Part shown: one piece after another, positions 1-64,000 of the stretch
How positions within the stretch are numbered: position 1 is the first letter of the stretch
Layout of the letters: the number at the start of each line of letters is the position of its first letter
Origin: Prochlorococcus sp. AG-363-N20
Lineage (GTDB): Bacteria > Cyanobacteriota > Cyanobacteriia > PCC-6307 > Cyanobiaceae
Assembly: GCA_003280105.1 (NCBI GenBank)
Contig: QCFX01000004.1
Coordinates: 1 to 64,000, forward strand
DNA length: 64,000 nt
Direction: 5' to 3'
Made by a program: the position numbers and the translations under genes
Notes under the pieces: model-generated
Database searches by the model: none
What the model was told of the DNA's origin: nothing
What the model saw: only the letters and a program-made list of their open reading frames with translations

Positions 1-68
1 TCGAACGGAATGCATTAAATGCTCTGCGCAACTTTGATCAATCTGTTCAGGATTACATCGCTTCTTGA
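1..68 (+). CDS. 3' end of an unidentified gene (partial)
   Basis: The third forward frame is open from the left edge to a TGA at 66-68, reading ERNALNALRNFDQSVQDYIAS. It would end convergently, overlapping the last bases of the minus-strand hydrolase gene by about 16 bp. Tail-to-tail overlaps of this size occur elsewhere in the window. The fragment is too short to identify and could be chance. Confidence 0.35.
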   Translation, partial: ERNALNALRNFDQSVQDYIAS

Positions 69-964
69 ATTAATTTCATAAGCACGGGATTCACTTTTTC
101 AGGCGCTTCGTCATGTGGGCAATGACCTACACCTTGAATGATTTCTAAAGAACGAATGCAATCAAATGAGTAAAACCAACGCTTGGCTTCTTCTAGTGGT
201 TCCCATGGATCTATTTCTCCCCAAATGAGATCCACAGGAACTTTTGTTGTTAAAAGAAGCTCTTGGGCAAGGTGATCATTGAAAATATTTATGAAGCCAT
301 GAAATGCCTCGCAGGCCCCTTTTGTTTGACTAGGTCTATAGAGAATATCCAATAGATTTTGATTAATATTGTTCTCACTTGGATAGGCTTTTTTCAAAAC
401 ACTTTTGATCAGAGATGGCTTTGCTGCGTTTTTAAAGAGTTCTTGACTGAGCCATCGCTGGCTAACGAACGACTTAAGTAAAGGTCTCATTAGACGTGCT
501 CCCAATGGTTTTTCATAGAGCCTTTTGTCATCCATTGCTCTTTGAGCACAGTCGATCAAGATCAACGATGAACAGGAATTCTTAAGCAGTTGAGAAGCTC
601 TAAGCGCTACAACTCCTCCGATCGAATTACCTATAAGAATTACAGGCCTTTTAACAACTTCATTACAAAAATCAGCGACTTGATTAGCCCAAGAATCGAA
701 TCCATATGAGAAGTCTCCTTGTACTTTTTGGTTATTATTCAACCTTGCCTTTGGTTTACTACTTTCGCCGAAACCGATTAGATCTATTGCATAGCAGCTT
801 GTTATTTTCCCTAGTTCTGGTTGGTTGTGACGCCAATGCTCTTTACAGGCACCAAATCCATGGATAAGCAAAATTGCAGGGGTTGAATTTCCAGCCGAAC
901 CTGTCTTATTCCAGGCGACTTCTAATGCATCCCATTCCCACATACTTTTTTGTTTAATGGTCAC
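53..964 (-). CDS. alpha/beta hydrolase, chlorophyll dephytylase/pheophytinase-like
   Basis: A 303-aa alpha/beta-hydrolase. The oxyanion motif HGFGACKEHWR lies near residue 35, the nucleophile elbow GNSIGG near 113, an Asp-containing WGEIDPWEP near 249 and the catalytic His in VGHCPHDE near 280, so the Ser-Asp-His triad looks complete. The HGFGA..HWR and GHCPHDE signatures resemble plant and cyanobacterial hydrolases that remove phytol from chlorophylls or pheophytin; substrate is inferred, not shown. A paralogue lies at 32682. The ATG at 964 is only 2 bp from the mutY ORF on the other strand, so the true start may be the Met at residue 8 (MWEWDALE) or promoters lie inside coding sequence. Confidence 0.85.
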   Translation of the reverse strand: MTIKQKSMWEWDALEVAWNKTGSAGNSTPAILLIHGFGACKEHWRHNQPELGKITSCYAIDLIGFGESSKPKARLNNNQKVQGDFSYGFDSWANQVADFCNEVVKRPVILIGNSIGGVVALRASQLLKNSCSSLILIDCAQRAMDDKRLYEKPLGARLMRPLLKSFVSQRWLSQELFKNAAKPSLIKSVLKKAYPSENNINQNLLDILYRPSQTKGACEAFHGFINIFNDHLAQELLLTTKVPVDLIWGEIDPWEPLEEAKRWFYSFDCIRSLEIIQGVGHCPHDEAPEKVNPVLMKLIQEAM

Positions 965-966
965 AT

Positions 967-2169
967 TTGGTCCTCTCAGTAAAATTGGTTGATGTTGTGG
1001 GAAGGCAGTTTCCTGGTGATATTCATAGCTTGCATTTTTCTAATGAGCTAAAAAAAGATCTGCGCAAAGCTTTGCTCGAATGGTTTGAGAATAATGGAAG
1101 GCATGATATCCCTTGGAAGTTGAAAGAGAATGGAAGTCGTCCAAATAAAGGAGAGCAATTAAGCGTTTACAAAATATGGGTTGCTGAAGTGATGCTTCAG
1201 CAAACTCAATTGCAAGTTGTTTTACCTTTTTGGAACAAGTGGATGAAGGCTTTCCCGTCCATTATTTCTTTTGCTAATGCTGATGAGCAGGAAGTTTTAT
1301 TACATTGGCAGGGCTTGGGTTATTACTCAAGAGCCAGGAGATTTCATGCGGCTGCCAAAATTATTACTAAAACAAATCGTTCTAGTGTTTTCACAGAACC
1401 TGTTGTTTGGCCACAAGATCTAGAAAGTTGGCTTGCTTTGCCTGGAATAGGTCGTACGACAGCAAATAGCATTCTTTCCTCAGCTTTTGACGCACCATTC
1501 CCTTTATTAGATGGGAATGTCAAAAGAGTGTTGTCACGTTTGATTGCAAGTCCTCAACCAACAAAAGATTGTTTGAAGGATTTGTGGGTTCTAAGTGAAA
1601 ACTTACTGGATCGTGATAACTCAAGAAACTTCAACCAGGGATTGATGGATTTAGGCGCAAAGGTTTGCAGACCTAGTAATCCAAAATGTTCTATTTGCCC
1701 TTGGCATTTTTCTTGTCTTGCGTACTCTTTTGATAATCCAGCAATTTTTCCAGTGAAGCCTGAAAAAAAAGAATTACCTTTTGAAGTGGTAGGAATAGGA
1801 GTAGTCCTGAATCAAGATGGCTATGTACTTATTGATCAGCGTCTAAATAATGGATTGTTGGGAGGTATGTGGGAGTTTCCTGGAGGTAAGCAAGAAAAAT
1901 CAGAAGCGATTCAAGAAACAATTGTACGTGAATTGCAAGAAGAATTAGGAATTGAGGTTGCAGTTGAGCAATTTTTGATCTCTTTGAATCATTCATATAC
2001 ACATAAAAAAATTCGTTTTGAGGTTTATCTTTGTAAGTGGATACATGGAGAGCCAAAACCTTTAGCCAGTCAGAAAGTTTTATGGGTGAAACCATCTGCT
2101 CTTTGTAAATATCCTTTTCCTGCAGCCAATGCAAAAATGATTAAGGCTTTGTTGGAATTTCTCCAATAG
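967..2169 (+). CDS. mutY: A/G-specific adenine DNA glycosylase MutY
   Basis: This enzyme removes adenine mispaired with 8-oxoguanine in base excision repair. The 400-aa product has the helix-hairpin-helix GPD core LPGIGRTTA near residue 158 followed by LLDGNVKRVLSRL with the catalytic Asp, and the MutY signature VAEVMLQQTQ near 72. A [4Fe-4S] cluster loop is visible as C-x6-C-x2-C-x5-C (CRPSNPKCSICPWHFSC). The C-terminal domain is of NUDIX type, with the box GGKQEKSEAIQETIVRELQEELGI, as usual for 8-oxoG recognition. The start is uncertain: the ORF begins with TTG at 967 and there is no early ATG. Confidence 0.93.
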   Translation: MVLSVKLVDVVGRQFPGDIHSLHFSNELKKDLRKALLEWFENNGRHDIPWKLKENGSRPNKGEQLSVYKIWVAEVMLQQTQLQVVLPFWNKWMKAFPSIISFANADEQEVLLHWQGLGYYSRARRFHAAAKIITKTNRSSVFTEPVVWPQDLESWLALPGIGRTTANSILSSAFDAPFPLLDGNVKRVLSRLIASPQPTKDCLKDLWVLSENLLDRDNSRNFNQGLMDLGAKVCRPSNPKCSICPWHFSCLAYSFDNPAIFPVKPEKKELPFEVVGIGVVLNQDGYVLIDQRLNNGLLGGMWEFPGGKQEKSEAIQETIVRELQEELGIEVAVEQFLISLNHSYTHKKIRFEVYLCKWIHGEPKPLASQKVLWVKPSALCKYPFPAANAKMIKALLEFLQ

Positions 2170-2208
2170 AAAATTGTTCGTACTACTAGTTCAATTAGAA
2201 ATTTCTTA

Positions 2209-3249
2209 ATGGAACATAACTTGAATACTCAAATTAATCAGAAAAACTTTCCAGAAGTTATCTGTTTTGGAGAGGCACTTCTAGACAGATTAGGGCCTCT
2301 AGGCGGAGACCCAGAATGTGATAGCCCTGTAGAAGATTGCTTAGGTGGCGCTCCTGCAAATGTTGCATGTGCTTTGGCTAGGTTGGGGACCCAAGCAGCT
2401 TTTATTGGTTGTTTGGGCACAGATGAGATTGGCTCAAAGTTCAAGCATTTGATGGTTAGTCGAGATGTGGATATTCAAGGCTTACAGGTGATTGGAAGTA
2501 TTCCGACTCGGATTGTATTAGTTAGACGTGATTCAATGGGTGAAAGGTCTTTTCAGGGCTTTTCTTATGAAAAAGGTAATATCTTTGCTGATCAGCTGTT
2601 GAATATTAATGATTTAAAAGAGTCATGGGGATTAATTGCAAGTAAAGCTAGCTGGCTATTGATTGGGACAATTCCGATGGCCAGTACTGTGTCTGCAGAA
2701 GCATTATTATGGAGTGTAGAAAAAGCTTATCAAAGTGGAATAAAGATTGCTATTGATATCAATTGGAGACCAACTTTTTGGGATCCAAATAGCTCCCCAG
2801 ACAGGGCTCCCAGTAAAAGTGAGCTATTGATCATCAGGCCTATTTTAGAAAAAGCTTCTTTAATTAAATTAGCTAAGGAAGAAGCTATTTGGTTTTTTGC
2901 TACTTATGACCCTAAGCAAATTTCAGATTTGTTACCACAGAAACCGGATATAGTAGTTACTGATGGTGCGGAAACATTGCGTTGGTATGTTTCTGGTTTT
3001 TTCGGAGAAATGCAACCAATTGCACCACCAGAAATTATTGATACCACAGGAGCTGGTGATGCTTTTACAGCAGGGTTTTTGAACCAACTACTAGCTTGTC
3101 CAAAAGATTCCTTAACCTTAAAAAGTATTAATGATAGCGTCATCTTCGCTGCAGGATGTGGAGCACTTGTATGTACCGGAGCAGGCGCCATTAACCCTCA
3201 ACCCACTAAAGATCAGGTCAATGCTTTTTTGTCGGAACTTGAAGGCTGA
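2209..3249 (+). CDS. PfkB-family sugar kinase, fructokinase-like
   Basis: A 346-aa ribokinase/PfkB-family carbohydrate kinase. N-terminal signature GGAPANVACALARLG lies near residue 46 and the C-terminal signature DTTGAGDAFTAGFL near 278, holding the catalytic Asp and anion hole. Fructose is the probable substrate because CFGEALLDRL...GGAPANVA is the fructokinase style of N-terminus, but this family changes substrate easily. It starts 39 bp after mutY on the same strand. Its 3' end overlaps the 3' end of the convergent tsaE gene by 37 bp, which is real coding overlap since both C-termini are family-typical. Confidence 0.85.
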   Translation: MEHNLNTQINQKNFPEVICFGEALLDRLGPLGGDPECDSPVEDCLGGAPANVACALARLGTQAAFIGCLGTDEIGSKFKHLMVSRDVDIQGLQVIGSIPTRIVLVRRDSMGERSFQGFSYEKGNIFADQLLNINDLKESWGLIASKASWLLIGTIPMASTVSAEALLWSVEKAYQSGIKIAIDINWRPTFWDPNSSPDRAPSKSELLIIRPILEKASLIKLAKEEAIWFFATYDPKQISDLLPQKPDIVVTDGAETLRWYVSGFFGEMQPIAPPEIIDTTGAGDAFTAGFLNQLLACPKDSLTLKSINDSVIFAAGCGALVCTGAGAINPQPTKDQVNAFLSELEG

Positions 3250-3725
3250 GTGAGAGAAGCTATGCGACCTCCATTGTTTCGATATCGCAAGTTTATTCGC
3301 AATGCTTCAGGAACTTTGAGCTGTAATCGCTCTGACCATTCGATCACCATTAGCGCGCCTATAGCCTCTGCTTCTTCTTCTTCTTGAAGGAATAATTCAT
3401 CTGCAGATCCTGGTTCTTCCAGTCGATACAGGTCTAAATGCACTAATGGAGGCTTGCCCGTTAAGTAGTGCTGTGAAAGAGCAAAAGTTGGACTAGTTAT
3501 AGGCTCATTTATTCCAAGACTAATAGCCAGCCCTTTGACGAGAGAAGTTTTTCCTGAGCCTAAAGGCCCTTCTAATAGCAGCAATTTCAAGTCGGGAAAA
3601 TGTTTTGTAAGTCCCTTCCCTAGAGCAATTGTTTCTTCAAGGTTGCTTAGTATCCAGCATGAATCTGTAGATTGCCAAGCAATAACGTTTGGCTCTTCGG
3701 GCATCCCGTAGAGATTATTTGTCAT
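3213..3725 (-). CDS. tsaE: tRNA t6A synthesis ATPase TsaE (YjeE family)
   Basis: TsaE is the small P-loop ATPase that works with TsaB and TsaD to make N6-threonylcarbamoyladenosine at A37 of ANN-decoding tRNAs. The 170-aa product has Walker [14 protein letters not shown] near residue 54, the family motif [10 protein letters not shown], then VHLDLYRL and IEWSERL. The ATG at 3725 has a strong upstream purine run (TAGGGGGAA on the minus strand). The extended Ser/Lys tail overlaps the convergent sugar kinase. It is divergent from ahcY with only 24 bp between the start codons, so the two must share or overlap promoter elements. Confidence 0.9.
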
Positions 3726-3749
3726 TTCCCCCTAAGAGAGCTTTTAATC

Positions 3750-5180
3750 ATGGTTGCAGTGCAAACATCTCAAATCACTTTGAATGATTCTTCTGACTAC
3801 GTTGTAGCTGATTTGGATCAAGCCAGTTTTGGTCGTAAGGAATTGACGATTGCCGAAACTGAAATGCCTGGTTTGATGGCGCTTCGGGCTAAATACGGAA
3901 CCGACAAGCCACTCAAGGGTGCCTGTATTGCAGGCAGCCTTCATATGACTATTCAAACAGGGGTTCTGATTGAGACATTAGTGGCTTTAGGTGCAAAAGT
4001 TCGCTGGGCTTCTTGCAACATTTTTTCAACACAAGACCATGCGGCTGCAGCGATGGCTAAAGCAGGAATTCCAGTCTTTGCGATCAAAGGAGAGACCTTA
4101 GATGAATATTGGGCTTATACCCATCGAATTTTTGAGTGGAGTGATGGGGAAGTGCCAAATATGATTCTTGACGATGGTGGAGATGCAACTGGCTTGATAA
4201 TTCTTGGAAGTAAGGCTGAGAAAGATCTGTCAGTTCTAGATGCTCCTTCTAATGAAGAAGAAACAGCTTTATTTGCTTCTATTCGTAGAAAACTTTCAGA
4301 AGATTCAACTTTTTACTCACGCATTAAATCATCTATTCAGGGGGTTACAGAAGAGACCACAACTGGTGTTGCGCGCCTTTATCAAATGCAAAAGAGTGGC
4401 GACCTACCCTTCCCTGCAATTAATGTGAATGACTCAGTGACTAAAAGTAAGTTTGACAATCTCTATGGTTGTCGAGAGTCATTAGTTGATGGAATTAAGA
4501 GAGCTACCGATGTAATGGTTGCAGGAAAGGTTGCTTTGGTAATGGGTTATGGAGATGTTGGCAAAGGTTCAGCACAGTCTTTAAGAGGTCTTGGTGCAAC
4601 AGTTCTGGTTGCAGAGATTGATCCCATATGTGCTCTACAGGCTGCAATGGAGGGTTATCGAGTTGTTCGGCTAGATGATGTAGTGAAAGAAGTAGATATT
4701 TTTGTTACTGCAACAGGTAACTATCAAGTCATTTGTCATAAACATCTAATTCAAATGAAGGATGAAGCAATTGTTTGCAATATTGGCCATTTTGATAATG
4801 AAATTGATGTTTCATCACTGAAGAAATATCAATGGGAAAATATCAAACCCCAAGTTGATCACATAACTTTGCCAAATGGCAATAAGATTATTCTTTTAGC
4901 TGAAGGAAGGCTGGTGAATTTAGGCTGTGCAACAGGCCATCCCAGCTTTGTTATGAGTAATTCTTTCACGAACCAAGTGTTAGCTCAAATTGAGTTATTT
5001 ACAAAAGGCTCTCATTACTCAAATGAAGTATATGTTTTACCTAAGCAACTTGATGAGATGGTTGCTCGCTTACATCTCGAAAAAATAGGAGCGAATTTAA
5101 CAGAGCTAACAATGGATCAGGCTAAATATATAAATGTTCCAGTTGAGGGACCTTACAAGGCAACGCACTATCGTTATTAA
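3750..5180 (+). CDS. ahcY: S-adenosylhomocysteinase
   Basis: AhcY hydrolyses S-adenosylhomocysteine to homocysteine and adenosine, keeping the methylation cycle running. Family motifs are complete: [36 protein letters not shown] near the N-terminus, the NAD-binding glycine loop [10 protein letters not shown] in the middle, and the terminal YKATHYRY that completes the neighbouring active site in the tetramer. The ORF track starts at 3672, but that extension runs back over tsaE. The ATG at 3750 (MVAVQTSQ) gives 476 aa, a normal length. Confidence 0.97.
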
Positions 5181-5235
5181 TCAAATAAAATTAATCAAAG
5201 CTTATCCTGCTTAAAAGTTTTTAATTCACATATTA

Positions 5236-5895
5236 ATGGCTATAACAGATCAAATTAGCAATTTGCCTGACTTAATCGGCAAAGCTGTAGAGGCTAATCA
5301 ATTAATAGGATATAGCGCGATTTTACTGGCAATGTTTCTGGAAAATCTCTTTCCACCTATCCCTTCTGAGATAATCATGCCATTAGGTGGATTTTACGTT
5401 CAGCAGGGACAATTGCACTTTTTCCCAGTTGTTCTTGCTGGACTGATTGGCACTGTGTTGGGTGCATTCCCATGGTATGGAATAGGTCGATTAGTTAATG
5501 AAGAAAAAATTGAATTATGGCTTAAAAAAAATGGAAAGTGGATTGGTATCAGCCCTAATGAATTAGGAAGGAGTCGTAGATGGTTTAGTCGCTATGGAAC
5601 CGCACTTGTTTTTTGGGGGCGTTTGGTTCCTGGTATTAGAACTTTGATTTCTGTACCAGCAGGCATTGAATTAATGCCTATCTTTCCTTTCATTATTTGG
5701 ACTACAGCAGGGAGTTTAATATGGACATTGTTATTAACTACAGCAGGATTTTTTCTTGGTGAAAGTTATAGTAATGTTGAACTCTTGATTGATCCTTTCT
5801 CGAAGGGAATCAAAGTGGTTTTGATTGTTATATTTATATCTTCATTGGTTTGGGTCGGGATACGTGTTTGGCGTAGCAGAAAATCTAGAAATTGA
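5236..5895 (+). CDS. DedA-family inner membrane protein
   Basis: A 219-aa polytopic membrane protein of the DedA (SNARE-associated, PF09335) family. The hallmark ENLFPPIPSEIIMPLGG lies near residue 37 and the second re-entrant segment with the conserved arginine (FWGRLVPGIRTLISVPAGI) near 125, followed by two hydrophobic helices. Members are linked to undecaprenyl-phosphate or phospholipid flipping; which lipid is used here cannot be read from sequence. It follows ahcY by 55 bp and ends tail-to-tail with ssb, 3 bp apart. Confidence 0.88.
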   Translation: MAITDQISNLPDLIGKAVEANQLIGYSAILLAMFLENLFPPIPSEIIMPLGGFYVQQGQLHFFPVVLAGLIGTVLGAFPWYGIGRLVNEEKIELWLKKNGKWIGISPNELGRSRRWFSRYGTALVFWGRLVPGIRTLISVPAGIELMPIFPFIIWTTAGSLIWTLLLTTAGFFLGESYSNVELLIDPFSKGIKVVLIVIFISSLVWVGIRVWRSRKSRN

Positions 5896-5898
5896 TCT

Positions 5899-6288
5899 CT
5901 AAAAGGGAATTTCTTCTTCATTAGGGCCATTCGCTAGAGGTCTTTCATTATTAAAACCCCCAGATTCTGCATCTTTTTTGGATCCCAGTAGTTCCAACCT
6001 ATCTACTCGAACTACAGGCTTGCTTCTCCCTTCTCCAGTGTTTCTATCTGTCCAAGTGTCCATTTTGAAGCTACCGATAATTCCAATTAAGGATCCTTTT
6101 TTTACATAATCTGCGGCGACTTGTGCTTGTTTGCCCCAAATTTCAAGGTTGAACCAATCAGGTTCTTCATCTCTACCTCGACGATTCACGGCCATAGTCA
6201 AGTTTGCTACTACGCTGCCAGATTCGAAATAACGAACTTCAGGATCTCTGCCTGCTCTTCCGACAAGACTGACTGAATTAACTCCCAA
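5899..6288 (-). CDS. ssb: single-stranded DNA-binding protein
   Basis: SSB coats single-stranded DNA in replication, recombination and repair. The OB-fold reads GVNSVSLVGRAGRDPEVRYFESGSVVANLTMAVNR, then DWFNLEIWGKQA and VKKGSLIGIIGSF; the acidic tail EEEIPF is the partner-docking tip. The ORF track begins at an upstream ATG (6324), but homologues start at the GVNSV segment. A TTG at 6288 is preceded by TAGGAG at good spacing, so I choose it (129 aa). It is divergent from mreB. Confidence 0.9.
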   Translation of the reverse strand: MGVNSVSLVGRAGRDPEVRYFESGSVVANLTMAVNRRGRDEEPDWFNLEIWGKQAQVAADYVKKGSLIGIIGSFKMDTWTDRNTGEGRSKPVVRVDRLELLGSKKDAESGGFNNERPLANGPNEEEIPF

Positions 6289-6403
6289 TTGATAGCTCCT
6301 AAAAGGTTGATATGGCCTAATCATCTAGCAAATAATTGGAACTGGCGTGCAAGGAGTTCAAGACTCTTCGTTAGAAGTAACAAGAGACTGAACGGAATGC
6401 CCC

Positions 6404-6409
6404 TATGAT
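6404..6409 (+). promoter_or_regulatory. possible -10 box for mreB
   Basis: TATGAT, a near-consensus sigma-70 -10 hexamer, sits 21 bp before the GTG start of mreB in the ssb-mreB divergent spacer. No convincing -35 element is visible, which is common in Prochlorococcus. Confidence 0.3.
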
Positions 6410-6430
6410 TCCGCGAAAAGAGGAATTTCT

Positions 6431-7483
6431 GTGTTTTTAAGCCGCTTTAAATTTTCTCGTGATATTGGCATCGATCTGGGGACGGCAAATACCTTGATTT
6501 ATGTTTCCGGCAAGGGAATTGTTCTTCAAGAGCCTTCTGTTGTGGCGATGGATTTAGAGGAGGGAGTGCCGATGGCAGTAGGCGATGATGCGAAGTTGAT
6601 GTTAGGACGTACTCCGGGCAATATTCGAGCTGTAAGACCTCTTCGTGATGGCGTAATTGCTGACTTCGATGCTGCTGAGCAGATGCTTAAAAGCTTTATT
6701 CAAAAATGTAATGAAGGCAGAGGGATTATTTCTCCTCGACTTGTTGTTGGTATCCCAAGCGGTGTTACAGGAGTAGAGCGAAGGGCTGTTCGCGAGGCTG
6801 GTATGGCTGGGGCCAGAGAAGTGCACTTAATAGATGAACCAGTTGCAGCTGCAATTGGTGCTTCTCTTCCAGTGACTGAGCCAATAGGCACAATGATTGT
6901 TGATATAGGCGGCGGAACCACCGAAGTCGCTGTTCTTAGTTTGGGTGGAACAGTTTTGAGTGAGTCCGTTCGTGTAGCCGGTGATGAAATAAATGACTCA
7001 ATTGCAACCTATTTGAAAAAAGTCCACAACTTGGTTGTTGGAGAACGAACTGCAGAAGATATAAAGATCCGTATTGGATCGGCGTTTCCTGACGATGAAT
7101 ACGATTTGAAATCTATGGATGTCCGTGGCTTGCACTTGCTTTCAGGCCTGCCTCGCTCTATCAACCTACAGGCAGGCGATTTGAGAGAAGCAATGGCTGA
7201 GCCTCTCAACAAAATCGTAGAAGCTGTAAAAAGAACCCTTGAGAGAACTCCACCTGAACTCGCAGCAGACATTGCCGATAGAGGAATCATGCTTGCAGGA
7301 GGAGGGGCATTAGTAAGAGGTATTAGTGATTTGGTCAGCCATGAAACAGGAATATTCACTCATGTAGCTGAAGATCCTCTGCTTTGTGTTGTTAATGGTT
7401 GTGGCCAGGTTTTAGAGGACTTCAAACGTCTCAGAAGAGTTTTGGATACCCCTGATTTTGCGCGCAATTTAGTTTCAGATTGA
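6431..7483 (+). CDS. mreB: rod shape-determining protein MreB
   Basis: MreB is the bacterial actin that organises peptidoglycan synthesis along the cell body. The phosphate-1 motif DIGIDLGTANTLIYV lies near residue 11, phosphate-2 DIGGGTTEVAVLSLGG near 158 and the adenosine motif LAGGGALVRGI near 288. The length, 350 aa, is normal. The start is GTG at 6431, preceded by AGAGGAA. It heads a mreB-mreC-mreD unit: mreC follows after 5 bp, and mreC and mreD overlap. Confidence 0.96.
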   Translation: MFLSRFKFSRDIGIDLGTANTLIYVSGKGIVLQEPSVVAMDLEEGVPMAVGDDAKLMLGRTPGNIRAVRPLRDGVIADFDAAEQMLKSFIQKCNEGRGIISPRLVVGIPSGVTGVERRAVREAGMAGAREVHLIDEPVAAAIGASLPVTEPIGTMIVDIGGGTTEVAVLSLGGTVLSESVRVAGDEINDSIATYLKKVHNLVVGERTAEDIKIRIGSAFPDDEYDLKSMDVRGLHLLSGLPRSINLQAGDLREAMAEPLNKIVEAVKRTLERTPPELAADIADRGIMLAGGGALVRGISDLVSHETGIFTHVAEDPLLCVVNGCGQVLEDFKRLRRVLDTPDFARNLVSD

Positions 7484-7488
7484 TTTAA

Positions 7489-8235
7489 ATGGAGGGAGGC
7501 CCAGGACTGGCAACCTTGCGTTGGCGTTTTTTGCGCAAGCTTTGGCCTTGGTTTTTTCTTATAGGCTTATTAGGCCTAATTCGTTGGAGCAAAGGTTCAG
7601 GCTTTGCTGATTTTTATGCAGTTATGAAAAGGCCTTTTTGGCCTGGACCAGCTCAGCGAGAGTGGGTAGAGAAAGCAGTTCAATTAGAGCAGCAAGTCAA
7701 ACTCAAATTGTTAGAGGAAGACAACCAGCGATTGAGAAAACTGCTTTCGCTGCAAAATTCTTCAGTAGATGGAATAGTTTCAGCTCCAGTTATTTCTCGC
7801 TACTCCAAAGGGTGGTGGCAACAGCTTCAGCTTGGGCAAGGATCAATAAGTGGAATCTCTGTGGGAGATGCTGTCCTTGGGCCGGGTGGATTATTAGGAG
7901 TTATTCACAGTGTGACCCCTACCACAGCTCGAGTTCGATTGCTCACTGCGCATGCGAGTCGGATAGGTGTTTGGGTTATTCAAGCTAAAAGTCATGGGGT
8001 TTTAGTAGGTATGGGTACTACTCGTCCTCAATTAAATTTTTTAGTTAAAGATCCAAAAGTGAAGCCTGGTGATCTTGTGAGTACTTCTCCTGCAAGTACC
8101 ATTCTTCCTCCAAATTTGCCTATAGGAGTAATTCAAACAATTAATAATCAAGCATTGCCAGCACCTACTGCGACCGTGCAATTAATTGCCCCTTCAGAGG
8201 CTATCGACTGGGTCCAGGTCAAGAAGTCCTCATGA
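7489..8235 (+). CDS. mreC: rod shape-determining protein MreC
   Basis: MreC is a bitopic membrane protein linking cytoplasmic MreB to the periplasmic wall-synthesis enzymes. The 248-aa product has an N-terminal membrane helix (FLRKLWPWFFLIGLLGLIRW), a coiled-coil stretch (LEQQVKLKLLEEDNQRLRKLLSL) and the beta-rich MreC core with the typical VGDAVLGPGGLLGVI and TSPASTILPPNLPIGVI segments. It is placed between mreB and mreD with an ATGA overlap to mreD, so translational coupling is likely. Confidence 0.9.
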   Translation: MEGGPGLATLRWRFLRKLWPWFFLIGLLGLIRWSKGSGFADFYAVMKRPFWPGPAQREWVEKAVQLEQQVKLKLLEEDNQRLRKLLSLQNSSVDGIVSAPVISRYSKGWWQQLQLGQGSISGISVGDAVLGPGGLLGVIHSVTPTTARVRLLTAHASRIGVWVIQAKSHGVLVGMGTTRPQLNFLVKDPKVKPGDLVSTSPASTILPPNLPIGVIQTINNQALPAPTATVQLIAPSEAIDWVQVKKSS

Positions 8236-8738
8236 TTAGGCGCAAGGGCATATTTCTTGTGATTTGTTCAGGGTTAATTGTCCCTTTGTTGACCTATGTA
8301 TCTCCTGGTTGGCTTGCTATTTCTGGCATAGCTCCTTCTTGGGGGATCCTTTGGTTAATGCCATGGGCGCTAGAAGCAGGCCCTTGGGCTGGTGTAATTG
8401 CTGGTCTATGTTTAGCTTTGGCATTGGATTCATTAACTATTGGGCTCCCATCTCACTTGCCTTCACTTGTCTTATTAGGCTTTATTTGGGGTCGTCTTGG
8501 AAGCAGAATTACGCCTATTCAAGGCAGCTTGAATTTTGGCTTTATAGCTTTATTAGGGACTTTTTTATCGGGTTTGATTTTTTGGTTGCAAGTATCTTTA
8601 TACCAAAAGGATGCAATAAACTCGCTCGTTAATGCTTGGAGTATTCATACTATTTTGGCAGAAACGATTATGACAGCATTAATTGCACCAATTATTAGTA
8701 CATGGCTACTTGCCTTTTTTAAAACTTGCAGAAATTAA
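8232..8738 (+). CDS. mreD: rod shape-determining membrane protein MreD
   Basis: A 168-aa integral membrane protein, almost entirely hydrophobic with about five membrane segments and few charged residues. Sequence conservation in MreD is low; the call rests mainly on position after mreC (4-bp ATGA overlap), size and topology. It is expected to act with MreC, RodA and a PBP in the elongasome; a rodA-type gene lies at 57320. Confidence 0.82.
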   Translation: MIRRKGIFLVICSGLIVPLLTYVSPGWLAISGIAPSWGILWLMPWALEAGPWAGVIAGLCLALALDSLTIGLPSHLPSLVLLGFIWGRLGSRITPIQGSLNFGFIALLGTFLSGLIFWLQVSLYQKDAINSLVNAWSIHTILAETIMTALIAPIISTWLLAFFKTCRN

Positions 8739-9069
8739 AAACAAATCAATCGAAATTATATTTCTATTTAAACTTTTTGAATGAAGCTTTTTTAAATGTT
8801 GAGAACTCAATTTTTAGATCTGTGAGATTCTTTATGAATTTTTCGATTTTAACTAATTAGGCGGTATCTCCTTGCGAAGAAATATGTATTAGCAAACTGA
8901 AGTCTTAACTTTTGAAGAAGATTCACTGCAAGAAATGGCCAGAAACTGCTTGCCAGTTGAATAATCACGAAAGGGAGTGATCATTTATACAGACCGGATT
9001 TCTGAAAATTTAAGCAAAAATGCTTAAGTAGAAATACTTTAAAAACCTTAAAAAAAACAAAAAACTCCT
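8739..9069. other. gene-free stretch between mreD and the rpaB terminator
   Basis: About 330 bp without a convincing ORF (longest readings are under 10 codons, such as MARNCLPVE). It is AT-rich and contains a perfect hairpin, TTAAGCA-AAAA-TGCTTAA, at 9010-9027. With the terminator that follows, it could encode an untranslated RNA or a long rpaB leader. Confidence 0.5.
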
Positions 9070-9100
9070 CTAATTGGGCCCGAAGAGGGCCTTTTCTTTT
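9070..9100 (+). terminator. Rho-independent terminator upstream of rpaB
   Basis: GGCCC-GAAGA-GGGCC (9077-9091) forms a 5-bp GC hairpin followed by CTTTTCTTTT, a classic intrinsic terminator for plus-strand transcription. It lies about 330 bp after the mreD stop and 45 bp before the rpaB ATG. It may therefore terminate an intergenic small RNA or attenuate rpaB rather than simply end mreBCD. Confidence 0.75.
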
Positions 9101-9144
9101 GAGGTGGAAGGTTATGGTTACTTTTCTTGACGAGGAATTTAGTC

Positions 9145-9954
9145 ATGCCAAGGGGAGGTGCATCAGAGCTTAAAAGCGATGATGGATCTGTTGTGAAGGC
9201 ACCAAAGAATCCCAAGGCAACGATCCTTGTTGTTGATGATGAGCCTGCTGTCCTTCGAGTACTTATGACTCGACTTCAATTAGCAGGGTATCGAGTTATA
9301 TCTGCTGAAAATGGTGAACAAGCTATAGAGGTTTTTCATGACGAGTCACCTGATTTAGTAGTCCTTGATGTCATGTTGCCAAAGCTTGATGGCTTTGCGG
9401 TATGTCGGCGGCTGAGAGCAGAATCTTGTGTTCCAATCATTTTTTTAACTGCCCTTGAAGCTATTTCTGAAAGAGTTGCTGGGCTTGATCTGGGGGCAGA
9501 TGATTATCTTTCCAAGCCTTTTAGTCCAAAAGAACTTGAGACAAGAATTGCAACCATTTTGCGCAGAATGGGACCAGGGGCTGCAGTAGCAGAACCAAGA
9601 GAATTACCTGTAGGTCAAGGTGTTATGCGGTTAGGGGATTTAGTAGTAGATACAAATCGAAGACAAGTTAGTCGCGCAGGGGACCGAATTGGATTGACTT
9701 ATACGGAGTTCAGCTTGCTTGAACTTTTATTTAGAGAGCCTGGTCGTGTGGTTCCAAGAGCTGAAATTCTTGAACAATTATGGGGATATCCACCACGCAG
9801 AGCAGCAGATTTAAGAGTGGTCGATGTTTATGTAGCTCGTCTTAGAGGAAAGCTGGAGCCTGACCCGCGTAATCCTGAGCTTATTCTTACTGTGCGTGGA
9901 ATCGGGTATGCATCTCAGCGCTTAGGAGAATTTCCTTCAGCCATAGCTAGTTGA
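9145..9954 (+). CDS. rpaB: OmpR-type response regulator, RpaB/Ycf27-like
   Basis: A two-component DNA-binding response regulator. The receiver domain has the acidic pair VVDDEP, the phospho-acceptor Asp in LVVLDVMLPKLDG, and the Lys in DYLSKPFSPKELE. The C-terminal winged helix (LTYTEFSLLELLFREPGRVVPRAEILEQLWGY ... RVVDVYVARLRGKLEPDPRNPELILTVRGIGY) is the Ycf27 form, which controls high-light and photosystem genes. RpaA is the alternative name used for some picocyanobacterial paralogues, so the symbol is moderately sure. The ORF opens with TTG at 9127; I prefer the ATG at 9145 with GAGGA upstream. Confidence 0.85.
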   Translation: MPRGGASELKSDDGSVVKAPKNPKATILVVDDEPAVLRVLMTRLQLAGYRVISAENGEQAIEVFHDESPDLVVLDVMLPKLDGFAVCRRLRAESCVPIIFLTALEAISERVAGLDLGADDYLSKPFSPKELETRIATILRRMGPGAAVAEPRELPVGQGVMRLGDLVVDTNRRQVSRAGDRIGLTYTEFSLLELLFREPGRVVPRAEILEQLWGYPPRRAADLRVVDVYVARLRGKLEPDPRNPELILTVRGIGYASQRLGEFPSAIAS

Positions 9955-10026
9955 TCAAGATATTTCGTTAATTGCTTTAAATGGCCATCTAAAGTCAAGA
10001 TGTCGCATGTTTTCTAGTCTTTAATT

Positions 10027-11538
10027 TTGTCTGAATTACGTGAGGTTCGTCTTGAAAAGGCGCAAGTCTTGGAAGGTTTAGGGCAAGGGCCTTACTCCCT
10101 GAAGTATTCAATTACTCACAAATCAGCGGAATTGCAGATTGCACATAAAGATCTTCCTAATGGCGAGGAGCGAAAAGTTGAAATCTCAATTGCTGGAAGG
10201 GTTATTTCAAGGCGAGTAATGGGAAAACTTGCGTTTTTTACACTTGCGGATGAATCAGGCACTATTCAGCTTTATTTAGAGAAAAAATTTCTTGAAGAGC
10301 AGGCCCCAGAAGTCAATGGATATAGCCTTTTTAAACAATTAACTGAACTGGTTGATTCAGGAGATTGGATAGGGGTTAAAGGTATTTTGCGAAGGACAGA
10401 TCGTGGAGAGTTGTCTGTCAAAGTTGAATCTTGGCAAATGCTTTCCAAGGCTTTACAACCATTGCCGGACAAATGGCATGGACTCGCTGATATCGAGAAG
10501 CGATACAGGCAAAGGTATCTAGACCTCATTGTTTCTCCGAATTCTCGAGAAACCTTCCGCAAAAGAGCATTAATGGTGAGTGCAATTCGACGATGGCTTG
10601 ACGATCGTGATTTCCTCGAAATTGAAACACCAGTTCTTCAATCAGAAGCAGGTGGTGCAGATGCTCGGCCATTTATTACTCATCACAACACACTCGATTT
10701 GCCTCTATATCTTCGAATTGCAACCGAGTTGCATTTGAAAAGGCTTGTTGTAGGTGGTTTTGAACGTGTATATGAACTTGGACGCATTTTTAGAAATGAA
10801 GGAATTAGTACACGTCACAATCCTGAATTCACTTCGGTTGAGGTTTATCAGGCTTTTGCCGATTACATAGACATGATGAATATGACTGAAAATATGATTT
10901 CAGCAGTATGTCGGCAACTACTTGGTAAAACCAAAATTACATATCAGGGAAATGAAATTGATTTAACACCCCCATGGAGAAGGGTAACTATGCACGATTT
11001 GGTTCTTGAGGCTACGGGTTTGGATTTCTCAACTTTTCAAAACCGCGCTGTTGCTGCTTTGGCTATGAATAATGTGGGTTTAGAAGCGCCTAAGAAAGCC
11101 GATAGTGTTGGGAGATTGCTAAATGAAGCTTTTGAACAAGCTGTAGAAAATAAATTGATTCAACCAACTTTTGTAACTGATTATCCAATCGAAATTTCTC
11201 CTTTAGCAAGAGAACATAGAACCAAAAAAGGCTTGGTAGAGAGATTTGAACTTTTTATTGCAGGTCGTGAAACTGCCAATGCTTTTAGTGAGTTGATTGA
11301 CCCTGTTGACCAACGCAATCGACTTGAAAATCAACAGGAACGAAGACGCTCTGGGGATCTAGAGGCGCAAGGAGTTGATGAAGATTTTCTGAATGCTTTA
11401 GAAGTTGGGATGCCACCAACTGGAGGCCTGGGTATAGGAATTGATCGCCTGGTAATGCTTTTGACCGATAGTCAATCGATTAGAGATGTGATTGCTTTCC
11501 CATTATTAAGGCCCGAGATAAATACTCAGCCTTCCTAA
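10027..11538 (+). CDS. lysS: lysyl-tRNA synthetase, class II
   Basis: This enzyme charges tRNA-Lys. Length (503 aa) and layout are standard: an N-terminal OB-fold anticodon domain ([32 protein letters not shown]), then the class II core with motif 2 [18 protein letters not shown] and motif 3 [13 protein letters not shown]. The start is TTG at 10027 ([12 protein letters not shown]); no ATG lies nearby and the reading matches the usual N-terminus of cyanobacterial LysS. It follows rpaB by 72 bp. Confidence 0.95.
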
Positions 11539-11559
11539 TTGGCCCATCAAAGTGGATAA

Positions 11560-11850
11560 TTGAGCGAGTGGCACGATCCTGTTCAGATGAGTGGTGAGCG
11601 CGTAGGTTTCCGCTTCAAACACACCGATGCGGTGGTCAAGCGCAATCCCCAGGGACGTTCTAGACGTGGCTGGGTCATGGAACCTGTTGAGCAGACAACG
11701 AGTAGAGGCACAAAAATGCCGGCTTATCGCATTAGATGGCGTGATAGTGAAAGGCCAGAAATTGTGCTTCAACACATGCTGATTGCTGACCCAGACCCAA
11801 CTCCCCCACCTGAGAATGTGAGTCTTGATCCTCCAGCACCTAAGACTTGA
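11560..11850 (+). CDS. conserved cyanobacterial protein of unknown function
   Basis: A 96-aa basic protein of the form MSEWHDPVQMSGERVGFRFKHTDAVVKRNPQGRSRRGWVMEP with a proline-rich acidic tail. It reads as a compact beta-rich domain and is of a type I recall beside lysS in picocyanobacteria; function unknown. Start is TTG at 11560 with an ATG alternative at 11587. It overlaps the convergent coiled-coil gene by 11 bp. Confidence 0.7.
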   Translation: MSEWHDPVQMSGERVGFRFKHTDAVVKRNPQGRSRRGWVMEPVEQTTSRGTKMPAYRIRWRDSERPEIVLQHMLIADPDPTPPPENVSLDPPAPKT

Positions 11851-12211
11851 ATCTGATTTTTTGTCTCAATTGATCGAGCTCATGCTCGGTTTCTAATTTG
11901 GTCCACACATCTTGAAAAGCAGATGAGTTATGAGTGGATTTTTGGGAATGATTAAGAAGTTCTTTTTCTATTGTCAAGAATTCTTTTCCTATTAGATCAA
12001 GTTTTTGCCATAAGAGCCTTCCTTTTTCCATTAATTTGTTTAAGTGTTGATCTGCTTGATTGCTTAGTTCTGCAGCTCCGGCTTGTTTAGCCCGATCTGC
12101 TCTTTTATTCCATTCTTTGACCTCTTTCGCGATGCTTAATAAGTTTGTTCTTGTAGCTTTGGCTTGAGCCACTAAGCCTTTTTGCTTGTCTAACAATGAT
12201 TTATAAAGCAT
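11840..12211 (-). CDS. coiled-coil protein, C-terminal part of a frameshifted gene
   Basis: The 123-aa frame is rich in Lys, Glu, Gln and Leu, with heptad-like stretches predicting long helices (LLDKQKGLVAQAKATRTNLLSIAKEVKEW; LMEKGRLLWQKLDLIGKEFLTIEKEL). It lacks a family-looking N-terminus. The 48-aa frame just upstream, in the other reading frame, supplies a sensible one (SWLKNLERSLEEKLRDFLDVNPGQASLL). The two overlap as TAATG beside a run of six A. One extra A in that run would join them into a protein of about 170 aa. I do not recognise the function firmly; a coiled-coil, PspA-like cyanobacterial family is possible. Confidence 0.6.
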   Translation of the reverse strand: MLYKSLLDKQKGLVAQAKATRTNLLSIAKEVKEWNKRADRAKQAGAAELSNQADQHLNKLMEKGRLLWQKLDLIGKEFLTIEKELLNHSQKSTHNSSAFQDVWTKLETEHELDQLRQKIRFKS

Positions 12212-12357
12212 TAAGTTTTTTCTTTTACTAATAGTGACGCTTGACCAGGATTTACGTCTAAGAAATCTCTAAGCTTCTCTTCTAGGCTTCTTTCTAGATT
12301 TTTCAACCAAGATTTGCTCATTTCTGGCTGAGTTGAGCTAAGCATTTTTTGCAGCAT
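12211..12357 (-). CDS. N-terminal part of the frameshifted coiled-coil gene
   Basis: A 48-aa frame (MLQKMLSSTQPEMSKSWLKNLERSLEEKLRDFLDVNPGQASLLVKEKT) lies between smpB and the 123-aa frame; it is too short for the ORF track. It is helix-forming, and its stop overlaps the next start as TAATG, directly after GAAAAAACT. It may be translated alone and coupled to the next frame, or be the true N-terminus of one gene. The Met at residue 13 (MSKSWLKN) is an alternative start. Confidence 0.5.
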   Translation of the reverse strand: MLQKMLSSTQPEMSKSWLKNLERSLEEKLRDFLDVNPGQASLLVKEKT

Positions 12358-12388
12358 AGAAAGCTTTGGAAATTCTGTTGATGATCTT

Positions 12389-12886
12389 CTAGAAACGCGC
12401 TAAAGCAGATTTAACTTCTCGATCGACTTGCTTTTGCTTCTCTTCTTGCCTCTTGTCGTGAAGTTTCTTTCCTCTCCCTAAGCCAATATTAAGCTTGATC
12501 CAAGAACCTTTTAGGTGAAGACTAAGAGGAATAAGAGTCAGTCCTTTTTTATCTAAAAGCCCTCGGAGTTTGTCGATTTCTCTTCGATGGGCAAGTAATT
12601 TTCGAACTCTAAGAGGATCGTGATTGAAGTATTTGCCCGCTTGGCTATGAGGAGAGATATGCACGTTATGAAGAAGAAGTTCTCCTTTCCTAATTAAACA
12701 AAAGCCATCTCGCAAATTTATGTTGCCTGCTCTGATTGATTTCACCTCAGTGCCTACAAGCTCAATTCCTGTTTCCAGGGTTTCAAGAATCTCATATTGA
12801 TGCCTTGCAAGTCGATTCTCGGCCAATCTGCGATTTGCAGCGGCTCTGGCACTTTGAGTCAATTTTTTATTTTTTGTTTTCGCCAT
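12389..12886 (-). CDS. smpB: SsrA-binding protein SmpB
   Basis: SmpB binds tmRNA and brings it to stalled ribosomes for trans-translation. The 165-aa product has the oligonucleotide-binding barrel ([43 protein letters not shown]) and the Lys/Arg-rich C-terminal tail ([26 protein letters not shown]) that enters the mRNA path. It is divergent from ruvB with 50 bp between starts. The tmRNA gene itself is not in this window. Confidence 0.96.
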
Positions 12887-12936
12887 CTCCTTATGCTCTT
12901 AATTCGACCTTATCCAGGGATGGTTACCCTGCCATC

Positions 12937-13995
12937 ATGGCGATTGTTTCTTCAAATATCGACCAATCCGATTCCCTTTCTTCAAAGGGCAAAAAAAGGG
13001 TTGTGGATGGAGCCCCTTTGGCAGATGAGAAACGTTCATTTCGAGAAGATGGTTTAAGGCCAAAGTGTTTAGATGATTACATAGGTCAATCCGCCCTTAA
13101 AGAGGTTCTTGGGATTGCCATCCAAGCAGCTTTGGGTCGAGGAGATGCACTGGACCACGTCCTTTTATATGGTCCGCCAGGTCTCGGAAAAACCACTATG
13201 GCAATGGTGGTAGCTAAAGAACTTGGAGTGAAATGTCGTATTACCAGTGCACCTGCATTGGAGCGTCCTAGGGACATCGTTGGATTACTGGTTAACTTGC
13301 AACCTAAAGAATTGTTATTTGTTGATGAGATTCATCGTCTCCCAAGGATTGCCGAAGAACTTTTATACCCAGCTATGGAAGACCTAAGGCTTGATTTGAC
13401 GGTTGGGAAAGGCAGCAGTTCGCGGGTTAGGGCATTAGAACTTCCCCCTTTCACGCTTGTTGGAGCTACTACTAGAGCTGGCGCACTGAGTTCTCCCTTG
13501 CGAGATCGATTTGGGTTGATTCATAGATTGGATTTTTATAACTTAAGAGAGCTGCAATCAATTGTTAGACGTGCTTCTGAATTACTTCGCTTGCCTCTGA
13601 ATGATGATGCTTCTATAGAAATAGCTCGTCGCTGTAGAGGCACACCAAGGGTTGCAAATAGGTTGTTAAGACGTGTACGTGATTTTGCAACTGTTCAAGG
13701 CCAAAAGGATGTGATTGATGCTTCTTTGGTCGAAGAGGCATTGAGTTTGCATTGTGTTGATAGGCGTGGACTGGATGCTACGGATAGGCGTTTATTGGAG
13801 TTGTTGATGAATTCTTATGGAGGAGGACCTGTCGGATTAGAAACACTTGCAGCTGCTTTGGGTGAGGATGCATCAACACTGGAATCAGTTGTAGAGCCTT
13901 TCCTTTTGCAAATAGGTTTTTTAAAAAGAACACCTCGAGGGAGAGTTCTTACGCAAGTAGGAAAATCTCACCTTCAAGAACAGCAGAAAATATGA
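12937..13995 (+). CDS. ruvB: Holliday junction helicase subunit RuvB
   Basis: RuvB is the AAA+ motor that drives branch migration with RuvA. Walker [10 protein letters not shown], Walker [10 protein letters not shown], sensor 1 GATTRAG and the C-terminal winged helix ([32 protein letters not shown]) are all present. The ORF track starts inside smpB; the ATG at 12937 ([11 protein letters not shown]) gives 352 aa, the family length plus a slightly long N-terminal extension. The stop overlaps the next ATG by 4 bp. Confidence 0.96.
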
Positions 13996-14432
13996 AGCTT
14001 TCGATAATTACTAAAGTTCTATTTTCTTTTATTTGGAATTTAGGTTTGATTTTGCCATTGCTTTCTCACCCTTTATCAGCATTCCCTATAGATCAAGAAA
14101 TTTTCCTAAATGACCCTTGTTTCGATTCGTTTGACTTGAGCACGGCTGCATTTGGCAATGCTTTAGACATGTATCAACTAGGAGAGATAGAAAAAGCAGA
14201 ACAGGAGCTTCGCATCCAAATTCGTAGATGTCCTATGTCTGCCGATGCAAGAGCCGCTCTAGTAGCACTTTTGTCGAGCAATGGGCGGCTTGGGGAGGCT
14301 CAAAGTCATTGGGCCGCTGTAGAAGGCCTTGATAAGCGATACACCAATTCAGATTGGCTTTTAAATAGTTCCAATTGGCCTTCTGGGCTAGTTGATGCCC
14401 TTTTGGCTTTTCTTGCTGAGGAGGCCCAATGA
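13992..14432 (+). CDS. small TPR-like protein with membrane-targeting N-terminus
   Basis: A 146-aa protein. It starts with a hydrophobic segment resembling a signal peptide or anchor ([24 protein letters not shown]), followed by a helical repeat region ([54 protein letters not shown]) of tetratricopeptide style. It probably acts at or beyond the membrane as a protein-interaction module; the partner is unknown. ATGA overlaps at both ends couple it to ruvB and the amidohydrolase. Confidence 0.75.
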
Positions 14433-15619
14433 TGAGTTGTCAAACATTGCTCCCCTTGCTCAAACAATTTTTGCCAGAACTCATTAACTTACGTCGCCAT
14501 TTACATGCCCATCCGGAACTTAGTGGCAACGAACATCGAACAGCGGCTTTGATCGCAGGAGAATTACGCAGCTATGGCTGGAGTGTGCAAGAAGCTATTG
14601 GCCGTACAGGTGTTGTTGCTGAGTTTGGGAATATGCATGGACCTTTAGTGGGATTAAGAGTCGATATGGATGCTCTTCCTGTTGAGGAAAAAACAGATCT
14701 TGAGTTTGCCTCGAAATTTCAAGGAATAATGCATGCCTGTGGCCATGATCTTCATACATGCATAGGTCTTGGTGTAGCAAGATTAGTTGCTCAAAAAGAG
14801 TTGACTTCAGCAGGGATTCGATTGTTATTTCAACCAGCTGAAGAGATTGCGGCAGGTGCACGTTGGATGAAAAAAGATGGTGCCCTTGAAGGACTCGATG
14901 CTCTTTTTGGAGTGCATGTTTTACCTGAATTAAGTGTTGGAAAAATTGGAGTTAGAAGTGGAAGTCTTACTGCTGCTGCTGGAGAGCTGGAGATAGAAGT
15001 GATCGGAGAAACGGGGCATGGAGCAAGGCCTCATCAAGCTTTAGACGCAATTTGGATAGCGGCAAAAATCGTCACTGGTTTACAAGAAGCGATAAGTCGG
15101 CGCCTGGATGCGCTGAATCCTGTCGTTATAAGTTTTGGCCGAATAGAGGGAGGACAGGCTTTTAACGTCATTGCAGACCATGTAAGGCTGCTAGGCACAG
15201 TGAGGTGTTTGGATATGTCATTACACCAGTCATTGCCGAATTGGATTGAAGAGACGGTTCAGGCCATTGCATCTTCATTCGGAGCAGAAGCAATGGTTAA
15301 TTATCGCTGCATTGCTCCGCCGGTTTATAACGATCCAGAACTAACCAATTTGCTTGAAGAATCTGCTTTAGCTTTGCTTGGGAAAGAAAATGTTTTGCGA
15401 TTGGAGACTCCTTCTTTAGGCGCTGAAGATTTTGCTGAATTATTGCAAGATGTCCGAGGGTCGATGTTTCGATTAGGTGTGGCTGGAGAAAAAGGATGTG
15501 CCCCTTTGCATAATGGCCAATTTTGTCCTGATGAAAAAAGTTTGGAAGTGGGAATTAAAGTTCTTGTCGACACGCTATTTTCATGGATAGAAAAGCATTC
15601 AGACTTGTGTAGTAAATAA
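14429..15619 (+). CDS. M20D-family amidohydrolase (IAA-amino acid/hippurate hydrolase type)
   Basis: A 396-aa metallopeptidase-fold amidohydrolase that would split N-acyl or amide-linked amino acids. Metal-site signatures of peptidase M20D are visible: RVDMDALPVEE near residue 77, MHACGHDLHT near 101, QPAEE near 138 and the C-terminal SLGAEDFAELL. In cyanobacteria the natural substrate is not established; names such as IAA-amino acid hydrolase come from plant homologues. It is coupled to the upstream TPR-like gene by a 4-bp overlap. Confidence 0.85.
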   Translation: MMSCQTLLPLLKQFLPELINLRRHLHAHPELSGNEHRTAALIAGELRSYGWSVQEAIGRTGVVAEFGNMHGPLVGLRVDMDALPVEEKTDLEFASKFQGIMHACGHDLHTCIGLGVARLVAQKELTSAGIRLLFQPAEEIAAGARWMKKDGALEGLDALFGVHVLPELSVGKIGVRSGSLTAAAGELEIEVIGETGHGARPHQALDAIWIAAKIVTGLQEAISRRLDALNPVVISFGRIEGGQAFNVIADHVRLLGTVRCLDMSLHQSLPNWIEETVQAIASSFGAEAMVNYRCIAPPVYNDPELTNLLEESALALLGKENVLRLETPSLGAEDFAELLQDVRGSMFRLGVAGEKGCAPLHNGQFCPDEKSLEVGIKVLVDTLFSWIEKHSDLCSK

Positions 15620-15622
15620 ATC

Positions 15623-15850
15623 ATGAAACGTTTTGGGAATCCATTGCTTTCAATGGCTGCACCATTTTTAATTCTCGTCTCAATTCTCAGCCTTTTACAA
15701 CGGCAGGGAAGTGACCGCTTGCAAGCCATACCTGCTTTTTTAGTGGGCACTGGTTTGATTATTAGCGGGGCTTTAGGACGTCAAAGCAGAAGAAAGAAAT
15801 TACTCTCAGCACTGCTTAAAACTAATCAATCAAAAAACAAACAATTTTAG
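15623..15850 (+). CDS. small two-helix membrane protein, unknown
   Basis: A 75-aa product with two hydrophobic segments (PLLSMAAPFLILVSILSLL and AIPAFLVGTGLIISGALG) and a basic C-terminus (RQSRRKKLL). It starts 3 bp after the amidohydrolase, probably in the same transcript. No family recognised beyond a small membrane protein typical of picocyanobacteria. Confidence 0.65.
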   Translation: MKRFGNPLLSMAAPFLILVSILSLLQRQGSDRLQAIPAFLVGTGLIISGALGRQSRRKKLLSALLKTNQSKNKQF

Positions 15851-16018
15851 TTATTCCTATTTGTCTATAAGCTTTTGCAGACTGCTCATTGCGGTTTTTT
15901 AGGATCTATTTGTTGACCGACGGACTAAAAAAATTATTATCAAAGACTATTTCAGCGAAGGAATTCAGTTTTTTGTTGAATAGTTTGCAGCTAAATGCTG
16001 AAAAATAGCTAGCTTTAG

Positions 16019-16112
16019 AAAACACTAGGGGTGCCTGCTAGGCCTTTTGCCTGTTGGCTGAGATCACACCCTCCGAACCTGATCCGGGTTGCACCGGCGA
16101 AGGGAAGTGAAC
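16019..16112 (+). promoter_or_regulatory. TPP riboswitch (THI element) upstream of thiC
   Basis: The conserved thi-box core is present in order: ACTAGGGGTGCC, GGCTGAGATCACACCC, TCCGAACCTGATCCGGGTT and GGCGAAGGGAAGTG. Short P1 strands are CACT (16023) and AGTG (16106). Downstream, CACCCCT at 16137-16143 is a perfect 7-nt complement of AGGGGTG in the aptamer and could compete with the aptamer's own CACCC. That fits control by thiamine pyrophosphate of the thiC leader. Confidence 0.95.
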
Positions 16113-16132
16113 ATGCGTGATCTATGAGTTGA

Positions 16133-17569
<1,437 letters not shown>

Positions 17570-17704
17570 GACATTGCTGCTAAAATTTACCCTCTAAATG
17601 GGCAATTAGTTGGGAGTAAATGCTCTTAAGAAATTACCTTTATGACTCATAGATATTCATTAATATCCTCAATTCCTTTCGTTTATATCAATATTTGGCT
17701 GCTG

Positions 17705-17732
17705 GAAGAGTCTTTAATTTAAAAGACTCTTC
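17705..17732. terminator. hairpin between thiC and tktA, probable bidirectional terminator
   Basis: GAAGAGTCTTT-AATTTA-AAAGACTCTTC is a perfect 11-bp inverted repeat between the convergent thiC and tktA genes. The left arm and loop contain the tktA stop codon (17714-17716). Only TTTT follows on the plus strand and no T-run on the minus strand, so termination is likely but not textbook. Confidence 0.5.
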
Positions 17733-19723
17733 GCAGTTTTAACAACATTTTCAATTGTAAAGCCAAATTTTTCCATACACGTTCCTCCTGGTGCAGATGC
17801 ACCAAAACGATTCATCGTTACTGTTGCACCATCAAGGCCAATGTACTTGTGCCAACCAAATGATTCAGCAGCTTCAACAACTAATCTTTTACGAACAGAT
17901 GGAGGTAGAACACTTTCTTTGTAAGAGTCACTTTGTTCTTCAAAAAGTTCCACACAAGGCATAGAAACTACTCTGACTTTTGCACCTTCACTAGTTAATT
18001 GTTTTCCTGCTTCTACGCAAAGCTCTAATTCAGTTCCTGTACCAATAAGTATTAGGTCAGGATTACCTGCGCAATCTTCAATGACATATCCGCCTAAAGC
18101 AACTTTTTCAATGGATGAATTTGCTTGATTTGCCATTCCTTGTCTGCTTAGACAAAGCGCACTTGGACGTTTCCGATTTTTGATTGCAACTTGATATGCT
18201 CCACTAGTTTCATTTCCATCTCCAGGACGGAAAACCAACATATTTGGGATTGCTCGTAAAGAAGGAATTGTCTCAATTGGCTGGTGCGTGGGCCCGTCCT
18301 CACCTACACCTATTGAGTCATGTGTGAGAACGTAGATAACGCCTAATTCGCTTAGGGCTGAAAGACGCATCGATCCACGCATATAGTCTGCAAAAACCAG
18401 GAATGTTCCTCCGTATGGGATCAGTCCACTGTTGTGATAAGCAATCCCATTGAGAATTGCTGCCATTGCATGCTCTCTTACACCAAAGTGGAGATAGCGC
18501 TTCTCTGGAGTTGCTGCCTGGAAAGAACCTGTTTCTCCTTTGATATCAGTGTAATTGGAGTGAGTGAGGTCAGCGGATCCACCAATTAATTCCGGTAAGT
18601 TTGGACCAAGAGCTCCAAGACAAATTTGTGAGTGCTTTCTTGTTGCTAGACCTTTGTCATCCTTTGTGTAATGAGGCAAATCTTTATCCCACCCATTAGG
18701 AAGTTCGCCGCGCAACATGCGTTCAAATTCGGCTGCTTCAGATGGATATTGGCTGCGATAATCCGCGAGAGTTTGGTTCCACTGGGCTTCCTTGCTGGCT
18801 CCACGCTCAATGGCTTGACGGTAATGAGAATAAGCTTCTTTGGGAACTTCAAAAGGCCCATACTCCCAACCAAGTTCTTGACGAGTGAGAACTGTTTCTT
18901 CTTCGCCTAAAGGCGCCCCATGAACTCCAGCAGTATCGCTTTTGTTAGGAGATCCATAACCGATAGTGGTTGAAACTTTGATGATTGAGGGCTTGTCGGT
19001 GACTGATTTGGCAGTTGCGATTGCTTTTTCTATTGCATTGATATCTGTATCTCCATCTGCCACATGTTGAACATGCCAGCCATATGCCTCATAACGTTTG
19101 AGAACATCTTCAGTAAAGGAAACGTCTGTTCGGCCATCAATTGTTATCCGATTGTCATCATATAAAGCTATAAGTTTTCCTAATTTTAAATGTCCTGCGA
19201 GTGAACAAGCTTCAGAAGCAATTCCTTCCTGATTGCAGCCATCACCCATCACTACATATGTGTAGTGATCAACAATGTTGGCATTTGGTTTGTTGAACTT
19301 TGCAGCAAGATGTGCCTCTGCTATTGCTAGTCCTACAGCATTAGAAATTCCAGCGCCTAGAGGACCTGTGGTTACTTCAATTCCGGGGGTTTCAAATGTT
19401 TCTGGGTGCCCAGGTGCACGTGAACCCCATTGACGAAATTGTTTAATATCATCAATTGTTACTGAGTCATAACCTGTTAAGTGGAGCAAGGCATATAGCA
19501 ACATGCAGCCATGACCCGCTGAAAGTACAAAACGATCTCTGTTGAACCATTGCGGGTTTTTAGGATTGTGATTGAGAAATTTGTCCCAAAGGGTGTATCC
19601 CAATGGTGCACAACCCATGGGTAGTCCAGGGTGACCACTCTTGGATTTGTTGATCGCATCGACGGCCAGCATGCGGATGCTGTTGATGCAGAGCGTGTCT
19701 AGGGAGGCAGTCGCGGCGACCAT
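17714..19723 (-). CDS. tktA: transketolase
   Basis: A 669-aa thiamine-diphosphate enzyme of the Calvin cycle and the pentose phosphate pathway, moving two-carbon units between sugar phosphates. ThDP site [13 protein letters not shown] lies near residue 160, with [11 protein letters not shown]-like [19 protein letters not shown] at the N-terminus and the pyrimidine domain [16 protein letters not shown] near 420. It follows fabF by 53 bp on the same strand, so acpP-fabF-tktA may be one transcript, an order I recall from other picocyanobacteria. Confidence 0.97.
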
Positions 19724-19776
19724 TGGTTATCTGGGGTTTTAGGTGTTTGGAAAAATTGGGTGGTTTGGCAGGTTTT

Positions 19777-21024
19777 TTAGATCATCTGCCGGAAAGCGAG
19801 GCAAACATTGTGGCCTCCAAAACCAAAAGAATTAGAAAGAATAGTTTTGGTTTTGTGTTCTCTAGCGGTGTTTGGAACGTAGTCCAGATCACAAGCAGGA
19901 TCAGGGTTGGAGTAATTAATGGTGGGCGGGATTACTCCGTTCTTAAGTGTCAGCACACAAGCTACAGCTTCAATTCCACCGGACCCACCAAGAAGGTGAC
20001 CAGTCATGGATTTGGTAGAACTAATGGGAATTTGTTTTGCCCTATCACCTAGGACAGTTTTGATGGCGGAAGTTTCGTTGCTGTCATTTGCTGGTGTACT
20101 TGTCCCATGAGCATTGATGTAATCAATGGTTTCGGGCATTAGCTTCCCATCTTCTAAGGCAAGATGAATTGCCTGGGCACCTCCTGCACCTCCGGGAGAA
20201 GGAGATGTGATGTGATGTGCATCGCAAGTGGTGCCATAGCCAATCACTTCAGCATGGATGGTTGCTCCTCTTGCAGTTGCATGCTCAAGTGTTTCAAGTA
20301 CTAAGACACCAGCTCCTTCACCAATTACAAACCCATCTCGATCAGAGTCGAAAGGTCTACTTGCAGTGGCAGGGTCATCATTGCGGAAGGAAAGTGCTTT
20401 TGCACTCGCGAAACCAGCAACTCCTAAAGGAGTGATACTTGCTTCTGCTCCTCCACAAACCATTGCATCCGCTTTGCCAAGTTGAAGGATACGGAAGGCA
20501 TCGCCAATGGCATTTGAGCCAGCAGCGCATGCGGTCGCTACGGCTGAACTCGGCCCCTTTGCTCCAAGAGCTATGGCAGCCAGACCGGTTGCCATATTTG
20601 GGATCATCATTGGAACTGTAAAGGGACTCACTCTTGAAGCACCCTTATCAGCCAAAACATGGGCTTGGGTTTCCATGGTGAGTAATCCGCCGACTCCCGA
20701 GCCAATAATTACCCCAATGCGAGAGGCGTTTTTTTCTTCGATATTTAGTCCTGAATCTGATAGCGCTTGTTTAGCAGCTATGACTCCGAACTTCGAGAAC
20801 CTATCCCACCTTTTGGATTCTTTCGGCTCCAAAAAGCCAGTTGGGTCAAGGTTTTTGACCTCAGCGGCAAACCGACAAGCATGAGATGAAGCATCAAAGA
20901 GAGTAATAGTCGCAACGCCGTTGCGACTATTAATGAGCCCGTCCCAATATTCTCCGACGGTGTTGCCAATAGGTGTAATCGCGCCGAGGCCTGTGACCAC
21001 AACGCGATGAAGACCCTCCACCAT
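19777..21024 (-). CDS. fabF: 3-oxoacyl-ACP synthase II
   Basis: FabF elongates acyl-ACP with malonyl-ACP in fatty acid synthesis. Catalytic triad signatures are visible: the Cys in VATACAAGSNAIGDA, His in NAHGTSTPANDS and His in KSMTGHLLGGSGG. The ORF track extends upstream into acpP; the Met at 21024 (MVEGLHRVVVTGLGAITP) with TGAGGG ahead gives 415 aa, the standard length. It lies 7 bp after acpP. Confidence 0.97.
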   Translation of the reverse strand: MVEGLHRVVVTGLGAITPIGNTVGEYWDGLINSRNGVATITLFDASSHACRFAAEVKNLDPTGFLEPKESKRWDRFSKFGVIAAKQALSDSGLNIEEKNASRIGVIIGSGVGGLLTMETQAHVLADKGASRVSPFTVPMMIPNMATGLAAIALGAKGPSSAVATACAAGSNAIGDAFRILQLGKADAMVCGGAEASITPLGVAGFASAKALSFRNDDPATASRPFDSDRDGFVIGEGAGVLVLETLEHATARGATIHAEVIGYGTTCDAHHITSPSPGGAGGAQAIHLALEDGKLMPETIDYINAHGTSTPANDSNETSAIKTVLGDRAKQIPISSTKSMTGHLLGGSGGIEAVACVLTLKNGVIPPTINYSNPDPACDLDYVPNTAREHKTKTILSNSFGFGGHNVCLAFRQMI

Positions 21025-21031
21025 TAGACCC

Positions 21032-21274
21032 TCAGGATTGCTTGTCTTCGATGTACTTGACAGCATCTCCCACAGTGGCGATGCCTTCGGCAGCCTCATC
21101 AGGGATTTCGATGTCGAAGGCCTCTTCTAGAGCCATAACTAATTCGACAGTGTCGAGAGAGTCTGCTCCGAGGTCGTTTTGGAAATTTGAGTCCGGTTTA
21201 ACTTCACCGGCATCAACACTTAGTTGTTCTGAGACGATAGAACGAACTTTTTCAAGAATCGCTTCCTGGGACAT
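21032..21274 (-). CDS. acpP: acyl carrier protein
   Basis: ACP carries growing acyl chains on 4'-phosphopantetheine. The attachment Ser is in [19 protein letters not shown]. The 80-aa acidic four-helix protein starts at [14 protein letters not shown] (21274); the track's earlier Met would add an atypical 8 residues. It is the first gene of acpP-fabF(-tktA) and is divergent from psaC across a spacer of about 150 bp. Confidence 0.96.
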
Positions 21275-21374
21275 AGCCTTGAAAACTTGACTCAGCATCC
21301 TACGAGCTGATGGTTATATATTCATATTCTGGTCTGGTTAACAAGAGTGACGGGAGATTGTCGAAACTGCTTAA

Positions 21375-21696
<322 letters not shown>

Positions 21697-21746
21697 AAAA
21701 GTCTTAAGTTAAAGCAATAAGCTAAGCCAGTTTTGGCTGGATATTC

Positions 21747-23654
21747 ATGTGCGGAATAGTTGCAGTCATTGGCTCAAGAGATGCGGCTCCTTTATTGATT
21801 GAAGGATTGAAGCAGCTTGAGTACAGGGGCTATGACTCAGCTGGATTGGCTACTGTTGATCCAAGACCTGAGAGTTTTGGAGGGTTGTTGACTTGTAAGA
21901 GAGCTAAAGGAAAGTTAGTAAATCTGATGCAGTTAGTTGAGAAAGAAGGTTCTCCAGGGCAATTGGGAATAGGTCATACCCGTTGGGCTACTCACGGAAA
22001 ACCCGAAGTTCGCAATGCTCACCCCCATAGAGATTCTTCTGGAGGTGTGGCAGTTGTGCAAAACGGAATTATTGAAAATTACACTTCTTTGCGTAAGCAA
22101 TTGGAATTAGAGGGTATTCGGTTTACTTCAGAAACTGATACAGAGGTTGTTCCTCATCTGATAGCTAGAGAGTTAAAGAGTCTTAAGAAACAAACAAAAA
22201 ATTCCATTAGCTCTTCAATGCTTTTAGAAGCTGTTAGAACGGTTTCTTCTCAATTGAAAGGGGCTTATGCCCTTGCAGTGATTTGGGAAGAAGCACCTGA
22301 TGCATTGATAGTTGCAAGACGTCATGCTCCACTCTTAATTGGTTTAGGAGAAGGGGAGTTTTTATGTGCTAGCGATACTCCTGCTTTGGCAGGTTTTACA
22401 AGAACTATTTTGCCAATGGAGGATGGAGAAGTTGCCCTATTAACTCCTCTAGGGATAGAGCTATATGACAGTGAAGGGCAACGCCAGCAAAGAAGCCCAT
22501 CTCTTTTGAATGGTGTTGAAAATGTTGCTAATAAGCGTCATTTTCGTCATTTTATGCTTAAAGAAATTCATGAGCAACCAGAGACAGCAAGGCTTTGGGT
22601 AGATCGTCATCTCCCTGCGGGTTTACCTGCTGAAGCCCCGGTAGCGCTTCCATTTGATGAACCCTTTTATGAAGATATAGAGAGAATTCAAATTCTTGCT
22701 TGTGGTACCAGCCGTCATGCGGGGATGGTTGGGGCGTATTTGTTGGAACAATTTGCTGGAATACCTACTTCAGTGTTTTATGCCAGTGAATTTCGTTATT
22801 CAGCTCCACCATTAGCCCCGAAAACCTTAACTATTGGAGTCACTCAGTCAGGAGAAACAGCTGATACTCTTGCAGCATTGGCTATGGAAGATAAGCGTCG
22901 AAAAGAGCATGGAGGCTCAGCGTATGCCTCACGCCAATTGGGTATCACTAATAGGCCTGAAAGCTCTATCGCAAGACAAGTACCTCATATCCTTGACATA
23001 GGTGCAGGAATTGAAGTTGGAGTTGCTGCAACTAAAACTTTTCTTGGACAATTATTAGCCTTTTATGGTTTAGCTCTTACATTTGCCACTCGGCGGAGAA
23101 GTCGGTCTTTAGAAGAAATAATTAGTTTGACGAGGGAATTGCGCGATCTTCCTAATCAATTGAGCAACCTTGTTGATGAGCATGATCAACTTGCAGAGAC
23201 ATTAGCTAATCGCTTTTCTGATACACAAAATATGATTTTTTTAGGCCGTGGAATTAATTATCCTATTGCTTTAGAAGGTGCTCTCAAACTTAAAGAAATT
23301 AGTTACATCCATGCAGAAGGATATCCAGCAGGAGAAATGAAACATGGCCCTATTGCGCTATTAGAACGTCGTGTCCCTGTTGTATCAATCGTTATGCCTG
23401 GCGTTGTTTACGAAAAAGTTTTAAGTAATGCGCAGGAAGCGAAAGCACGGGATGCCCAATTAATAGGCGTCGCACCTAAGTGCCTAGAAACAGAGATTTT
23501 TGATACTTTAATGCCTATGCCTAAAGTAAGTGAATGGATTAGCCCTTTGCTTTCAGTGATACCTATGCAGTTACTTAGTTATCATATAGCGGCAAATAGA
23601 GGCCTTGACATTGATCAACCAAGAAATCTGGCTAAGAGTGTAACTGTTGAATAA
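21747..23654 (+). CDS. glmS: glutamine--fructose-6-phosphate aminotransferase (isomerizing)
   Basis: GlmS makes glucosamine-6-phosphate, the entry to UDP-GlcNAc for peptidoglycan and lipopolysaccharide. The nucleophile Cys2 follows the initiator Met (MCGIVAVIGSRDAAP), the glutaminase core shows GIGHTRWATHGKPE, and two SIS isomerase domains follow, with CGTSRHAG and QSGETADTLAA. The tail PRNLAKSVTVE is the family C-terminus. Length 635 aa is normal. A small AGCCA-GTTT-TGGCT hairpin (21725-21738) lies just ahead of the start. Confidence 0.96.
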   Translation: MCGIVAVIGSRDAAPLLIEGLKQLEYRGYDSAGLATVDPRPESFGGLLTCKRAKGKLVNLMQLVEKEGSPGQLGIGHTRWATHGKPEVRNAHPHRDSSGGVAVVQNGIIENYTSLRKQLELEGIRFTSETDTEVVPHLIARELKSLKKQTKNSISSSMLLEAVRTVSSQLKGAYALAVIWEEAPDALIVARRHAPLLIGLGEGEFLCASDTPALAGFTRTILPMEDGEVALLTPLGIELYDSEGQRQQRSPSLLNGVENVANKRHFRHFMLKEIHEQPETARLWVDRHLPAGLPAEAPVALPFDEPFYEDIERIQILACGTSRHAGMVGAYLLEQFAGIPTSVFYASEFRYSAPPLAPKTLTIGVTQSGETADTLAALAMEDKRRKEHGGSAYASRQLGITNRPESSIARQVPHILDIGAGIEVGVAATKTFLGQLLAFYGLALTFATRRRSRSLEEIISLTRELRDLPNQLSNLVDEHDQLAETLANRFSDTQNMIFLGRGINYPIALEGALKLKEISYIHAEGYPAGEMKHGPIALLERRVPVVSIVMPGVVYEKVLSNAQEAKARDAQLIGVAPKCLETEIFDTLMPMPKVSEWISPLLSVIPMQLLSYHIAANRGLDIDQPRNLAKSVTVE

Positions 23655-23656
23655 AA

Positions 23657-25105
23657 TCAGTCTTGTTCTTCCAGTCTCCCATACCGATCTTCGAATCGAA
23701 TTATATCGTCTTCACCTAAATATGTACCACTTTGAACCTCAATTAATTCAACAGGCATTCTTCCTGGATTAGTTAGGCGATGCTTGCATCCAAGTGGAAT
23801 ATAAGTGCTTTGGTTCTCAGCAATTAAGCTTTTTTCGCCATCTCTTTCAACTAGTGCAGTCCCTTTAACAACAATCCAATGTTCTGCTCGATGATGATGC
23901 ATTTGTAGGGAAAGGCTTGCACCAGGCTTGACTTCAATTCGCTTTACTTGCCACCTACTACCTTGCACTACACCTGTGTAATTACCCCATGGCCTATATA
24001 TTTTTCTATGCGCTATTGCTTCTAAGCCTCCGTCTGACTCTAGTTTTTTGACGATAGCCTTAACATCTTGAGCTTGACTCTTTTCAGCAATTAATACAGC
24101 ATCATCTGTCTCTACAATTACAAGATTATTGATGCCTAAACTAACTAATAGCCTATGCTCACTATGTAGATAACAGTTTTGACTATTTTCCGCAATAACT
24201 CTGCCAAGAATTACATTACCATTTACATCTTTTTCCGAAGTCTCCCATAAGGCATTCCAACTCCCAATATCACTCCATTCTGCTTTTAGAGGTAATACTG
24301 TCCCAACATTTGTTTTTTCCATAACAGCAACATCTATTGATATGTTTGGACATTTTTGAAATGCTCCTTTTTCTAGCCTGGAAAATTCAAGATCTGGTAC
24401 TTCTTTTGCAAGAGCGGATTTACAGCAACTGAGTATTTCAGGGCTAAATTTTTCGAGCTCTGTGAGAATTGAACTTGCTTTGAATAAAAACATTCCACTA
24501 TTCCATGTAAAACGTTCATCTTGAAGGAACTTTTCAGCAGTCTTTTTATCAGGCTTTTCTATAAATCTAGAAATTGATTTTCCCTCTAGTCGATCACTAT
24601 TTAGAGGCTCACATGCCTCGATATACCCATACCCAGTTTCTGGTTTCGTTGGAACTATTCCAAAAGTTACTAATCTTCCTTTTTCTGCAGGGATCCGTCC
24701 TGCTTCAATTGCAAGAAGAAATTGATTTGGATCTCCTATTAAATGATCTGCGGCTAAAACCAAAAGTAGAGGGTCATTACCCTTCTCTGAGGCTTTCAGG
24801 GCAGCAGCAGCAATTGCTGGAGCAGTATTTCTTCCTATTGGCTCTAAAAGTATTGCGCTTGGCTGAATATTAATTTGTCGCATTTGTTCCGCGACAATGA
24901 ATCGATGCTCTTCATGGCATATCAATAGTGGATCTATTAAACCTTTGAGGCCTAGTAAACGTTCCTGAGTTTGCTGCAGCAGAGTTTTTTTACTATTTCC
25001 ATTGAGAGCCAAGTATTGCTTTGGATAACTGGCTCTAGATAAAGGCCAAAGCCTTGTTCCAGAGCCACCGCAAAGAATTACAGGTATTAAGGATTGGTTG
25101 CTCAC
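23657..25105 (-). CDS. manC: mannose-1-phosphate guanylyltransferase / mannose-6-phosphate isomerase
   Basis: A 482-aa type II bifunctional enzyme supplying GDP-mannose for surface polysaccharide. The N-terminal nucleotidyltransferase has the pyrophosphorylase signature ILCGGSGTRLWPLSRASYPKQYL and the site FIEKPD. The C-terminal cupin isomerase reads RPWGNYTGV and PGASLSLQMHHHRAEHWIVVKGTA with metal-binding histidines. It is convergent with glmS, 2 bp apart. The symbol could equally be cpsB. Confidence 0.92.
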   Translation of the reverse strand: MSNQSLIPVILCGGSGTRLWPLSRASYPKQYLALNGNSKKTLLQQTQERLLGLKGLIDPLLICHEEHRFIVAEQMRQINIQPSAILLEPIGRNTAPAIAAAALKASEKGNDPLLLVLAADHLIGDPNQFLLAIEAGRIPAEKGRLVTFGIVPTKPETGYGYIEACEPLNSDRLEGKSISRFIEKPDKKTAEKFLQDERFTWNSGMFLFKASSILTELEKFSPEILSCCKSALAKEVPDLEFSRLEKGAFQKCPNISIDVAVMEKTNVGTVLPLKAEWSDIGSWNALWETSEKDVNGNVILGRVIAENSQNCYLHSEHRLLVSLGINNLVIVETDDAVLIAEKSQAQDVKAIVKKLESDGGLEAIAHRKIYRPWGNYTGVVQGSRWQVKRIEVKPGASLSLQMHHHRAEHWIVVKGTALVERDGEKSLIAENQSTYIPLGCKHRLTNPGRMPVELIEVQSGTYLGEDDIIRFEDRYGRLEEQD

Positions 25106-25157
25106 TTTTTAGTATTGTTTTTTGGCATTGAATTGAAATAGCATGGCAACCGTTAGC

Positions 25158-25688
25158 TCAAAGCTCTAGAAGCCCAGGAGGCGGGGTCACTAATAGCCAG
25201 CCTTCCTTGACATTGATCTCAGGAACGATTGCTTTAACAAAAGGTATTAAAATTTTCCTACCTTCTATTAATTTTACTTCTAGCAAGTCATTGCCAGCGT
25301 TCGTCAGATTAACCACCTGACCTATGCCAGGTCCGTTATGGTCTAATCGAGCTTCTAAGCCAACTAGATCTAGAAAGTGAAACTCCCCTTTTTTCAGTTG
25401 AGGGCGATTACTTGAAGGGACAACCAAGTTTTGTCCAATAATGAGCTCTGCTTCACTGCGATTATCAATGCCTGCGAAACGAACTATATAAATTTCTTTA
25501 CCAGGCAATAGCCTTCCATTTAGTAATTTCACTTCTTTAGGCACTTCTTGCTTGTCTTGAAGCCAACGCTTTCCTGGTTTTGTGAAGCGCTCTGGAAACT
25601 CACTAAGCGGTTTGACTCTTAGCTCGCCTTTCAGTCCTTGAGGGCTAACCAGTTTCCCAACAGTTAACCAAGAATTGTTATTAGCCAT
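25158..25688 (-). CDS. rimM: 16S rRNA processing protein RimM
   Basis: RimM assists maturation of the 30S head by binding ribosomal protein uS19. The 176-aa product has the N-terminal RimM barrel ([26 protein letters not shown]) and the PRC-barrel-like C-terminal part ([12 protein letters not shown]...[20 protein letters not shown]...[13 protein letters not shown]). It lies 52 bp upstream of manC on the same strand and is divergent from the DUF3252 gene. Confidence 0.93.
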
Positions 25689-25739
25689 TTGTGGCAGTTA
25701 GGCTGGTCGTAGTACTTTTTAAAAAGATAGGAACTATTT

Positions 25740-25925
25740 GTGGCTAATTTGCAAAAACCTATCTTGCCTGGCGCAACTGTAAAAGTAGATGATGCTTGTT
25801 CGATTTATCATGGGTATACCGGATTTGTTCAGCGAATTTGTGGAAATAAAGCAGCAGTTTTATTTGAAGGAGGAAATTGGGATAAGTTGATAACACTTCC
25901 CGTTAAGCACCTGGTATTGGCTTAA
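25740..25925 (+). CDS. DUF3252 small protein (NAD(P)H dehydrogenase assembly-type)
   Basis: A 61-aa protein, LPGATVKVDDACSIYHGYTGFVQRICGNKAAVLFEGGNWDKLITLPVKHL, with an SH3-like barrel reading. This matches the cyanobacterial and plastid DUF3252 family, which databases label as linked to NDH-1 assembly; a direct role is not proven from sequence. GTG start at 25740 with AGGAA upstream. It is divergent from rimM. Confidence 0.75.
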   Translation: MANLQKPILPGATVKVDDACSIYHGYTGFVQRICGNKAAVLFEGGNWDKLITLPVKHLVLA

Positions 25926-25994
25926 AGGAAAAAGAATCAAAGGAATTCAAATGTAAGTTATTTAGCTTTCTTTTGAGATTTGTAAACCATAGAT

Positions 25995-26735
25995 TTATCC
26001 TTTCAGAGTATTTAAAGCTTGCTTAGCAGCTTCTTTCTCAGCCTCTTTTCGAGATCTTCCCCATCCTTCTCCTACTGATTCTTTATCAATATGAACGCGA
26101 CAGAAAAATCTTTTTTGACTCCCATGCTCTTTGCACCGTTCTTGACTTTCATATATTGGCAAATCTAAGCCTTTAGCTTGACTCCACTCTTGAAGCGCTG
26201 ACTTCGAATTTTTTTTATAAGGATCAGCTAAAACTGCAGCACTTGTTTCTTCCCAGTACTCAGTAAGCCAACTGTGAATTGCTTCTAAATCATTATTTGA
26301 TTCATAGAGTGCACCTATTAATGCTTCTGTTGCCTCGGCTTGAAGAGTTGCTAGTGCTGAGGGATCACGAGCTGCTTTGGGACCAATAAGTAATACTTTC
26401 TCTATAGAAATACTGTTACCGACTTTGGTTAACCAATTATCACTGACTAGTTCAGATCTGAGCGCAGATCTTTCGCCAACTTGCATTTCTGGGAAATTGC
26501 GATCAATAAATTCAGAAGCTGCAAGCCTGAGTACAGCATCTCCTAAGAATTCAAGTCGCTCATGATTTACTTCAGCTTGGGCAGAGGTATGTGTTAGAGC
26601 TTCATCTAATTTGCAGTAAGTTGATTGCGTTTTGTTAAAAGAGACGTTACTCGTATCAATATTCAATCGACCTAATAGGAGGTTGAGTTCTTTGATTCTC
26701 TGAGAGGAGATTGTTTTATTCATGTTGGTCTGCAT
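25995..26735 (-). CDS. rnc: ribonuclease III
   Basis: RNase III cuts double-stranded RNA in rRNA and mRNA processing. The signature HERLEFLGDAVLRLAASEFI (catalytic metal site) lies near residue 58, with the second acidic site ATEALIGALYE near 131. A C-terminal dsRNA-binding domain (SALQEWSQAKGLDLPIYES...GWGRSRKEAEKEAAKQAL) completes the 246-aa protein. The Met at residue 5 is an alternative start. It lies just downstream of rnpB on the same strand. Confidence 0.94.
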   Translation of the reverse strand: MQTNMNKTISSQRIKELNLLLGRLNIDTSNVSFNKTQSTYCKLDEALTHTSAQAEVNHERLEFLGDAVLRLAASEFIDRNFPEMQVGERSALRSELVSDNWLTKVGNSISIEKVLLIGPKAARDPSALATLQAEATEALIGALYESNNDLEAIHSWLTEYWEETSAAVLADPYKKNSKSALQEWSQAKGLDLPIYESQERCKEHGSQKRFFCRVHIDKESVGEGWGRSRKEAEKEAAKQALNTLKG

Positions 26736-26792
26736 ATTTCTATTCAGTAATTTTGATTTAAGGGCCTATTTCTTTCCTTGAGAGTGAAAAGG

Positions 26793-27195
26793 GGTGAAAG
26801 CAGGTCATAAGCCGGGTTCTGTTAACTATTCCGAAAGGAATGTTGGCGATCATCTATCTGGGACTGCCGTTACCAGCAGCCTCAAGCGGTTCATTTATGG
26901 AACTAGGCAAGATGGCCAGCCTAGGTTCCTCACCTTGCTCCTAGCCGGGGTTTACCTAGCCAGCACCTCTCGGAACTGCTGGTGCGCTCTTACCGCACCT
27001 TTGCACCCTTGCCTGTGCTTTTGGGAGAGCCCAAAAGTCATCGGCGGTGTGTTTCTGTGGCACTATCCTCACGGTCACCCGCACTGGGAGTTACCCAGCA
27101 AGCCTGACCATCATGGAGCCCGGACTTTCCTCAATCGATTCCATAAATGCCATCAGCACTTAAGCATCGATTGCGATCACCTCCCCTGCTTTCAA
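26793..27195 (-). ncRNA. rnpB: RNase P RNA
   Basis: Read on the minus strand, this is the catalytic RNA that trims tRNA 5' leaders. The 5' part has the near-universal GAGGAAAGTCCGGGCTCC, and the 3' end carries ACAGAACCCGGCTTATGACC. P1 strands GAAAGCAGG and CCTGCTTTC pair. The total is about 400 nt, bacterial type A. Ends are estimated from the P1 helix. Two ORFs in the track across it (26794 and 27160) are artefacts. The head-to-head spacing from tRNA-Arg is only about 35 bp. Confidence 0.93.
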
Positions 27196-27230
27196 ATACA
27201 TAATGCCTCGAAGGCATAATTCCTTCCAGT

Positions 27231-27304
<74 letters not shown>

Positions 27305-27398
27305 TTATTAAGATTTCTATAGCGTGTGAGTGCTAGATATAGTGTTTTGTGCAAACTATCGACCCTCTCGCTAGCGTAGGGGTAGTGAAACAGGCTCA

Positions 27399-27728
27399 AT
27401 GACCCAGCTTCACGATCTGCGACTGAGATTGCTTGTTCAACAAGAGAGTGAGCAAATTGCTAATTCTCAGAAAACTGACCTGGATTTATCAGTTGTTCAG
27501 GCAAGATGTTTGTGTTGGTTGGCTTTGCTTGCCGAGGCTCATGAGGACCAGGCAAGTGACGCAGAGCGACGCGATGATACGGAGCAAGCCATGGGGTGGT
27601 TTGCTGATTCAATGCGACTCAGAGATGTCATACAGGTTGTTACCAGTATTGAGATTCCACTCCCTGAAAGCATTGATTCTGAGGAAGAGGAAAACAATTC
27701 TTCTGGAGAACCTCCATTAGCGGCCTAG
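27399..27728 (+). CDS. conserved cyanobacterial protein, unknown
   Basis: A 109-aa mostly helical acidic protein (LSVVQARCLCWLALLAEAHEDQASDAERRDDTEQAMGWFADSMRLRDVIQVV) with a disordered acidic tail EEEENNSSGEPPLAA. I do not assign a function; it resembles a small picocyanobacterial conserved family. It runs in the same direction as tRNA-Arg and the next gene, 37 bp apart. Confidence 0.65.
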   Translation: MTQLHDLRLRLLVQQESEQIANSQKTDLDLSVVQARCLCWLALLAEAHEDQASDAERRDDTEQAMGWFADSMRLRDVIQVVTSIEIPLPESIDSEEEENNSSGEPPLAA

Positions 27729-27765
27729 TAGATGGCATGATGGAATTTGAGCTAGAGGTGCTCCG

Positions 27766-28224
27766 GTGCCAGAACAGCCCTGCCAATGTCCTGATTGTCA
27801 AAGGTTCTATAAAGAACATGACCGTCTAATCCGTGACTGGCCTACCCTTCGCCAGCAACAAGAGTTGAATTGGGCGGCTTTGCAGTCTTTTCGCACTCTT
27901 TCTGGAAGAGTATTAGAAGATTTACAGAAACAATATGCTTCTCATAGCAACGATCAGTCTTCCAACCAGTCCTCGGCACCTAGTGGTTTAGAGGAGTCTC
28001 CAGACCCGCTACAGCAGGCCATCGCTGATCTTGAAAATATTAATGCGCATCTTTTTTCCATAGAAGCTTTAATGGAAAGAATTTTTGATGTGAAAGTTCC
28101 TGAGGATGTAGAGCAAAAGTTCAGAGAACTTGCAGGTGAGCTAGCTCCTGATCCATTAAATGCTGATCGTCTGAGGTTGAATAGGCTTCTCCATCAGACT
28201 CCAGACTTACCAGATAGAAATTAA
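27766..28224 (+). CDS. conserved cyanobacterial protein with CxCxxC motif, unknown
   Basis: A 152-aa protein beginning with a Cys cluster (PCQCPDCQRFYKEHDRLIRDW), then a helical region, a Ser-rich linker and a second helical domain (LQQAIADLENINAHLFSIEALMERIFDVKVPEDVEQKF). The Cys motif suggests possible metal binding, but only three cysteines are present. GTG start at 27766. Unknown function. Confidence 0.65.
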   Translation: MPEQPCQCPDCQRFYKEHDRLIRDWPTLRQQQELNWAALQSFRTLSGRVLEDLQKQYASHSNDQSSNQSSAPSGLEESPDPLQQAIADLENINAHLFSIEALMERIFDVKVPEDVEQKFRELAGELAPDPLNADRLRLNRLLHQTPDLPDRN

Positions 28225-28284
28225 TTTAGTTTTCGAGATAGATTGATCTTCTTTTTGACATCTAGTTTGATTTATTTGAAAGTT

Positions 28285-30807
28285 TCAGTTCACATCACAG
28301 GTAATTTCTACTGGCAGTTTTTCGACTTTCCAAATTGACTCACAATATTCACGAATTGATCTATCTGATGAGAAAAAGCCAGATCTCGCGGTATTAAGAA
28401 GCGACATACGATTCCATGCTTTGCGATCTTGCCAGGCTCTGCTCACATTATCTTGAGCTCTTAGATAATCGGCAAAATCAGCCATTACAAAAAATGGATC
28501 ATTACCTCTTAGACTATTAAGTAGTGGTTGGAATAATTCACCGTCACCATTACTAAAGTGCCCAAGCTCAACCAACCTTAAAGCTTCTGCCAATTCTGGT
28601 AACGAATCGATGAAATCTTTAGGTTGATATCCATTATTGCGAAGATTCACTATCTCTCGCTCTGTTCTTCCGAATAAAAAGAAGTTGTCACTTCCAACAC
28701 GATCACGAATTTCAATATTTGCTCCATCGAGTGTTCCGATTGTTAAAGCACCATTCATTGCAAATTTCATATTTCCAGTTCCAGATGCTTCCTTGCCTGC
28801 AGTAGAGATTTGCTCTGATAAATCAGTTGCTGGATATACTTGTTCTCCAAGCTTGACATTATAATCAGGTAGAAAAACAACTCTTAATCTGCCATCCATA
28901 TCCGGATCGGCATTGACCATTTCAGCAATACCATTAATAAACCTAATGATTAGCTTTGCCATGAAATAGCCTGGTGCAGCTTTTCCTCCAAAAATTATTG
29001 TTCTTGGTGCCATGCCTTGTGCTTTCCCATTTTTAATTCGCAAATATTGAGTGATAACTTGGAGGGCATTTAAGTGTTGGCGCTTGTATTGGTGAATTCG
29101 TTTTACTTGAACATCAAACATACTAGAAGGGTCTACTAATATTCCTGTTTGCCTATGAATATAACCAGCTAACTTCCTTTTGCCAGATAATTTTGTCGCG
29201 CCAAATTGCTCAAGAAAACTCGAATCATTTTCTTTGTTTTCTAAGCTATTTAATAATTCCATATTATTAATCCAATCAGGCCCAACTTCTCGAGTTAATA
29301 GTGATGAAAGCTCTGGATTTGCAAGCGCAACCCAACGCCTAGGGGTTACTCCATTGGTTACATTTGTAAATTTCTCCGGCCAAAGTTCTGCAAATTCAGG
29401 GAACAATTGTCGCTTAATTAGGTCGGAATGAAGAGCAGCTACTCCATTAACATGGTGTGCTCCAATAGTTGCTAGATGGGCCATCCTTATTGCTTTTCCT
29501 CCTTCTTCATCAATGATTGATAATTTTCGCAAAATCAAATCATTTCCTGGATAGCGCAAACGAATTTGTTGAAGGAATCTGCGATTAATTTCATAAATGA
29601 GTTCAAGGTGTCTTGGGAGCAAGCTTTTAAACAACTCTAAATCCCATTTTTCAAGTGCTTCTGGAAGTAAAGTGTGGTTTGTATATGCAACGGAACGGTT
29701 GGTTATTTCCCAAGCCTTTTCCCATTCAAAATGATGATCATCGATAAGTAGCCGCATCAGTTCAGCAACTGCTATTGCAGGGTGAGTATCATTTAGCTGG
29801 ACTGTCCAATGATTTGGAAAATCTTCTAAATCAATTCCTCTTTTTTCAAGACTTTTAAGCATGTCTTGTAGAGAACAACTCACAAAAAAGTGTTGTTGCT
29901 TTAGACGAAGTCGTCGACCTTCATCTGTACCGTCGTTGGGATAAAGAACCTTAGAAAGAGTTTCTGAGCCAACCTTTTCTTCAACAGCTCCGTAGTAATC
30001 ACCAATATTGAATGCATAGAAGTCAAAACTTTCAGTTGCATCTGCTCTCCAAAGTCGCAACCTATTGCAGGTATTAACTTGAAAACCAAGAACTGGAACG
30101 TCGTGAGGAATACCAATGGCGTGTTCTGCAGGAATCCATCTAGAGCGGTAATTACCTTTTTCATCGATATAACTTTCTGTTCTCCCGCCAAAACCTACAA
30201 AGCAAGCTTCATCAGGCTGAGGAAGTTCCCAAGGCCAACCACCTTTTAACCACTTGTCAGTAACTTCGACTTGCCAACCATCACGAATCAATTGATTGAA
30301 TATTCCAAACTCGTAGCGGATTCCATACCCAATAGCGGGCACTTGGAGACTTGCTAGGGATTCCATATAGCAAGCGGCTAAACGACCTAAGCCTCCATTC
30401 CCAAGGCCAGGCTCTTCTTCTACTTCAAGAATATGGTTCAACGATTCAATCCCAAATCTTTTTAATGCTTCTTCCGCTTCGCTTTGGATACCAAGGCTTA
30501 AGAGATTGTTATTGAGTTGAGGACCGATTAAAAATTCTGCTGATAAATAAGCAACTGTTTTCTGAGGCCTTGCTCGTATAGCTTCTTGACTCGCTAAATA
30601 CCGAGTCATAAGTCGATCTCGGACTGCATAGCTCAAAGCCATGTAAAGATCATGTTGGCTGGCAGTAGGAGCAAGTTTGCCCAGCGTGAAAAATAGATGC
30701 TCAGTCATGCCATCAAAGACTGCATCGGCATCAATCCCTGCTCTTTCAGGGTCTGCATAGCAGCCAGGTGTTGGAAGACGTAGATCTAATGGCTGTGAGC
30801 TGCTCAT
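28285..30807 (-). CDS. glgP: glycogen phosphorylase
   Basis: GlgP releases glucose-1-phosphate from glycogen, the night-time carbon store. The 840-aa product has the family layout, with the PLP-lysine region EASGTGNMKFAMNGALTIGTLDGANIEI near residue 690, GNGGLGRLAACYMESLA near 135 and the phosphate/glucose site VKRIHQYKRQHLN near 565. The long minus-strand gene stands alone, with a leader of about 360 bp shared with the divergent antiporter. Confidence 0.97.
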   Translation of the reverse strand: MSSSQPLDLRLPTPGCYADPERAGIDADAVFDGMTEHLFFTLGKLAPTASQHDLYMALSYAVRDRLMTRYLASQEAIRARPQKTVAYLSAEFLIGPQLNNNLLSLGIQSEAEEALKRFGIESLNHILEVEEEPGLGNGGLGRLAACYMESLASLQVPAIGYGIRYEFGIFNQLIRDGWQVEVTDKWLKGGWPWELPQPDEACFVGFGGRTESYIDEKGNYRSRWIPAEHAIGIPHDVPVLGFQVNTCNRLRLWRADATESFDFYAFNIGDYYGAVEEKVGSETLSKVLYPNDGTDEGRRLRLKQQHFFVSCSLQDMLKSLEKRGIDLEDFPNHWTVQLNDTHPAIAVAELMRLLIDDHHFEWEKAWEITNRSVAYTNHTLLPEALEKWDLELFKSLLPRHLELIYEINRRFLQQIRLRYPGNDLILRKLSIIDEEGGKAIRMAHLATIGAHHVNGVAALHSDLIKRQLFPEFAELWPEKFTNVTNGVTPRRWVALANPELSSLLTREVGPDWINNMELLNSLENKENDSSFLEQFGATKLSGKRKLAGYIHRQTGILVDPSSMFDVQVKRIHQYKRQHLNALQVITQYLRIKNGKAQGMAPRTIIFGGKAAPGYFMAKLIIRFINGIAEMVNADPDMDGRLRVVFLPDYNVKLGEQVYPATDLSEQISTAGKEASGTGNMKFAMNGALTIGTLDGANIEIRDRVGSDNFFLFGRTEREIVNLRNNGYQPKDFIDSLPELAEALRLVELGHFSNGDGELFQPLLNSLRGNDPFFVMADFADYLRAQDNVSRAWQDRKAWNRMSLLNTARSGFFSSDRSIREYCESIWKVEKLPVEITCDVN

Positions 30808-31171
30808 TTAGGGACCTGAATGGTGGTTTGACTTTTCCTGGTGCCCGCCGAAATGAGGGCTTTAACTTTTATGGAGAAATTGTTTTTGAAAGAGCCAAAT
30901 AAATGACGTTAGAAAAATCAAGAGTTCTTTTTACATTCATCTCCCCTTGTTGGGGAGGCTGAATTAAGAGTCTTTTTCTCTAGTCACTCATGTTTGGCTG
31001 GATCTCCAAAGAGTTATATCGGAGGACCTTAGCCCTGATGAATACTTAATAGCCTTAGTGACTTCAGATCCACACCTGAAGACAAGCTTGCGTTGAAAGA
31101 CTGCAAATTAATAAAGATGGTTACATCGTCCTTTATGTTCTTTCTTTGGAAGATTTAAAAAATCTGCGGCT
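30808..31171. other. divergent intergenic region glgP / antiporter
   Basis: 364 bp without a convincing gene. A hairpin CTCCCC-TTGTT-GGGGAG lies at 30941-30957, and an inverted repeat CTTCAG-N8-CTGAAG lies near 31061-31080. Near-identical AAGAGTTCTTTTT and AAGAGTCTTTTT flank the first hairpin. It presumably holds both promoters and long leaders; an untranslated RNA is possible. Confidence 0.45.
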
Positions 31172-32545
31172 ATGGTTTCACACATAATCCTGTCGGTGCT
31201 AAGCACTCATGAGGTTGAAGTCGCTGAGACTCTTATTGGTGTAATTAACTTCTTACTGATTTTTGTAGCAGCTCGTACTTTGGCGGAAGTGTTAGTTCGC
31301 CTTAATTTGCCGACCATTGTTGGTGAATTATTGGCTGGCGTACTGATTGGTGCTTCTGGACTCCATTTACTGATGCCTCCAAGCACTAGCGCAGAATTGA
31401 ATGCAGGTTTTGTCACTTTTATAAGCTCCTTAGCTTCGGTACCGCCGGAAGCAGTTCCTGACCTTTATTTCGAAACATTCCCTTCCTTGCAAGCAGTTGC
31501 AACTCTGGGTTTGTATGCGTTGCTTTTCCTGACAGGCCTCGAGAGTGAATTAGAAGAACTTGTAGCGGTTGGCGCTCAAGCTTTTACGGTTGCAATGGCT
31601 GGAGTGATCTTGCCATTTGCTTTTGGAACCATTGGCTTGATGTTTATTTTTAATATTGATTTAATTCCTGCTGTTTTTGCTGGTGCATCGATGACTGCAA
31701 CCAGTATTGGCATTACAGCTAGTGTTTTCGGGGAGCTTGGATATCTCAAAACTCGCGAAGGACAGATTGTTATTGGTGCTGCAGTATTGGACGATATTTT
31801 GGGAATTGTGATTCTTGCTGTTGTTGTTGCTTTAGCTACTGGTGGGGCTTTGGAAATTGCACCGATCGTCAAGCTTGTGTTGGCCGCAACGGTATTTGTT
31901 GTAGGTGCAATAGGCCTTAGTAGAACTGCGGCACCAGCATTTGATTGGCTTCTTGACAGACTCAAAGCACCTGGGGCCGTAGTTGTGGCTTCGTTTGTCA
32001 TTCTTGTTTTAAGTTGTTTTGTGGCAACTGCAATTGGATTGGAAGCCGCTTTAGGTGCTTTTGCTGCTGGTTTGATTCTGAGTAGCTCCAAAAATAATCA
32101 CGCGATTCAGCAGTCTGTTCTTCCTCTTGTATCGCTATTTGCCACTATTTTCTTCGTATTGGTTGGGGCTGGAATGGATCTTTCTGTGATTAATCCTTTG
32201 GACCCTGCTAGCCGGTCTGCCCTAGTAGTTGCAGGGTTTATGTTGGTCGTTGCAATTCTTGGAAAAATTGCAGCAGGCTGGTCATTTTTAATTGATAAGC
32301 CCACTGATCGGTTGGTTGTTGGTTTGGGAATGATGCCAAGAGGTGAGGTTGGTTTGATTTTTCTAGGTCTAGGTACAAGTGCAGGATTGCTCACACCTTC
32401 TTTAGAAGCCGCAGTTCTCTTAATGGTTATAGGGACTACTTTCCTGGCGCCTGTTTTGCTGAGAATTGTTTTGAAAGACAAAACACCTGGTGGTGGAAAT
32501 TCTGTACCTGATGAGGTCGCAGCAAATCCAGTTGGACTTGTTTAG
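31172..32545 (+). CDS. CPA2-family Na+(K+)/H+ antiporter, NhaS3/Kef-like
   Basis: A 457-aa membrane protein with about twelve hydrophobic segments exchanging Na+ or K+ for protons. The ion-binding pair lies in the mid-membrane motif VIGAAVLDDILGIVIL near residue 205, and the N-terminal helix LPTIVGELLAGVLIG and C-terminal MMPRGEVGLIFLGLG are CPA2-like. No TrkA-N (RCK) domain follows, as in NhaS3. In ocean cyanobacteria it is probably used for sodium extrusion or thylakoid pH balance; the ion is inferred. Confidence 0.85.
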   Translation: MVSHIILSVLSTHEVEVAETLIGVINFLLIFVAARTLAEVLVRLNLPTIVGELLAGVLIGASGLHLLMPPSTSAELNAGFVTFISSLASVPPEAVPDLYFETFPSLQAVATLGLYALLFLTGLESELEELVAVGAQAFTVAMAGVILPFAFGTIGLMFIFNIDLIPAVFAGASMTATSIGITASVFGELGYLKTREGQIVIGAAVLDDILGIVILAVVVALATGGALEIAPIVKLVLAATVFVVGAIGLSRTAAPAFDWLLDRLKAPGAVVVASFVILVLSCFVATAIGLEAALGAFAAGLILSSSKNNHAIQQSVLPLVSLFATIFFVLVGAGMDLSVINPLDPASRSALVVAGFMLVVAILGKIAAGWSFLIDKPTDRLVVGLGMMPRGEVGLIFLGLGTSAGLLTPSLEAAVLLMVIGTTFLAPVLLRIVLKDKTPGGGNSVPDEVAANPVGLV

Positions 32546-32633
32546 GTGGTCTTATTTCTCTTCTTCCCCAATGTCCCTTTTAGCTCCTTGTGTGCTCAGC
32601 TGGCATTAATCAACTAATTCAATGCAAAATCAT

Positions 32634-32647
32634 TAGACAGTTGTCTA
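32634..32647. promoter_or_regulatory. short palindrome upstream of the second hydrolase
   Basis: TAGACA-GT-TGTCTA lies 34 bp before the ATG at 32682. It has the size of a dimeric repressor or activator site, but nothing else supports this. Confidence 0.2.
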
Positions 32648-32681
32648 GCATCTCAACTCTTGAAATACTCTCAGATTATTG

Positions 32682-33629
32682 ATGACTGCTTTTGATGCCA
32701 AACCAAATGCTCCTTGGAAGTATTTAGGGCATGACGTTTATTCCGTGAGCAGCACGCCTGCAAATACATTTGCCGATACTTATCAAAAAGAGCCTCCAGC
32801 TGTATTGCTTGTTCATGGCTTTGGAGCTTCTACGGATCATTGGCGATACAACATTCCAGTACTTGCTAAAAGTTATGAGGTACATGCTATTGATTTACTT
32901 GGCTTTGGCCGAAGTGCAAAACCTTCTGAGTTGAATTATGGAGGAGATTTATGGAAAGAGCAGGTAGTTGCTTATGTCAATGAAAGAATTAGCAGGCCAA
33001 CAGTCATAGTTGGTAATTCGTTAGGGGGCTATGCAGCTCTTGCGGCAGGAGCTGCACTTGAATCTCAATCTGCTGGCGTTGTTTTATTAAATGCAGCTGG
33101 TTATTTCAGCGATGAAAAGTTTTCTGCAAAACCAAAGAATTTCAATTCAAAGTTGCGACAAATAATTGGAAGTGGCTTATCTCGAGATCTTTTAGTCAAA
33201 TGGTTTGTTTATCCATTAGTACAGAGATTAATATTTGAGAATCTGAGAAGACCTGGGGTAATTAGAAGTACTCTCCAACAAGTTTATATCGACCCTACCA
33301 ATGTTGATGATGATTTAGTTGAATCTATTCGCCGACCCTCTCTTGACCCCGGGGCGTTTCAAGTTTTTCGCAAAGTTTTTCAGGCTCGAGGTCTTCAGGG
33401 AAAACCTATTGATCAATTGTTCAATGAATTAAAGGCTCCATTATTATTGCTTTGGGGAGATAGTGACCCTTGGTTGAGGGATGCAAAAGCTAAGCAAGAG
33501 AAATTCCGATCATTTGCTAAAAAAGCTTCCTTAGAGTTTAAAGAAGTTCTATTGAAAGCCGGCCATTGTCCCCATGATGAAGTGCCAGATAAGGTTAATG
33601 AAGAAATGCTAATTTGGTTGCAAGATTAA
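32682..33629 (+). CDS. alpha/beta hydrolase, chlorophyll dephytylase/pheophytinase-like
   Basis: A 315-aa alpha/beta-hydrolase paralogous to the one at 53-964. It shares HGFGASTDHWRYNIP, the nucleophile elbow GNSLGGYAAL, the acid region LWGDSDPWLRD and the terminal GHCPHDEVPDKVN. The oxyanion and GHCPHDE motifs suggest action on chlorophyll-type phytol esters; this is inferred from family resemblance. The ATG at 32682 is used instead of the TTG three bases upstream in the track. It precedes the epimerase-like gene by 22 bp. Confidence 0.88.
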   Translation: MTAFDAKPNAPWKYLGHDVYSVSSTPANTFADTYQKEPPAVLLVHGFGASTDHWRYNIPVLAKSYEVHAIDLLGFGRSAKPSELNYGGDLWKEQVVAYVNERISRPTVIVGNSLGGYAALAAGAALESQSAGVVLLNAAGYFSDEKFSAKPKNFNSKLRQIIGSGLSRDLLVKWFVYPLVQRLIFENLRRPGVIRSTLQQVYIDPTNVDDDLVESIRRPSLDPGAFQVFRKVFQARGLQGKPIDQLFNELKAPLLLLWGDSDPWLRDAKAKQEKFRSFAKKASLEFKEVLLKAGHCPHDEVPDKVNEEMLIWLQD

Positions 33630-33651
33630 GCCATAAAATACCGTCTTTTTC

Positions 33652-34515
33652 ATGGAAAGAACTCTTTTATTTAAGGAATCCCCATACGCTCATTGGGAAT
33701 ATATAGATAATGGAGATCGTCTAAGAGTAGTTCCAGAACGAGGTGGATTAATTACAGAATGGCGATGCAATGGAAAGGAGATTCTTTATTTTGATAAGGA
33801 GAGATTTGTAAAAACTGATAAGAGTGTACGCGGAGGAATTCCGATCCTTTTTCCTATTTGTGGATCACTTCCAAATCAAACATTGCGTTTAAAGCAAGGA
33901 AATTTTTTGATGAATCAACATGGTTTTGCTAGAGATTCATTATGGGAGATAAACGCACCTGATCATTCAAGTTTTTTAAGATTGAGGCTTTTAGATGATC
34001 AACATACAAAGTCTATTTATCCATATTCCTTTTGTATTGATATAGAGGTGAAACTTATATGCAATTCTATGCAACTAAATATTTATGTTCAGAATACTGA
34101 CAAATTAAATATGCCTTTTTCATTTGGATTGCATCCATACTTTAAGGTTAATAACTTAGAAAATATCAAGATAGAAGGTTTGCCTGAGGTTGGCATTAAT
34201 CATTTTGATATGACTAAAATTAGAACTAATGAGCAAATCGCATCCCTTTCACAAGGTATTGACTTTATAAGCGGTCCTTCAGAATCAGTTCTGCTTGTTG
34301 ATCATTCCGATGGCTCAAGTATTCAATTAAAACAAAAAAAACCAATGGATTTATCTGTTATTTGGACAGACCCTCCACGACCTATGGTTTGCCTTGAGCC
34401 TTGGACGAGCCCTAGAGACTCATTACATACAGGAGATAGAACGATAATCCTTCCTCCTGGTAAAACACAAAATCTCTTTTGTGAAATTTCAGTGGGTAAT
34501 TTTATTTACAGTTGA
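33652..34515 (+). CDS. aldose 1-epimerase (galactose mutarotase)-like protein
   Basis: A 287-aa protein of the aldose 1-epimerase/YeaD fold, interconverting sugar anomers. Visible are GGLITEWRCNGKEILYFD at the N-terminus, RGGIPILFPICG, the active-site His in NQHGFARDSLWE, GLHPYFKV and the C-terminal CLEPWTSP with the likely general base Glu. Glucose-6-phosphate-type substrates are typical of the RGGIP(I/V)LFP subgroup. It lies just before the hydroxy-acid cluster and may be co-transcribed with the hydrolase. Confidence 0.85.
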   Translation: MERTLLFKESPYAHWEYIDNGDRLRVVPERGGLITEWRCNGKEILYFDKERFVKTDKSVRGGIPILFPICGSLPNQTLRLKQGNFLMNQHGFARDSLWEINAPDHSSFLRLRLLDDQHTKSIYPYSFCIDIEVKLICNSMQLNIYVQNTDKLNMPFSFGLHPYFKVNNLENIKIEGLPEVGINHFDMTKIRTNEQIASLSQGIDFISGPSESVLLVDHSDGSSIQLKQKKPMDLSVIWTDPPRPMVCLEPWTSPRDSLHTGDRTIILPPGKTQNLFCEISVGNFIYS

Positions 34516-34637
34516 CATCAATTCCTTCGCTCAACTATAGCGCTACCAAGCCCCATGAAGAAATTATCTTCATTTAGGAGACTGTCAATCAAAGATATTT
34601 TATTATTGCGTAGATATTCTTTCTAGGGTTTTTATAA

Positions 34638-36338
34638 ATGTCATTTAACCACTTATTAGATTTTAAGGAGAACATTATCACTATTGTTGGTAGTGATAAT
34701 GTTCTCACAGATGAAAAGGATACCCTGAGCTATAGAACAGGAATTCGAGTAGGAAGTGGTACTGCTTGTGCAGTGATCTTTCCTCAGAGCTTGTTGGAAA
34801 TGTGGAAAGTTTTGCAAACTTGCATTGCTTTTGAGAAAATCATTATTATGCAGGCTGCAAATACAGGCCTGACAGGAGGCTCAACGCCTGATGGACAAAC
34901 TTATGATCGTGATGTTGTTATTATCAATACTTTATCGATTGACCAATTACTAATTTTACATGAAGGTGATCAAGTTGTTGCATTTCCTGGGACAACTTTA
35001 TATCAATTAGAAGATCGACTTTTGCCTTTGGGACGAGGTCCTCACTCAGTTATAGGCTCTTCTTGTATAGGTGCTTCAGTGGTTGGGGGGGTTTGCAATA
35101 ATTCTGGTGGAAACCTAGTTAATCGTGGACCTGCTTATACGCAATTGTCTCTTTTCGCTAGATTGAATAAAGATAGAAAACTAGAGCTTGTTAATCATTT
35201 AGGGATTAATTTAGGAATCGAGCCAGAAGAAATATTAACTAACTTAGAGGGGTTTAATTTTAATAAAGAAGATATAAAGTCAGATAATCTAATGGCATCT
35301 GATATTGAATACCAGAGCCGAGTAAGAGATATAAATGCAAATACTCCAGCGAGATTTAATGCAGATCCGAGGCGTCTATATGAATCAAGTGGATGTGCAG
35401 GTAAGATCGCAGTTTTTGCTGTGCGATTAGACACTTTTCCAACTCCAAAAGAGGAGAAAGTCTTTTTTGTCGGAACAAATCAGCCTACCCATTTCACAGA
35501 ACTTCGAAAGAAGATACTTTTAGATTTCGTAGATTTACCAGATATGGGGGAATATATGCATAGGAGCTATTTTGATGGAGCTATGAAATATTGTAAGGAC
35601 ATATTCTTAGTTTTGAAGTACTTAGGTACTCACTTTCTACCGAAGCTATTAAAACTAAAAAGAAAGGTTGATGCATTTACGACTAACAATAGATTTTTAC
35701 CAAGTAATTTTTTTGATAAATTAATGCAATGGATTGCTAATATATTACCTAACCATCTTCCTAAGAGAATTATTGATTATAGAAATAGATTTGAACACTA
35801 TATGATTTTCTCTGCAAGTGATGACTCTATTAAGCTTACCAAGGAATTATTAGATTATGAAACCTCAAAGATAGAAGATTTTGAATACTTCATGTGTAAA
35901 CCTGAAGAAGGAAGAGACTTATTGTTACACCGCTATGTTGCAGGAGCTGCACCAGCTAGGTATCAAGTAGTTAATTCCTCTGAGTCAGGCGAACTTCTTC
36001 CATTAGATGTAGCCTTGCCACGAAATTGCATTAATTGGCATGATATCTTACCTTCTCATATCCATGAAAAAATGGCTCAATCATTTCAAATGGGTCACTT
36101 TTTATGCATGGTTTTTCATTGGGACTTCGTAGTCAAAAAAGAAGTTGATGTGATTAAATTGAAGGAAGAGATATTAGATATTTTGGATCAAAAGAAAGCC
36201 CGATATCCCGCAGAACATAATGTAGGTCACCTCTATAAAGCAGATTTACTCCTGGAGAATTTTTATCGAGGTCTAGATCCAACAAATACTTTCAATCCTG
36301 GAATTGGGAAATCTTCTAAGAATTCCTTTTACAATTAA
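34638..36338 (+). CDS. dld: quinone-dependent D-lactate dehydrogenase
   Basis: A 566-aa FAD enzyme that oxidises D-lactate and feeds electrons to the quinone pool. The FAD-binding segment (ANTGLTGGSTPDG) and long stretches resemble E. coli Dld as I recall it: PLGRGPHSVIGSSCIGASVVGGVCNNSGG, NADPRRLYESSGCAGKIAVFAVRLDTF, GTNQP, GEYMHRSYFDGA, and the end YPAEHNVGHLYKA...DPTNTFNPGIGKSSK. Similarity to a proteobacterial enzyme along the whole length, in a core cyanobacterial chromosome, suggests horizontal transfer. It heads a three-gene hydroxy-acid cluster. Confidence 0.92.
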   Translation: MSFNHLLDFKENIITIVGSDNVLTDEKDTLSYRTGIRVGSGTACAVIFPQSLLEMWKVLQTCIAFEKIIIMQAANTGLTGGSTPDGQTYDRDVVIINTLSIDQLLILHEGDQVVAFPGTTLYQLEDRLLPLGRGPHSVIGSSCIGASVVGGVCNNSGGNLVNRGPAYTQLSLFARLNKDRKLELVNHLGINLGIEPEEILTNLEGFNFNKEDIKSDNLMASDIEYQSRVRDINANTPARFNADPRRLYESSGCAGKIAVFAVRLDTFPTPKEEKVFFVGTNQPTHFTELRKKILLDFVDLPDMGEYMHRSYFDGAMKYCKDIFLVLKYLGTHFLPKLLKLKRKVDAFTTNNRFLPSNFFDKLMQWIANILPNHLPKRIIDYRNRFEHYMIFSASDDSIKLTKELLDYETSKIEDFEYFMCKPEEGRDLLLHRYVAGAAPARYQVVNSSESGELLPLDVALPRNCINWHDILPSHIHEKMAQSFQMGHFLCMVFHWDFVVKKEVDVIKLKEEILDILDQKKARYPAEHNVGHLYKADLLLENFYRGLDPTNTFNPGIGKSSKNSFYN

Positions 36339-36459
36339 CTTTATAATCACTTGCTCCCTGCAGAACCACATAGCTAAGTCTAATAATTTTTGAATTTAAC
36401 CTTTTATTGCTACTTTTAGTCTCATTCCATCTTAGACTTATGGAAGTAAAGGTATTCAA

Positions 36460-37647
36460 ATGTTTGCCAAGGCCTCAGCTTCAAGTGCTGTAAATATCAA
36501 TGATCTTCGTGCTTTAGCTAAAAAACGCCTACCTCAAATGGTCTTTGACTATATAGATAGTGGAGCGGACAGAGAGCAAACTTTATCTCAAAATTGCACA
36601 GCTTTTAATGAAATATATTTTCGACCTAGGTGTGCAGTTGCCACACCATCTTGCGATCTCTCAATTGATGTCCTTCAACAGAAGTTTCAATTGCCATTCA
36701 TTTTGGCTCCGGTAGGGAGTAGTCGGATGTTTTACCCCAAGGGGGAAGTCTTAGCAGCGAGTGAAGCTGGGAAGGCTGGAACCGGTTATACCCTTTCGAC
36801 TCTTTCGGGCTGTCGTTTGGAAGAAGTAAAAGCTGCAACTGATTACCCTGCTTGGTATCAGCTTTATTTACTAGGAGGTAGAGATGTCGCGTTAAAGACT
36901 ATTGAACGAGCCAGATCGGCTGGTTTTTCAGCAATTGTCGTGACTATAGATACCCCTATTTCTGGATTGAGAGAGCGTGATGTTCGAAATGGAACAAAAC
37001 AATTACTATCCAGAAATCCTTTGCAGATGCTTCCATATTTGCCGCAAATGTTGATTAAACCTTGTTGGCTCTCTCAATGGTTAGGAGATGGCGGGCTGAT
37101 GAACTTTCCAAATGTTGAACTTGAAGATGGCCCGATGGGTTATACAGAAATAGGCCCAGCTTTAGAGCAATCAGTTGTAACTTGGGATGATTTAAATTGG
37201 ATTAGAGAGGCATGGGGAGGAAAACTAATTATTAAAGGAGTTCATATTGGAGATGATGCAAAAAGAGCTGTTGATTTAGGTGTAGATGCTTTAGTTGTAT
37301 CTAATCATGGTGCTAGGCAACTTGATAGTGTTGCTCCCACAATTAGGGTTCTTCCTGAGATTATTGATGCTGTAAACGGGCAAATAGATGTTCTTTTAGA
37401 TGGCGGAATAAGGAGAGGGGGTGATGTAGTAAAAGCGTTATGTCTTGGTGCAAAAGGAGTTTTGATTGGCAGGGCATATGCATATGGATTAGCAGCAGGT
37501 GGCGCTTCTGGAGTGGAAAGAGCCATTCAGATTATTCGAACTGATATTCTCCGAACAATGAAGCTTTTAGGTTGTGATTCAGTTAAGAAGTTAGACAGGT
37601 CTTATGTTTCTATTCCTGATAGCTGGGATAAATTTAAGAACATCTAA
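36460..37647 (+). CDS. lldD: FMN-dependent alpha-hydroxy-acid dehydrogenase (L-lactate type)
   Basis: A 395-aa TIM-barrel flavoenzyme. The FMN/substrate motif SNHGARQLDSVAPTIRVLPEI carries the catalytic His and Arg near residue 280, with FDYIDSGADRE at the N-terminus and LLDGGIRRGGDVVKALCLGAKGVLIGR for phosphate binding. The length and MLP-like insert resemble LldD more than plant glycolate oxidase, but L-lactate versus glycolate cannot be settled by eye. Its place beside dld supports lactate oxidation. Symbol moderately sure. Confidence 0.82.
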   Translation: MFAKASASSAVNINDLRALAKKRLPQMVFDYIDSGADREQTLSQNCTAFNEIYFRPRCAVATPSCDLSIDVLQQKFQLPFILAPVGSSRMFYPKGEVLAASEAGKAGTGYTLSTLSGCRLEEVKAATDYPAWYQLYLLGGRDVALKTIERARSAGFSAIVVTIDTPISGLRERDVRNGTKQLLSRNPLQMLPYLPQMLIKPCWLSQWLGDGGLMNFPNVELEDGPMGYTEIGPALEQSVVTWDDLNWIREAWGGKLIIKGVHIGDDAKRAVDLGVDALVVSNHGARQLDSVAPTIRVLPEIIDAVNGQIDVLLDGGIRRGGDVVKALCLGAKGVLIGRAYAYGLAAGGASGVERAIQIIRTDILRTMKLLGCDSVKKLDRSYVSIPDSWDKFKNI

Positions 37648-37683
37648 TTAATCTTAGATCAATTCTAAGTTTATTAATATCAA

Positions 37684-39036
37684 ATGAAGATTATTGTTAT
37701 TGATGACGACCCAACTGGATCCCAGGCTGTATATGGATGCCCCTTACTTTTGAAATGGGATGAGAAAACTCTTCTAAAAGGTCTTGCCTATCCATCGCCA
37801 TTGCTTTTTATTTTAGCTAATACTCGCTCTATGGAAGAAGATTCAGTTAAAAAGACCATTAATGAAATATCTTATTCAATTCGTAAAGCAATACAGAAGC
37901 AAAATCTATTATTGGAGGAGATTTTCTTTGTTAGTAGAGGCGATTCAACTTTACGGGGACATGGATTTTTAGAGCCAAAATTAATTAACGAGCGTTTAGG
38001 TCCTTTTGATGCAACCTTTCATATTCCAGCCTTTTTAGAAGGCTGCCGAACAACTGTGAATGGCATTCATCTGTTGAATGGTATCCCCGTTCATATGACC
38101 CCTTTCGCAAAGGATTCATTATTTGGTTATTCAACAAGCAAATTAGATGTTTGGCTGCAGGAAAAGAGTAAAGGAAAAATTAATTCAAAAGACGTCTTGA
38201 GATTAGATGTTAATTTGCTAAATTCAGCTAATGAATCTAATTTTGGGAGAAAAAAACTTTCGGATTGGTTGTTAAAACTTACTGGCAACCAACCTGTCGT
38301 GGTTGATGTCGATAAACAGCAACATATTCAAAGATTAGGTATAGCTTTTAGAGGTCTTATAGGAAAGAAACGCTTTCTTTTTAGATCAGCTGCAAGTTTG
38401 ATTGCAGGCTTGGCTGACTTATCGCAAAACCCTTTAACACCCTTTTCTCTTTCACAATTAAGGCTCAAAGATAGAATGGGTATACCTAAACCAGGCTTGG
38501 TTTTAGTGGGGTCTCATGTAAAACTTGCTGATGATCAGTTGACTAACTTATTGCAAGAAAAATCCTGTATTGGAATTGAGATCTCTGTAGAAAAGATAGC
38601 TGAGATAGGCAATGATTTTTCTAGAAAAAATTTATTATTAGAATTTGAGGAAAGGTTATTGAAAAAAATTAATCATATCTTGATGTTAGGTAAAACACCT
38701 GTTTTATATACATCAAGAACTCAACTTGAATTTGAAAGCCCTATAGATAGAGTTGATTTTGGTAATCAGCTTGCCGAAATACTAGCCACAACTGTTGCAA
38801 AGCTCAGTACTAAATTAGGCTATATCATAAGCAAGGGAGGAATTACAACAAATACATTGCTTGCAGTCGGTCTGGATTTAGATTTAGTACATTTAAAGGG
38901 TCAATTACTCCCTGGTTTGTCTGTAGTATTACCTGTTGGCTCTTTAAATAAACTTCCAATCATTACTTTCCCTGGGAATTTAGGTGACGCACAAACTTTA
39001 CTCAAATCATGGAAACTGATGGAGAATCTAAATTAG
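37684..39036 (+). CDS. four-carbon acid sugar kinase-like protein (OtnK/DUF1537)
   Basis: A 450-aa protein. The N-terminal DUF1537 domain begins with the characteristic IDDDPTGSQAV, followed by ANTRSM and SRGDSTLRGH. The C-terminal nucleotide-binding domain shows SKGGITTNTLLAVGLDLD, LPGLSVVLPVG and ITFPGNLGDAQTLLKSW. The family phosphorylates four-carbon sugar acids such as erythronate and threonate. It follows lldD by 36 bp, so it probably belongs to the same catabolic unit. The true substrate is unknown. Confidence 0.82.
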   Translation: MKIIVIDDDPTGSQAVYGCPLLLKWDEKTLLKGLAYPSPLLFILANTRSMEEDSVKKTINEISYSIRKAIQKQNLLLEEIFFVSRGDSTLRGHGFLEPKLINERLGPFDATFHIPAFLEGCRTTVNGIHLLNGIPVHMTPFAKDSLFGYSTSKLDVWLQEKSKGKINSKDVLRLDVNLLNSANESNFGRKKLSDWLLKLTGNQPVVVDVDKQQHIQRLGIAFRGLIGKKRFLFRSAASLIAGLADLSQNPLTPFSLSQLRLKDRMGIPKPGLVLVGSHVKLADDQLTNLLQEKSCIGIEISVEKIAEIGNDFSRKNLLLEFEERLLKKINHILMLGKTPVLYTSRTQLEFESPIDRVDFGNQLAEILATTVAKLSTKLGYIISKGGITTNTLLAVGLDLDLVHLKGQLLPGLSVVLPVGSLNKLPIITFPGNLGDAQTLLKSWKLMENLN

Positions 39037-39096
39037 CTCTGAGAGTGACTTTTTTATTATCTAGTTATAGTTCTGTGTAGAAGATTATCTATTCTA

Positions 39097-40521
39097 TTAA
39101 AAACGTTCGATTACAGCATTTGCAAATCCACTACAAGTCAATGATTTTACTGGAGGGCTCATAAGTCTTGCTAGATCGTATGTGACCTTCTGATCTGAAA
39201 TGGCTTTACTTATTCCTTTCGTTACTAGATCAGCTGCTTCTTGCCATCCAAGGAATTCCAACATCATTACTCCACTCAATATTACAGAACCTGGATTAAT
39301 TCTATCGAGCCCTGCATGCTTTGGAGCTGTCCCATGTGTTGCTTCAAAGATGGCAGCTTTATCGCCTATATTTGCCCCTGGCGCCATTCCTAGTCCTCCC
39401 ACAATTGCAGCAGCAGCATCAGAAATGTAATCTCCATTTAGATTGAGAGTTGCAAGAATTGAATATTCTTGAGGCCTAGTTTGAATTTGCTGAAAAATAC
39501 TGTCTGCTATTCGATCATCAACCATAACCATATTCTTCCACTTACTGTTTCCATGACTAGACCCTATTTTATCAAGTACAGATCTCACTTCTAAGCATAT
39601 GGAATGTTTCTTGTCTTCAGTTAAAGAGTCATAACCTGGATCAATCATCCTTGCATTATTTTCAATACTTAACTCAGGATTAGTTTGAGAATTTTCTAGA
39701 ATCCAACTTTCACGTTCAGTAATACAAACATCACGAAATTCACTGGTTGCAAGCTCATAACCCCAGTCTCTAAATGAACCTTCAGTGAACTTCATGATAT
39801 TACCTTTATGTACAAGAGTCACATGTCGCTTCTTATCTGAAAGACGAAGTGCATGTTGAATGGCTTTTTTGATATGTCTTTGACTGCCTAACCTGCTTAC
39901 TGGCTTTATGCCAATGCCAGAACCTTGAGGTATTTTTCTACCACTTAGCTTGCCATTTTTTGGAATTACCTTTGTATTTAAATATTCAATTAAATTAATT
40001 CCTACTGGATCATTAGACTCCCATTCCACACCCATATAAATATCTTCTGTATTTTCTCTATAGACAATTACATCTAGATCTTCAGGTCGCTTATGCGGAC
40101 TTGGAGTGCCTGCATAGTATCGGCAAGGTCTCACACAGGAATACAGATCAAAAATTTGTCTCAAAGCAACATTCAGTGATCTAATGCCTCCACCTATAGG
40201 TGTTGTTAGTGGACCTTTAATTGCAACTCCAAATTTACGAATTGCTTCCAGAGTATCTTCAGGCAGATATTGATAACTTCCATAGAGTTCGCATGCTTCA
40301 TCACCGGCATAGATTTTGAACCATTCGATTTGACGATTGTTGCCATAGGCCTTTTCTACGGCAGCATCAATAACTTTTTTAGTTGCAGGCCATATATCTA
40401 CTCCAGTTCCATCTCCACGAATAAATGGAATGATTGGATTGTTTGGGACTTCTGGATTGCCGTCTACAAAGCGAATGGCTTGCCCCTGTGTTGGAGCTTG
40501 GAGCTTCTCAAACTCGGCCAT
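39097..40521 (-). CDS. icd: isocitrate dehydrogenase (NADP)
   Basis: Icd makes 2-oxoglutarate, the carbon skeleton for ammonium assimilation in cyanobacteria. The 474-aa product contains IIPFIRGDGTGVDIWPA, the substrate loop RSLNVALRQIFDLYSCVRP with its Ser/Arg residues, YRENTEDIYMGVEW, and the nucleotide site EATHGTAPKHAGLDRINPGSVILSGVMM. It is longer than E. coli Icd, as usual in cyanobacteria. Convergent with the acid sugar kinase-like gene. Confidence 0.96.
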   Translation of the reverse strand: MAEFEKLQAPTQGQAIRFVDGNPEVPNNPIIPFIRGDGTGVDIWPATKKVIDAAVEKAYGNNRQIEWFKIYAGDEACELYGSYQYLPEDTLEAIRKFGVAIKGPLTTPIGGGIRSLNVALRQIFDLYSCVRPCRYYAGTPSPHKRPEDLDVIVYRENTEDIYMGVEWESNDPVGINLIEYLNTKVIPKNGKLSGRKIPQGSGIGIKPVSRLGSQRHIKKAIQHALRLSDKKRHVTLVHKGNIMKFTEGSFRDWGYELATSEFRDVCITERESWILENSQTNPELSIENNARMIDPGYDSLTEDKKHSICLEVRSVLDKIGSSHGNSKWKNMVMVDDRIADSIFQQIQTRPQEYSILATLNLNGDYISDAAAAIVGGLGMAPGANIGDKAAIFEATHGTAPKHAGLDRINPGSVILSGVMMLEFLGWQEAADLVTKGISKAISDQKVTYDLARLMSPPVKSLTCSGFANAVIERF

Positions 40522-40704
40522 AGATTTTCTAACTCGTTGTGTTCCTCAAGCGAGCCTATGACTAAATGGGATCTTATTGGACAACAAATACCTATTTGCT
40601 CAGGAAAAGAATGAGAGATTACTAAACCCTTTTTTGAATTGCACCTTTAATTGGTTGGCGTAGATCGTTTTGTTGGCCTCAAGTGCTACAAGATTTGCTT
40701 GTAT

Positions 40705-40809
40705 ATGTTTGGATATTGCTTAAATGGCCTTAACAGGCTAGGTGAAATCATGCGACTTGGACGATTGCATGGCATCGTCATTATTAGAGATTATTTTTCG
40801 GAGATCTAA
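40705..40809 (+). CDS. possible 34-aa leader ORF
   Basis: MFGYCLNGLNRLGEIMRLGRLHGIVIIRDYFSEI ends with TAA directly abutting the GTG of the next gene, so translational coupling is conceivable. It lies in the otherwise empty spacer after icd. Nothing beyond position supports it. Confidence 0.2.
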   Translation: MFGYCLNGLNRLGEIMRLGRLHGIVIIRDYFSEI

Positions 40810-41238
40810 GTGAACGCTGCTGAACAAGTTGAAAGTATTACTCATGCGCATGCACTTGCTTCAGCAGTGACCTTGGTTCGTCAGTATTTCCCTGCTGCTT
40901 CTGCCAATTTGACTCCATGGCGTGATGACCCTGAAACACGCCTTTGGCATGAGAGCGGGACTATTGATTTAGCTTTTCACTTCCCGGGTTGGACTCCCCG
41001 ATTGGAATGCCGAAGCCTATTATTGCAACTCATAATGAGCAAAGAGAAATTAGGCGCTGCTCCTTATTTGATTGGTGTTCTTATGCGAGGGATTACGTTT
41101 GAAGGAGAACGCTGGCGCCTTGCAACTATTGAAGATTGGTCACCGATAGGCTCCCATCTACCAAAATCTAATGAGTTAAAGCATTTGCATGCTATCTGTA
41201 GGGAATTATTTTCTCTTTTTCCTGAAACCACCTCCTGA
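40810..41238 (+). CDS. conserved cyanobacterial protein, unknown
   Basis: A 142-aa protein (HALASAVTLVRQYFPAASANLTPWRDDPETRLWHESGTIDLAFHFPGWTPRLECRSLLLQL) ending with a helical part. It reads like a small alpha/beta domain conserved in picocyanobacteria; function not recognised. GTG start at 40810 with GGAGATC eight bases ahead. It precedes the bilin genes. Confidence 0.65.
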   Translation: MNAAEQVESITHAHALASAVTLVRQYFPAASANLTPWRDDPETRLWHESGTIDLAFHFPGWTPRLECRSLLLQLIMSKEKLGAAPYLIGVLMRGITFEGERWRLATIEDWSPIGSHLPKSNELKHLHAICRELFSLFPETTS

Positions 41239-41325
41239 ATGGATTATCTTTTTATTCTTTGCAATCAAACCTCACAATTTAGTTAGGTTGCGTTTAGCTG
41301 TTTAACCTTTCATTTCACCTGTTCA

Positions 41326-42033
41326 ATGCCTGTAGCTTTAGCCAGTCAACTTAGAGAAGGTACCAAAAAGGCTCACACAATGGCTGAGAATACTGGCTTT
41401 GTGAGTTGTTTTCTTAAAGGGGTAGTTGATAAATCCTCGTATCGCACCTTGATCGCAGACCTTTTCTTCGTGTATTCAGCCATGGAAGATGAAATAGGTA
41501 GGCTTTGCAGCGAAGGACACCCTGTAATCAGTTTGATTGGGTATTCAGAATTAAACCGAAGAGAATCTTTGCAACAGGATCTTGCATTTTATTTTGGGAA
41601 TGATTGGGCTAATAGATTGTCACCAACACCTTCAGCTAAGGCATATGTTGAGAGAATTCATAAGGTAGCTAAAGATATGCCTGAATTACTAATTGGCCAT
41701 CATTACACTAGATATATTGGTGATCTTTCGGGTGGTCAGATGCTTAAGAAGATTGCCAAGCAAGCAATGAATCTTTCAGGTAATGATGGCCTGAAGTTTT
41801 ATGAATTTGAACGTATTCCAAATGAGAAAGCCTTTAAGACTAATTACAGTGCAACACTTAATTCATTACCAATAAATCAATCTATGGCTGATTTAATTGT
41901 TGAAGAAGCAAACAAAGCGTTTCAATACAATATGGAGGTTTTTAAGGAGTTAGAAGGTAATTTGATTGCTGCTATTGGAATAGTTCTTTTTCGATTTCTA
42001 ACAAGGCGCAAGCTGAAAGGTAGTACAGAATGA
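41326..42033 (+). CDS. ho1: heme oxygenase (biliverdin-producing)
   Basis: This enzyme opens heme to biliverdin IX-alpha with ferredoxin electrons, the first step to bilin pigments. The proximal His lies in LREGTKKAHTMAEN near residue 19 and the distal helix glycines in YIGDLSGGQMLKKIA near 128. Length 235 aa matches cyanobacterial HO1. pebA and pebB follow on the same strand, so its product is the substrate of PebA. Confidence 0.95.
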   Translation: MPVALASQLREGTKKAHTMAENTGFVSCFLKGVVDKSSYRTLIADLFFVYSAMEDEIGRLCSEGHPVISLIGYSELNRRESLQQDLAFYFGNDWANRLSPTPSAKAYVERIHKVAKDMPELLIGHHYTRYIGDLSGGQMLKKIAKQAMNLSGNDGLKFYEFERIPNEKAFKTNYSATLNSLPINQSMADLIVEEANKAFQYNMEVFKELEGNLIAAIGIVLFRFLTRRKLKGSTE

Positions 42034-42205
42034 CTTATTTTGCGGTAGACCCGATTGCTTGGTATTGCTTTATACTCATCTTTCTTTTTTAATATCTTAT
42101 TTTTTAATTATTAGAGCTTGGTTGTTTTAGATATTGAGAGAGGTATATATATCTCGTCAATGGATATAAAATCATTACGTCTGATACAGACTGCACTTCA
42201 ACTAA

Positions 42206-42940
<735 letters not shown>

Positions 42941-42955
42941 ATTTAGTTATAGTAA

Positions 42956-43729
42956 ATGGACAATATTCGTAAAAATAGTCTTGATGAAGTTAACTTGGAA
43001 GGCTGGATATGGAAAGATTTCCTTCAGCACGCTATTACATCCTTATCTCCTCTTGAACTTTCTTCTTATCCAATCCCTAGAAACTATCTGGACAGAAAGT
43101 CGATAGTTGGATCTAAACTAAAACCTCTTACTGCTCATACATCAACATGGGCCTGTTGCACTCAAAAGCTTCGTCAAGTTAGAGCAGCTTGTGTACAAGT
43201 AAATAGCGAAATATCTGTATTCAATTTTCTAATTAGCCCTTTATCAAGATATGACCTTCCTTTCTTTGGAGCTGATTTTGTAACACTACCTTCCGGGCAT
43301 CTGTTGGCTCTTGATTTTCAACCAGCTTTAAAAAATGATAATTTACATACAGCATATTTTTTAGAAAGGTTGCTTCCTGTTCATAAGCATTGGCAATCTC
43401 TTTTGCCCGATGGTGGAAATATTCCTGAGGAGGCAAAGAGATTTTTTTCCCCAGGCTTTTTATGGACGCGTCTTCCTCTGGAAGAAGACAGTAATAGGCT
43501 GATAGCCGAAGTTATCTTCCCAGCATTTTCTGAATATATCATTCTTTATATCAATCTCATACGACAGGCAAAAGCAGTATCTAACTATAGATCTAATTTG
43601 CTTTTAGATGGTCAAAAAAATTATATGAATTATAGGGCAGAAAAAGACCCTGCAAGGGCTATGCTTACTCGATTTTATGGTAAGGAATGGACTGAGAGAT
43701 ATATTCACGAAGTATTATTTGACTTATGA
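42956..43729 (+). CDS. pebB: phycoerythrobilin:ferredoxin oxidoreductase PebB
   Basis: PebB completes synthesis of phycoerythrobilin from dihydrobiliverdin, by channeling from PebA. The 257-aa product has LPFFGADFVTLPSGHLLALDFQPAL with the conserved Asp, a central FFSPGFLWTRLPLEED, and the C-terminal DPARAMLTRFYGKEWTERYIHEVLFDL. The ho1-pebA-pebB cluster supplies chromophore for phycoerythrin in low-light Prochlorococcus. Confidence 0.94.
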   Translation: MDNIRKNSLDEVNLEGWIWKDFLQHAITSLSPLELSSYPIPRNYLDRKSIVGSKLKPLTAHTSTWACCTQKLRQVRAACVQVNSEISVFNFLISPLSRYDLPFFGADFVTLPSGHLLALDFQPALKNDNLHTAYFLERLLPVHKHWQSLLPDGGNIPEEAKRFFSPGFLWTRLPLEEDSNRLIAEVIFPAFSEYIILYINLIRQAKAVSNYRSNLLLDGQKNYMNYRAEKDPARAMLTRFYGKEWTERYIHEVLFDL

Positions 43730-43834
43730 AAAGCAAATCAAATTACTTTTTTGGAAAATTCTTTTCTTTAGATCTTAAAATATCTTTAGTATTGCCTTCC
43801 TTGCTCTAAAGTTATAAATAATTTAACTTCACAA

Positions 43835-44311
43835 ATGCCTACAAAGATTTTGTTTGTTTGCTTGGGAAATATTTGCCGCTCCCCAGCTGCAGAAGCTGTT
43901 TTTCTAAAAATGTTAGAGACTAGGAAAAGCTTGGCTAAATATGAGATTGATTCGGCTGGTACAGGAGGTTGGCATGTTGGAAAGAAAGCTGATGAACGAA
44001 TGCGTAAAGCAGCCTCTAAAAGAGGAATCGAGATAAAAAGTCTGTCTAGACAAATTTCAGTGAAAGATTTTCAGGAATTTGATTTGATTCTCACTATGGA
44101 TTATGACAATTTAGCAAATGTTAAATCTCTCCTGGATAAGACGAGTAATCAATGTCATGCAGTGATTAAGCCAGTTCTTAGTTATGCGAGTTCTTCCAGC
44201 CTGATGGAAGTACCCGATCCATACTATGGAGGTGAACAAGGTTTTGAAGATGTTTTAGATTTGCTTGAAGATGCATGTGAAGGGCTTTTCATGGAGCTTA
44301 ACCAGGAGTAG
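43835..44311 (+). CDS. low-molecular-weight protein-tyrosine phosphatase
   Basis: A 158-aa phosphatase with the P-loop VCLGNICRSPAAEAVF (C-x5-R-S) at the N-terminus and the general-acid Asp in VPDPYYGGEQGFEDV near residue 128. Bacterial members act on tyrosine kinases or arsenate; here the substrate is unknown. The last 14 bp overlap the convergent panC-cmk gene. Confidence 0.92.
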   Translation: MPTKILFVCLGNICRSPAAEAVFLKMLETRKSLAKYEIDSAGTGGWHVGKKADERMRKAASKRGIEIKSLSRQISVKDFQEFDLILTMDYDNLANVKSLLDKTSNQCHAVIKPVLSYASSSSLMEVPDPYYGGEQGFEDVLDLLEDACEGLFMELNQE

Positions 44312-45848
44312 GCCAAACTTCCTCTGGGATTCTTTCTCTAAATAAATCTTCAATTGCAATAACAACATTATTAATATTCATGCCATCTGTGATTAGCTCT
44401 ATTGCATCGTCAGCTTTTACTAAAGGCGATATAGATCTTGTGCTATCTAATCGATCTCTTTCTTTTATTTGAGCCTCTACCTCGTTAATTTCTGATTTAA
44501 AAAATCCTTGATTCTTTAAATCAAGTACGCGTCTTCTTGCTCTTTCACCAGTTGAGGCTGTTAAAAAAACTTTTAACTCTGCATCAGGAAAGACAGCAGT
44601 TCCTATGTCTCTTCCTTCAGCGACTAGTCCTCCTTTCAGTCCGATTTTTTGTTGTTGGGTTGTAAGAAAGTCTCGCACTACTTTTTGTGCAGCTACAAAT
44701 GAAACCAAAGCAGTTATATCTGGTGACCTAATAGAATTTGAAATATTGTTGCCATTAACTATTACTTTTATGCTTTTGTCATGAGCTTGTTTTAATTCCA
44801 GGTCAAATGTTTTAAGTATCTTTTTTACAGCTTCTTCATTTTGAGGGTCAATCTCATTTTCTTTAAGGATCCAAGCCACCGATCTATACATTGCCCCAGT
44901 ATCTAAATAGAGAAGTCCAAGTTTTTTTGCTAGTTCTCGTGTCACAGTGCTTTTCCCTGCACCAGCGGGGCCATCGATAGCAACAATTGGATTTCGAGTC
45001 ATTAAAAAAGTGTGATCGATTAGACGTGTAGAACCACAACGAACTGCTGCAGCTAGGAGAGCAAGGTTTTTATTTTGCTTGATAGGTTGAAGAAATTGTG
45101 GGTCTAATAGTTCGACATAATCAACCTTCAAGCCATTTTGCTCTAGAGAAGATTTAATTGTTGGAATGTTTATGCCTTTTTGGTTTTTATAAGATGCAAC
45201 GGCATTGCTTAACTCTTTTGGTAGTGATTGTGCCATCAATCGCTCTGAGGCGTCTAAATATTGGTTCCTGGAACTACACGCAAGACCATCCTTATCTCTC
45301 ACAGTGGCCACACTTTTTATTTTGATTGCAAGATCTAAATCTTTCAGTAACGCTCGCAAAATCACTAGTTGCTGCCAGTCTTTTTCACCGAGCACTAGCA
45401 TTCGAGGCTTTACAAGGGTTAATAAACGCAAAACAACAGTTGCCACACCATCAAAGTGACCAGCTCTACTTTGACCACAGAGATAGGAAGTTAAGCTTTT
45501 GGGAACTTGTATTTGAAAATGCGACTTAGGACCTTTAGGGAATATTTGGTCGGTTGAAGGCGCCCATAAAGCATTAGCGCCAAAGGCAGTTGCTAGCTCG
45601 ATATCTTTTTCTAAACCTCGAGGGTAAGTTTTGAAATCCTCATCTGGGCCAAATTGGAGGGGGTTAACAAAAATGCTTACTAAGACCACTAATTCTTTTT
45701 TATTGAACTCACAAGTTCTGGCGACTTCAATTAAGCGACTATGTCCAGAATGCAAGCACCCCATAGTGGGGACTAAAATTATTTCAGCCCTTTGCTCTTC
45801 TCGCCACTGGCCTAATTCTTCGTGGGTTCTCAATATGGAAAAGTTCAC
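44298..45848 (-). CDS. panC/cmk: bifunctional pantoate--beta-alanine ligase / cytidylate kinase
   Basis: A 516-aa fusion characteristic of cyanobacteria. The N-terminal PanC half makes pantothenate for CoA, with VPTMGCLHSGHSRLIEVA and SIFVNPLQFGPDEDF, and GEKDWQQLVILR in the substrate site. The C-terminal half, from about residue 284, is cytidylate kinase: IVAIDGPAGAGKSTVTRELAKKLGLLYLDTGAMYRSVAW (P-loop) and LVAEGRDIGTAVFPDAELKVFL. The joining is in frame and family-typical, not a sequencing artefact. Confidence 0.95.
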   Translation of the reverse strand: MNFSILRTHEELGQWREEQRAEIILVPTMGCLHSGHSRLIEVARTCEFNKKELVVLVSIFVNPLQFGPDEDFKTYPRGLEKDIELATAFGANALWAPSTDQIFPKGPKSHFQIQVPKSLTSYLCGQSRAGHFDGVATVVLRLLTLVKPRMLVLGEKDWQQLVILRALLKDLDLAIKIKSVATVRDKDGLACSSRNQYLDASERLMAQSLPKELSNAVASYKNQKGINIPTIKSSLEQNGLKVDYVELLDPQFLQPIKQNKNLALLAAAVRCGSTRLIDHTFLMTRNPIVAIDGPAGAGKSTVTRELAKKLGLLYLDTGAMYRSVAWILKENEIDPQNEEAVKKILKTFDLELKQAHDKSIKVIVNGNNISNSIRSPDITALVSFVAAQKVVRDFLTTQQQKIGLKGGLVAEGRDIGTAVFPDAELKVFLTASTGERARRRVLDLKNQGFFKSEINEVEAQIKERDRLDSTRSISPLVKADDAIELITDGMNINNVVIAIEDLFRERIPEEVWPTPG

Positions 45849-45984
45849 GAGGCTGAAATGCTTCTCAATGGATTTGCTTGAACCTTAGAGGGCCAAAATC
45901 CTCTAAAGGATTATTTGCATACTGGCTGAATAGAGAATTAAAGAGGAAGATCAAGTCAGAAGCAAAACAGGAATTTTCAAAACT

Positions 45985-47025
45985 ATGGATTACAAGAGTG
46001 CTGGTGTTGATGTAGAGGCAGGAAGACAATTTGTTCAGCGCATTAAATCTAGTGTTGAGTCGACTTTTCGCCCAGAAGTAATTGGAGGTTTAGGAGGCTT
46101 TGGGGGCTGTATCCGTTTACCTGAAGGTTTCTCAAAGCCTGTTTTAGTTGCAGGAACAGATGGGGTAGGTACCAAACTGGAATTGGCTCAGGATTATCAC
46201 GCTCACTTTGGAATAGGCATTGATCTAGTGGGGATGTGTGTCAACGACGTCATTACTAGCGCCGCTCTCCCATTGTTTTTCTTGGATTACATAGCAACTG
46301 GGTCACTAACGCCAGAAGCCATGACTGAAGTAATTGAGGGGATAGGAAAAGCTTGCTTACTTAGTGAATGTGCACTTTTAGGGGGTGAAACTGCTGAGAT
46401 GCCAGGCTTTTATCCAAAAGGCAGATATGACTTAGCTGGTTTTTGTGTGGCTGTTGTTGAAGAAGAAAAATTGATTAATGGAAAGAATATTCAATCTGGA
46501 GATCACATCATAGGTATTCCAAGTAATGGGATTCATAGCAACGGTTTCAGCCTTGTTCGAAAGGTTTTGCAGATGACTGATGTGAGTCTTAAAACAGTTT
46601 TTGGCTCTGATCAAAAACCATTGATTGAAGCTTTACTTGAACCAACAGCTTTATACGTACAGCTTGTGAAAGCTCTCTTATTGGAGAAAGTACCCATTAA
46701 TGGCATGGCACATATCACTGGTGGAGGCTTGCCCGAGAATTTACCTAGATGCCTACCAAAAGGACTTTCAGCTTTTGTAGATAAATATTCCTGGCAAAGA
46801 CCAGATATCTTCACCTGGCTTCAAGAGACTGGAGAAATTCCTGAGGTTGATTTATGGAATACGTTTAACCTTGGCGTAGGTTTTTGCATAATCGTTTCTC
46901 CAGAAGCTGTTCAGGCTGCTTTAGATGTATGTAAGGGCAATGCTTTTGAAGCTTGGGATCTCGGAAGAATTGAGGAAGCGTCCACTGGGAATAGCAGGAG
47001 TCAAATCAGAGGAATCCCCTTATAA
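45985..47025 (+). CDS. purM: phosphoribosylformylglycinamidine cyclo-ligase
   Basis: PurM closes the imidazole ring to form AIR in purine synthesis; AIR is also the substrate of ThiC encoded at 16166. The 346-aa product has [49 protein letters not shown], the [11 protein letters not shown] loop and [13 protein letters not shown]. Length is normal. Divergent from panC-cmk. Confidence 0.96.
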
Positions 47026-47183
47026 AACGATTTCCTGTGAAATGGTTTAACAGGTATGGATTGCGTCGGATTTCTACGAGGATTGTCTTAAACACCAAGT
47101 TTTTTCTAACGGCTAGTAATATCAGGTCAATGCAAGCCGAAGAGTTTTTCGGAAGTTGCGAAGTTAGATTTTGAATTATCTCA

Positions 47184-47852
47184 ATGCCCTTTGATAATCC
47201 ACAGCGTTTGACGCGCAGGCGTAGTTCCGCAGGACCAATGCCTCCTCGCCGCCCTTTAGGAATAGGCGATGAAAATAATCCGCATAGACAGGGACCGAGA
47301 CCAACTTTTTTGACCCTTAGGGATCATGGAAAGGTTTATGTGGCTGATTTGCCGAACCTGTCTGATGGTCAACTCGCCCATATATCTAATGAGGCTCAGG
47401 AAGTTCTCACAAGCCTTGAGCGGCGTCTTGTTGATCTTGAAAAGGAGAACGCGAATGGTTCCGGCGATAATGACACGCTGATAAAGGCTTCTACTAAAAG
47501 AGATGTCACGCTCAGATTTATTAGAGCAATTCAAGATGAACAGGAACATAGACGCAATAATCCAGCTCTAAAAAGTGCTGCTGCTGAATCCTTACCGCGT
47601 ACATTTTTAGAAGTTGCAAGACATCGCTTGCCAGGAGCTACTTTTGATTCTCTGCTTAGAGAAGCTTTAGAGGCATGTGCTCAAGAAGGGAAGGATGAAG
47701 AACCCCCTGCTGCTACACCTCCGGTGGCCGCCCCACCTCAGCCGCCGGTCAAGGTAGTCCATTTGCGCTCACCTTCTCCTACTTCTTCAAAAAATTCTAT
47801 GCCTGTTGTAGTTAGCCCTGACCCGAAGATTCCAAATGGCACGATTGCTTGA
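47184..47852 (+). CDS. conserved cyanobacterial protein with proline-rich tail, unknown
   Basis: A 222-aa protein with a basic N-terminal tail (RRRSSAGPMPPRRPLG), a folded middle (FLTLRDHGKVYVADLPNLSDGQLAHISNEAQEVLTSLERRLVDLEKE, likely alpha-helical) and a proline-rich C-terminus (PPAATPPVAAPPQPPVKVV). The tails suggest disorder. No function recognised. It marks the left edge of the accessory island. Confidence 0.65.
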   Translation: MPFDNPQRLTRRRSSAGPMPPRRPLGIGDENNPHRQGPRPTFLTLRDHGKVYVADLPNLSDGQLAHISNEAQEVLTSLERRLVDLEKENANGSGDNDTLIKASTKRDVTLRFIRAIQDEQEHRRNNPALKSAAAESLPRTFLEVARHRLPGATFDSLLREALEACAQEGKDEEPPAATPPVAAPPQPPVKVVHLRSPSPTSSKNSMPVVVSPDPKIPNGTIA

Positions 47853-47968
47853 GAAAGTGAAAAGATTAGATGACTTTTCTCAAGACAATTGCTCTTTAGC
47901 TTTAATGGGTTCAACAGTAAAATGCTGGAATTTGAATCATATAAATTTATATTCTTACCTGTAACTAG

Positions 47969-48136
47969 ATGGCCTTTAATTGTGATTCTTCTAAGTCATT
48001 AGAGGAAGTCAAACTATCAGACAATACCTTGCCAGATAATAATGTCGCCAATACATATCTTTGCTTTCATTGCAAGAGAACTGCTACTAATGGAATAAGA
48101 TGTCAAGGAATGTGTGTTGCTGATTCTGATTATTAG
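47969..48136 (+). CDS. 55-aa Cys-rich small protein
   Basis: Too short for the ORF track. It reads MAFNCDSSKSLEEVK, then NTYLCFHCKRTATNGIRCQGMCVADSDY. The spacing C-x2-C-x10-C-x3-C looks like a small zinc ribbon or knuckle at the C-terminus behind a variable, disordered N-terminus. I recall similar C-terminal GMCVAD-type peptides in Prochlorococcus and Synechococcus genomic islands. No SD is evident. Function unknown. Confidence 0.65.
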   Translation: MAFNCDSSKSLEEVKLSDNTLPDNNVANTYLCFHCKRTATNGIRCQGMCVADSDY

Positions 48137-48175
48137 CATCTTCCAACTATTACTATTGAAAGATAATAGCTACTT

Positions 48176-48619
48176 TTAATCTATGGCATCTATTATACCT
48201 TCGGTAATGTAACGTGCCATTTGCATGATATTTTGATCGATTGTTCTTTGCGCCGTACTCCATTTCTTGGATATCTTCTTGGATAATTTATTGTTTTTTG
48301 CATATTTAATCATAGTATTTGCTAGATGAGGTGGAAGCTCTGCTTTGTTTTCTTGAGCCAGCAGTTCCCATTTTTCTCTGTCTATAAGACCAATTGATTG
48401 GATGTCTTCGGTGCCTGCATACTTATACAGTTCCAGAATCCCAACATATAGGAAAATCTGACCTAACTGATGCAATGGGCTTTCAGTTGTCTCTGAGACG
48501 GCATATTCTTTGAGCATATTGCATAGCTCGGAATTCTTCCCTTCCTCTCCTTCCTTTGCTGCATTTAGAACTCTGTAGAATCTGCTGAACTCAACTGGTT
48601 TTGACACAACACCCTTCAC
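48176..48619 (-). CDS. hypothetical helical protein, unknown
   Basis: A 147-aa protein predicted mainly helical (FSRFYRVLNAAKEGEEGKNSELCNMLKEY; LHQLGQIFLYVGILELYKYAG; KKWSTAQRTIDQNIMQMARYITEGIIDAID). There is no motif I recognise. It lies in the island between the Cys-rich peptide and the recombinase-like gene, on the minus strand like the latter. Confidence 0.5.
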   Translation of the reverse strand: MKGVVSKPVEFSRFYRVLNAAKEGEEGKNSELCNMLKEYAVSETTESPLHQLGQIFLYVGILELYKYAGTEDIQSIGLIDREKWELLAQENKAELPPHLANTMIKYAKNNKLSKKISKKWSTAQRTIDQNIMQMARYITEGIIDAID

Positions 48620-48789
48620 TTTTTAATTCCATAATACTTACCGCAACAAGCATTCCTATTTCTTTTTCTTCAAGGCAGCCTTTTAATAAAGCGCATAAGG
48701 CACTTGGAATACATGTTGAACCAACCTTTTGTGTATCAAGAGAATTCTTAGGGGACCTATATTTTCTGCAAGTATTTAGATCACTATGA
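48601..48789 (+). CDS. possible 62-aa small protein
   Basis: A TTG-start ORF (SSRQPFNKAHKALGIHVEPTFCVSREFLGDLYFLQVFRSL) fills an otherwise empty gap between two minus-strand genes. The C-terminal half looks protein-like, but the frame has no ATG and overlaps the start of the neighbour by 19 bp. It could be a relic or chance. Confidence 0.25.
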   Translation: MTQHPSLFNSIILTATSIPISFSSRQPFNKAHKALGIHVEPTFCVSREFLGDLYFLQVFRSL

Positions 48790-48810
48790 CTTGTTTTAAT
48801 TTAGATATTT

Positions 48811-49446
48811 TTAAGGCTCACTGTTCTCAACTATTACCCGTCTAATTGTAGAAAGGGCAAGGCTTGTCTGATCTCGGATAGTTCTATAAGAATACCCTTC
48901 TTTTCTTAACCTGATAACAAGCTTTTCTTTGGCTTCATTTATTCTTGGCCTACCTCCTAGATTTTTAAATTCGTTGCTCTTGTGCTTCTTGATCGGAAGA
49001 CTTTGGCTGGATTTTGAGAAAGGTTCTATTTTTAAAAGAGCCTTAAGAAATCCCATAACTGCTGGTGAAACTGTCCCAATATCTTTTGTATCAATCAGCC
49101 CATCTAGCGTTTTGATTTGTATTCTTTTTTTCAGTAGTTGATCAACCTGACTGATTATTGACACTTGACTATCTCCTAAGCAGTTCAAGCTAGAGACTAT
49201 TAATTGGTCCCCTTCAGCCATTGAAAGCAATGCTTTTGATAGTTCTGGCTTGGCTTGATCAATAAACTCATCGTGCACTTGCTCTAGAAAAATCTTTTTA
49301 CACCCTTCCTTTGTTAATCGATCAACTTCCGCTTGGGTAACCTTATTAGAGGGATGACGGACTAGGTAGCCAATAGATTTGTACTTGTGAAAAAAGGGCG
49401 ATCTATTCAAGAAGCCCTGAGTCCCATTTAGACCCACATTTCCCAT
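48811..49446 (-). CDS. serine recombinase (resolvase)-like protein lacking catalytic residues
   Basis: A 211-aa protein with a resolvase-like N-terminal domain (SIGYLVRHPSNKVTQAEVDRLTKEGCKKIFLEQ... LSKALLSMAEGDQLIVSSLNCLGDS... LLKKRIQIKTLDGLIDTKD) and a C-terminal Hin-type helix-turn-helix (GGRPRINEAKEKLVIRLRKEGYSYRTIRDQTSLALSTIRRVI). In active enzymes the motifs read Y-x-R-V-S and D-R-L-x-R-S; here they are YLVRH and NCLGDS, so the nucleophile Ser context and the key Arg residues are missing. It is likely a DNA-binding protein without recombinase activity. Confidence 0.75.
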   Translation of the reverse strand: MGNVGLNGTQGFLNRSPFFHKYKSIGYLVRHPSNKVTQAEVDRLTKEGCKKIFLEQVHDEFIDQAKPELSKALLSMAEGDQLIVSSLNCLGDSQVSIISQVDQLLKKRIQIKTLDGLIDTKDIGTVSPAVMGFLKALLKIEPFSKSSQSLPIKKHKSNEFKNLGGRPRINEAKEKLVIRLRKEGYSYRTIRDQTSLALSTIRRVIVENSEP

Positions 49447-49662
49447 GCTCTTAAAACTGTTATTAAAACCTAGTTTAGTTACTAGTGTTCTTATAACAAG
49501 TAACTAGAACAATTTTAATAGATTTAATTTGGTTTAGTAAGGAGATTAGTTCTCTTCTAGACGTAGTAAAAATCCCATGTTTTTATGACTTGTTGTAAAG
49601 CGCCAACCGTTTGCGGTTCGCCTGCGCCTTTGCTATAGTACAAAAATACTATACTCTCTCTT
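49447..49662. other. intergenic region with hairpin and promoter palindrome
   Basis: 216 bp between divergent genes. A GC-rich hairpin, AACCG-TTTG-CGGTT, within GCGCCAACCG...CGCCTGCGCC lies near 49598-49628, standing out from the AT-rich surroundings. It is followed by the TATAGTA/TACTATA palindrome. No gene seen. Confidence 0.4.
49634..49653. promoter_or_regulatory. inverted repeat over the promoter of the DUF1651 gene
   Basis: TATAGTA-CAAAAA-TACTATA is a perfect 7-bp inverted repeat ending 9 bp before the ATG at 49663. TATACT within it could serve as the -10 box. It is a candidate operator for autoregulation or for the adjacent recombinase-like protein. Confidence 0.45.
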
Positions 49663-49920
49663 ATGTCGCCTGGTGCTGATGTCTGGATTCAGGATCCACA
49701 AGAAAAATGGTCTCTTAGGTTTCATGAAGACCCAAAATCTTGGAGCGCATTTCCATTTGTTTTTGTAGACCGTGGAAGAGCTATGCGTGACGGTTCGCCA
49801 GCACTTTTGAAAAGCAGGAGTTATTTGCCTAAGTGCGATGCAATAGAAATTTGGACAACATTAATAGAAAAAGGTTGGAAAAAAGTTTCTCCTCAATGGA
49901 ACTTTGAAATAGAGCCTTAG
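49663..49920 (+). CDS. DUF1651 family protein
   Basis: An 85-aa protein with the DUF1651 pattern: WIQDPQEKWSLRFHEDPKSWSAFPFVFVDRGRAMRDGSPALLKSRSYLPKCDAIEIWTTLIEKGWKKVSPQW. The family is small, found mainly in marine picocyanobacteria, often in variable regions, and has no known function. The gene sits directly behind a palindromic promoter. Confidence 0.8.
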   Translation: MSPGADVWIQDPQEKWSLRFHEDPKSWSAFPFVFVDRGRAMRDGSPALLKSRSYLPKCDAIEIWTTLIEKGWKKVSPQWNFEIEP

Positions 49921-49977
49921 TATTTGATCTTTTGCCGGCTGTAATACCATTCATTGATCTGACCCTGTTCCTCAGCT

Positions 49978-50523
49978 TTAGGCCAATCGAAAGATCTTTT
50001 TGATATTCAATAGAAATACTCCAGTATGTTCGTAAATATGTTTTCTTTCCCTTTTGATGTGAAGGTTATAAGGATTCGTAAAAATAGCAATTAAGATTCT
50101 TGCAAATCTTACGAAATTTGGTTTCACTGCTTTCGATACCGTTAATAGATCATTGAAATCATTGGCAGAAGCATCTTGCAATTCGGCAATTTTTGAAGTA
50201 TCCAAAAGATCTTGACTGATAAGAATAGTTAGGGTTTTATTTCTTTCACTAATTTTGATTGATGCCAGTAATAGCTTAAATGCTTTGAGTGAGGATACAT
50301 CTCCCTTGATGATCTCTGTTAGCACACTTTGATACAAGGTTTCCCACTTATACGGCTCTTCCTTGAAAAGGTAAATTTCCCTTTGCCATTTATCTGCTTC
50401 GTTTGCCTTTGCTAGCCTGTTCTCTTCGTGAATCTCATTTTGTTCAGATTTCCAATAATTATATAAAGGAGAACTTTGTTGAATATTCTCCCTCAATTTT
50501 TTGTTGTTAGGTGATTTTTTCAT
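49978..50523 (-). CDS. hypothetical protein, unknown
   Basis: A 181-aa charged, largely helical protein (NKKLRENIQQSSPLYNYWKSEQNEIHEENRLAKANEADKWQREIYLF ... LLASIKISERNKTLTILISQDLLDTSKIAELQD). No domain recognised. AT-rich and located in the island; its reading may be an island-specific orphan. No clear SD. Confidence 0.45.
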   Translation of the reverse strand: MKKSPNNKKLRENIQQSSPLYNYWKSEQNEIHEENRLAKANEADKWQREIYLFKEEPYKWETLYQSVLTEIIKGDVSSLKAFKLLLASIKISERNKTLTILISQDLLDTSKIAELQDASANDFNDLLTVSKAVKPNFVRFARILIAIFTNPYNLHIKRERKHIYEHTGVFLLNIKKIFRLA

Positions 50524-50604
50524 TGTTTCTTAGTTGAAGCTGAGCTTGTTTTCGATTCTTAGAAGGATTGCATCAAAATGGTTTTATACCTTGAATTTTA
50601 GAAT

Positions 50605-50742
50605 TCATTCACCTCCCAGAGCTGCTTTTGACCAGAAAGAAAACTCTTTGACTTTATGTCCTTTTTTTAATAGCGCTTCTACAACATGAGATCCAATAAA
50701 TACATCAGCACCAGTTACTAATAATTGGGATGATTGATTCAT
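50605..50742 (-). pseudogene. relic of a NAD-dependent sugar epimerase/dehydratase N-terminus
   Basis: The 45-aa frame starts MNQSSQLLVTGADVFIGSHVVEALLKKGHKVK, the Rossmann start of extended SDR sugar epimerases (usual GADGFIGSH; here the second glycine is Val). After about 32 residues it becomes EFSFWSKAALGGE and stops, so most of the enzyme (about 300 aa) is gone. Its ATG overlaps the stop of the next relic. Both are minus strand, as remnants of one former operon. Confidence 0.65.
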
Positions 50743-51029
50743 TAGAGTGTCCAGCCATCATCAACAATAATATTTTCACCATTTATAGCTTCTGAATTTG
50801 GTGAGAGCAGAAAAATTAGTATTTCGAGCATAGGCTGATCATCAATCTTTAAAATGGGTTTTGGACAGTTTTCAGTAAATGGTCTTATTCGAGAACCTTT
50901 TCCCCCTGCGATGATTACTACGGCATTGTTAAAAACCAGTGAATCCTTTAGGAAGTCGCTAAGTAAAATTCAATCAACTAAATGTTTTTGGTCGTCAAGT
51001 ACCGGTATTTGATCTAATCGTTGTTTCCT
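50742..51029 (-). pseudogene. relic: sugar nucleotidyltransferase fused by deletion to an SDR C-terminus
   Basis: Reading leftwards on the minus strand: RKQRLDQIPVLDDQKHLVD then a stop and frame change, then DFLKDSLVFNNAVVIIAGGKGSRIRPFTENCPKPILKIDDQPMLEI. That is the N-terminal signature of CBS-linked sugar-phosphate nucleotidyltransferases. It runs directly in frame into FLLSPNSEAINGENIIVDDGWTL, the C-terminus of a short-chain dehydrogenase. Thus a deletion joined the head of one gene to the tail of another, and a frameshift broke the head. Confidence 0.65.
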
Positions 51030-51118
51030 CATTCTTTAACGCTTGAAACCTGCAACCCGCTACACATGGAGCATAGTGCTTGGAAGGGTTTTCAGGAAAA
51101 TCAAACGTGTTTTGAAAA

Positions 51119-51189
51119 AGGCGGCACCCAGATTCGAACTGGGGATAAAGGATTTGCAATCCTCTGCCTTACCACTTGGCCATGCCGCC
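51119..51189 (-). tRNA. tRNA-Cys (anticodon GCA)
   Basis: Minus-strand cloverleaf: acceptor GGCGGCA/TGCCGCC, anticodon arm GAGGATTGCAAATCCTT with anticodon GCA, T arm CCCAG-TTCGAAT-CTGGG and discriminator T. Its 3' end faces the island at 47.9-51.1 kb, the usual orientation for integration at a tRNA. The track ORF at 51043 runs antisense through it (PRFELGIKDLQSSALPLGHAA) and its start must be moved. Confidence 0.96.
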
Positions 51190-51192
51190 ACT

Positions 51193-52467
51193 GTGAATAA
51201 TCAATTTCCCCTAGCGGATCGTATCAGTCAACCTCCTAACAGTCTCTTAGTGCTTTCTAATGGCCATGGGGAAGATTTAATTGCATTGCAGCTTTTGGAA
51301 GCTTTTCATAAGGCAAGACCTACAGTTTCCTTACAAGTAATGCCTTTAGTAGGTGAAGGAAGAACATTTGGACCCGCAATAAGAAAAGGTTGGTTGCAAC
51401 AAGTTGGCCCCGCTCAACGCTTACCAAGTGGTGGATTTAGTAATCAAAGTTTTCGAGGTTTAGCAAGAGATGTAGTCGCAGGTCTACTCCAGCTTAGTTG
51501 GCGACAATGGAGATTTGTTCGGCAAATTTCTGATAAACGACTACTAATTGTTGCAGTTGGTGATTTGCTCCCTTTATTTCTTGCCTGGAGTAGTGGTGTT
51601 TCTTATGTATTCCTTGGTACGCCAAAGAGCGATTACACCTGGAAAAGCAGCAATGCTCATGCCTTAAGTGATTTTTACCATTGTCTGAAAGGAACAGAGT
51701 GGGACCCTTGGGAATACTCTTTAATGCGATCTCAGAGGTGCAAGTTGGTTGCAGTTCGTGATCAGCTAACTGCGAGAGGATTGCGTAAAAAGGCTGTAAG
51801 GGCTCTTGCACCTGGTAATCCCATGATGGATGCCATGCAAAGTGTTCCTATCCCTTCTTGCTTAAATGCCTTTAGACGCTTGATGTTGCTTTGTGGAAGT
51901 CGTAACCCAGAAGCATTAATTAATTTTCAACGTCTTATTTCTTCTGTGGATTTGATCGAGGATGAGAGGCCTCTTGCTGTTTTGGTTGCATTAGGCTCTG
52001 AACCTACGGTTGAACAAATTGCATTCTTAATAGAAAGCGTTGGTTTTAGTCGCGACTCTTTTCATAACCCTGCAATTTCTGCGAATGGATGTTGGGTAAA
52101 AGGGAATTGTCGTGTATTTATCGGATCAGGACAATTTAGTAGATGGGCTGGTTGGGCTGAAGTTGGACTCGCTACTGCTGGAACTGCCACCGAGCAATTG
52201 GTAGGTCTTGGCATTCCGGTGCTCTCTTTGCCCGGCAAGGGTCCACAATTCAAGAGCAATTTTGCTATTAGGCAAAGTCGATTGTTAGGTGGGGCAGTTA
52301 TGCCATATAAGACACCAAAATTATTGGCTCAACGTTTGCAAGTGTTGCTTGACAACAATCAGCTGCGACAAAAACTCGGAAATATTGGAATGCAACGAAT
52401 GGGGCCTGCAGGTGGCAGTGCCGCTTTGTCCTCTCTTATCTCAGATTTATTTGCGGGAATCAGTTAA
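51193..52467 (+). CDS. lipid-A-disaccharide synthase-related protein
   Basis: A glycosyltransferase-fold protein distantly related to LpxB. Visible: LLVLSNGHGEDLIALQLLEAF near the N-terminus, a central RDQLTARGLRKK...LAPGNPMMDAM and the donor-site part AGTATEQLVGLGIPVLSLPGKGPQFKSNFAIRQSRLLGGAV. The LpxB-related cyanobacterial family (TIGR03492-type) is not proven to make lipid A. The ORF track starts upstream through tRNA-Cys; GTG 51193 just after the tRNA gives 424 aa. Confidence 0.8.
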   Translation: MNNQFPLADRISQPPNSLLVLSNGHGEDLIALQLLEAFHKARPTVSLQVMPLVGEGRTFGPAIRKGWLQQVGPAQRLPSGGFSNQSFRGLARDVVAGLLQLSWRQWRFVRQISDKRLLIVAVGDLLPLFLAWSSGVSYVFLGTPKSDYTWKSSNAHALSDFYHCLKGTEWDPWEYSLMRSQRCKLVAVRDQLTARGLRKKAVRALAPGNPMMDAMQSVPIPSCLNAFRRLMLLCGSRNPEALINFQRLISSVDLIEDERPLAVLVALGSEPTVEQIAFLIESVGFSRDSFHNPAISANGCWVKGNCRVFIGSGQFSRWAGWAEVGLATAGTATEQLVGLGIPVLSLPGKGPQFKSNFAIRQSRLLGGAVMPYKTPKLLAQRLQVLLDNNQLRQKLGNIGMQRMGPAGGSAALSSLISDLFAGIS

Positions 52468-52520
52468 TTCAGCAATAGCTAGGAGGCTTAAGGTGATACT
52501 TAACTTCTTTGCTTTTGCAA

Positions 52521-52790
52521 ATGACACCTATAGAAGATCACGCATATCTAAAGCTTTGCGCAAAGTTGGCTGCTTGTAAAAGCATTAGTCTTGCATCTGC
52601 AAGACGGCAAGTTGAACTTGCTGCGATGCGAGATGGTGTTAGAGATTTAGATGGACGGAAGGCTCTTGCAGAAGGTTTGATTGCCAATATCAATTCTAGT
52701 GCTGAAGAGGGAACGGTCTCTTCTTCTGCTCGCTTTGATGAGTTATTGGAAGCTATGGCTGATGAGGAAAACTTTATGGTTGAGGATTAA
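52521..52790 (+). CDS. conserved cyanobacterial protein, unknown
   Basis: An 89-aa acidic, helical protein (MTPIEDHAYLKLCAKLAACKSISLASARRQVELAAMRDGVRDLDGRKALAEGLI). ATG at 52521 preferred over the TTG 12 bp upstream. No function recognised. Convergent with the RNase D-like gene, 11 bp apart. Confidence 0.65.
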   Translation: MTPIEDHAYLKLCAKLAACKSISLASARRQVELAAMRDGVRDLDGRKALAEGLIANINSSAEEGTVSSSARFDELLEAMADEENFMVED

Positions 52791-52801
52791 CAAAGAGCAA
52801 T

Positions 52802-53446
52802 TTAGTGATCAAAAATCTGAGTAAAACGTAATTGATCTAGTTCAGACATAACTGGGATGCAGCTGAAGCAGCGCTGAGTTAAGTTCCACCGATCTTCTCT
52901 TCGCAGCATTTTTTCCAGTTTTTCTTTTGCTGATAGTAGGTATCGAACATCATTAGAGGCATAAGCCAATTGTTCTTTACTTAGTTCATCTGTTTGTCCC
53001 CAGTCGCTGCTCTGTGCTCTCTTATCGAGCTCAATACCAACCAACTCTAAAATCACTTCTTTGAGTCCATGTCGAGGGCTGTACGTACGTCCAATCTTAC
53101 TCGCTATTTTTGTACAAAAAATTGGCTGCACTTTTATTCCCAGACCATTTGCTAAAGCAGCTACATCAAAACGTGCGAAATGAAAAACTTTTTCAATAGA
53201 AGGGTTTTCCATTAAGGATTTTAATCTTGGTGCAGAATCTTGATTTATCGCAATTCTTATACAAGCAACATTGTCTTGTGGATCACAAATTTGAACTAGG
53301 CAGAGTCTGTCACGGCCATGTATCAACCCCATGGCTTCAGTATCAACAGCAATAGCTGATGCTGTGTTAAAGCGATTCAAACTTTCCTCATCCAGATCTT
53401 TATCTAAGACGGTGAAGCTTTTTGGAGTTGGTGAGAAGTCAGCCAT
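52802..53446 (-). CDS. rnd: RNase D-type 3'-5' exonuclease
   Basis: A 214-aa DEDDy exonuclease domain. ExoI motif AIAVDTEAMGLIHGRDRLCLVQI, ExoII HFARFDVAAL and ExoIII YASNDVRYLLSAKEKL (with the Tyr) are visible. No HRDC domain follows, so this is the short form used in tRNA 3' trimming. The symbol is moderately sure because domain-only members are sometimes left unnamed. Confidence 0.88.
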   Translation of the reverse strand: MADFSPTPKSFTVLDKDLDEESLNRFNTASAIAVDTEAMGLIHGRDRLCLVQICDPQDNVACIRIAINQDSAPRLKSLMENPSIEKVFHFARFDVAALANGLGIKVQPIFCTKIASKIGRTYSPRHGLKEVILELVGIELDKRAQSSDWGQTDELSKEQLAYASNDVRYLLSAKEKLEKMLRREDRWNLTQRCFSCIPVMSELDQLRFTQIFDH

Positions 53447-53614
53447 GATTTGATGGCAAAGGGGCTAGGGCAGAAACTACGCTCAAGAGATGCAAGTCAA
53501 GACTTCAAAGAATTGACTATTATCAATTTTGGAAGATTGTTTCTTTTTGAGGCTTACTTGGATTGATTTTGGCAAGCAATTCAGATTCTTGAAGCTTTAA
53601 TCAACATTTTCACT

Positions 53615-53640
53615 TTCTATAGCTTTTAAAAGCTATAGAA
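53615..53640. promoter_or_regulatory. 26-bp perfect palindrome
   Basis: TTCTATAGCTTTT and its exact reverse complement AAAAGCTATAGAA abut without spacer, 32 bp before the ATG at 53673. It could be an operator, a hairpin at the end of a transcript, or a cruciform. No other copy was noticed in the window. Confidence 0.5.
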
Positions 53641-53672
53641 CAGTTGTAAAACCATGTTTAATTTCTTACGGA

Positions 53673-54230
53673 ATGTCATCGGGCTTTTTCTCAATACTTT
53701 TGCTTACTCTTCTACTCGCTATTGGGTTGGGGTTTTTTCTTCGAGCAGCTAGTAAAGATCGCACCACAGTGGTAGATGTGTACTCCCCATTGCCACCGCT
53801 TGAGGTTCTTAATGGAATAGGTAATTGGTTGGAAGCACGAGGTTGGAAGAGGGATGGTGGTGATGCAGATAGGCAAGTTCTTAGATTTAAGGGAAGTGTC
53901 TCTGCAAGTAGCACATTGGCAGTTCTTTTATCCCTATTTGGTGGAGTGGGAGCAGGATGTTTAGGCTTGGTATTGAAACAGCTATACCCTTTTCTTGGAT
54001 GGTGGCCATTATTACTTGCAATTATTGGAGCCCCAACTGCGGGATTGATTTATCGCAAGCGAGCTGCTCGTATTGAGTCAGTCGAACTTAGATTGATGAG
54101 TAACTCAGATAGTGAAGGCAGCAATTTGCGCTTAAGAGCTCATCGTGATGAATTGATAGCTATGGAATTAGAACTATCTAAAAATCTTCAGTTAGCTAGT
54201 GATGGCTCTCTTCTTTCATCCCCGATATGA
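53673..54230 (+). CDS. cofactor assembly of complex C subunit B (CCB1-like membrane protein)
   Basis: A 185-aa protein with an N-terminal membrane helix (FSILLLTLLLAIGLGFFL), a soluble loop (LEVLNGIGNWLEARGWKRDGGDADRQVLRFKGSV) and two further helices (STLAVLLSLFGGVGAGCLGLVL; WWPLLLAIIGAPTAGLIY). This topology and the xVLxFxGxV...LGxVL...WW pattern resemble CCB1 (DUF3529), which helps attach heme ci to cytochrome b6. Confidence is moderate as no unique residue decides it. Confidence 0.65.
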   Translation: MSSGFFSILLLTLLLAIGLGFFLRAASKDRTTVVDVYSPLPPLEVLNGIGNWLEARGWKRDGGDADRQVLRFKGSVSASSTLAVLLSLFGGVGAGCLGLVLKQLYPFLGWWPLLLAIIGAPTAGLIYRKRAARIESVELRLMSNSDSEGSNLRLRAHRDELIAMELELSKNLQLASDGSLLSSPI

Positions 54231-54233
54231 CAT

Positions 54234-55016
54234 ATGGGATATCAATCATTGGTTTGTAAAAAAGCTCTCTTACCTTTTCTGGTTTTAAGTTTTTTGTTCG
54301 GTGGAGGATTAAATCAAGCTTATGGGAAAAAATCTAACAAGAATTTACTAACACTTTTGACAGGTCCAAAGGTGGGCTTAAAAAGTTATTGGTCTGGAAG
54401 ACTGCCAGTCCAACGAACTTTACCGATATTGGTGATGGCTGGTCATGCTGATTCCCAAGGTATTGCAGGAGCAGGAACTGCTGGTGCAGCAGTTGCATTA
54501 GATGGCGCAAAACCGATGGATCCAGCTATTAGTGATGAACTTTTTTGGAACTTGAGAATTCGAGATGCAACAGTTCAACTTGGGCAAATGAAAGGTTTGA
54601 ATATTCGCTTGTATGAACCTGGAGTGCGCAATATTGATGATGGGAATGATTCCAGAACTAATTGGTCAGTTGGTGCTAAACATGCACGAGAAGGGGGATA
54701 TGCTCTAGAAATTCATTTTGATTCATATGGTGAATATGGATTTGGGTCAGGCCTCATTCCTTCAATATCGCGTAAATTAAATACTCTTGATGAGAGCTTG
54801 GCTAACACTTTTGGGAGATATCCCATGTTCTTTAGGGGTGGTCTAGGAGGTCCTAGAAGAGGTATCAGAATTCTTGAGATAGGAAAATTAGAAGGGAAAT
54901 TGGAGCAAAGCTTGAGGGATCCTCATTTACGGGAGGAAACAGTACAACGAATAGCTGGTCAGATAGTGCAATCCCTTGAGGATGGTTTTGAGATGAAGAG
55001 AAGTGTTAGTCAATAG
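54234..55016 (+). CDS. secreted N-acetylmuramoyl-L-alanine amidase-like protein
   Basis: A 260-aa protein with a signal peptide ([23 protein letters not shown]). The rest follows the amidase_3 zinc-peptidase plan: an early His in [17 protein letters not shown], a mid His in [17 protein letters not shown] and a late Glu in [15 protein letters not shown]. Spacing agrees with the H-E-H-E family, but the motifs are divergent, so a cell-wall amidase role is probable, not proven. Its last 11 bp overlap the convergent hemF. Confidence 0.7.
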
Positions 55017-56118
55017 CTTCTAAAACACGACATTTATCTTCAAGAGTCTTATCAGTGAACCAGTCTTGAGGTTTGGTGAAAACATCCGTTAATAATGCTT
55101 CTCTGGAACCTTTAGGTGCAACATATCCATATTCCCATCTTGCTAGCGGAGGTAAAGACATGAGTATGGATTCCGTCCTCCCATTAGTTTGCAAGCCAAA
55201 GATTGTTCCTCTATCCCAAACGAGATTGAACTCTACATATCTTCCTCGTCGATAAAGCTGAAATTGCCTTTCTTTCTCTCCATAACTTTGGTTTTGTCTT
55301 TTTTCTATAATTGGTATATAGGAAGGGAGAAATGCTTTCCCGCATCCTTTAGCTAATGCAAAGAGTTCATCCCAAGTTTGATAGCAAGAACCAATTTCAT
55401 TAGAGATTTTTGCAGCAGATCCGTTTGGTTGCTGACCTTTGTAAAGCATATTGGAACCATCCTGGTAGTCATAAAAAATCCCGCCTATTCCACGAGTTTC
55501 ACGTCTATGTTTTAAAAAGAAATATTCATCACACCAGGGCTTGAAAACTCTATGAAATTTTGGGTTTATCGAATCACAAGCTTCTTTATGAACCTTATGA
55601 AAGTGTCGAGCATCTTCTAGGTATGGATAGAAAGGAGTTAAGTCAGCCCCTCCTCCAAACCACCAAACTGGCCCTGCTTCGAAATATCGATAATTGAGAT
55701 GAACTGTTGGTATATAAGGATTTCGAGGGTGCAAAACCATTGAAGTACCTGTTGCAAACCATTTATGACCTTTCGCTTCTGGACGTTGATTAAGAATGGA
55801 TGGAGGTAGTTCTTCTCCTTCAACTTCAGAGAAGTTCACACCGCCCTGTTCCAAGATTTTCCCTTCACTCATTACGCGAGATCTCCCCCCACCTCCTTCA
55901 GGTCTATCCCAGCTTTCTTCTTGAAACTTTCCTTCTCCGTCTATTTCCTCAAGTCCTTTGCAGATTTCATCTTGGAGACCAAGGACTAGTTCCCTGGCCT
56001 TTTTTCTAGAATCAATTGGAGGTAGAGATTTGTTTTCCCCAGAGTTTGGTGCTGAACTGTCTTTGCTTGTAAGCAGAGAAGAACTTCCTTTTAAACGTTG
56101 AAAGAGATTACTCAACAT
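55006..56118 (-). CDS. hemF: coproporphyrinogen III oxidase, oxygen-dependent
   Basis: HemF oxidatively decarboxylates coproporphyrinogen III on the way to heme and chlorophyll. The 370-aa product shows [24 protein letters not shown], the signature [27 protein letters not shown], the [11 protein letters not shown] loop and [31 protein letters not shown]. The N-terminal 50 residues are a Ser-rich extension. Divergent from mrp. Confidence 0.96.
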
Positions 56119-56240
56119 GGACCATTCCAGTAAGACAGCTTTTGCTTCTAGTTAAATCCTAAAAGAGCAGCATTTTTAACTTCTTTAGGGTAAGACACAA
56201 GATTTGACGCTTAGGATTGAATGAAACTTGGATGCAAAGA

Positions 56241-57320
56241 ATGACGACTGCCGATCAGGCACGCAAAGTTTTAGAGCGTTTGAAAGATGCTGGCAGTGGT
56301 CGTTCTCTAATAGACCTTGGCTGGCTGGACAATGTTCGTATAACTCCTCCTAGAGCGATTGTTCGATTAAGTCTCCCTGGTTTTGCCCAAAACCAACGCG
56401 AAAGTTTGGCAGCAGACATTAAAACTTTGCTTCAAGAATTGGAGGGTATTACTGAAGTTCAAATTGAACTTGGAAATGACGCTGGGAAATCTCCAATTGG
56501 GCAAGCAGGTCATGGACAATCTATTGAGCTTCAACCTATCCCTGGAGTTAGACAAGTAATTGCTATTAGCAGTGGAAAAGGGGGGGTAGGAAAGAGCACA
56601 GTTGCTGTGAACTTGGCTTGTGCACTTGCTCAGAGGGGATTGAAGGTTGGATTGTTGGATGCAGATATTTATGGTCCTAATACTCCAATAATGCTTGGGG
56701 TGGCTGAAATAACTCCCGAAGTTATTGGATCGGGTTCAGAGCAACAAATTATTCCTATCGAAAGTTCTGGAATAGGTGTAGTTTCTATGGGATTTTTAAT
56801 AGAAGATAATCAACCCGTTATATGGCGAGGCCCCATGCTTAATGGGATTATTCGGCAGTTTCTATATCAAGCTCATTGGGGAGAAAGAGACTTTTTGATA
56901 GTTGATCTTCCTCCCGGTACAGGGGATGCTCAGTTGTCATTGGCACAGGCAGTACCAATGGTAGGAGCGGTAATCGTCACCACGCCTCAAAGAGTTTCTA
57001 TTCAAGATGCTCGTAGAGGACTTGCAATGTTCAGACAAATGCAAGTCCCAGTTCTTGGAGTTGTTGAAAATATGACTTCTTTTGTTCCTCCTGATTGCCC
57101 AGAAAAAAGCTACCCAATTTTTGGGTCTGGTGGAGGTGAACAATTAGCCAATGAGAATAATGTTCCTTTGTTAGCCAAGATCCCTATTGAACTTCCTATT
57201 CAAGAAGGAGGTAATCAAGGGACTCCAATAGTTAATTCCTCGCCTGAATCTGTCAGTGCGAAGGTTTTTCGTGAGCTCGCTAGCAAAGTTGAAGACCTTG
57301 CTGCTTTAGTTGATAAGTAA
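56241..57320 (+). CDS. mrp: Mrp/NBP35-family iron-sulfur carrier ATPase
   Basis: A 359-aa P-loop NTPase that carries or inserts Fe-S clusters, called ApbC in enterics. An N-terminal MIP18/DUF59-like domain precedes the deviant Walker A AISSGKGGVGKSTVAVNLA, then DADIYGPNTPIMLG, FLIVDLPPGTGDAQLSLAQ and VVENMTSF. The usual CxxC is absent from the visible C-terminus (only one Cys, in PPDCPEKSYP), as in several cyanobacterial members. The track start is TTG 56217; I prefer ATG 56241 (MTTADQA). It abuts rodA. Confidence 0.88.
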   Translation: MTTADQARKVLERLKDAGSGRSLIDLGWLDNVRITPPRAIVRLSLPGFAQNQRESLAADIKTLLQELEGITEVQIELGNDAGKSPIGQAGHGQSIELQPIPGVRQVIAISSGKGGVGKSTVAVNLACALAQRGLKVGLLDADIYGPNTPIMLGVAEITPEVIGSGSEQQIIPIESSGIGVVSMGFLIEDNQPVIWRGPMLNGIIRQFLYQAHWGERDFLIVDLPPGTGDAQLSLAQAVPMVGAVIVTTPQRVSIQDARRGLAMFRQMQVPVLGVVENMTSFVPPDCPEKSYPIFGSGGGEQLANENNVPLLAKIPIELPIQEGGNQGTPIVNSSPESVSAKVFRELASKVEDLAALVDK

Positions 57321-58600
57321 TGCCTTCAAGTCTGGATGTTTTGCAGAAAAGAACTTTTGTAGGCCGGGCTGGTCGCCTCAGAAAAAATTTCCGAAATCTT
57401 GATTTAGTTCTTTGGGGGGTGCCTATTGCATTGGTTTTTGTATCGGGTTTGTTGATAGCTAGTACACAGCGACAAATTGATTATGCAGTCTGGTATCAGC
57501 ATTGGATTACAGGAGGTGTAGGCCTTTTGATTGCTATCGGGCTTGCTCAAGTCCCTTTAGAAAAAACACGCCCATGTTTGCTGCCTATTTATTCAATAAT
57601 TGTTTTAAGCCTTATAGCTGTTCGTTTTGTAGGAACATCAGCGTTAGGAGCACAGCGCTGGTTATCTGTTGGAGGTGTCAATGTTCAACCGTCTGAATTT
57701 GCCAAATTAGTAGCAATTATTGTTCTTGCAGCAGTGCTTGAGAGAAGAAAGGTAACTCGATTAATTCATTTGCTTCAGCCTTTAACTGTGATTTTTTTGC
57801 CTTGGGTTTTGGTATTTATTCAGCCTGACTTAGGAACATCACTTGTTTTTGGGTTTTTATTTTTGACTATGCTTTATTGGGCAGGAATGCCTTTTGAATG
57901 GGCTTTATTAGTTTTATCGTCAATATTTACGGCTGTTTTGTCTGGGTTGTTCCCTTGGCTTCTTTTGATATGGATTCCTCTAATGGGCTTTTTGGCGTAT
58001 AGGTCTTTGCCAGGTAAAAACTTTGCTGCTGCAATAACAATGTCTTTGCAGGGTTTAGTCGCTGTTATTACTCCTTGGCTATGGATGAATGCTTTAAAGG
58101 ATTATCAAAGAGATCGATTGGTTTTATTTCTTGACCCTGCGAAGGACCCTCTTGGAGGTGGTTATCATTTACTCCAAAGCAAGGTAGGTATTGGATCTGG
58201 AGGCTTATTTGGAACTGGATTGCTTCAGGGGCAATTAACCAAGTTACGCTTTATTCCAGAACAACATACAGATTTTATTTTTAGTGCATTAGGTGAGGAA
58301 ACAGGCTTTTTAGGGACCATGCTTGTTATTGCTGGATTTTTCCTTTTAATTTTTCGCTTATTAACGGTTGCACGCGAGGCTCGCACCGATTTCGAATCTC
58401 TGTTTGTCATTGGAGTTGTTGCAATGCTGTTATTTCAGGTTGTAGTGAATATCTTTATGACAATTGGGCTTGGTCCTGTCACTGGTATTCCTCTTCCCTT
58501 TTTGAGCTATGGGCGCTCTGCAATGTTGATGAATTTCATTGCATTAGGTTTATGTGTTTCCGTGGCTCGCCGTGGATTGAAAGTTAGCAGTTACTTGTGA
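57320..58600 (+). CDS. rodA: SEDS-family peptidoglycan polymerase RodA/FtsW
   Basis: A 426-aa polytopic membrane protein of the SEDS family with about ten hydrophobic segments. The hallmark GAQRWLSVGGVNVQPSEFAKLVAI lies near residue 110, QPDLGTSLVFGFLF near 173, HTDFIFSALGEETGFLGTM near 315, and GIPLPFLSYGRSAMLMNF near 390. The last segment is the SEDS signature. RodA, working with the MreBCD complex at 6.4-8.7 kb, is more likely than FtsW, though family separation by eye is imperfect. It starts at the last base of the mrp stop. Confidence 0.9.
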   Translation: MPSSLDVLQKRTFVGRAGRLRKNFRNLDLVLWGVPIALVFVSGLLIASTQRQIDYAVWYQHWITGGVGLLIAIGLAQVPLEKTRPCLLPIYSIIVLSLIAVRFVGTSALGAQRWLSVGGVNVQPSEFAKLVAIIVLAAVLERRKVTRLIHLLQPLTVIFLPWVLVFIQPDLGTSLVFGFLFLTMLYWAGMPFEWALLVLSSIFTAVLSGLFPWLLLIWIPLMGFLAYRSLPGKNFAAAITMSLQGLVAVITPWLWMNALKDYQRDRLVLFLDPAKDPLGGGYHLLQSKVGIGSGGLFGTGLLQGQLTKLRFIPEQHTDFIFSALGEETGFLGTMLVIAGFFLLIFRLLTVAREARTDFESLFVIGVVAMLLFQVVVNIFMTIGLGPVTGIPLPFLSYGRSAMLMNFIALGLCVSVARRGLKVSSYL

Positions 58601-59979
58601 GTTCAATAATTTCTCTAAGCGCTATTCATCATCGAATGGCTCAAGGTGTCCCAAAAGGGTGCTCAGATGAAGCAACAGTGCGAAGGCTTTGGTGGGGCGC
58701 TCTCGAAACTTTGCAAGACGAAGTTTTAGGGAGCATCGATTTAACGAATGCCTTGTGGTTAGCTTCTCCTCTGCCTGCACTTTATGAGCCAAGGCTTTTA
58801 GATCAATTGAAGGGTTGGGTTTGGGCTCCAGAAGACCTTGAAATGCTCAACTATCCGCATTCAGCCCTTTTACCTCCTACGCGTGTTGGATCTGGGCAAT
58901 CATCTAATCCTTCTCTCGCAGGCCGCTTTGTAAGGCTTCCATTGAGAAAAGATGACGGTCATGATCCGATGTTGATAATAATCTCACCAGATATTCAAGT
59001 TGCGCTTGCAGTGCAAGGAGAGCCTGGACAACGCAATTTACTGATGAGGAGTGATCAAGAAACTTTTAGTGATTTACTAAAAATTCTTGATCAACGTTTA
59101 AATAATGAGAACTCACCTCAATCCAAAGGGCTTAGGCATGCTTTGGCAGATATAGGTGAACTTAGAAGTGACGAATCTTTTGCAAAGATCTTCTGGCCAA
59201 GCCTTTCTTCAAAGTTGGCCTGTGTGGCTCCAAGCTTAACTATCCAGACTTTCTCGAAAGAATCTTCAAAAAGTGATTTAGTTATCCAAGAAGATACTGG
59301 AGAATTGAGCTTGCTAGAAGCTCTCACTCATGAAGTCCGAACCCCATTAGCCACAATTAGGACCTTGATACGTTCTTTATTGCGCATGAAGGATCTTCCA
59401 GAATTAGTTATTAGCCGGTTACGAGAAATTGATACTGAATGTACTGAGCAAATAGATAGATTTGGCTTAATTTTCAATGCGGCAGAGCTGCAGAGAGAGC
59501 AACCGGCAACAACCAGATTGGCCAGTACAGATTTAGGTCGAATGTTGGAGATGCTGCAACCAAGTTGGAGTAAGCAACTTGATAGAAGGGGAATCACTCT
59601 CACATTGGATATAACTCCTGATTTGCCACAGGTGCTTAGTGACCCTGAGAGATTAGAACTGATGTTAGGTGGCTTGATAGATCGCAATACCAGAGGACTT
59701 GAACCGGGCAGTAGTTTGTATTTAGAGCTTCGCCCTGCGGGCCATCGCTTAAAACTGCAAATAATCAGCAAGTCTAAAAATAATCTTAATAAGGATGAAT
59801 CAAGAACTGGAGGTAATTCCGACCTTGGAACGGTACTTAGCTGGAATCCAAGGACGGGTAGTTTGCAGCTTAGTGAGGCTGCTACAGAAAGATTGTTAGA
59901 AAGCTTGGGTGGTTGGTTAACACATCGCAGAAACAGCGGCCTGACAGTGTTTTTCCCTATTTCAGAAGCAAAATTCTAA
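58597..59979 (+). CDS. sensor histidine kinase-like protein with degenerate ATPase domain
   Basis: A 460-aa protein coupled to rodA by a GTGA overlap. Residues 1-230 hold no recognised sensor or membrane helix. The dimerisation/phosphoacceptor H-box is intact (ELSLLEALTHEVRTPLATIRTLIRSLLRM). The following region should contain N, G1, F and G2 boxes, but reads LELMLGGLIDRNTRGL with no N-box Asn, and no D-x-G-x-G. It could be a very divergent kinase, a phosphotransfer protein or a pseudokinase. No partner regulator lies next to it. Confidence 0.75.
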   Translation: MSSIISLSAIHHRMAQGVPKGCSDEATVRRLWWGALETLQDEVLGSIDLTNALWLASPLPALYEPRLLDQLKGWVWAPEDLEMLNYPHSALLPPTRVGSGQSSNPSLAGRFVRLPLRKDDGHDPMLIIISPDIQVALAVQGEPGQRNLLMRSDQETFSDLLKILDQRLNNENSPQSKGLRHALADIGELRSDESFAKIFWPSLSSKLACVAPSLTIQTFSKESSKSDLVIQEDTGELSLLEALTHEVRTPLATIRTLIRSLLRMKDLPELVISRLREIDTECTEQIDRFGLIFNAAELQREQPATTRLASTDLGRMLEMLQPSWSKQLDRRGITLTLDITPDLPQVLSDPERLELMLGGLIDRNTRGLEPGSSLYLELRPAGHRLKLQIISKSKNNLNKDESRTGGNSDLGTVLSWNPRTGSLQLSEAATERLLESLGGWLTHRRNSGLTVFFPISEAKF

Positions 59980-60096
59980 ATTTCTTTTGATGTCTCAATG
60001 TTGACGGGTGTGAAGGTTCGGGGGATCAGTGCCATAGGGCACAAATCGTAGTGCTACTTTTCACTAGTAACGGTATGCCGATTTTCGAGTAAAGCC

Positions 60097-60525
60097 ATGA
60101 CAGAACAGGCGCTAAAAGGCAGTCTCCCTCAACACATCGGAAGTACCGGTGGACTTTTAAATTCTGCTGAAACCGAAGAAAAATACGCAATTACATGGTC
60201 TAGCACTAAGGCTCAAGCCTTTGAGCTGCCAACAGGAGGCGCAGCCCTTATGAATGAGGGTGAAAACCTTATGTATTTCTCTCGTAAGGAACAATGTCTC
60301 GCCTTAGGAACTCAGCTCAGAACCTTTAAGCCTCGTATCGAGAATTACAAGATTTATCGTATTTTCCCAGGCGGAGATACTGAGTTTCTTCATCCAAAGG
60401 ATGGAGTGTTCCCTGAAAAAGTAAATGAAGGGCGGCCTATGGTGAATCACAACCCCCGCAGAATTGGCCAAAACCCTAATCCTGCCAGCATAAAATTTAG
60501 TGGAAAGGAAACTTTCGACAGTTGA
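60097..60525 (+). CDS. psaD: photosystem I subunit II (PsaD)
   Basis: PsaD sits on the stromal side of photosystem I and docks ferredoxin. The 142-aa product shows [61 protein letters not shown] and [26 protein letters not shown], both family-typical. It is followed by trpE. Confidence 0.98.
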
Positions 60526-60584
60526 GTTAAGAGCTCATACAGACTTAGCTTTAAATTCACCGCGTGGGCTGCGATGATCTTTGC

Positions 60585-62105
60585 ATGCATAGCTTCGATC
60601 GAGCTTCATTTCTAGATGCGGCATCTAATGGTGCCAATTTTATTCCTGTAGCCCGTAGCTGGCCTGCTGACCTTGAAACGCCATTAACTACATGGTTAAA
60701 GATTGGACAAGGACGTCCTCCAGGGGTTTTGCTCGAATCTGTTGAAGGAGGTGAAACCATTGGCAGGTGGAGTGTTGTAGCTTCTAATCCTTTATGGACG
60801 GCCACTGCAAATGGAGACCGGTTAGTACGGCACTGGCGTGATGGTAGAAGCGATGAATCTCAGGGCAATCCTTTTGATCAACTTAGAAAGTGGCTATCTC
60901 CTTATCGCTCAATTGTTCAGCCTGACCTCCCTCCCTTAGGCCAGTTGTATGGAATGTGGGGATATGAATTGATTAAATGGATTGAGCCTACTGTTCCTGT
61001 ACATTCTCGCTCTGAGGAAGAGCCACCCGATGGTGTCTGGATGTTGATGGACAGCATTCTCATTTTTGATCAGGTTAAACGCCTGATTACTGCTGTTGCA
61101 TATGGGGATTTAACTGACTCACAAACTCCAGAAAAAGCTTTTGATGGTGCTCTCGAGAGAATTCAAACTCTTGAGAGCTTGATGGCAAAACCTTTGCCTC
61201 AGGTTCAGCCATTGCAATGGCAACAAACAAATATTCCAACACCTCGTACCAAGCGCAATTTTCGAAAGGTTGATTTTGAGCAAGCAGTAAGAACAGCGAA
61301 GGACCACATATCAGCTGGAGATGTTTTTCAGTTGGTTCTCAGTCAGAAACTTGAAACCCAAGTCAAGCAAAGCCCTTTTGACCTATACCGCAGTTTGAGG
61401 ATGGTCAATCCATCCCCTTATATGGCTTTTTTTGATTTTGGGGATTGGCAATTAATTGGCTCAAGCCCTGAAGTGATGGTTAAAGCGGAACCTACTGAGA
61501 ATGGCATTCGTGCAAGCTTGAGACCAATTGCAGGAACTCGACCGAGAGGATCTACTCCCGAGGATGATGGGAAGTTGGAGCAAGAACTTTTAGCAGACCC
61601 TAAGGAAAGAGCAGAACACGTAATGCTTGTAGATTTGGGGCGTAATGATTTGGGACGTGTTTGCACACCAGGGAGTGTTGCTGTTAAAGAACTCATGGTT
61701 ATTGAGAAATACTCACATGTCATGCACATAGTGAGTGAAGTTGAAGGGTTGCTTTCAGCCGGCATGGATGTCTTGGATTTGTTAATGGCTTCATTCCCTG
61801 CAGGCACAGTCAGTGGGGCTCCAAAAATTAGGGCTATGCAGCTTATTTATCAGCTAGAAAATCAGGCAAGAGGACCATATTCGGGTGTTTATGGTTCATT
61901 AGATTTGAATGGAGCATTAAATACTGCAATTACTATTCGCACAATGCTGGTGCGACGGCATCCTCGAGAGGGATGGCTCATGCAAGTTCAATCTGGAGCA
62001 GGTGTAGTTGCAGACTCAGTTCCAACATCTGAATACCAAGAAACCCTCAATAAGGCTAAAGGCATGCTTACAGCTCTAGCGTGTCTTGGTCCGTCGAACT
62101 TATGA
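60585..62105 (+). CDS. trpE: anthranilate synthase component I
   Basis: TrpE turns chorismate to anthranilate in tryptophan synthesis. The 506-aa product carries the chorismate-binding core: DVFQLVLSQKLETQ, PSPYMAFFDFGDWQLIGSSPEVMVK, RPIAGTRPRG, ERAEHVMLVDLGRNDLGRV and the C-terminal FPAGTVSGAPKIRAMQLI. The track uses a GTG at 60564; ATG 60585 (MHSFDRASFLDAA) fits cyanobacterial homologues better. No trpD/G lies near. It overlaps the gshA start (ATGA). Confidence 0.95.
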   Translation: MHSFDRASFLDAASNGANFIPVARSWPADLETPLTTWLKIGQGRPPGVLLESVEGGETIGRWSVVASNPLWTATANGDRLVRHWRDGRSDESQGNPFDQLRKWLSPYRSIVQPDLPPLGQLYGMWGYELIKWIEPTVPVHSRSEEEPPDGVWMLMDSILIFDQVKRLITAVAYGDLTDSQTPEKAFDGALERIQTLESLMAKPLPQVQPLQWQQTNIPTPRTKRNFRKVDFEQAVRTAKDHISAGDVFQLVLSQKLETQVKQSPFDLYRSLRMVNPSPYMAFFDFGDWQLIGSSPEVMVKAEPTENGIRASLRPIAGTRPRGSTPEDDGKLEQELLADPKERAEHVMLVDLGRNDLGRVCTPGSVAVKELMVIEKYSHVMHIVSEVEGLLSAGMDVLDLLMASFPAGTVSGAPKIRAMQLIYQLENQARGPYSGVYGSLDLNGALNTAITIRTMLVRRHPREGWLMQVQSGAGVVADSVPTSEYQETLNKAKGMLTALACLGPSNL

Positions 62106-63244
62106 CGCAAGGATTGCTTCTGAAAGGATTTGAAGTTGAACTTTTTACCGGAAAAGTGACGGGTGAAAATGTTGGTGTCGCAGCAGAAGCTTCTAAAGAA
62201 CTTTCTGAGTTCGTCAAGGAACCTGATCATCGAAACCTTGAATACATTACGGCTCCTGAAAGTCAATTTGATTGCTTAAAAGAAGCACTTTTAGCTCCTC
62301 GACGTAGATTGCGAAATTGGCTGACCTCGAGGAAACTAACAATTTTGCCTGGAAGTACTCTGAGTCTTGGTGATAGTAAAAAGTTTGAACGCTCCGACCC
62401 CACAAACCCATATCATGACTTAATTGAAACTACTTATGGCACAAGAGTTGTTACTGCAAGTATTCATATCAACTTAGGTATAGATGACACTGCTCGGCTA
62501 TTTTCGGCACTCCGGTTAGTGCGTTGTGAAGCATCTTTATTGCTTGCCTTAAGTGCAAGCTCTCCCTTTCTGGATGGTGTGTTGACAGGGGTGCATTCAC
62601 AGCGATGGTTGCAATTTCCTCTTACGCCTGAAAAGGTCTCACTGTTTGTGAGCCATGATGACTACGTGCAATGGGTAGAAGATAAGCTAAGAAATGGCCT
62701 CATGTGGAATGAAAGGCATTTGTGGACTTCAGTTAGACCTAATGGCCCGAGTCGTCCGCATGAATTAAATCGATTGGAATTGCGGATATGTGATCTTATA
62801 ACTGATTGTGACTTGCTTTTGGCTATTACTGCCTTGTTGGAATTACGAGTTATCACTCTGTTCTCGGAACCTAGTTTGTTAGACCCTTTGGACGCAAGCC
62901 TTTTGTCTATTGAAGAACTCGCTGCCCTTAGCGATGTGAATGACTTGGCAGCTGCAAAAACGAGCCTTGATGCGACTTTGCATCATTGGAGAGATGGTAA
63001 ACCTATTCTTTGTCGTGAATGGATTGAACAATTACTTGATGAAGTGATGCCATTAGCTGGCGATATGAATATGGTTCAATTGCTGACTCCAATTCACGAG
63101 GTATTAGATAAGGGGAATCAAGCAATGCAATGGACTAATGCCTATCTTTCTGGAGAATCAATAGAGGCCATCATTCAAAAGAGTATTCATGATATGGAAG
63201 AAGAAGAAAATTTCTTTCTTAAGACAGAGGCAATTTTGGGATAA
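62102..63244 (+). CDS. gshA: glutamate--cysteine ligase, cyanobacterial type
   Basis: The first enzyme of glutathione synthesis. The 380-aa product starts [31 protein letters not shown] and contains [54 protein letters not shown], characteristic of the cyanobacterial GCS2-like family. The ORF track begins 21 bp too early, inside trpE; ATG 62102 overlaps the trpE stop. ppc follows after 2 bp. Confidence 0.9.
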
Positions 63245-63246
63245 CT

Positions 63247-64000
63247 ATGACGAAACCAGAGCCGACAAAAGAAAGTCAAAAGCAAGTCGTACCACAGATG
63301 CTTACAGACAGTAAACCCATCCAAAATATCAATGGACATGATGCAAGCCGACTTTTGCAACAACGTCTTGAGTTGGTTGAAGACCTTTGGAAAACTGTTT
63401 TAAAAAGTGAATGTCCTCCGGAGCAGACAGAAAGATTGCTGCGTTTAAAGCAACTTAGTGATCCCATCAACGATGAACTTGGCGATCAAAACAGCACTAG
63501 TGTTGCAATCGTTCTCTTGATTCGTGACATGGATCTCGCAGAGGCCATCTCTGCTGCACGTGCATTCTCTCTTTATTTCCAGTTGGTAAATATCCTTGAA
63601 CAACGCATTGAAGAAGATAGTTATCTAGAAAGCATGACCATTAGCGAAGATCACCCAGGAGAAGATGAGTCATTAGATCCGTTTGCTCCCCCACTAGCTA
63701 GTCAGACATCACCTGCAACATTTCGAGAGTTATTTAGCCGTCTTCGTCGTCTGAATGTTCCACCTGCTCAGTTAGAAACTTTGCTTCAAGAGATGGATAT
63801 TCGTCTTGTGTTTACAGCACATCCAACTGAGATTGTGCGACACACTGTTCGCCATAAACAACGCAGAGTTGCAAGTCTTTTGCAGCAACTCCAATCTGAT
63901 ACAGCCAGTGCAGTATCAGATAAAGAAAGCCTTAGGCTTCAATTAGAAGAAGAGATCAGACTCTGGTGGCGTACAGATGAACTGCACCAGTTCAAACCAA
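63247..64000 (+). CDS. ppc: phosphoenolpyruvate carboxylase, N-terminal part (runs off the window)
   Basis: Ppc makes oxaloacetate from PEP and bicarbonate, replenishing the TCA cycle. About 250 codons are seen, starting [15 protein letters not shown] with a short variable head, then [29 protein letters not shown]-type spacers and the conserved [21 protein letters not shown], whose His is catalytic. The ORF is open to the right edge. It is part of a compact psaD-trpE-gshA-ppc run. Confidence 0.96.

Follow-up and report, generated by a model that had tools for sequence, protein, structure and literature searches.

Introduction

The closest described systems are the Tn3 and gamma-delta resolvases (TnpR) and the DNA invertases Hin and Gin. 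Tn3 resolvase is described as a repressor that regulates itself (Chou et al. 1979, as cited in PMC7157771), and subunits carrying the S10A substitution support recombination when they occupy Tn3 res sites II and III (PMC9943657). The hix recombination sites of Hin and Gin are 26 bp long (PMC4513852).

The locus described here lies in a 64,000-nucleotide stretch of DNA (hereafter, the window) on contig C4 of a picocyanobacterial genome (1.46 Mb, 79% complete). It resembles the Tn3/gamma-delta resolvases in (i) the predicted fold, (ii) the domain order, (iii) the half-sites upstream of its own gene, and (iv) a divergent gene across the site region. It differs from them in that the window protein has neither the catalytic serine nor the catalytic arginines, there is no transposase, and the window holds a single clear dyad. 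With Hin and Gin the locus shares sequence kinship and a 26-bp dyad of 12+2+12 bp; unlike these invertases, the window protein has no active site, and a second inverted site was not found in the window. The best structural match of the predicted protein is Sin resolvase at its regulatory site II (PDB 2r0q), the proposed likeness being that of a serine recombinase dimer at an uncut site. Unlike the window protein, Sin retains catalytic competence, and it acts in concert with site I. A more distant parallel is provided by TldR, a mobile-element enzyme repurposed as a DNA-binding regulator; TldR derives from TnpB nucleases, is RNA-guided, and is unrelated to the window protein in both sequence family and mechanism. 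Our literature search, which was thin on subscription papers, returned neither an inactive serine recombinase acting as a regulator nor a report of the picocyanobacterial case described below.

Results

The recombinase gene and its neighbours

The features of the locus are listed in Table 1. The recombinase reading frame scores 26.3 bits against Pfam Resolvase (cut-off 23.3) and 18.6 bits, under the cut-off, against HTH_7; PHROGs assigns it to the DNA invertases (2e-12). Its best-matching named relatives are from Prochlorococcus single-cell genomes. On one flank lies what we take, from the sequence, to be purM, followed by a conserved gene; the other flank presumably carries tRNA-Cys, a conserved LpxB-like gene and an RNase-D-like gene. 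The same-strand gene downstream of the recombinase has no match in Pfam, NCBIfam or PHROG. The genes between purM and tRNA-Cys (48176–48619, the recombinase gene and 49978–50523) differ in orientation between relatives (L035, L036, L037, L041, L044 and L052), and these changes are possibly old inversions made by active recombinase copies.

Table 1. Coordinates of features at the recombinase locus (window positions)
Feature	Position	Strand	Remarks
Same-strand gene downstream of recombinase	48176..48619	-	Co-located in some relatives: L035, L036, L041
Small serine recombinase (resolvase/invertase type), predicted to be catalytically dead	48811..49446	-	211 aa, ATG start
C-terminal resolvase-type HTH, residues 163-207	48826..48960	-	Strongly conserved; 70% mean identity to active copies
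Former catalytic domain, residues 25-125	49072..49374	-	Predicted fold kept, sequence relaxed; 35% mean identity to active copies
NCLGDS replacing DRLGRS, residues 88-93 (D67N, R68C, R71D)	49168..49185	-	From alignment
YLVRH replacing YARVS, residues 27-31 (R8V, nucleophile S10H)	49354..49368	-	From ungapped alignment
26-bp dyad TGTTCTTATAAC-AA-GTAACTAGAACA, 12+2+12 bp, proposed operator	49486..49511	.	Both arms match the active-copy half-site
TATAGTA-N6-TACTATA palindrome	49634..49653	.	Just upstream of DUF1651 gene; one mismatch to RGTACNNNDGTWCB
Divergent DUF1651 gene	49663..49920	+	Pfam DUF1651, 95 bits; recurrent neighbour of recombinase family

Loss of the active site

Small serine recombinases require the nucleophile Ser10 together with Arg8, Arg45, Asp67, Arg68 and Arg71 (gamma-delta positions). 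MAFFT alignments of the window protein with approximately 25 intact relatives are ungapped at the catalytic motifs, and reveal that every one of these residues has been replaced: R8V, S10H, R45K (the arginine of ERPQL), D67N, R68C and R71D, with arginine at none of positions 8, 45, 68 and 71. The protein had initially been annotated as resolvase-like but without catalytic residues, and the alignments with intact relatives agree. The same annotation proposed that an active-site serine (for example, that of HPSNK) accompanied by two arginines would point to an active enzyme. In the alignment, the serine of HPSNK falls two residues downstream of the nucleophile position, at a position that varies among intact relatives, and the arginines are absent.

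Predicted fold and distribution of constraint

An AlphaFold2 model of the window protein (37 sequences; mean pLDDT 76.5) places the strands and helices in resolvase order; helix E is long, and the HTH is predicted with confidence (block pLDDT of 85–95 across residues 171–210). The top Foldseek matches of the model are resolvases, namely those of Sin, Tn3 and gamma-delta (E-values of roughly 1e-10 to 1e-8), while a family profile run against PDB sequences finds Gin, Tn3 and gamma-delta, with Gin chains the best. The small serine recombinase architecture of N-domain, helix E and C-terminal HTH is accordingly predicted in full by the model, as the initial annotation had proposed for the fold order. 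That annotation also described the HTH as well kept: its sequence, SYRTIRDQTSLALSTIRRVI, is retained in the window protein, and its mean identity to active copies is far above that of the N-domain (Table 1).

Constraint is likewise concentrated on the HTH. The best relative of the window protein in the collections has 45% identity over the matched part, too distant for dN/dS, and constraint on the window protein itself was judged by branch lengths. Its own terminal branch on a fixed tree measures 0.88 for the N-domain and 0.16 for the HTH. Summed over copies on the fixed tree, terminal branch lengths (N-domain/HTH) are 1.87/1.35 for active copies and 13.1/4.5 for dead low-light copies. Comparison of dN/dS across orthologues was run on the clade of high-light Prochlorococcus sequences described below, giving 0.226 for the N-domain, 0.027 for the HTH, and 0.156 overall; values for active low-light copies are 0.105 and 0.035, respectively (NG86 pairwise estimates in both cases, from pairs that are not independent). 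Together with the branch lengths of the window protein, these values are in keeping with the original suggestion that selection may act on DNA binding. The marks of a pseudogene, namely absence of purifying selection and interrupted frames, are not those of the high-light clade.

Half-sites and the upstream dyad

Active copies carry repeated 12-bp half-sites upstream of the gene, with the consensus TGTTCCANNAA[GC] (the half-site is also written TGTTCYNNNWAS). Dead copies keep these half-sites, often in the form TGTTCT. A position weight matrix (PWM) derived solely from active copies matches 23 times upstream of 16 dead copies, whereas 300 dinucleotide-shuffled sets average 2.9 matches (sd 1.7) and never exceed 8; two of the 16 (L043 and L050) have no PWM match upstream. 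The density of TGTTCY is 5.4 per kb upstream of dead copies versus 1.2 elsewhere. When dead-copy sites are picked by TGTTCY alone, positions 10–12 turn out to be informative too, as they are in active copies. A LexA half-site was considered as the source of TGTTCY and rejected: the information lies 3' of TGTTCY (at positions 10–12), with little at the LexA left-arm positions. A perfect LexA box stands upstream of the recombinase at 4 of 48 loci.

Taken alone, the upstream region in the window yields one PWM match at threshold (P about 0.15, not significant), and so it is the dyad, along with the full set of copies, that carries the case for this locus. The dyad reads TGTTCTAGTTAC-TT-GTTATAAGAACA on the minus strand, is of hix-like length, and lies 40 bp before the recombinase start codon. 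The full dyad consensus, allowing up to two mismatches, occurs at one place in the 1.46 Mb (reversed-pattern control, 0), and the only instance of TGTTCY-N12-18-RGAACA in the window is this same dyad (0.19 expected). Once the inner positions are dropped, the loose dyad TGTTCY-N12-18-RGAACA is found seven times in the genome versus six for the reversed control. We therefore set aside a genome-wide regulon: with one strict dyad in the genome and loose dyads at control level, a regulon beyond the gene's own locus is not evident. A sigma-70 scan detected no promoter-like sequence near the dyad.

Similar dyads lie upstream of the recombinase gene in L035, L076, L087 and L139. Judged by sequence, the window dyad is a predicted pair of half-sites near the gene, as in small serine recombinases generally, and predicted sites are conserved in the gene's own promoter region, as in a TnpR-like autoregulator. 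Two identical 29-bp dyads, 200 bp apart (L035 6918 and 7118), sit upstream of a dead copy within a local duplication. Elsewhere, a 30-bp dyad of like kind (L056 5107; the same genome place as L045 9606) lies approximately 3 kb from an intact recombinase, and is a possible second recombination site.

The TATAGTA palindrome and the DUF1651 gene

The initial annotation drew attention to a palindrome, TATAGTA-N6-TACTATA, about 190 bp from the recombinase start codon. The palindrome is indeed present, and is unique in the genome when no mismatch is allowed. Its pairing with the recombinase does not hold up: the palindrome is absent from active low-light relatives, adjoins the DUF1651 gene, and resembles the cyanobacterial LexA box (consensus RGTACNNNDGTWCB; PMC3091678). 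Its core, TTTGTACTA, was also tried as a recombinase site and dropped: active low-light copies lack it, although it recurs close to the intact paralogue and within the high-light upstream block. The likeness to a LexA box and the position before DUF1651 would explain the palindrome without the recombinase; its probable role is that of a LexA-like operator for the DUF1651 gene, not of a recombinase site. DUF1651 is present at 9 of 42 relatives' loci, and lies upstream and divergent in all nine, with no other arrangement found. A perfect LexA box (AGTAC-N4-GTACT type, 14 bp) precedes 11 of 20 DUF1651 genes sampled elsewhere (loci L166–L185), and DUF1651 may be an SOS-regulated family in picocyanobacteria. 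As a candidate operator for the recombinase, the dyad is, by sequence, much better than the palindrome.

Intact relatives and probable repeated loss

Relatives were found in 57 of 197 and in 176 of 400 sampled genomes; GTDB r220 gave 208 matching stretches, from which 79 loci, nearly all Prochlorococcus, were kept. An intact catalytic site is seen in about 25 distinct relatives, among them those at L010 and L045 and a second copy in the host genome (L001); the remainder have lost catalytic residues in differing combinations. Branches in the tree are short for active copies and long for dead ones. Because dead copies appear as a supported group of ten that includes the window protein (96/96), as the dead high-light clade plus its sister L087 (100/100), and as single copies amid active ones (L034, L057 and L083), catalysis has probably been lost at least four times in the family, the placement of long branches being unsure. 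The purM–tRNA-Cys locus is common to a number of low-light copies, both intact (L045) and dead, in varying orientation relative to purM; this common location suggests that low-light copies decayed in place. A viral origin was considered and rejected: the 2.9 million contigs of IMG/VR gave a single match, confined to the end of the HTH.

The intact second copy in the host genome (L001 1113–1697; G000:C31) is near-identical to a copy in genome G056 (L023) and has a different recognition helix; it looks to have been recently exchanged. Two copies of a Prochlorococcus-type recombinase occur in L084, a record titled Euryarchaeota archaeon TMED129 that is probably a binning error.

The high-light orthologue

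In high-light Prochlorococcus the orthologue was found in all 60 genomes that are at least 95% complete, usually as the sole copy. Among its carriers is MIT 9314 (L133), a strain in culture. The matched stretch is stop-free in 58 of these, and contains one stop in the other two. R45K and R71K are present in 46 of 46 distinct sequences; at position 10, 42 of these have Thr, three have Ser and one has Ile. In this clade, then, most but not all sequences have lost the nucleophile, and all have lost two catalytic arginines. At every locus of sufficient length, the gene is flanked by lipA and a 70-aa gene. This conserved neighbour, of unknown family (L133 8569–8781, and other high-light loci), begins directly after the pseudo-recombinase stop, and given this junction and the conserved adjacency, the two are probably co-transcribed. 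The upstream region consists of blocks that are 93–99% conserved on either side of a 63% stretch. A high-light promoter motif, TTTTGTACTAAAAAGTG, was tried and discarded: in four genomes it matches with 0–1 mismatch at the orthologue's own gene only, and other matches carry two mismatches and are at about control level.

Discussion

The reading that we favour, with a probability of about 0.6, is that a recombinase has become a site-specific DNA-binding protein that represses its own gene through the upstream dyad without cutting DNA. The ancestor would have been an active small serine recombinase working on an array of 12-bp half-sites just upstream of its gene, bound in the way that Tn3-type resolvases bind res. 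Loss of the active-site residues in the window lineage left the predicted fold, the presumed dimerisation helix and the HTH in place. The present protein would most likely bind the 26-bp dyad as a dimer; bound there, it would act as a repressor of its own gene and might also influence the divergent DUF1651 gene. In this reading the recombinase has been reduced to a DNA-binding role that Tn3 resolvase, being self-repressing, already has; the window protein is probably an autoregulator, and any further targets are a matter of inference.

Several alternatives were weighed against this reading. That the window protein is still an active recombinase, using another nucleophile such as the HPSNK serine, is barely credible: a serine does lie two residues beyond the expected position, but that position is variable among intact relatives, and S10, R8, R45, D67, R68 and R71 are all substituted. 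Slow decay, in which selection was relaxed after recombinase loss and the gene has no present role, would fit the long branches of the low-light dead copies and the fragments seen in some relatives (for example, L038 4621–5004 and a split copy in L058). We nevertheless consider a pseudogene unlikely: frames are open across many genera, half-sites are retained upstream of dead copies, the HTH branch of the window protein is approximately five times shorter than its N-domain branch, and every near-complete high-light genome retains the orthologue with a strongly constrained HTH.

Two alternatives remain. The protein could act in trans on the sites of an active relative, as a competitor or architectural subunit that blocks or shapes recombination, much like the non-catalytic dimers at Tn3 res II and III. 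The host genome does encode an intact paralogue (L001), and the support given to Tn3 recombination by S10A subunits provides a precedent. However, the recognition helix of the paralogue differs (LAVETIRKII vs LALSTIRRVI), making shared sites doubtful, and most high-light genomes have the dead copy only; we regard this role as no more probable than decay. Slightly less probable again is a nucleoid-type or structural protein that occupies numerous weak sites and is no specific regulator. Loose dyads at control level genome-wide would be compatible with it, but a promoter-proximal, strict-consensus dyad that occurs once in 1.46 Mb speaks for specific binding, as do predicted sites upstream of the protein's own gene across lineages. 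Between a transcription factor and a nucleoid protein, both raised in the initial annotation, the promoter-proximal dyad favours specific binding.

Beyond the window, it is possible, albeit tentative, that serine recombinases turned several times independently into site-specific transcription regulators in marine picocyanobacteria, one of them core to all high-light Prochlorococcus and with targets beyond its own gene. The family, with its DNA sites, forms a natural series that runs from active through partly disabled to fully dead copies. High-light Prochlorococcus have among the most streamlined genomes of free-living organisms, with very few transcription factors. These genomes nonetheless retain an active-site-disabled recombinase, in every near-complete one searched; if it is a regulator, this small set of transcription factors would gain a member of unusual origin.
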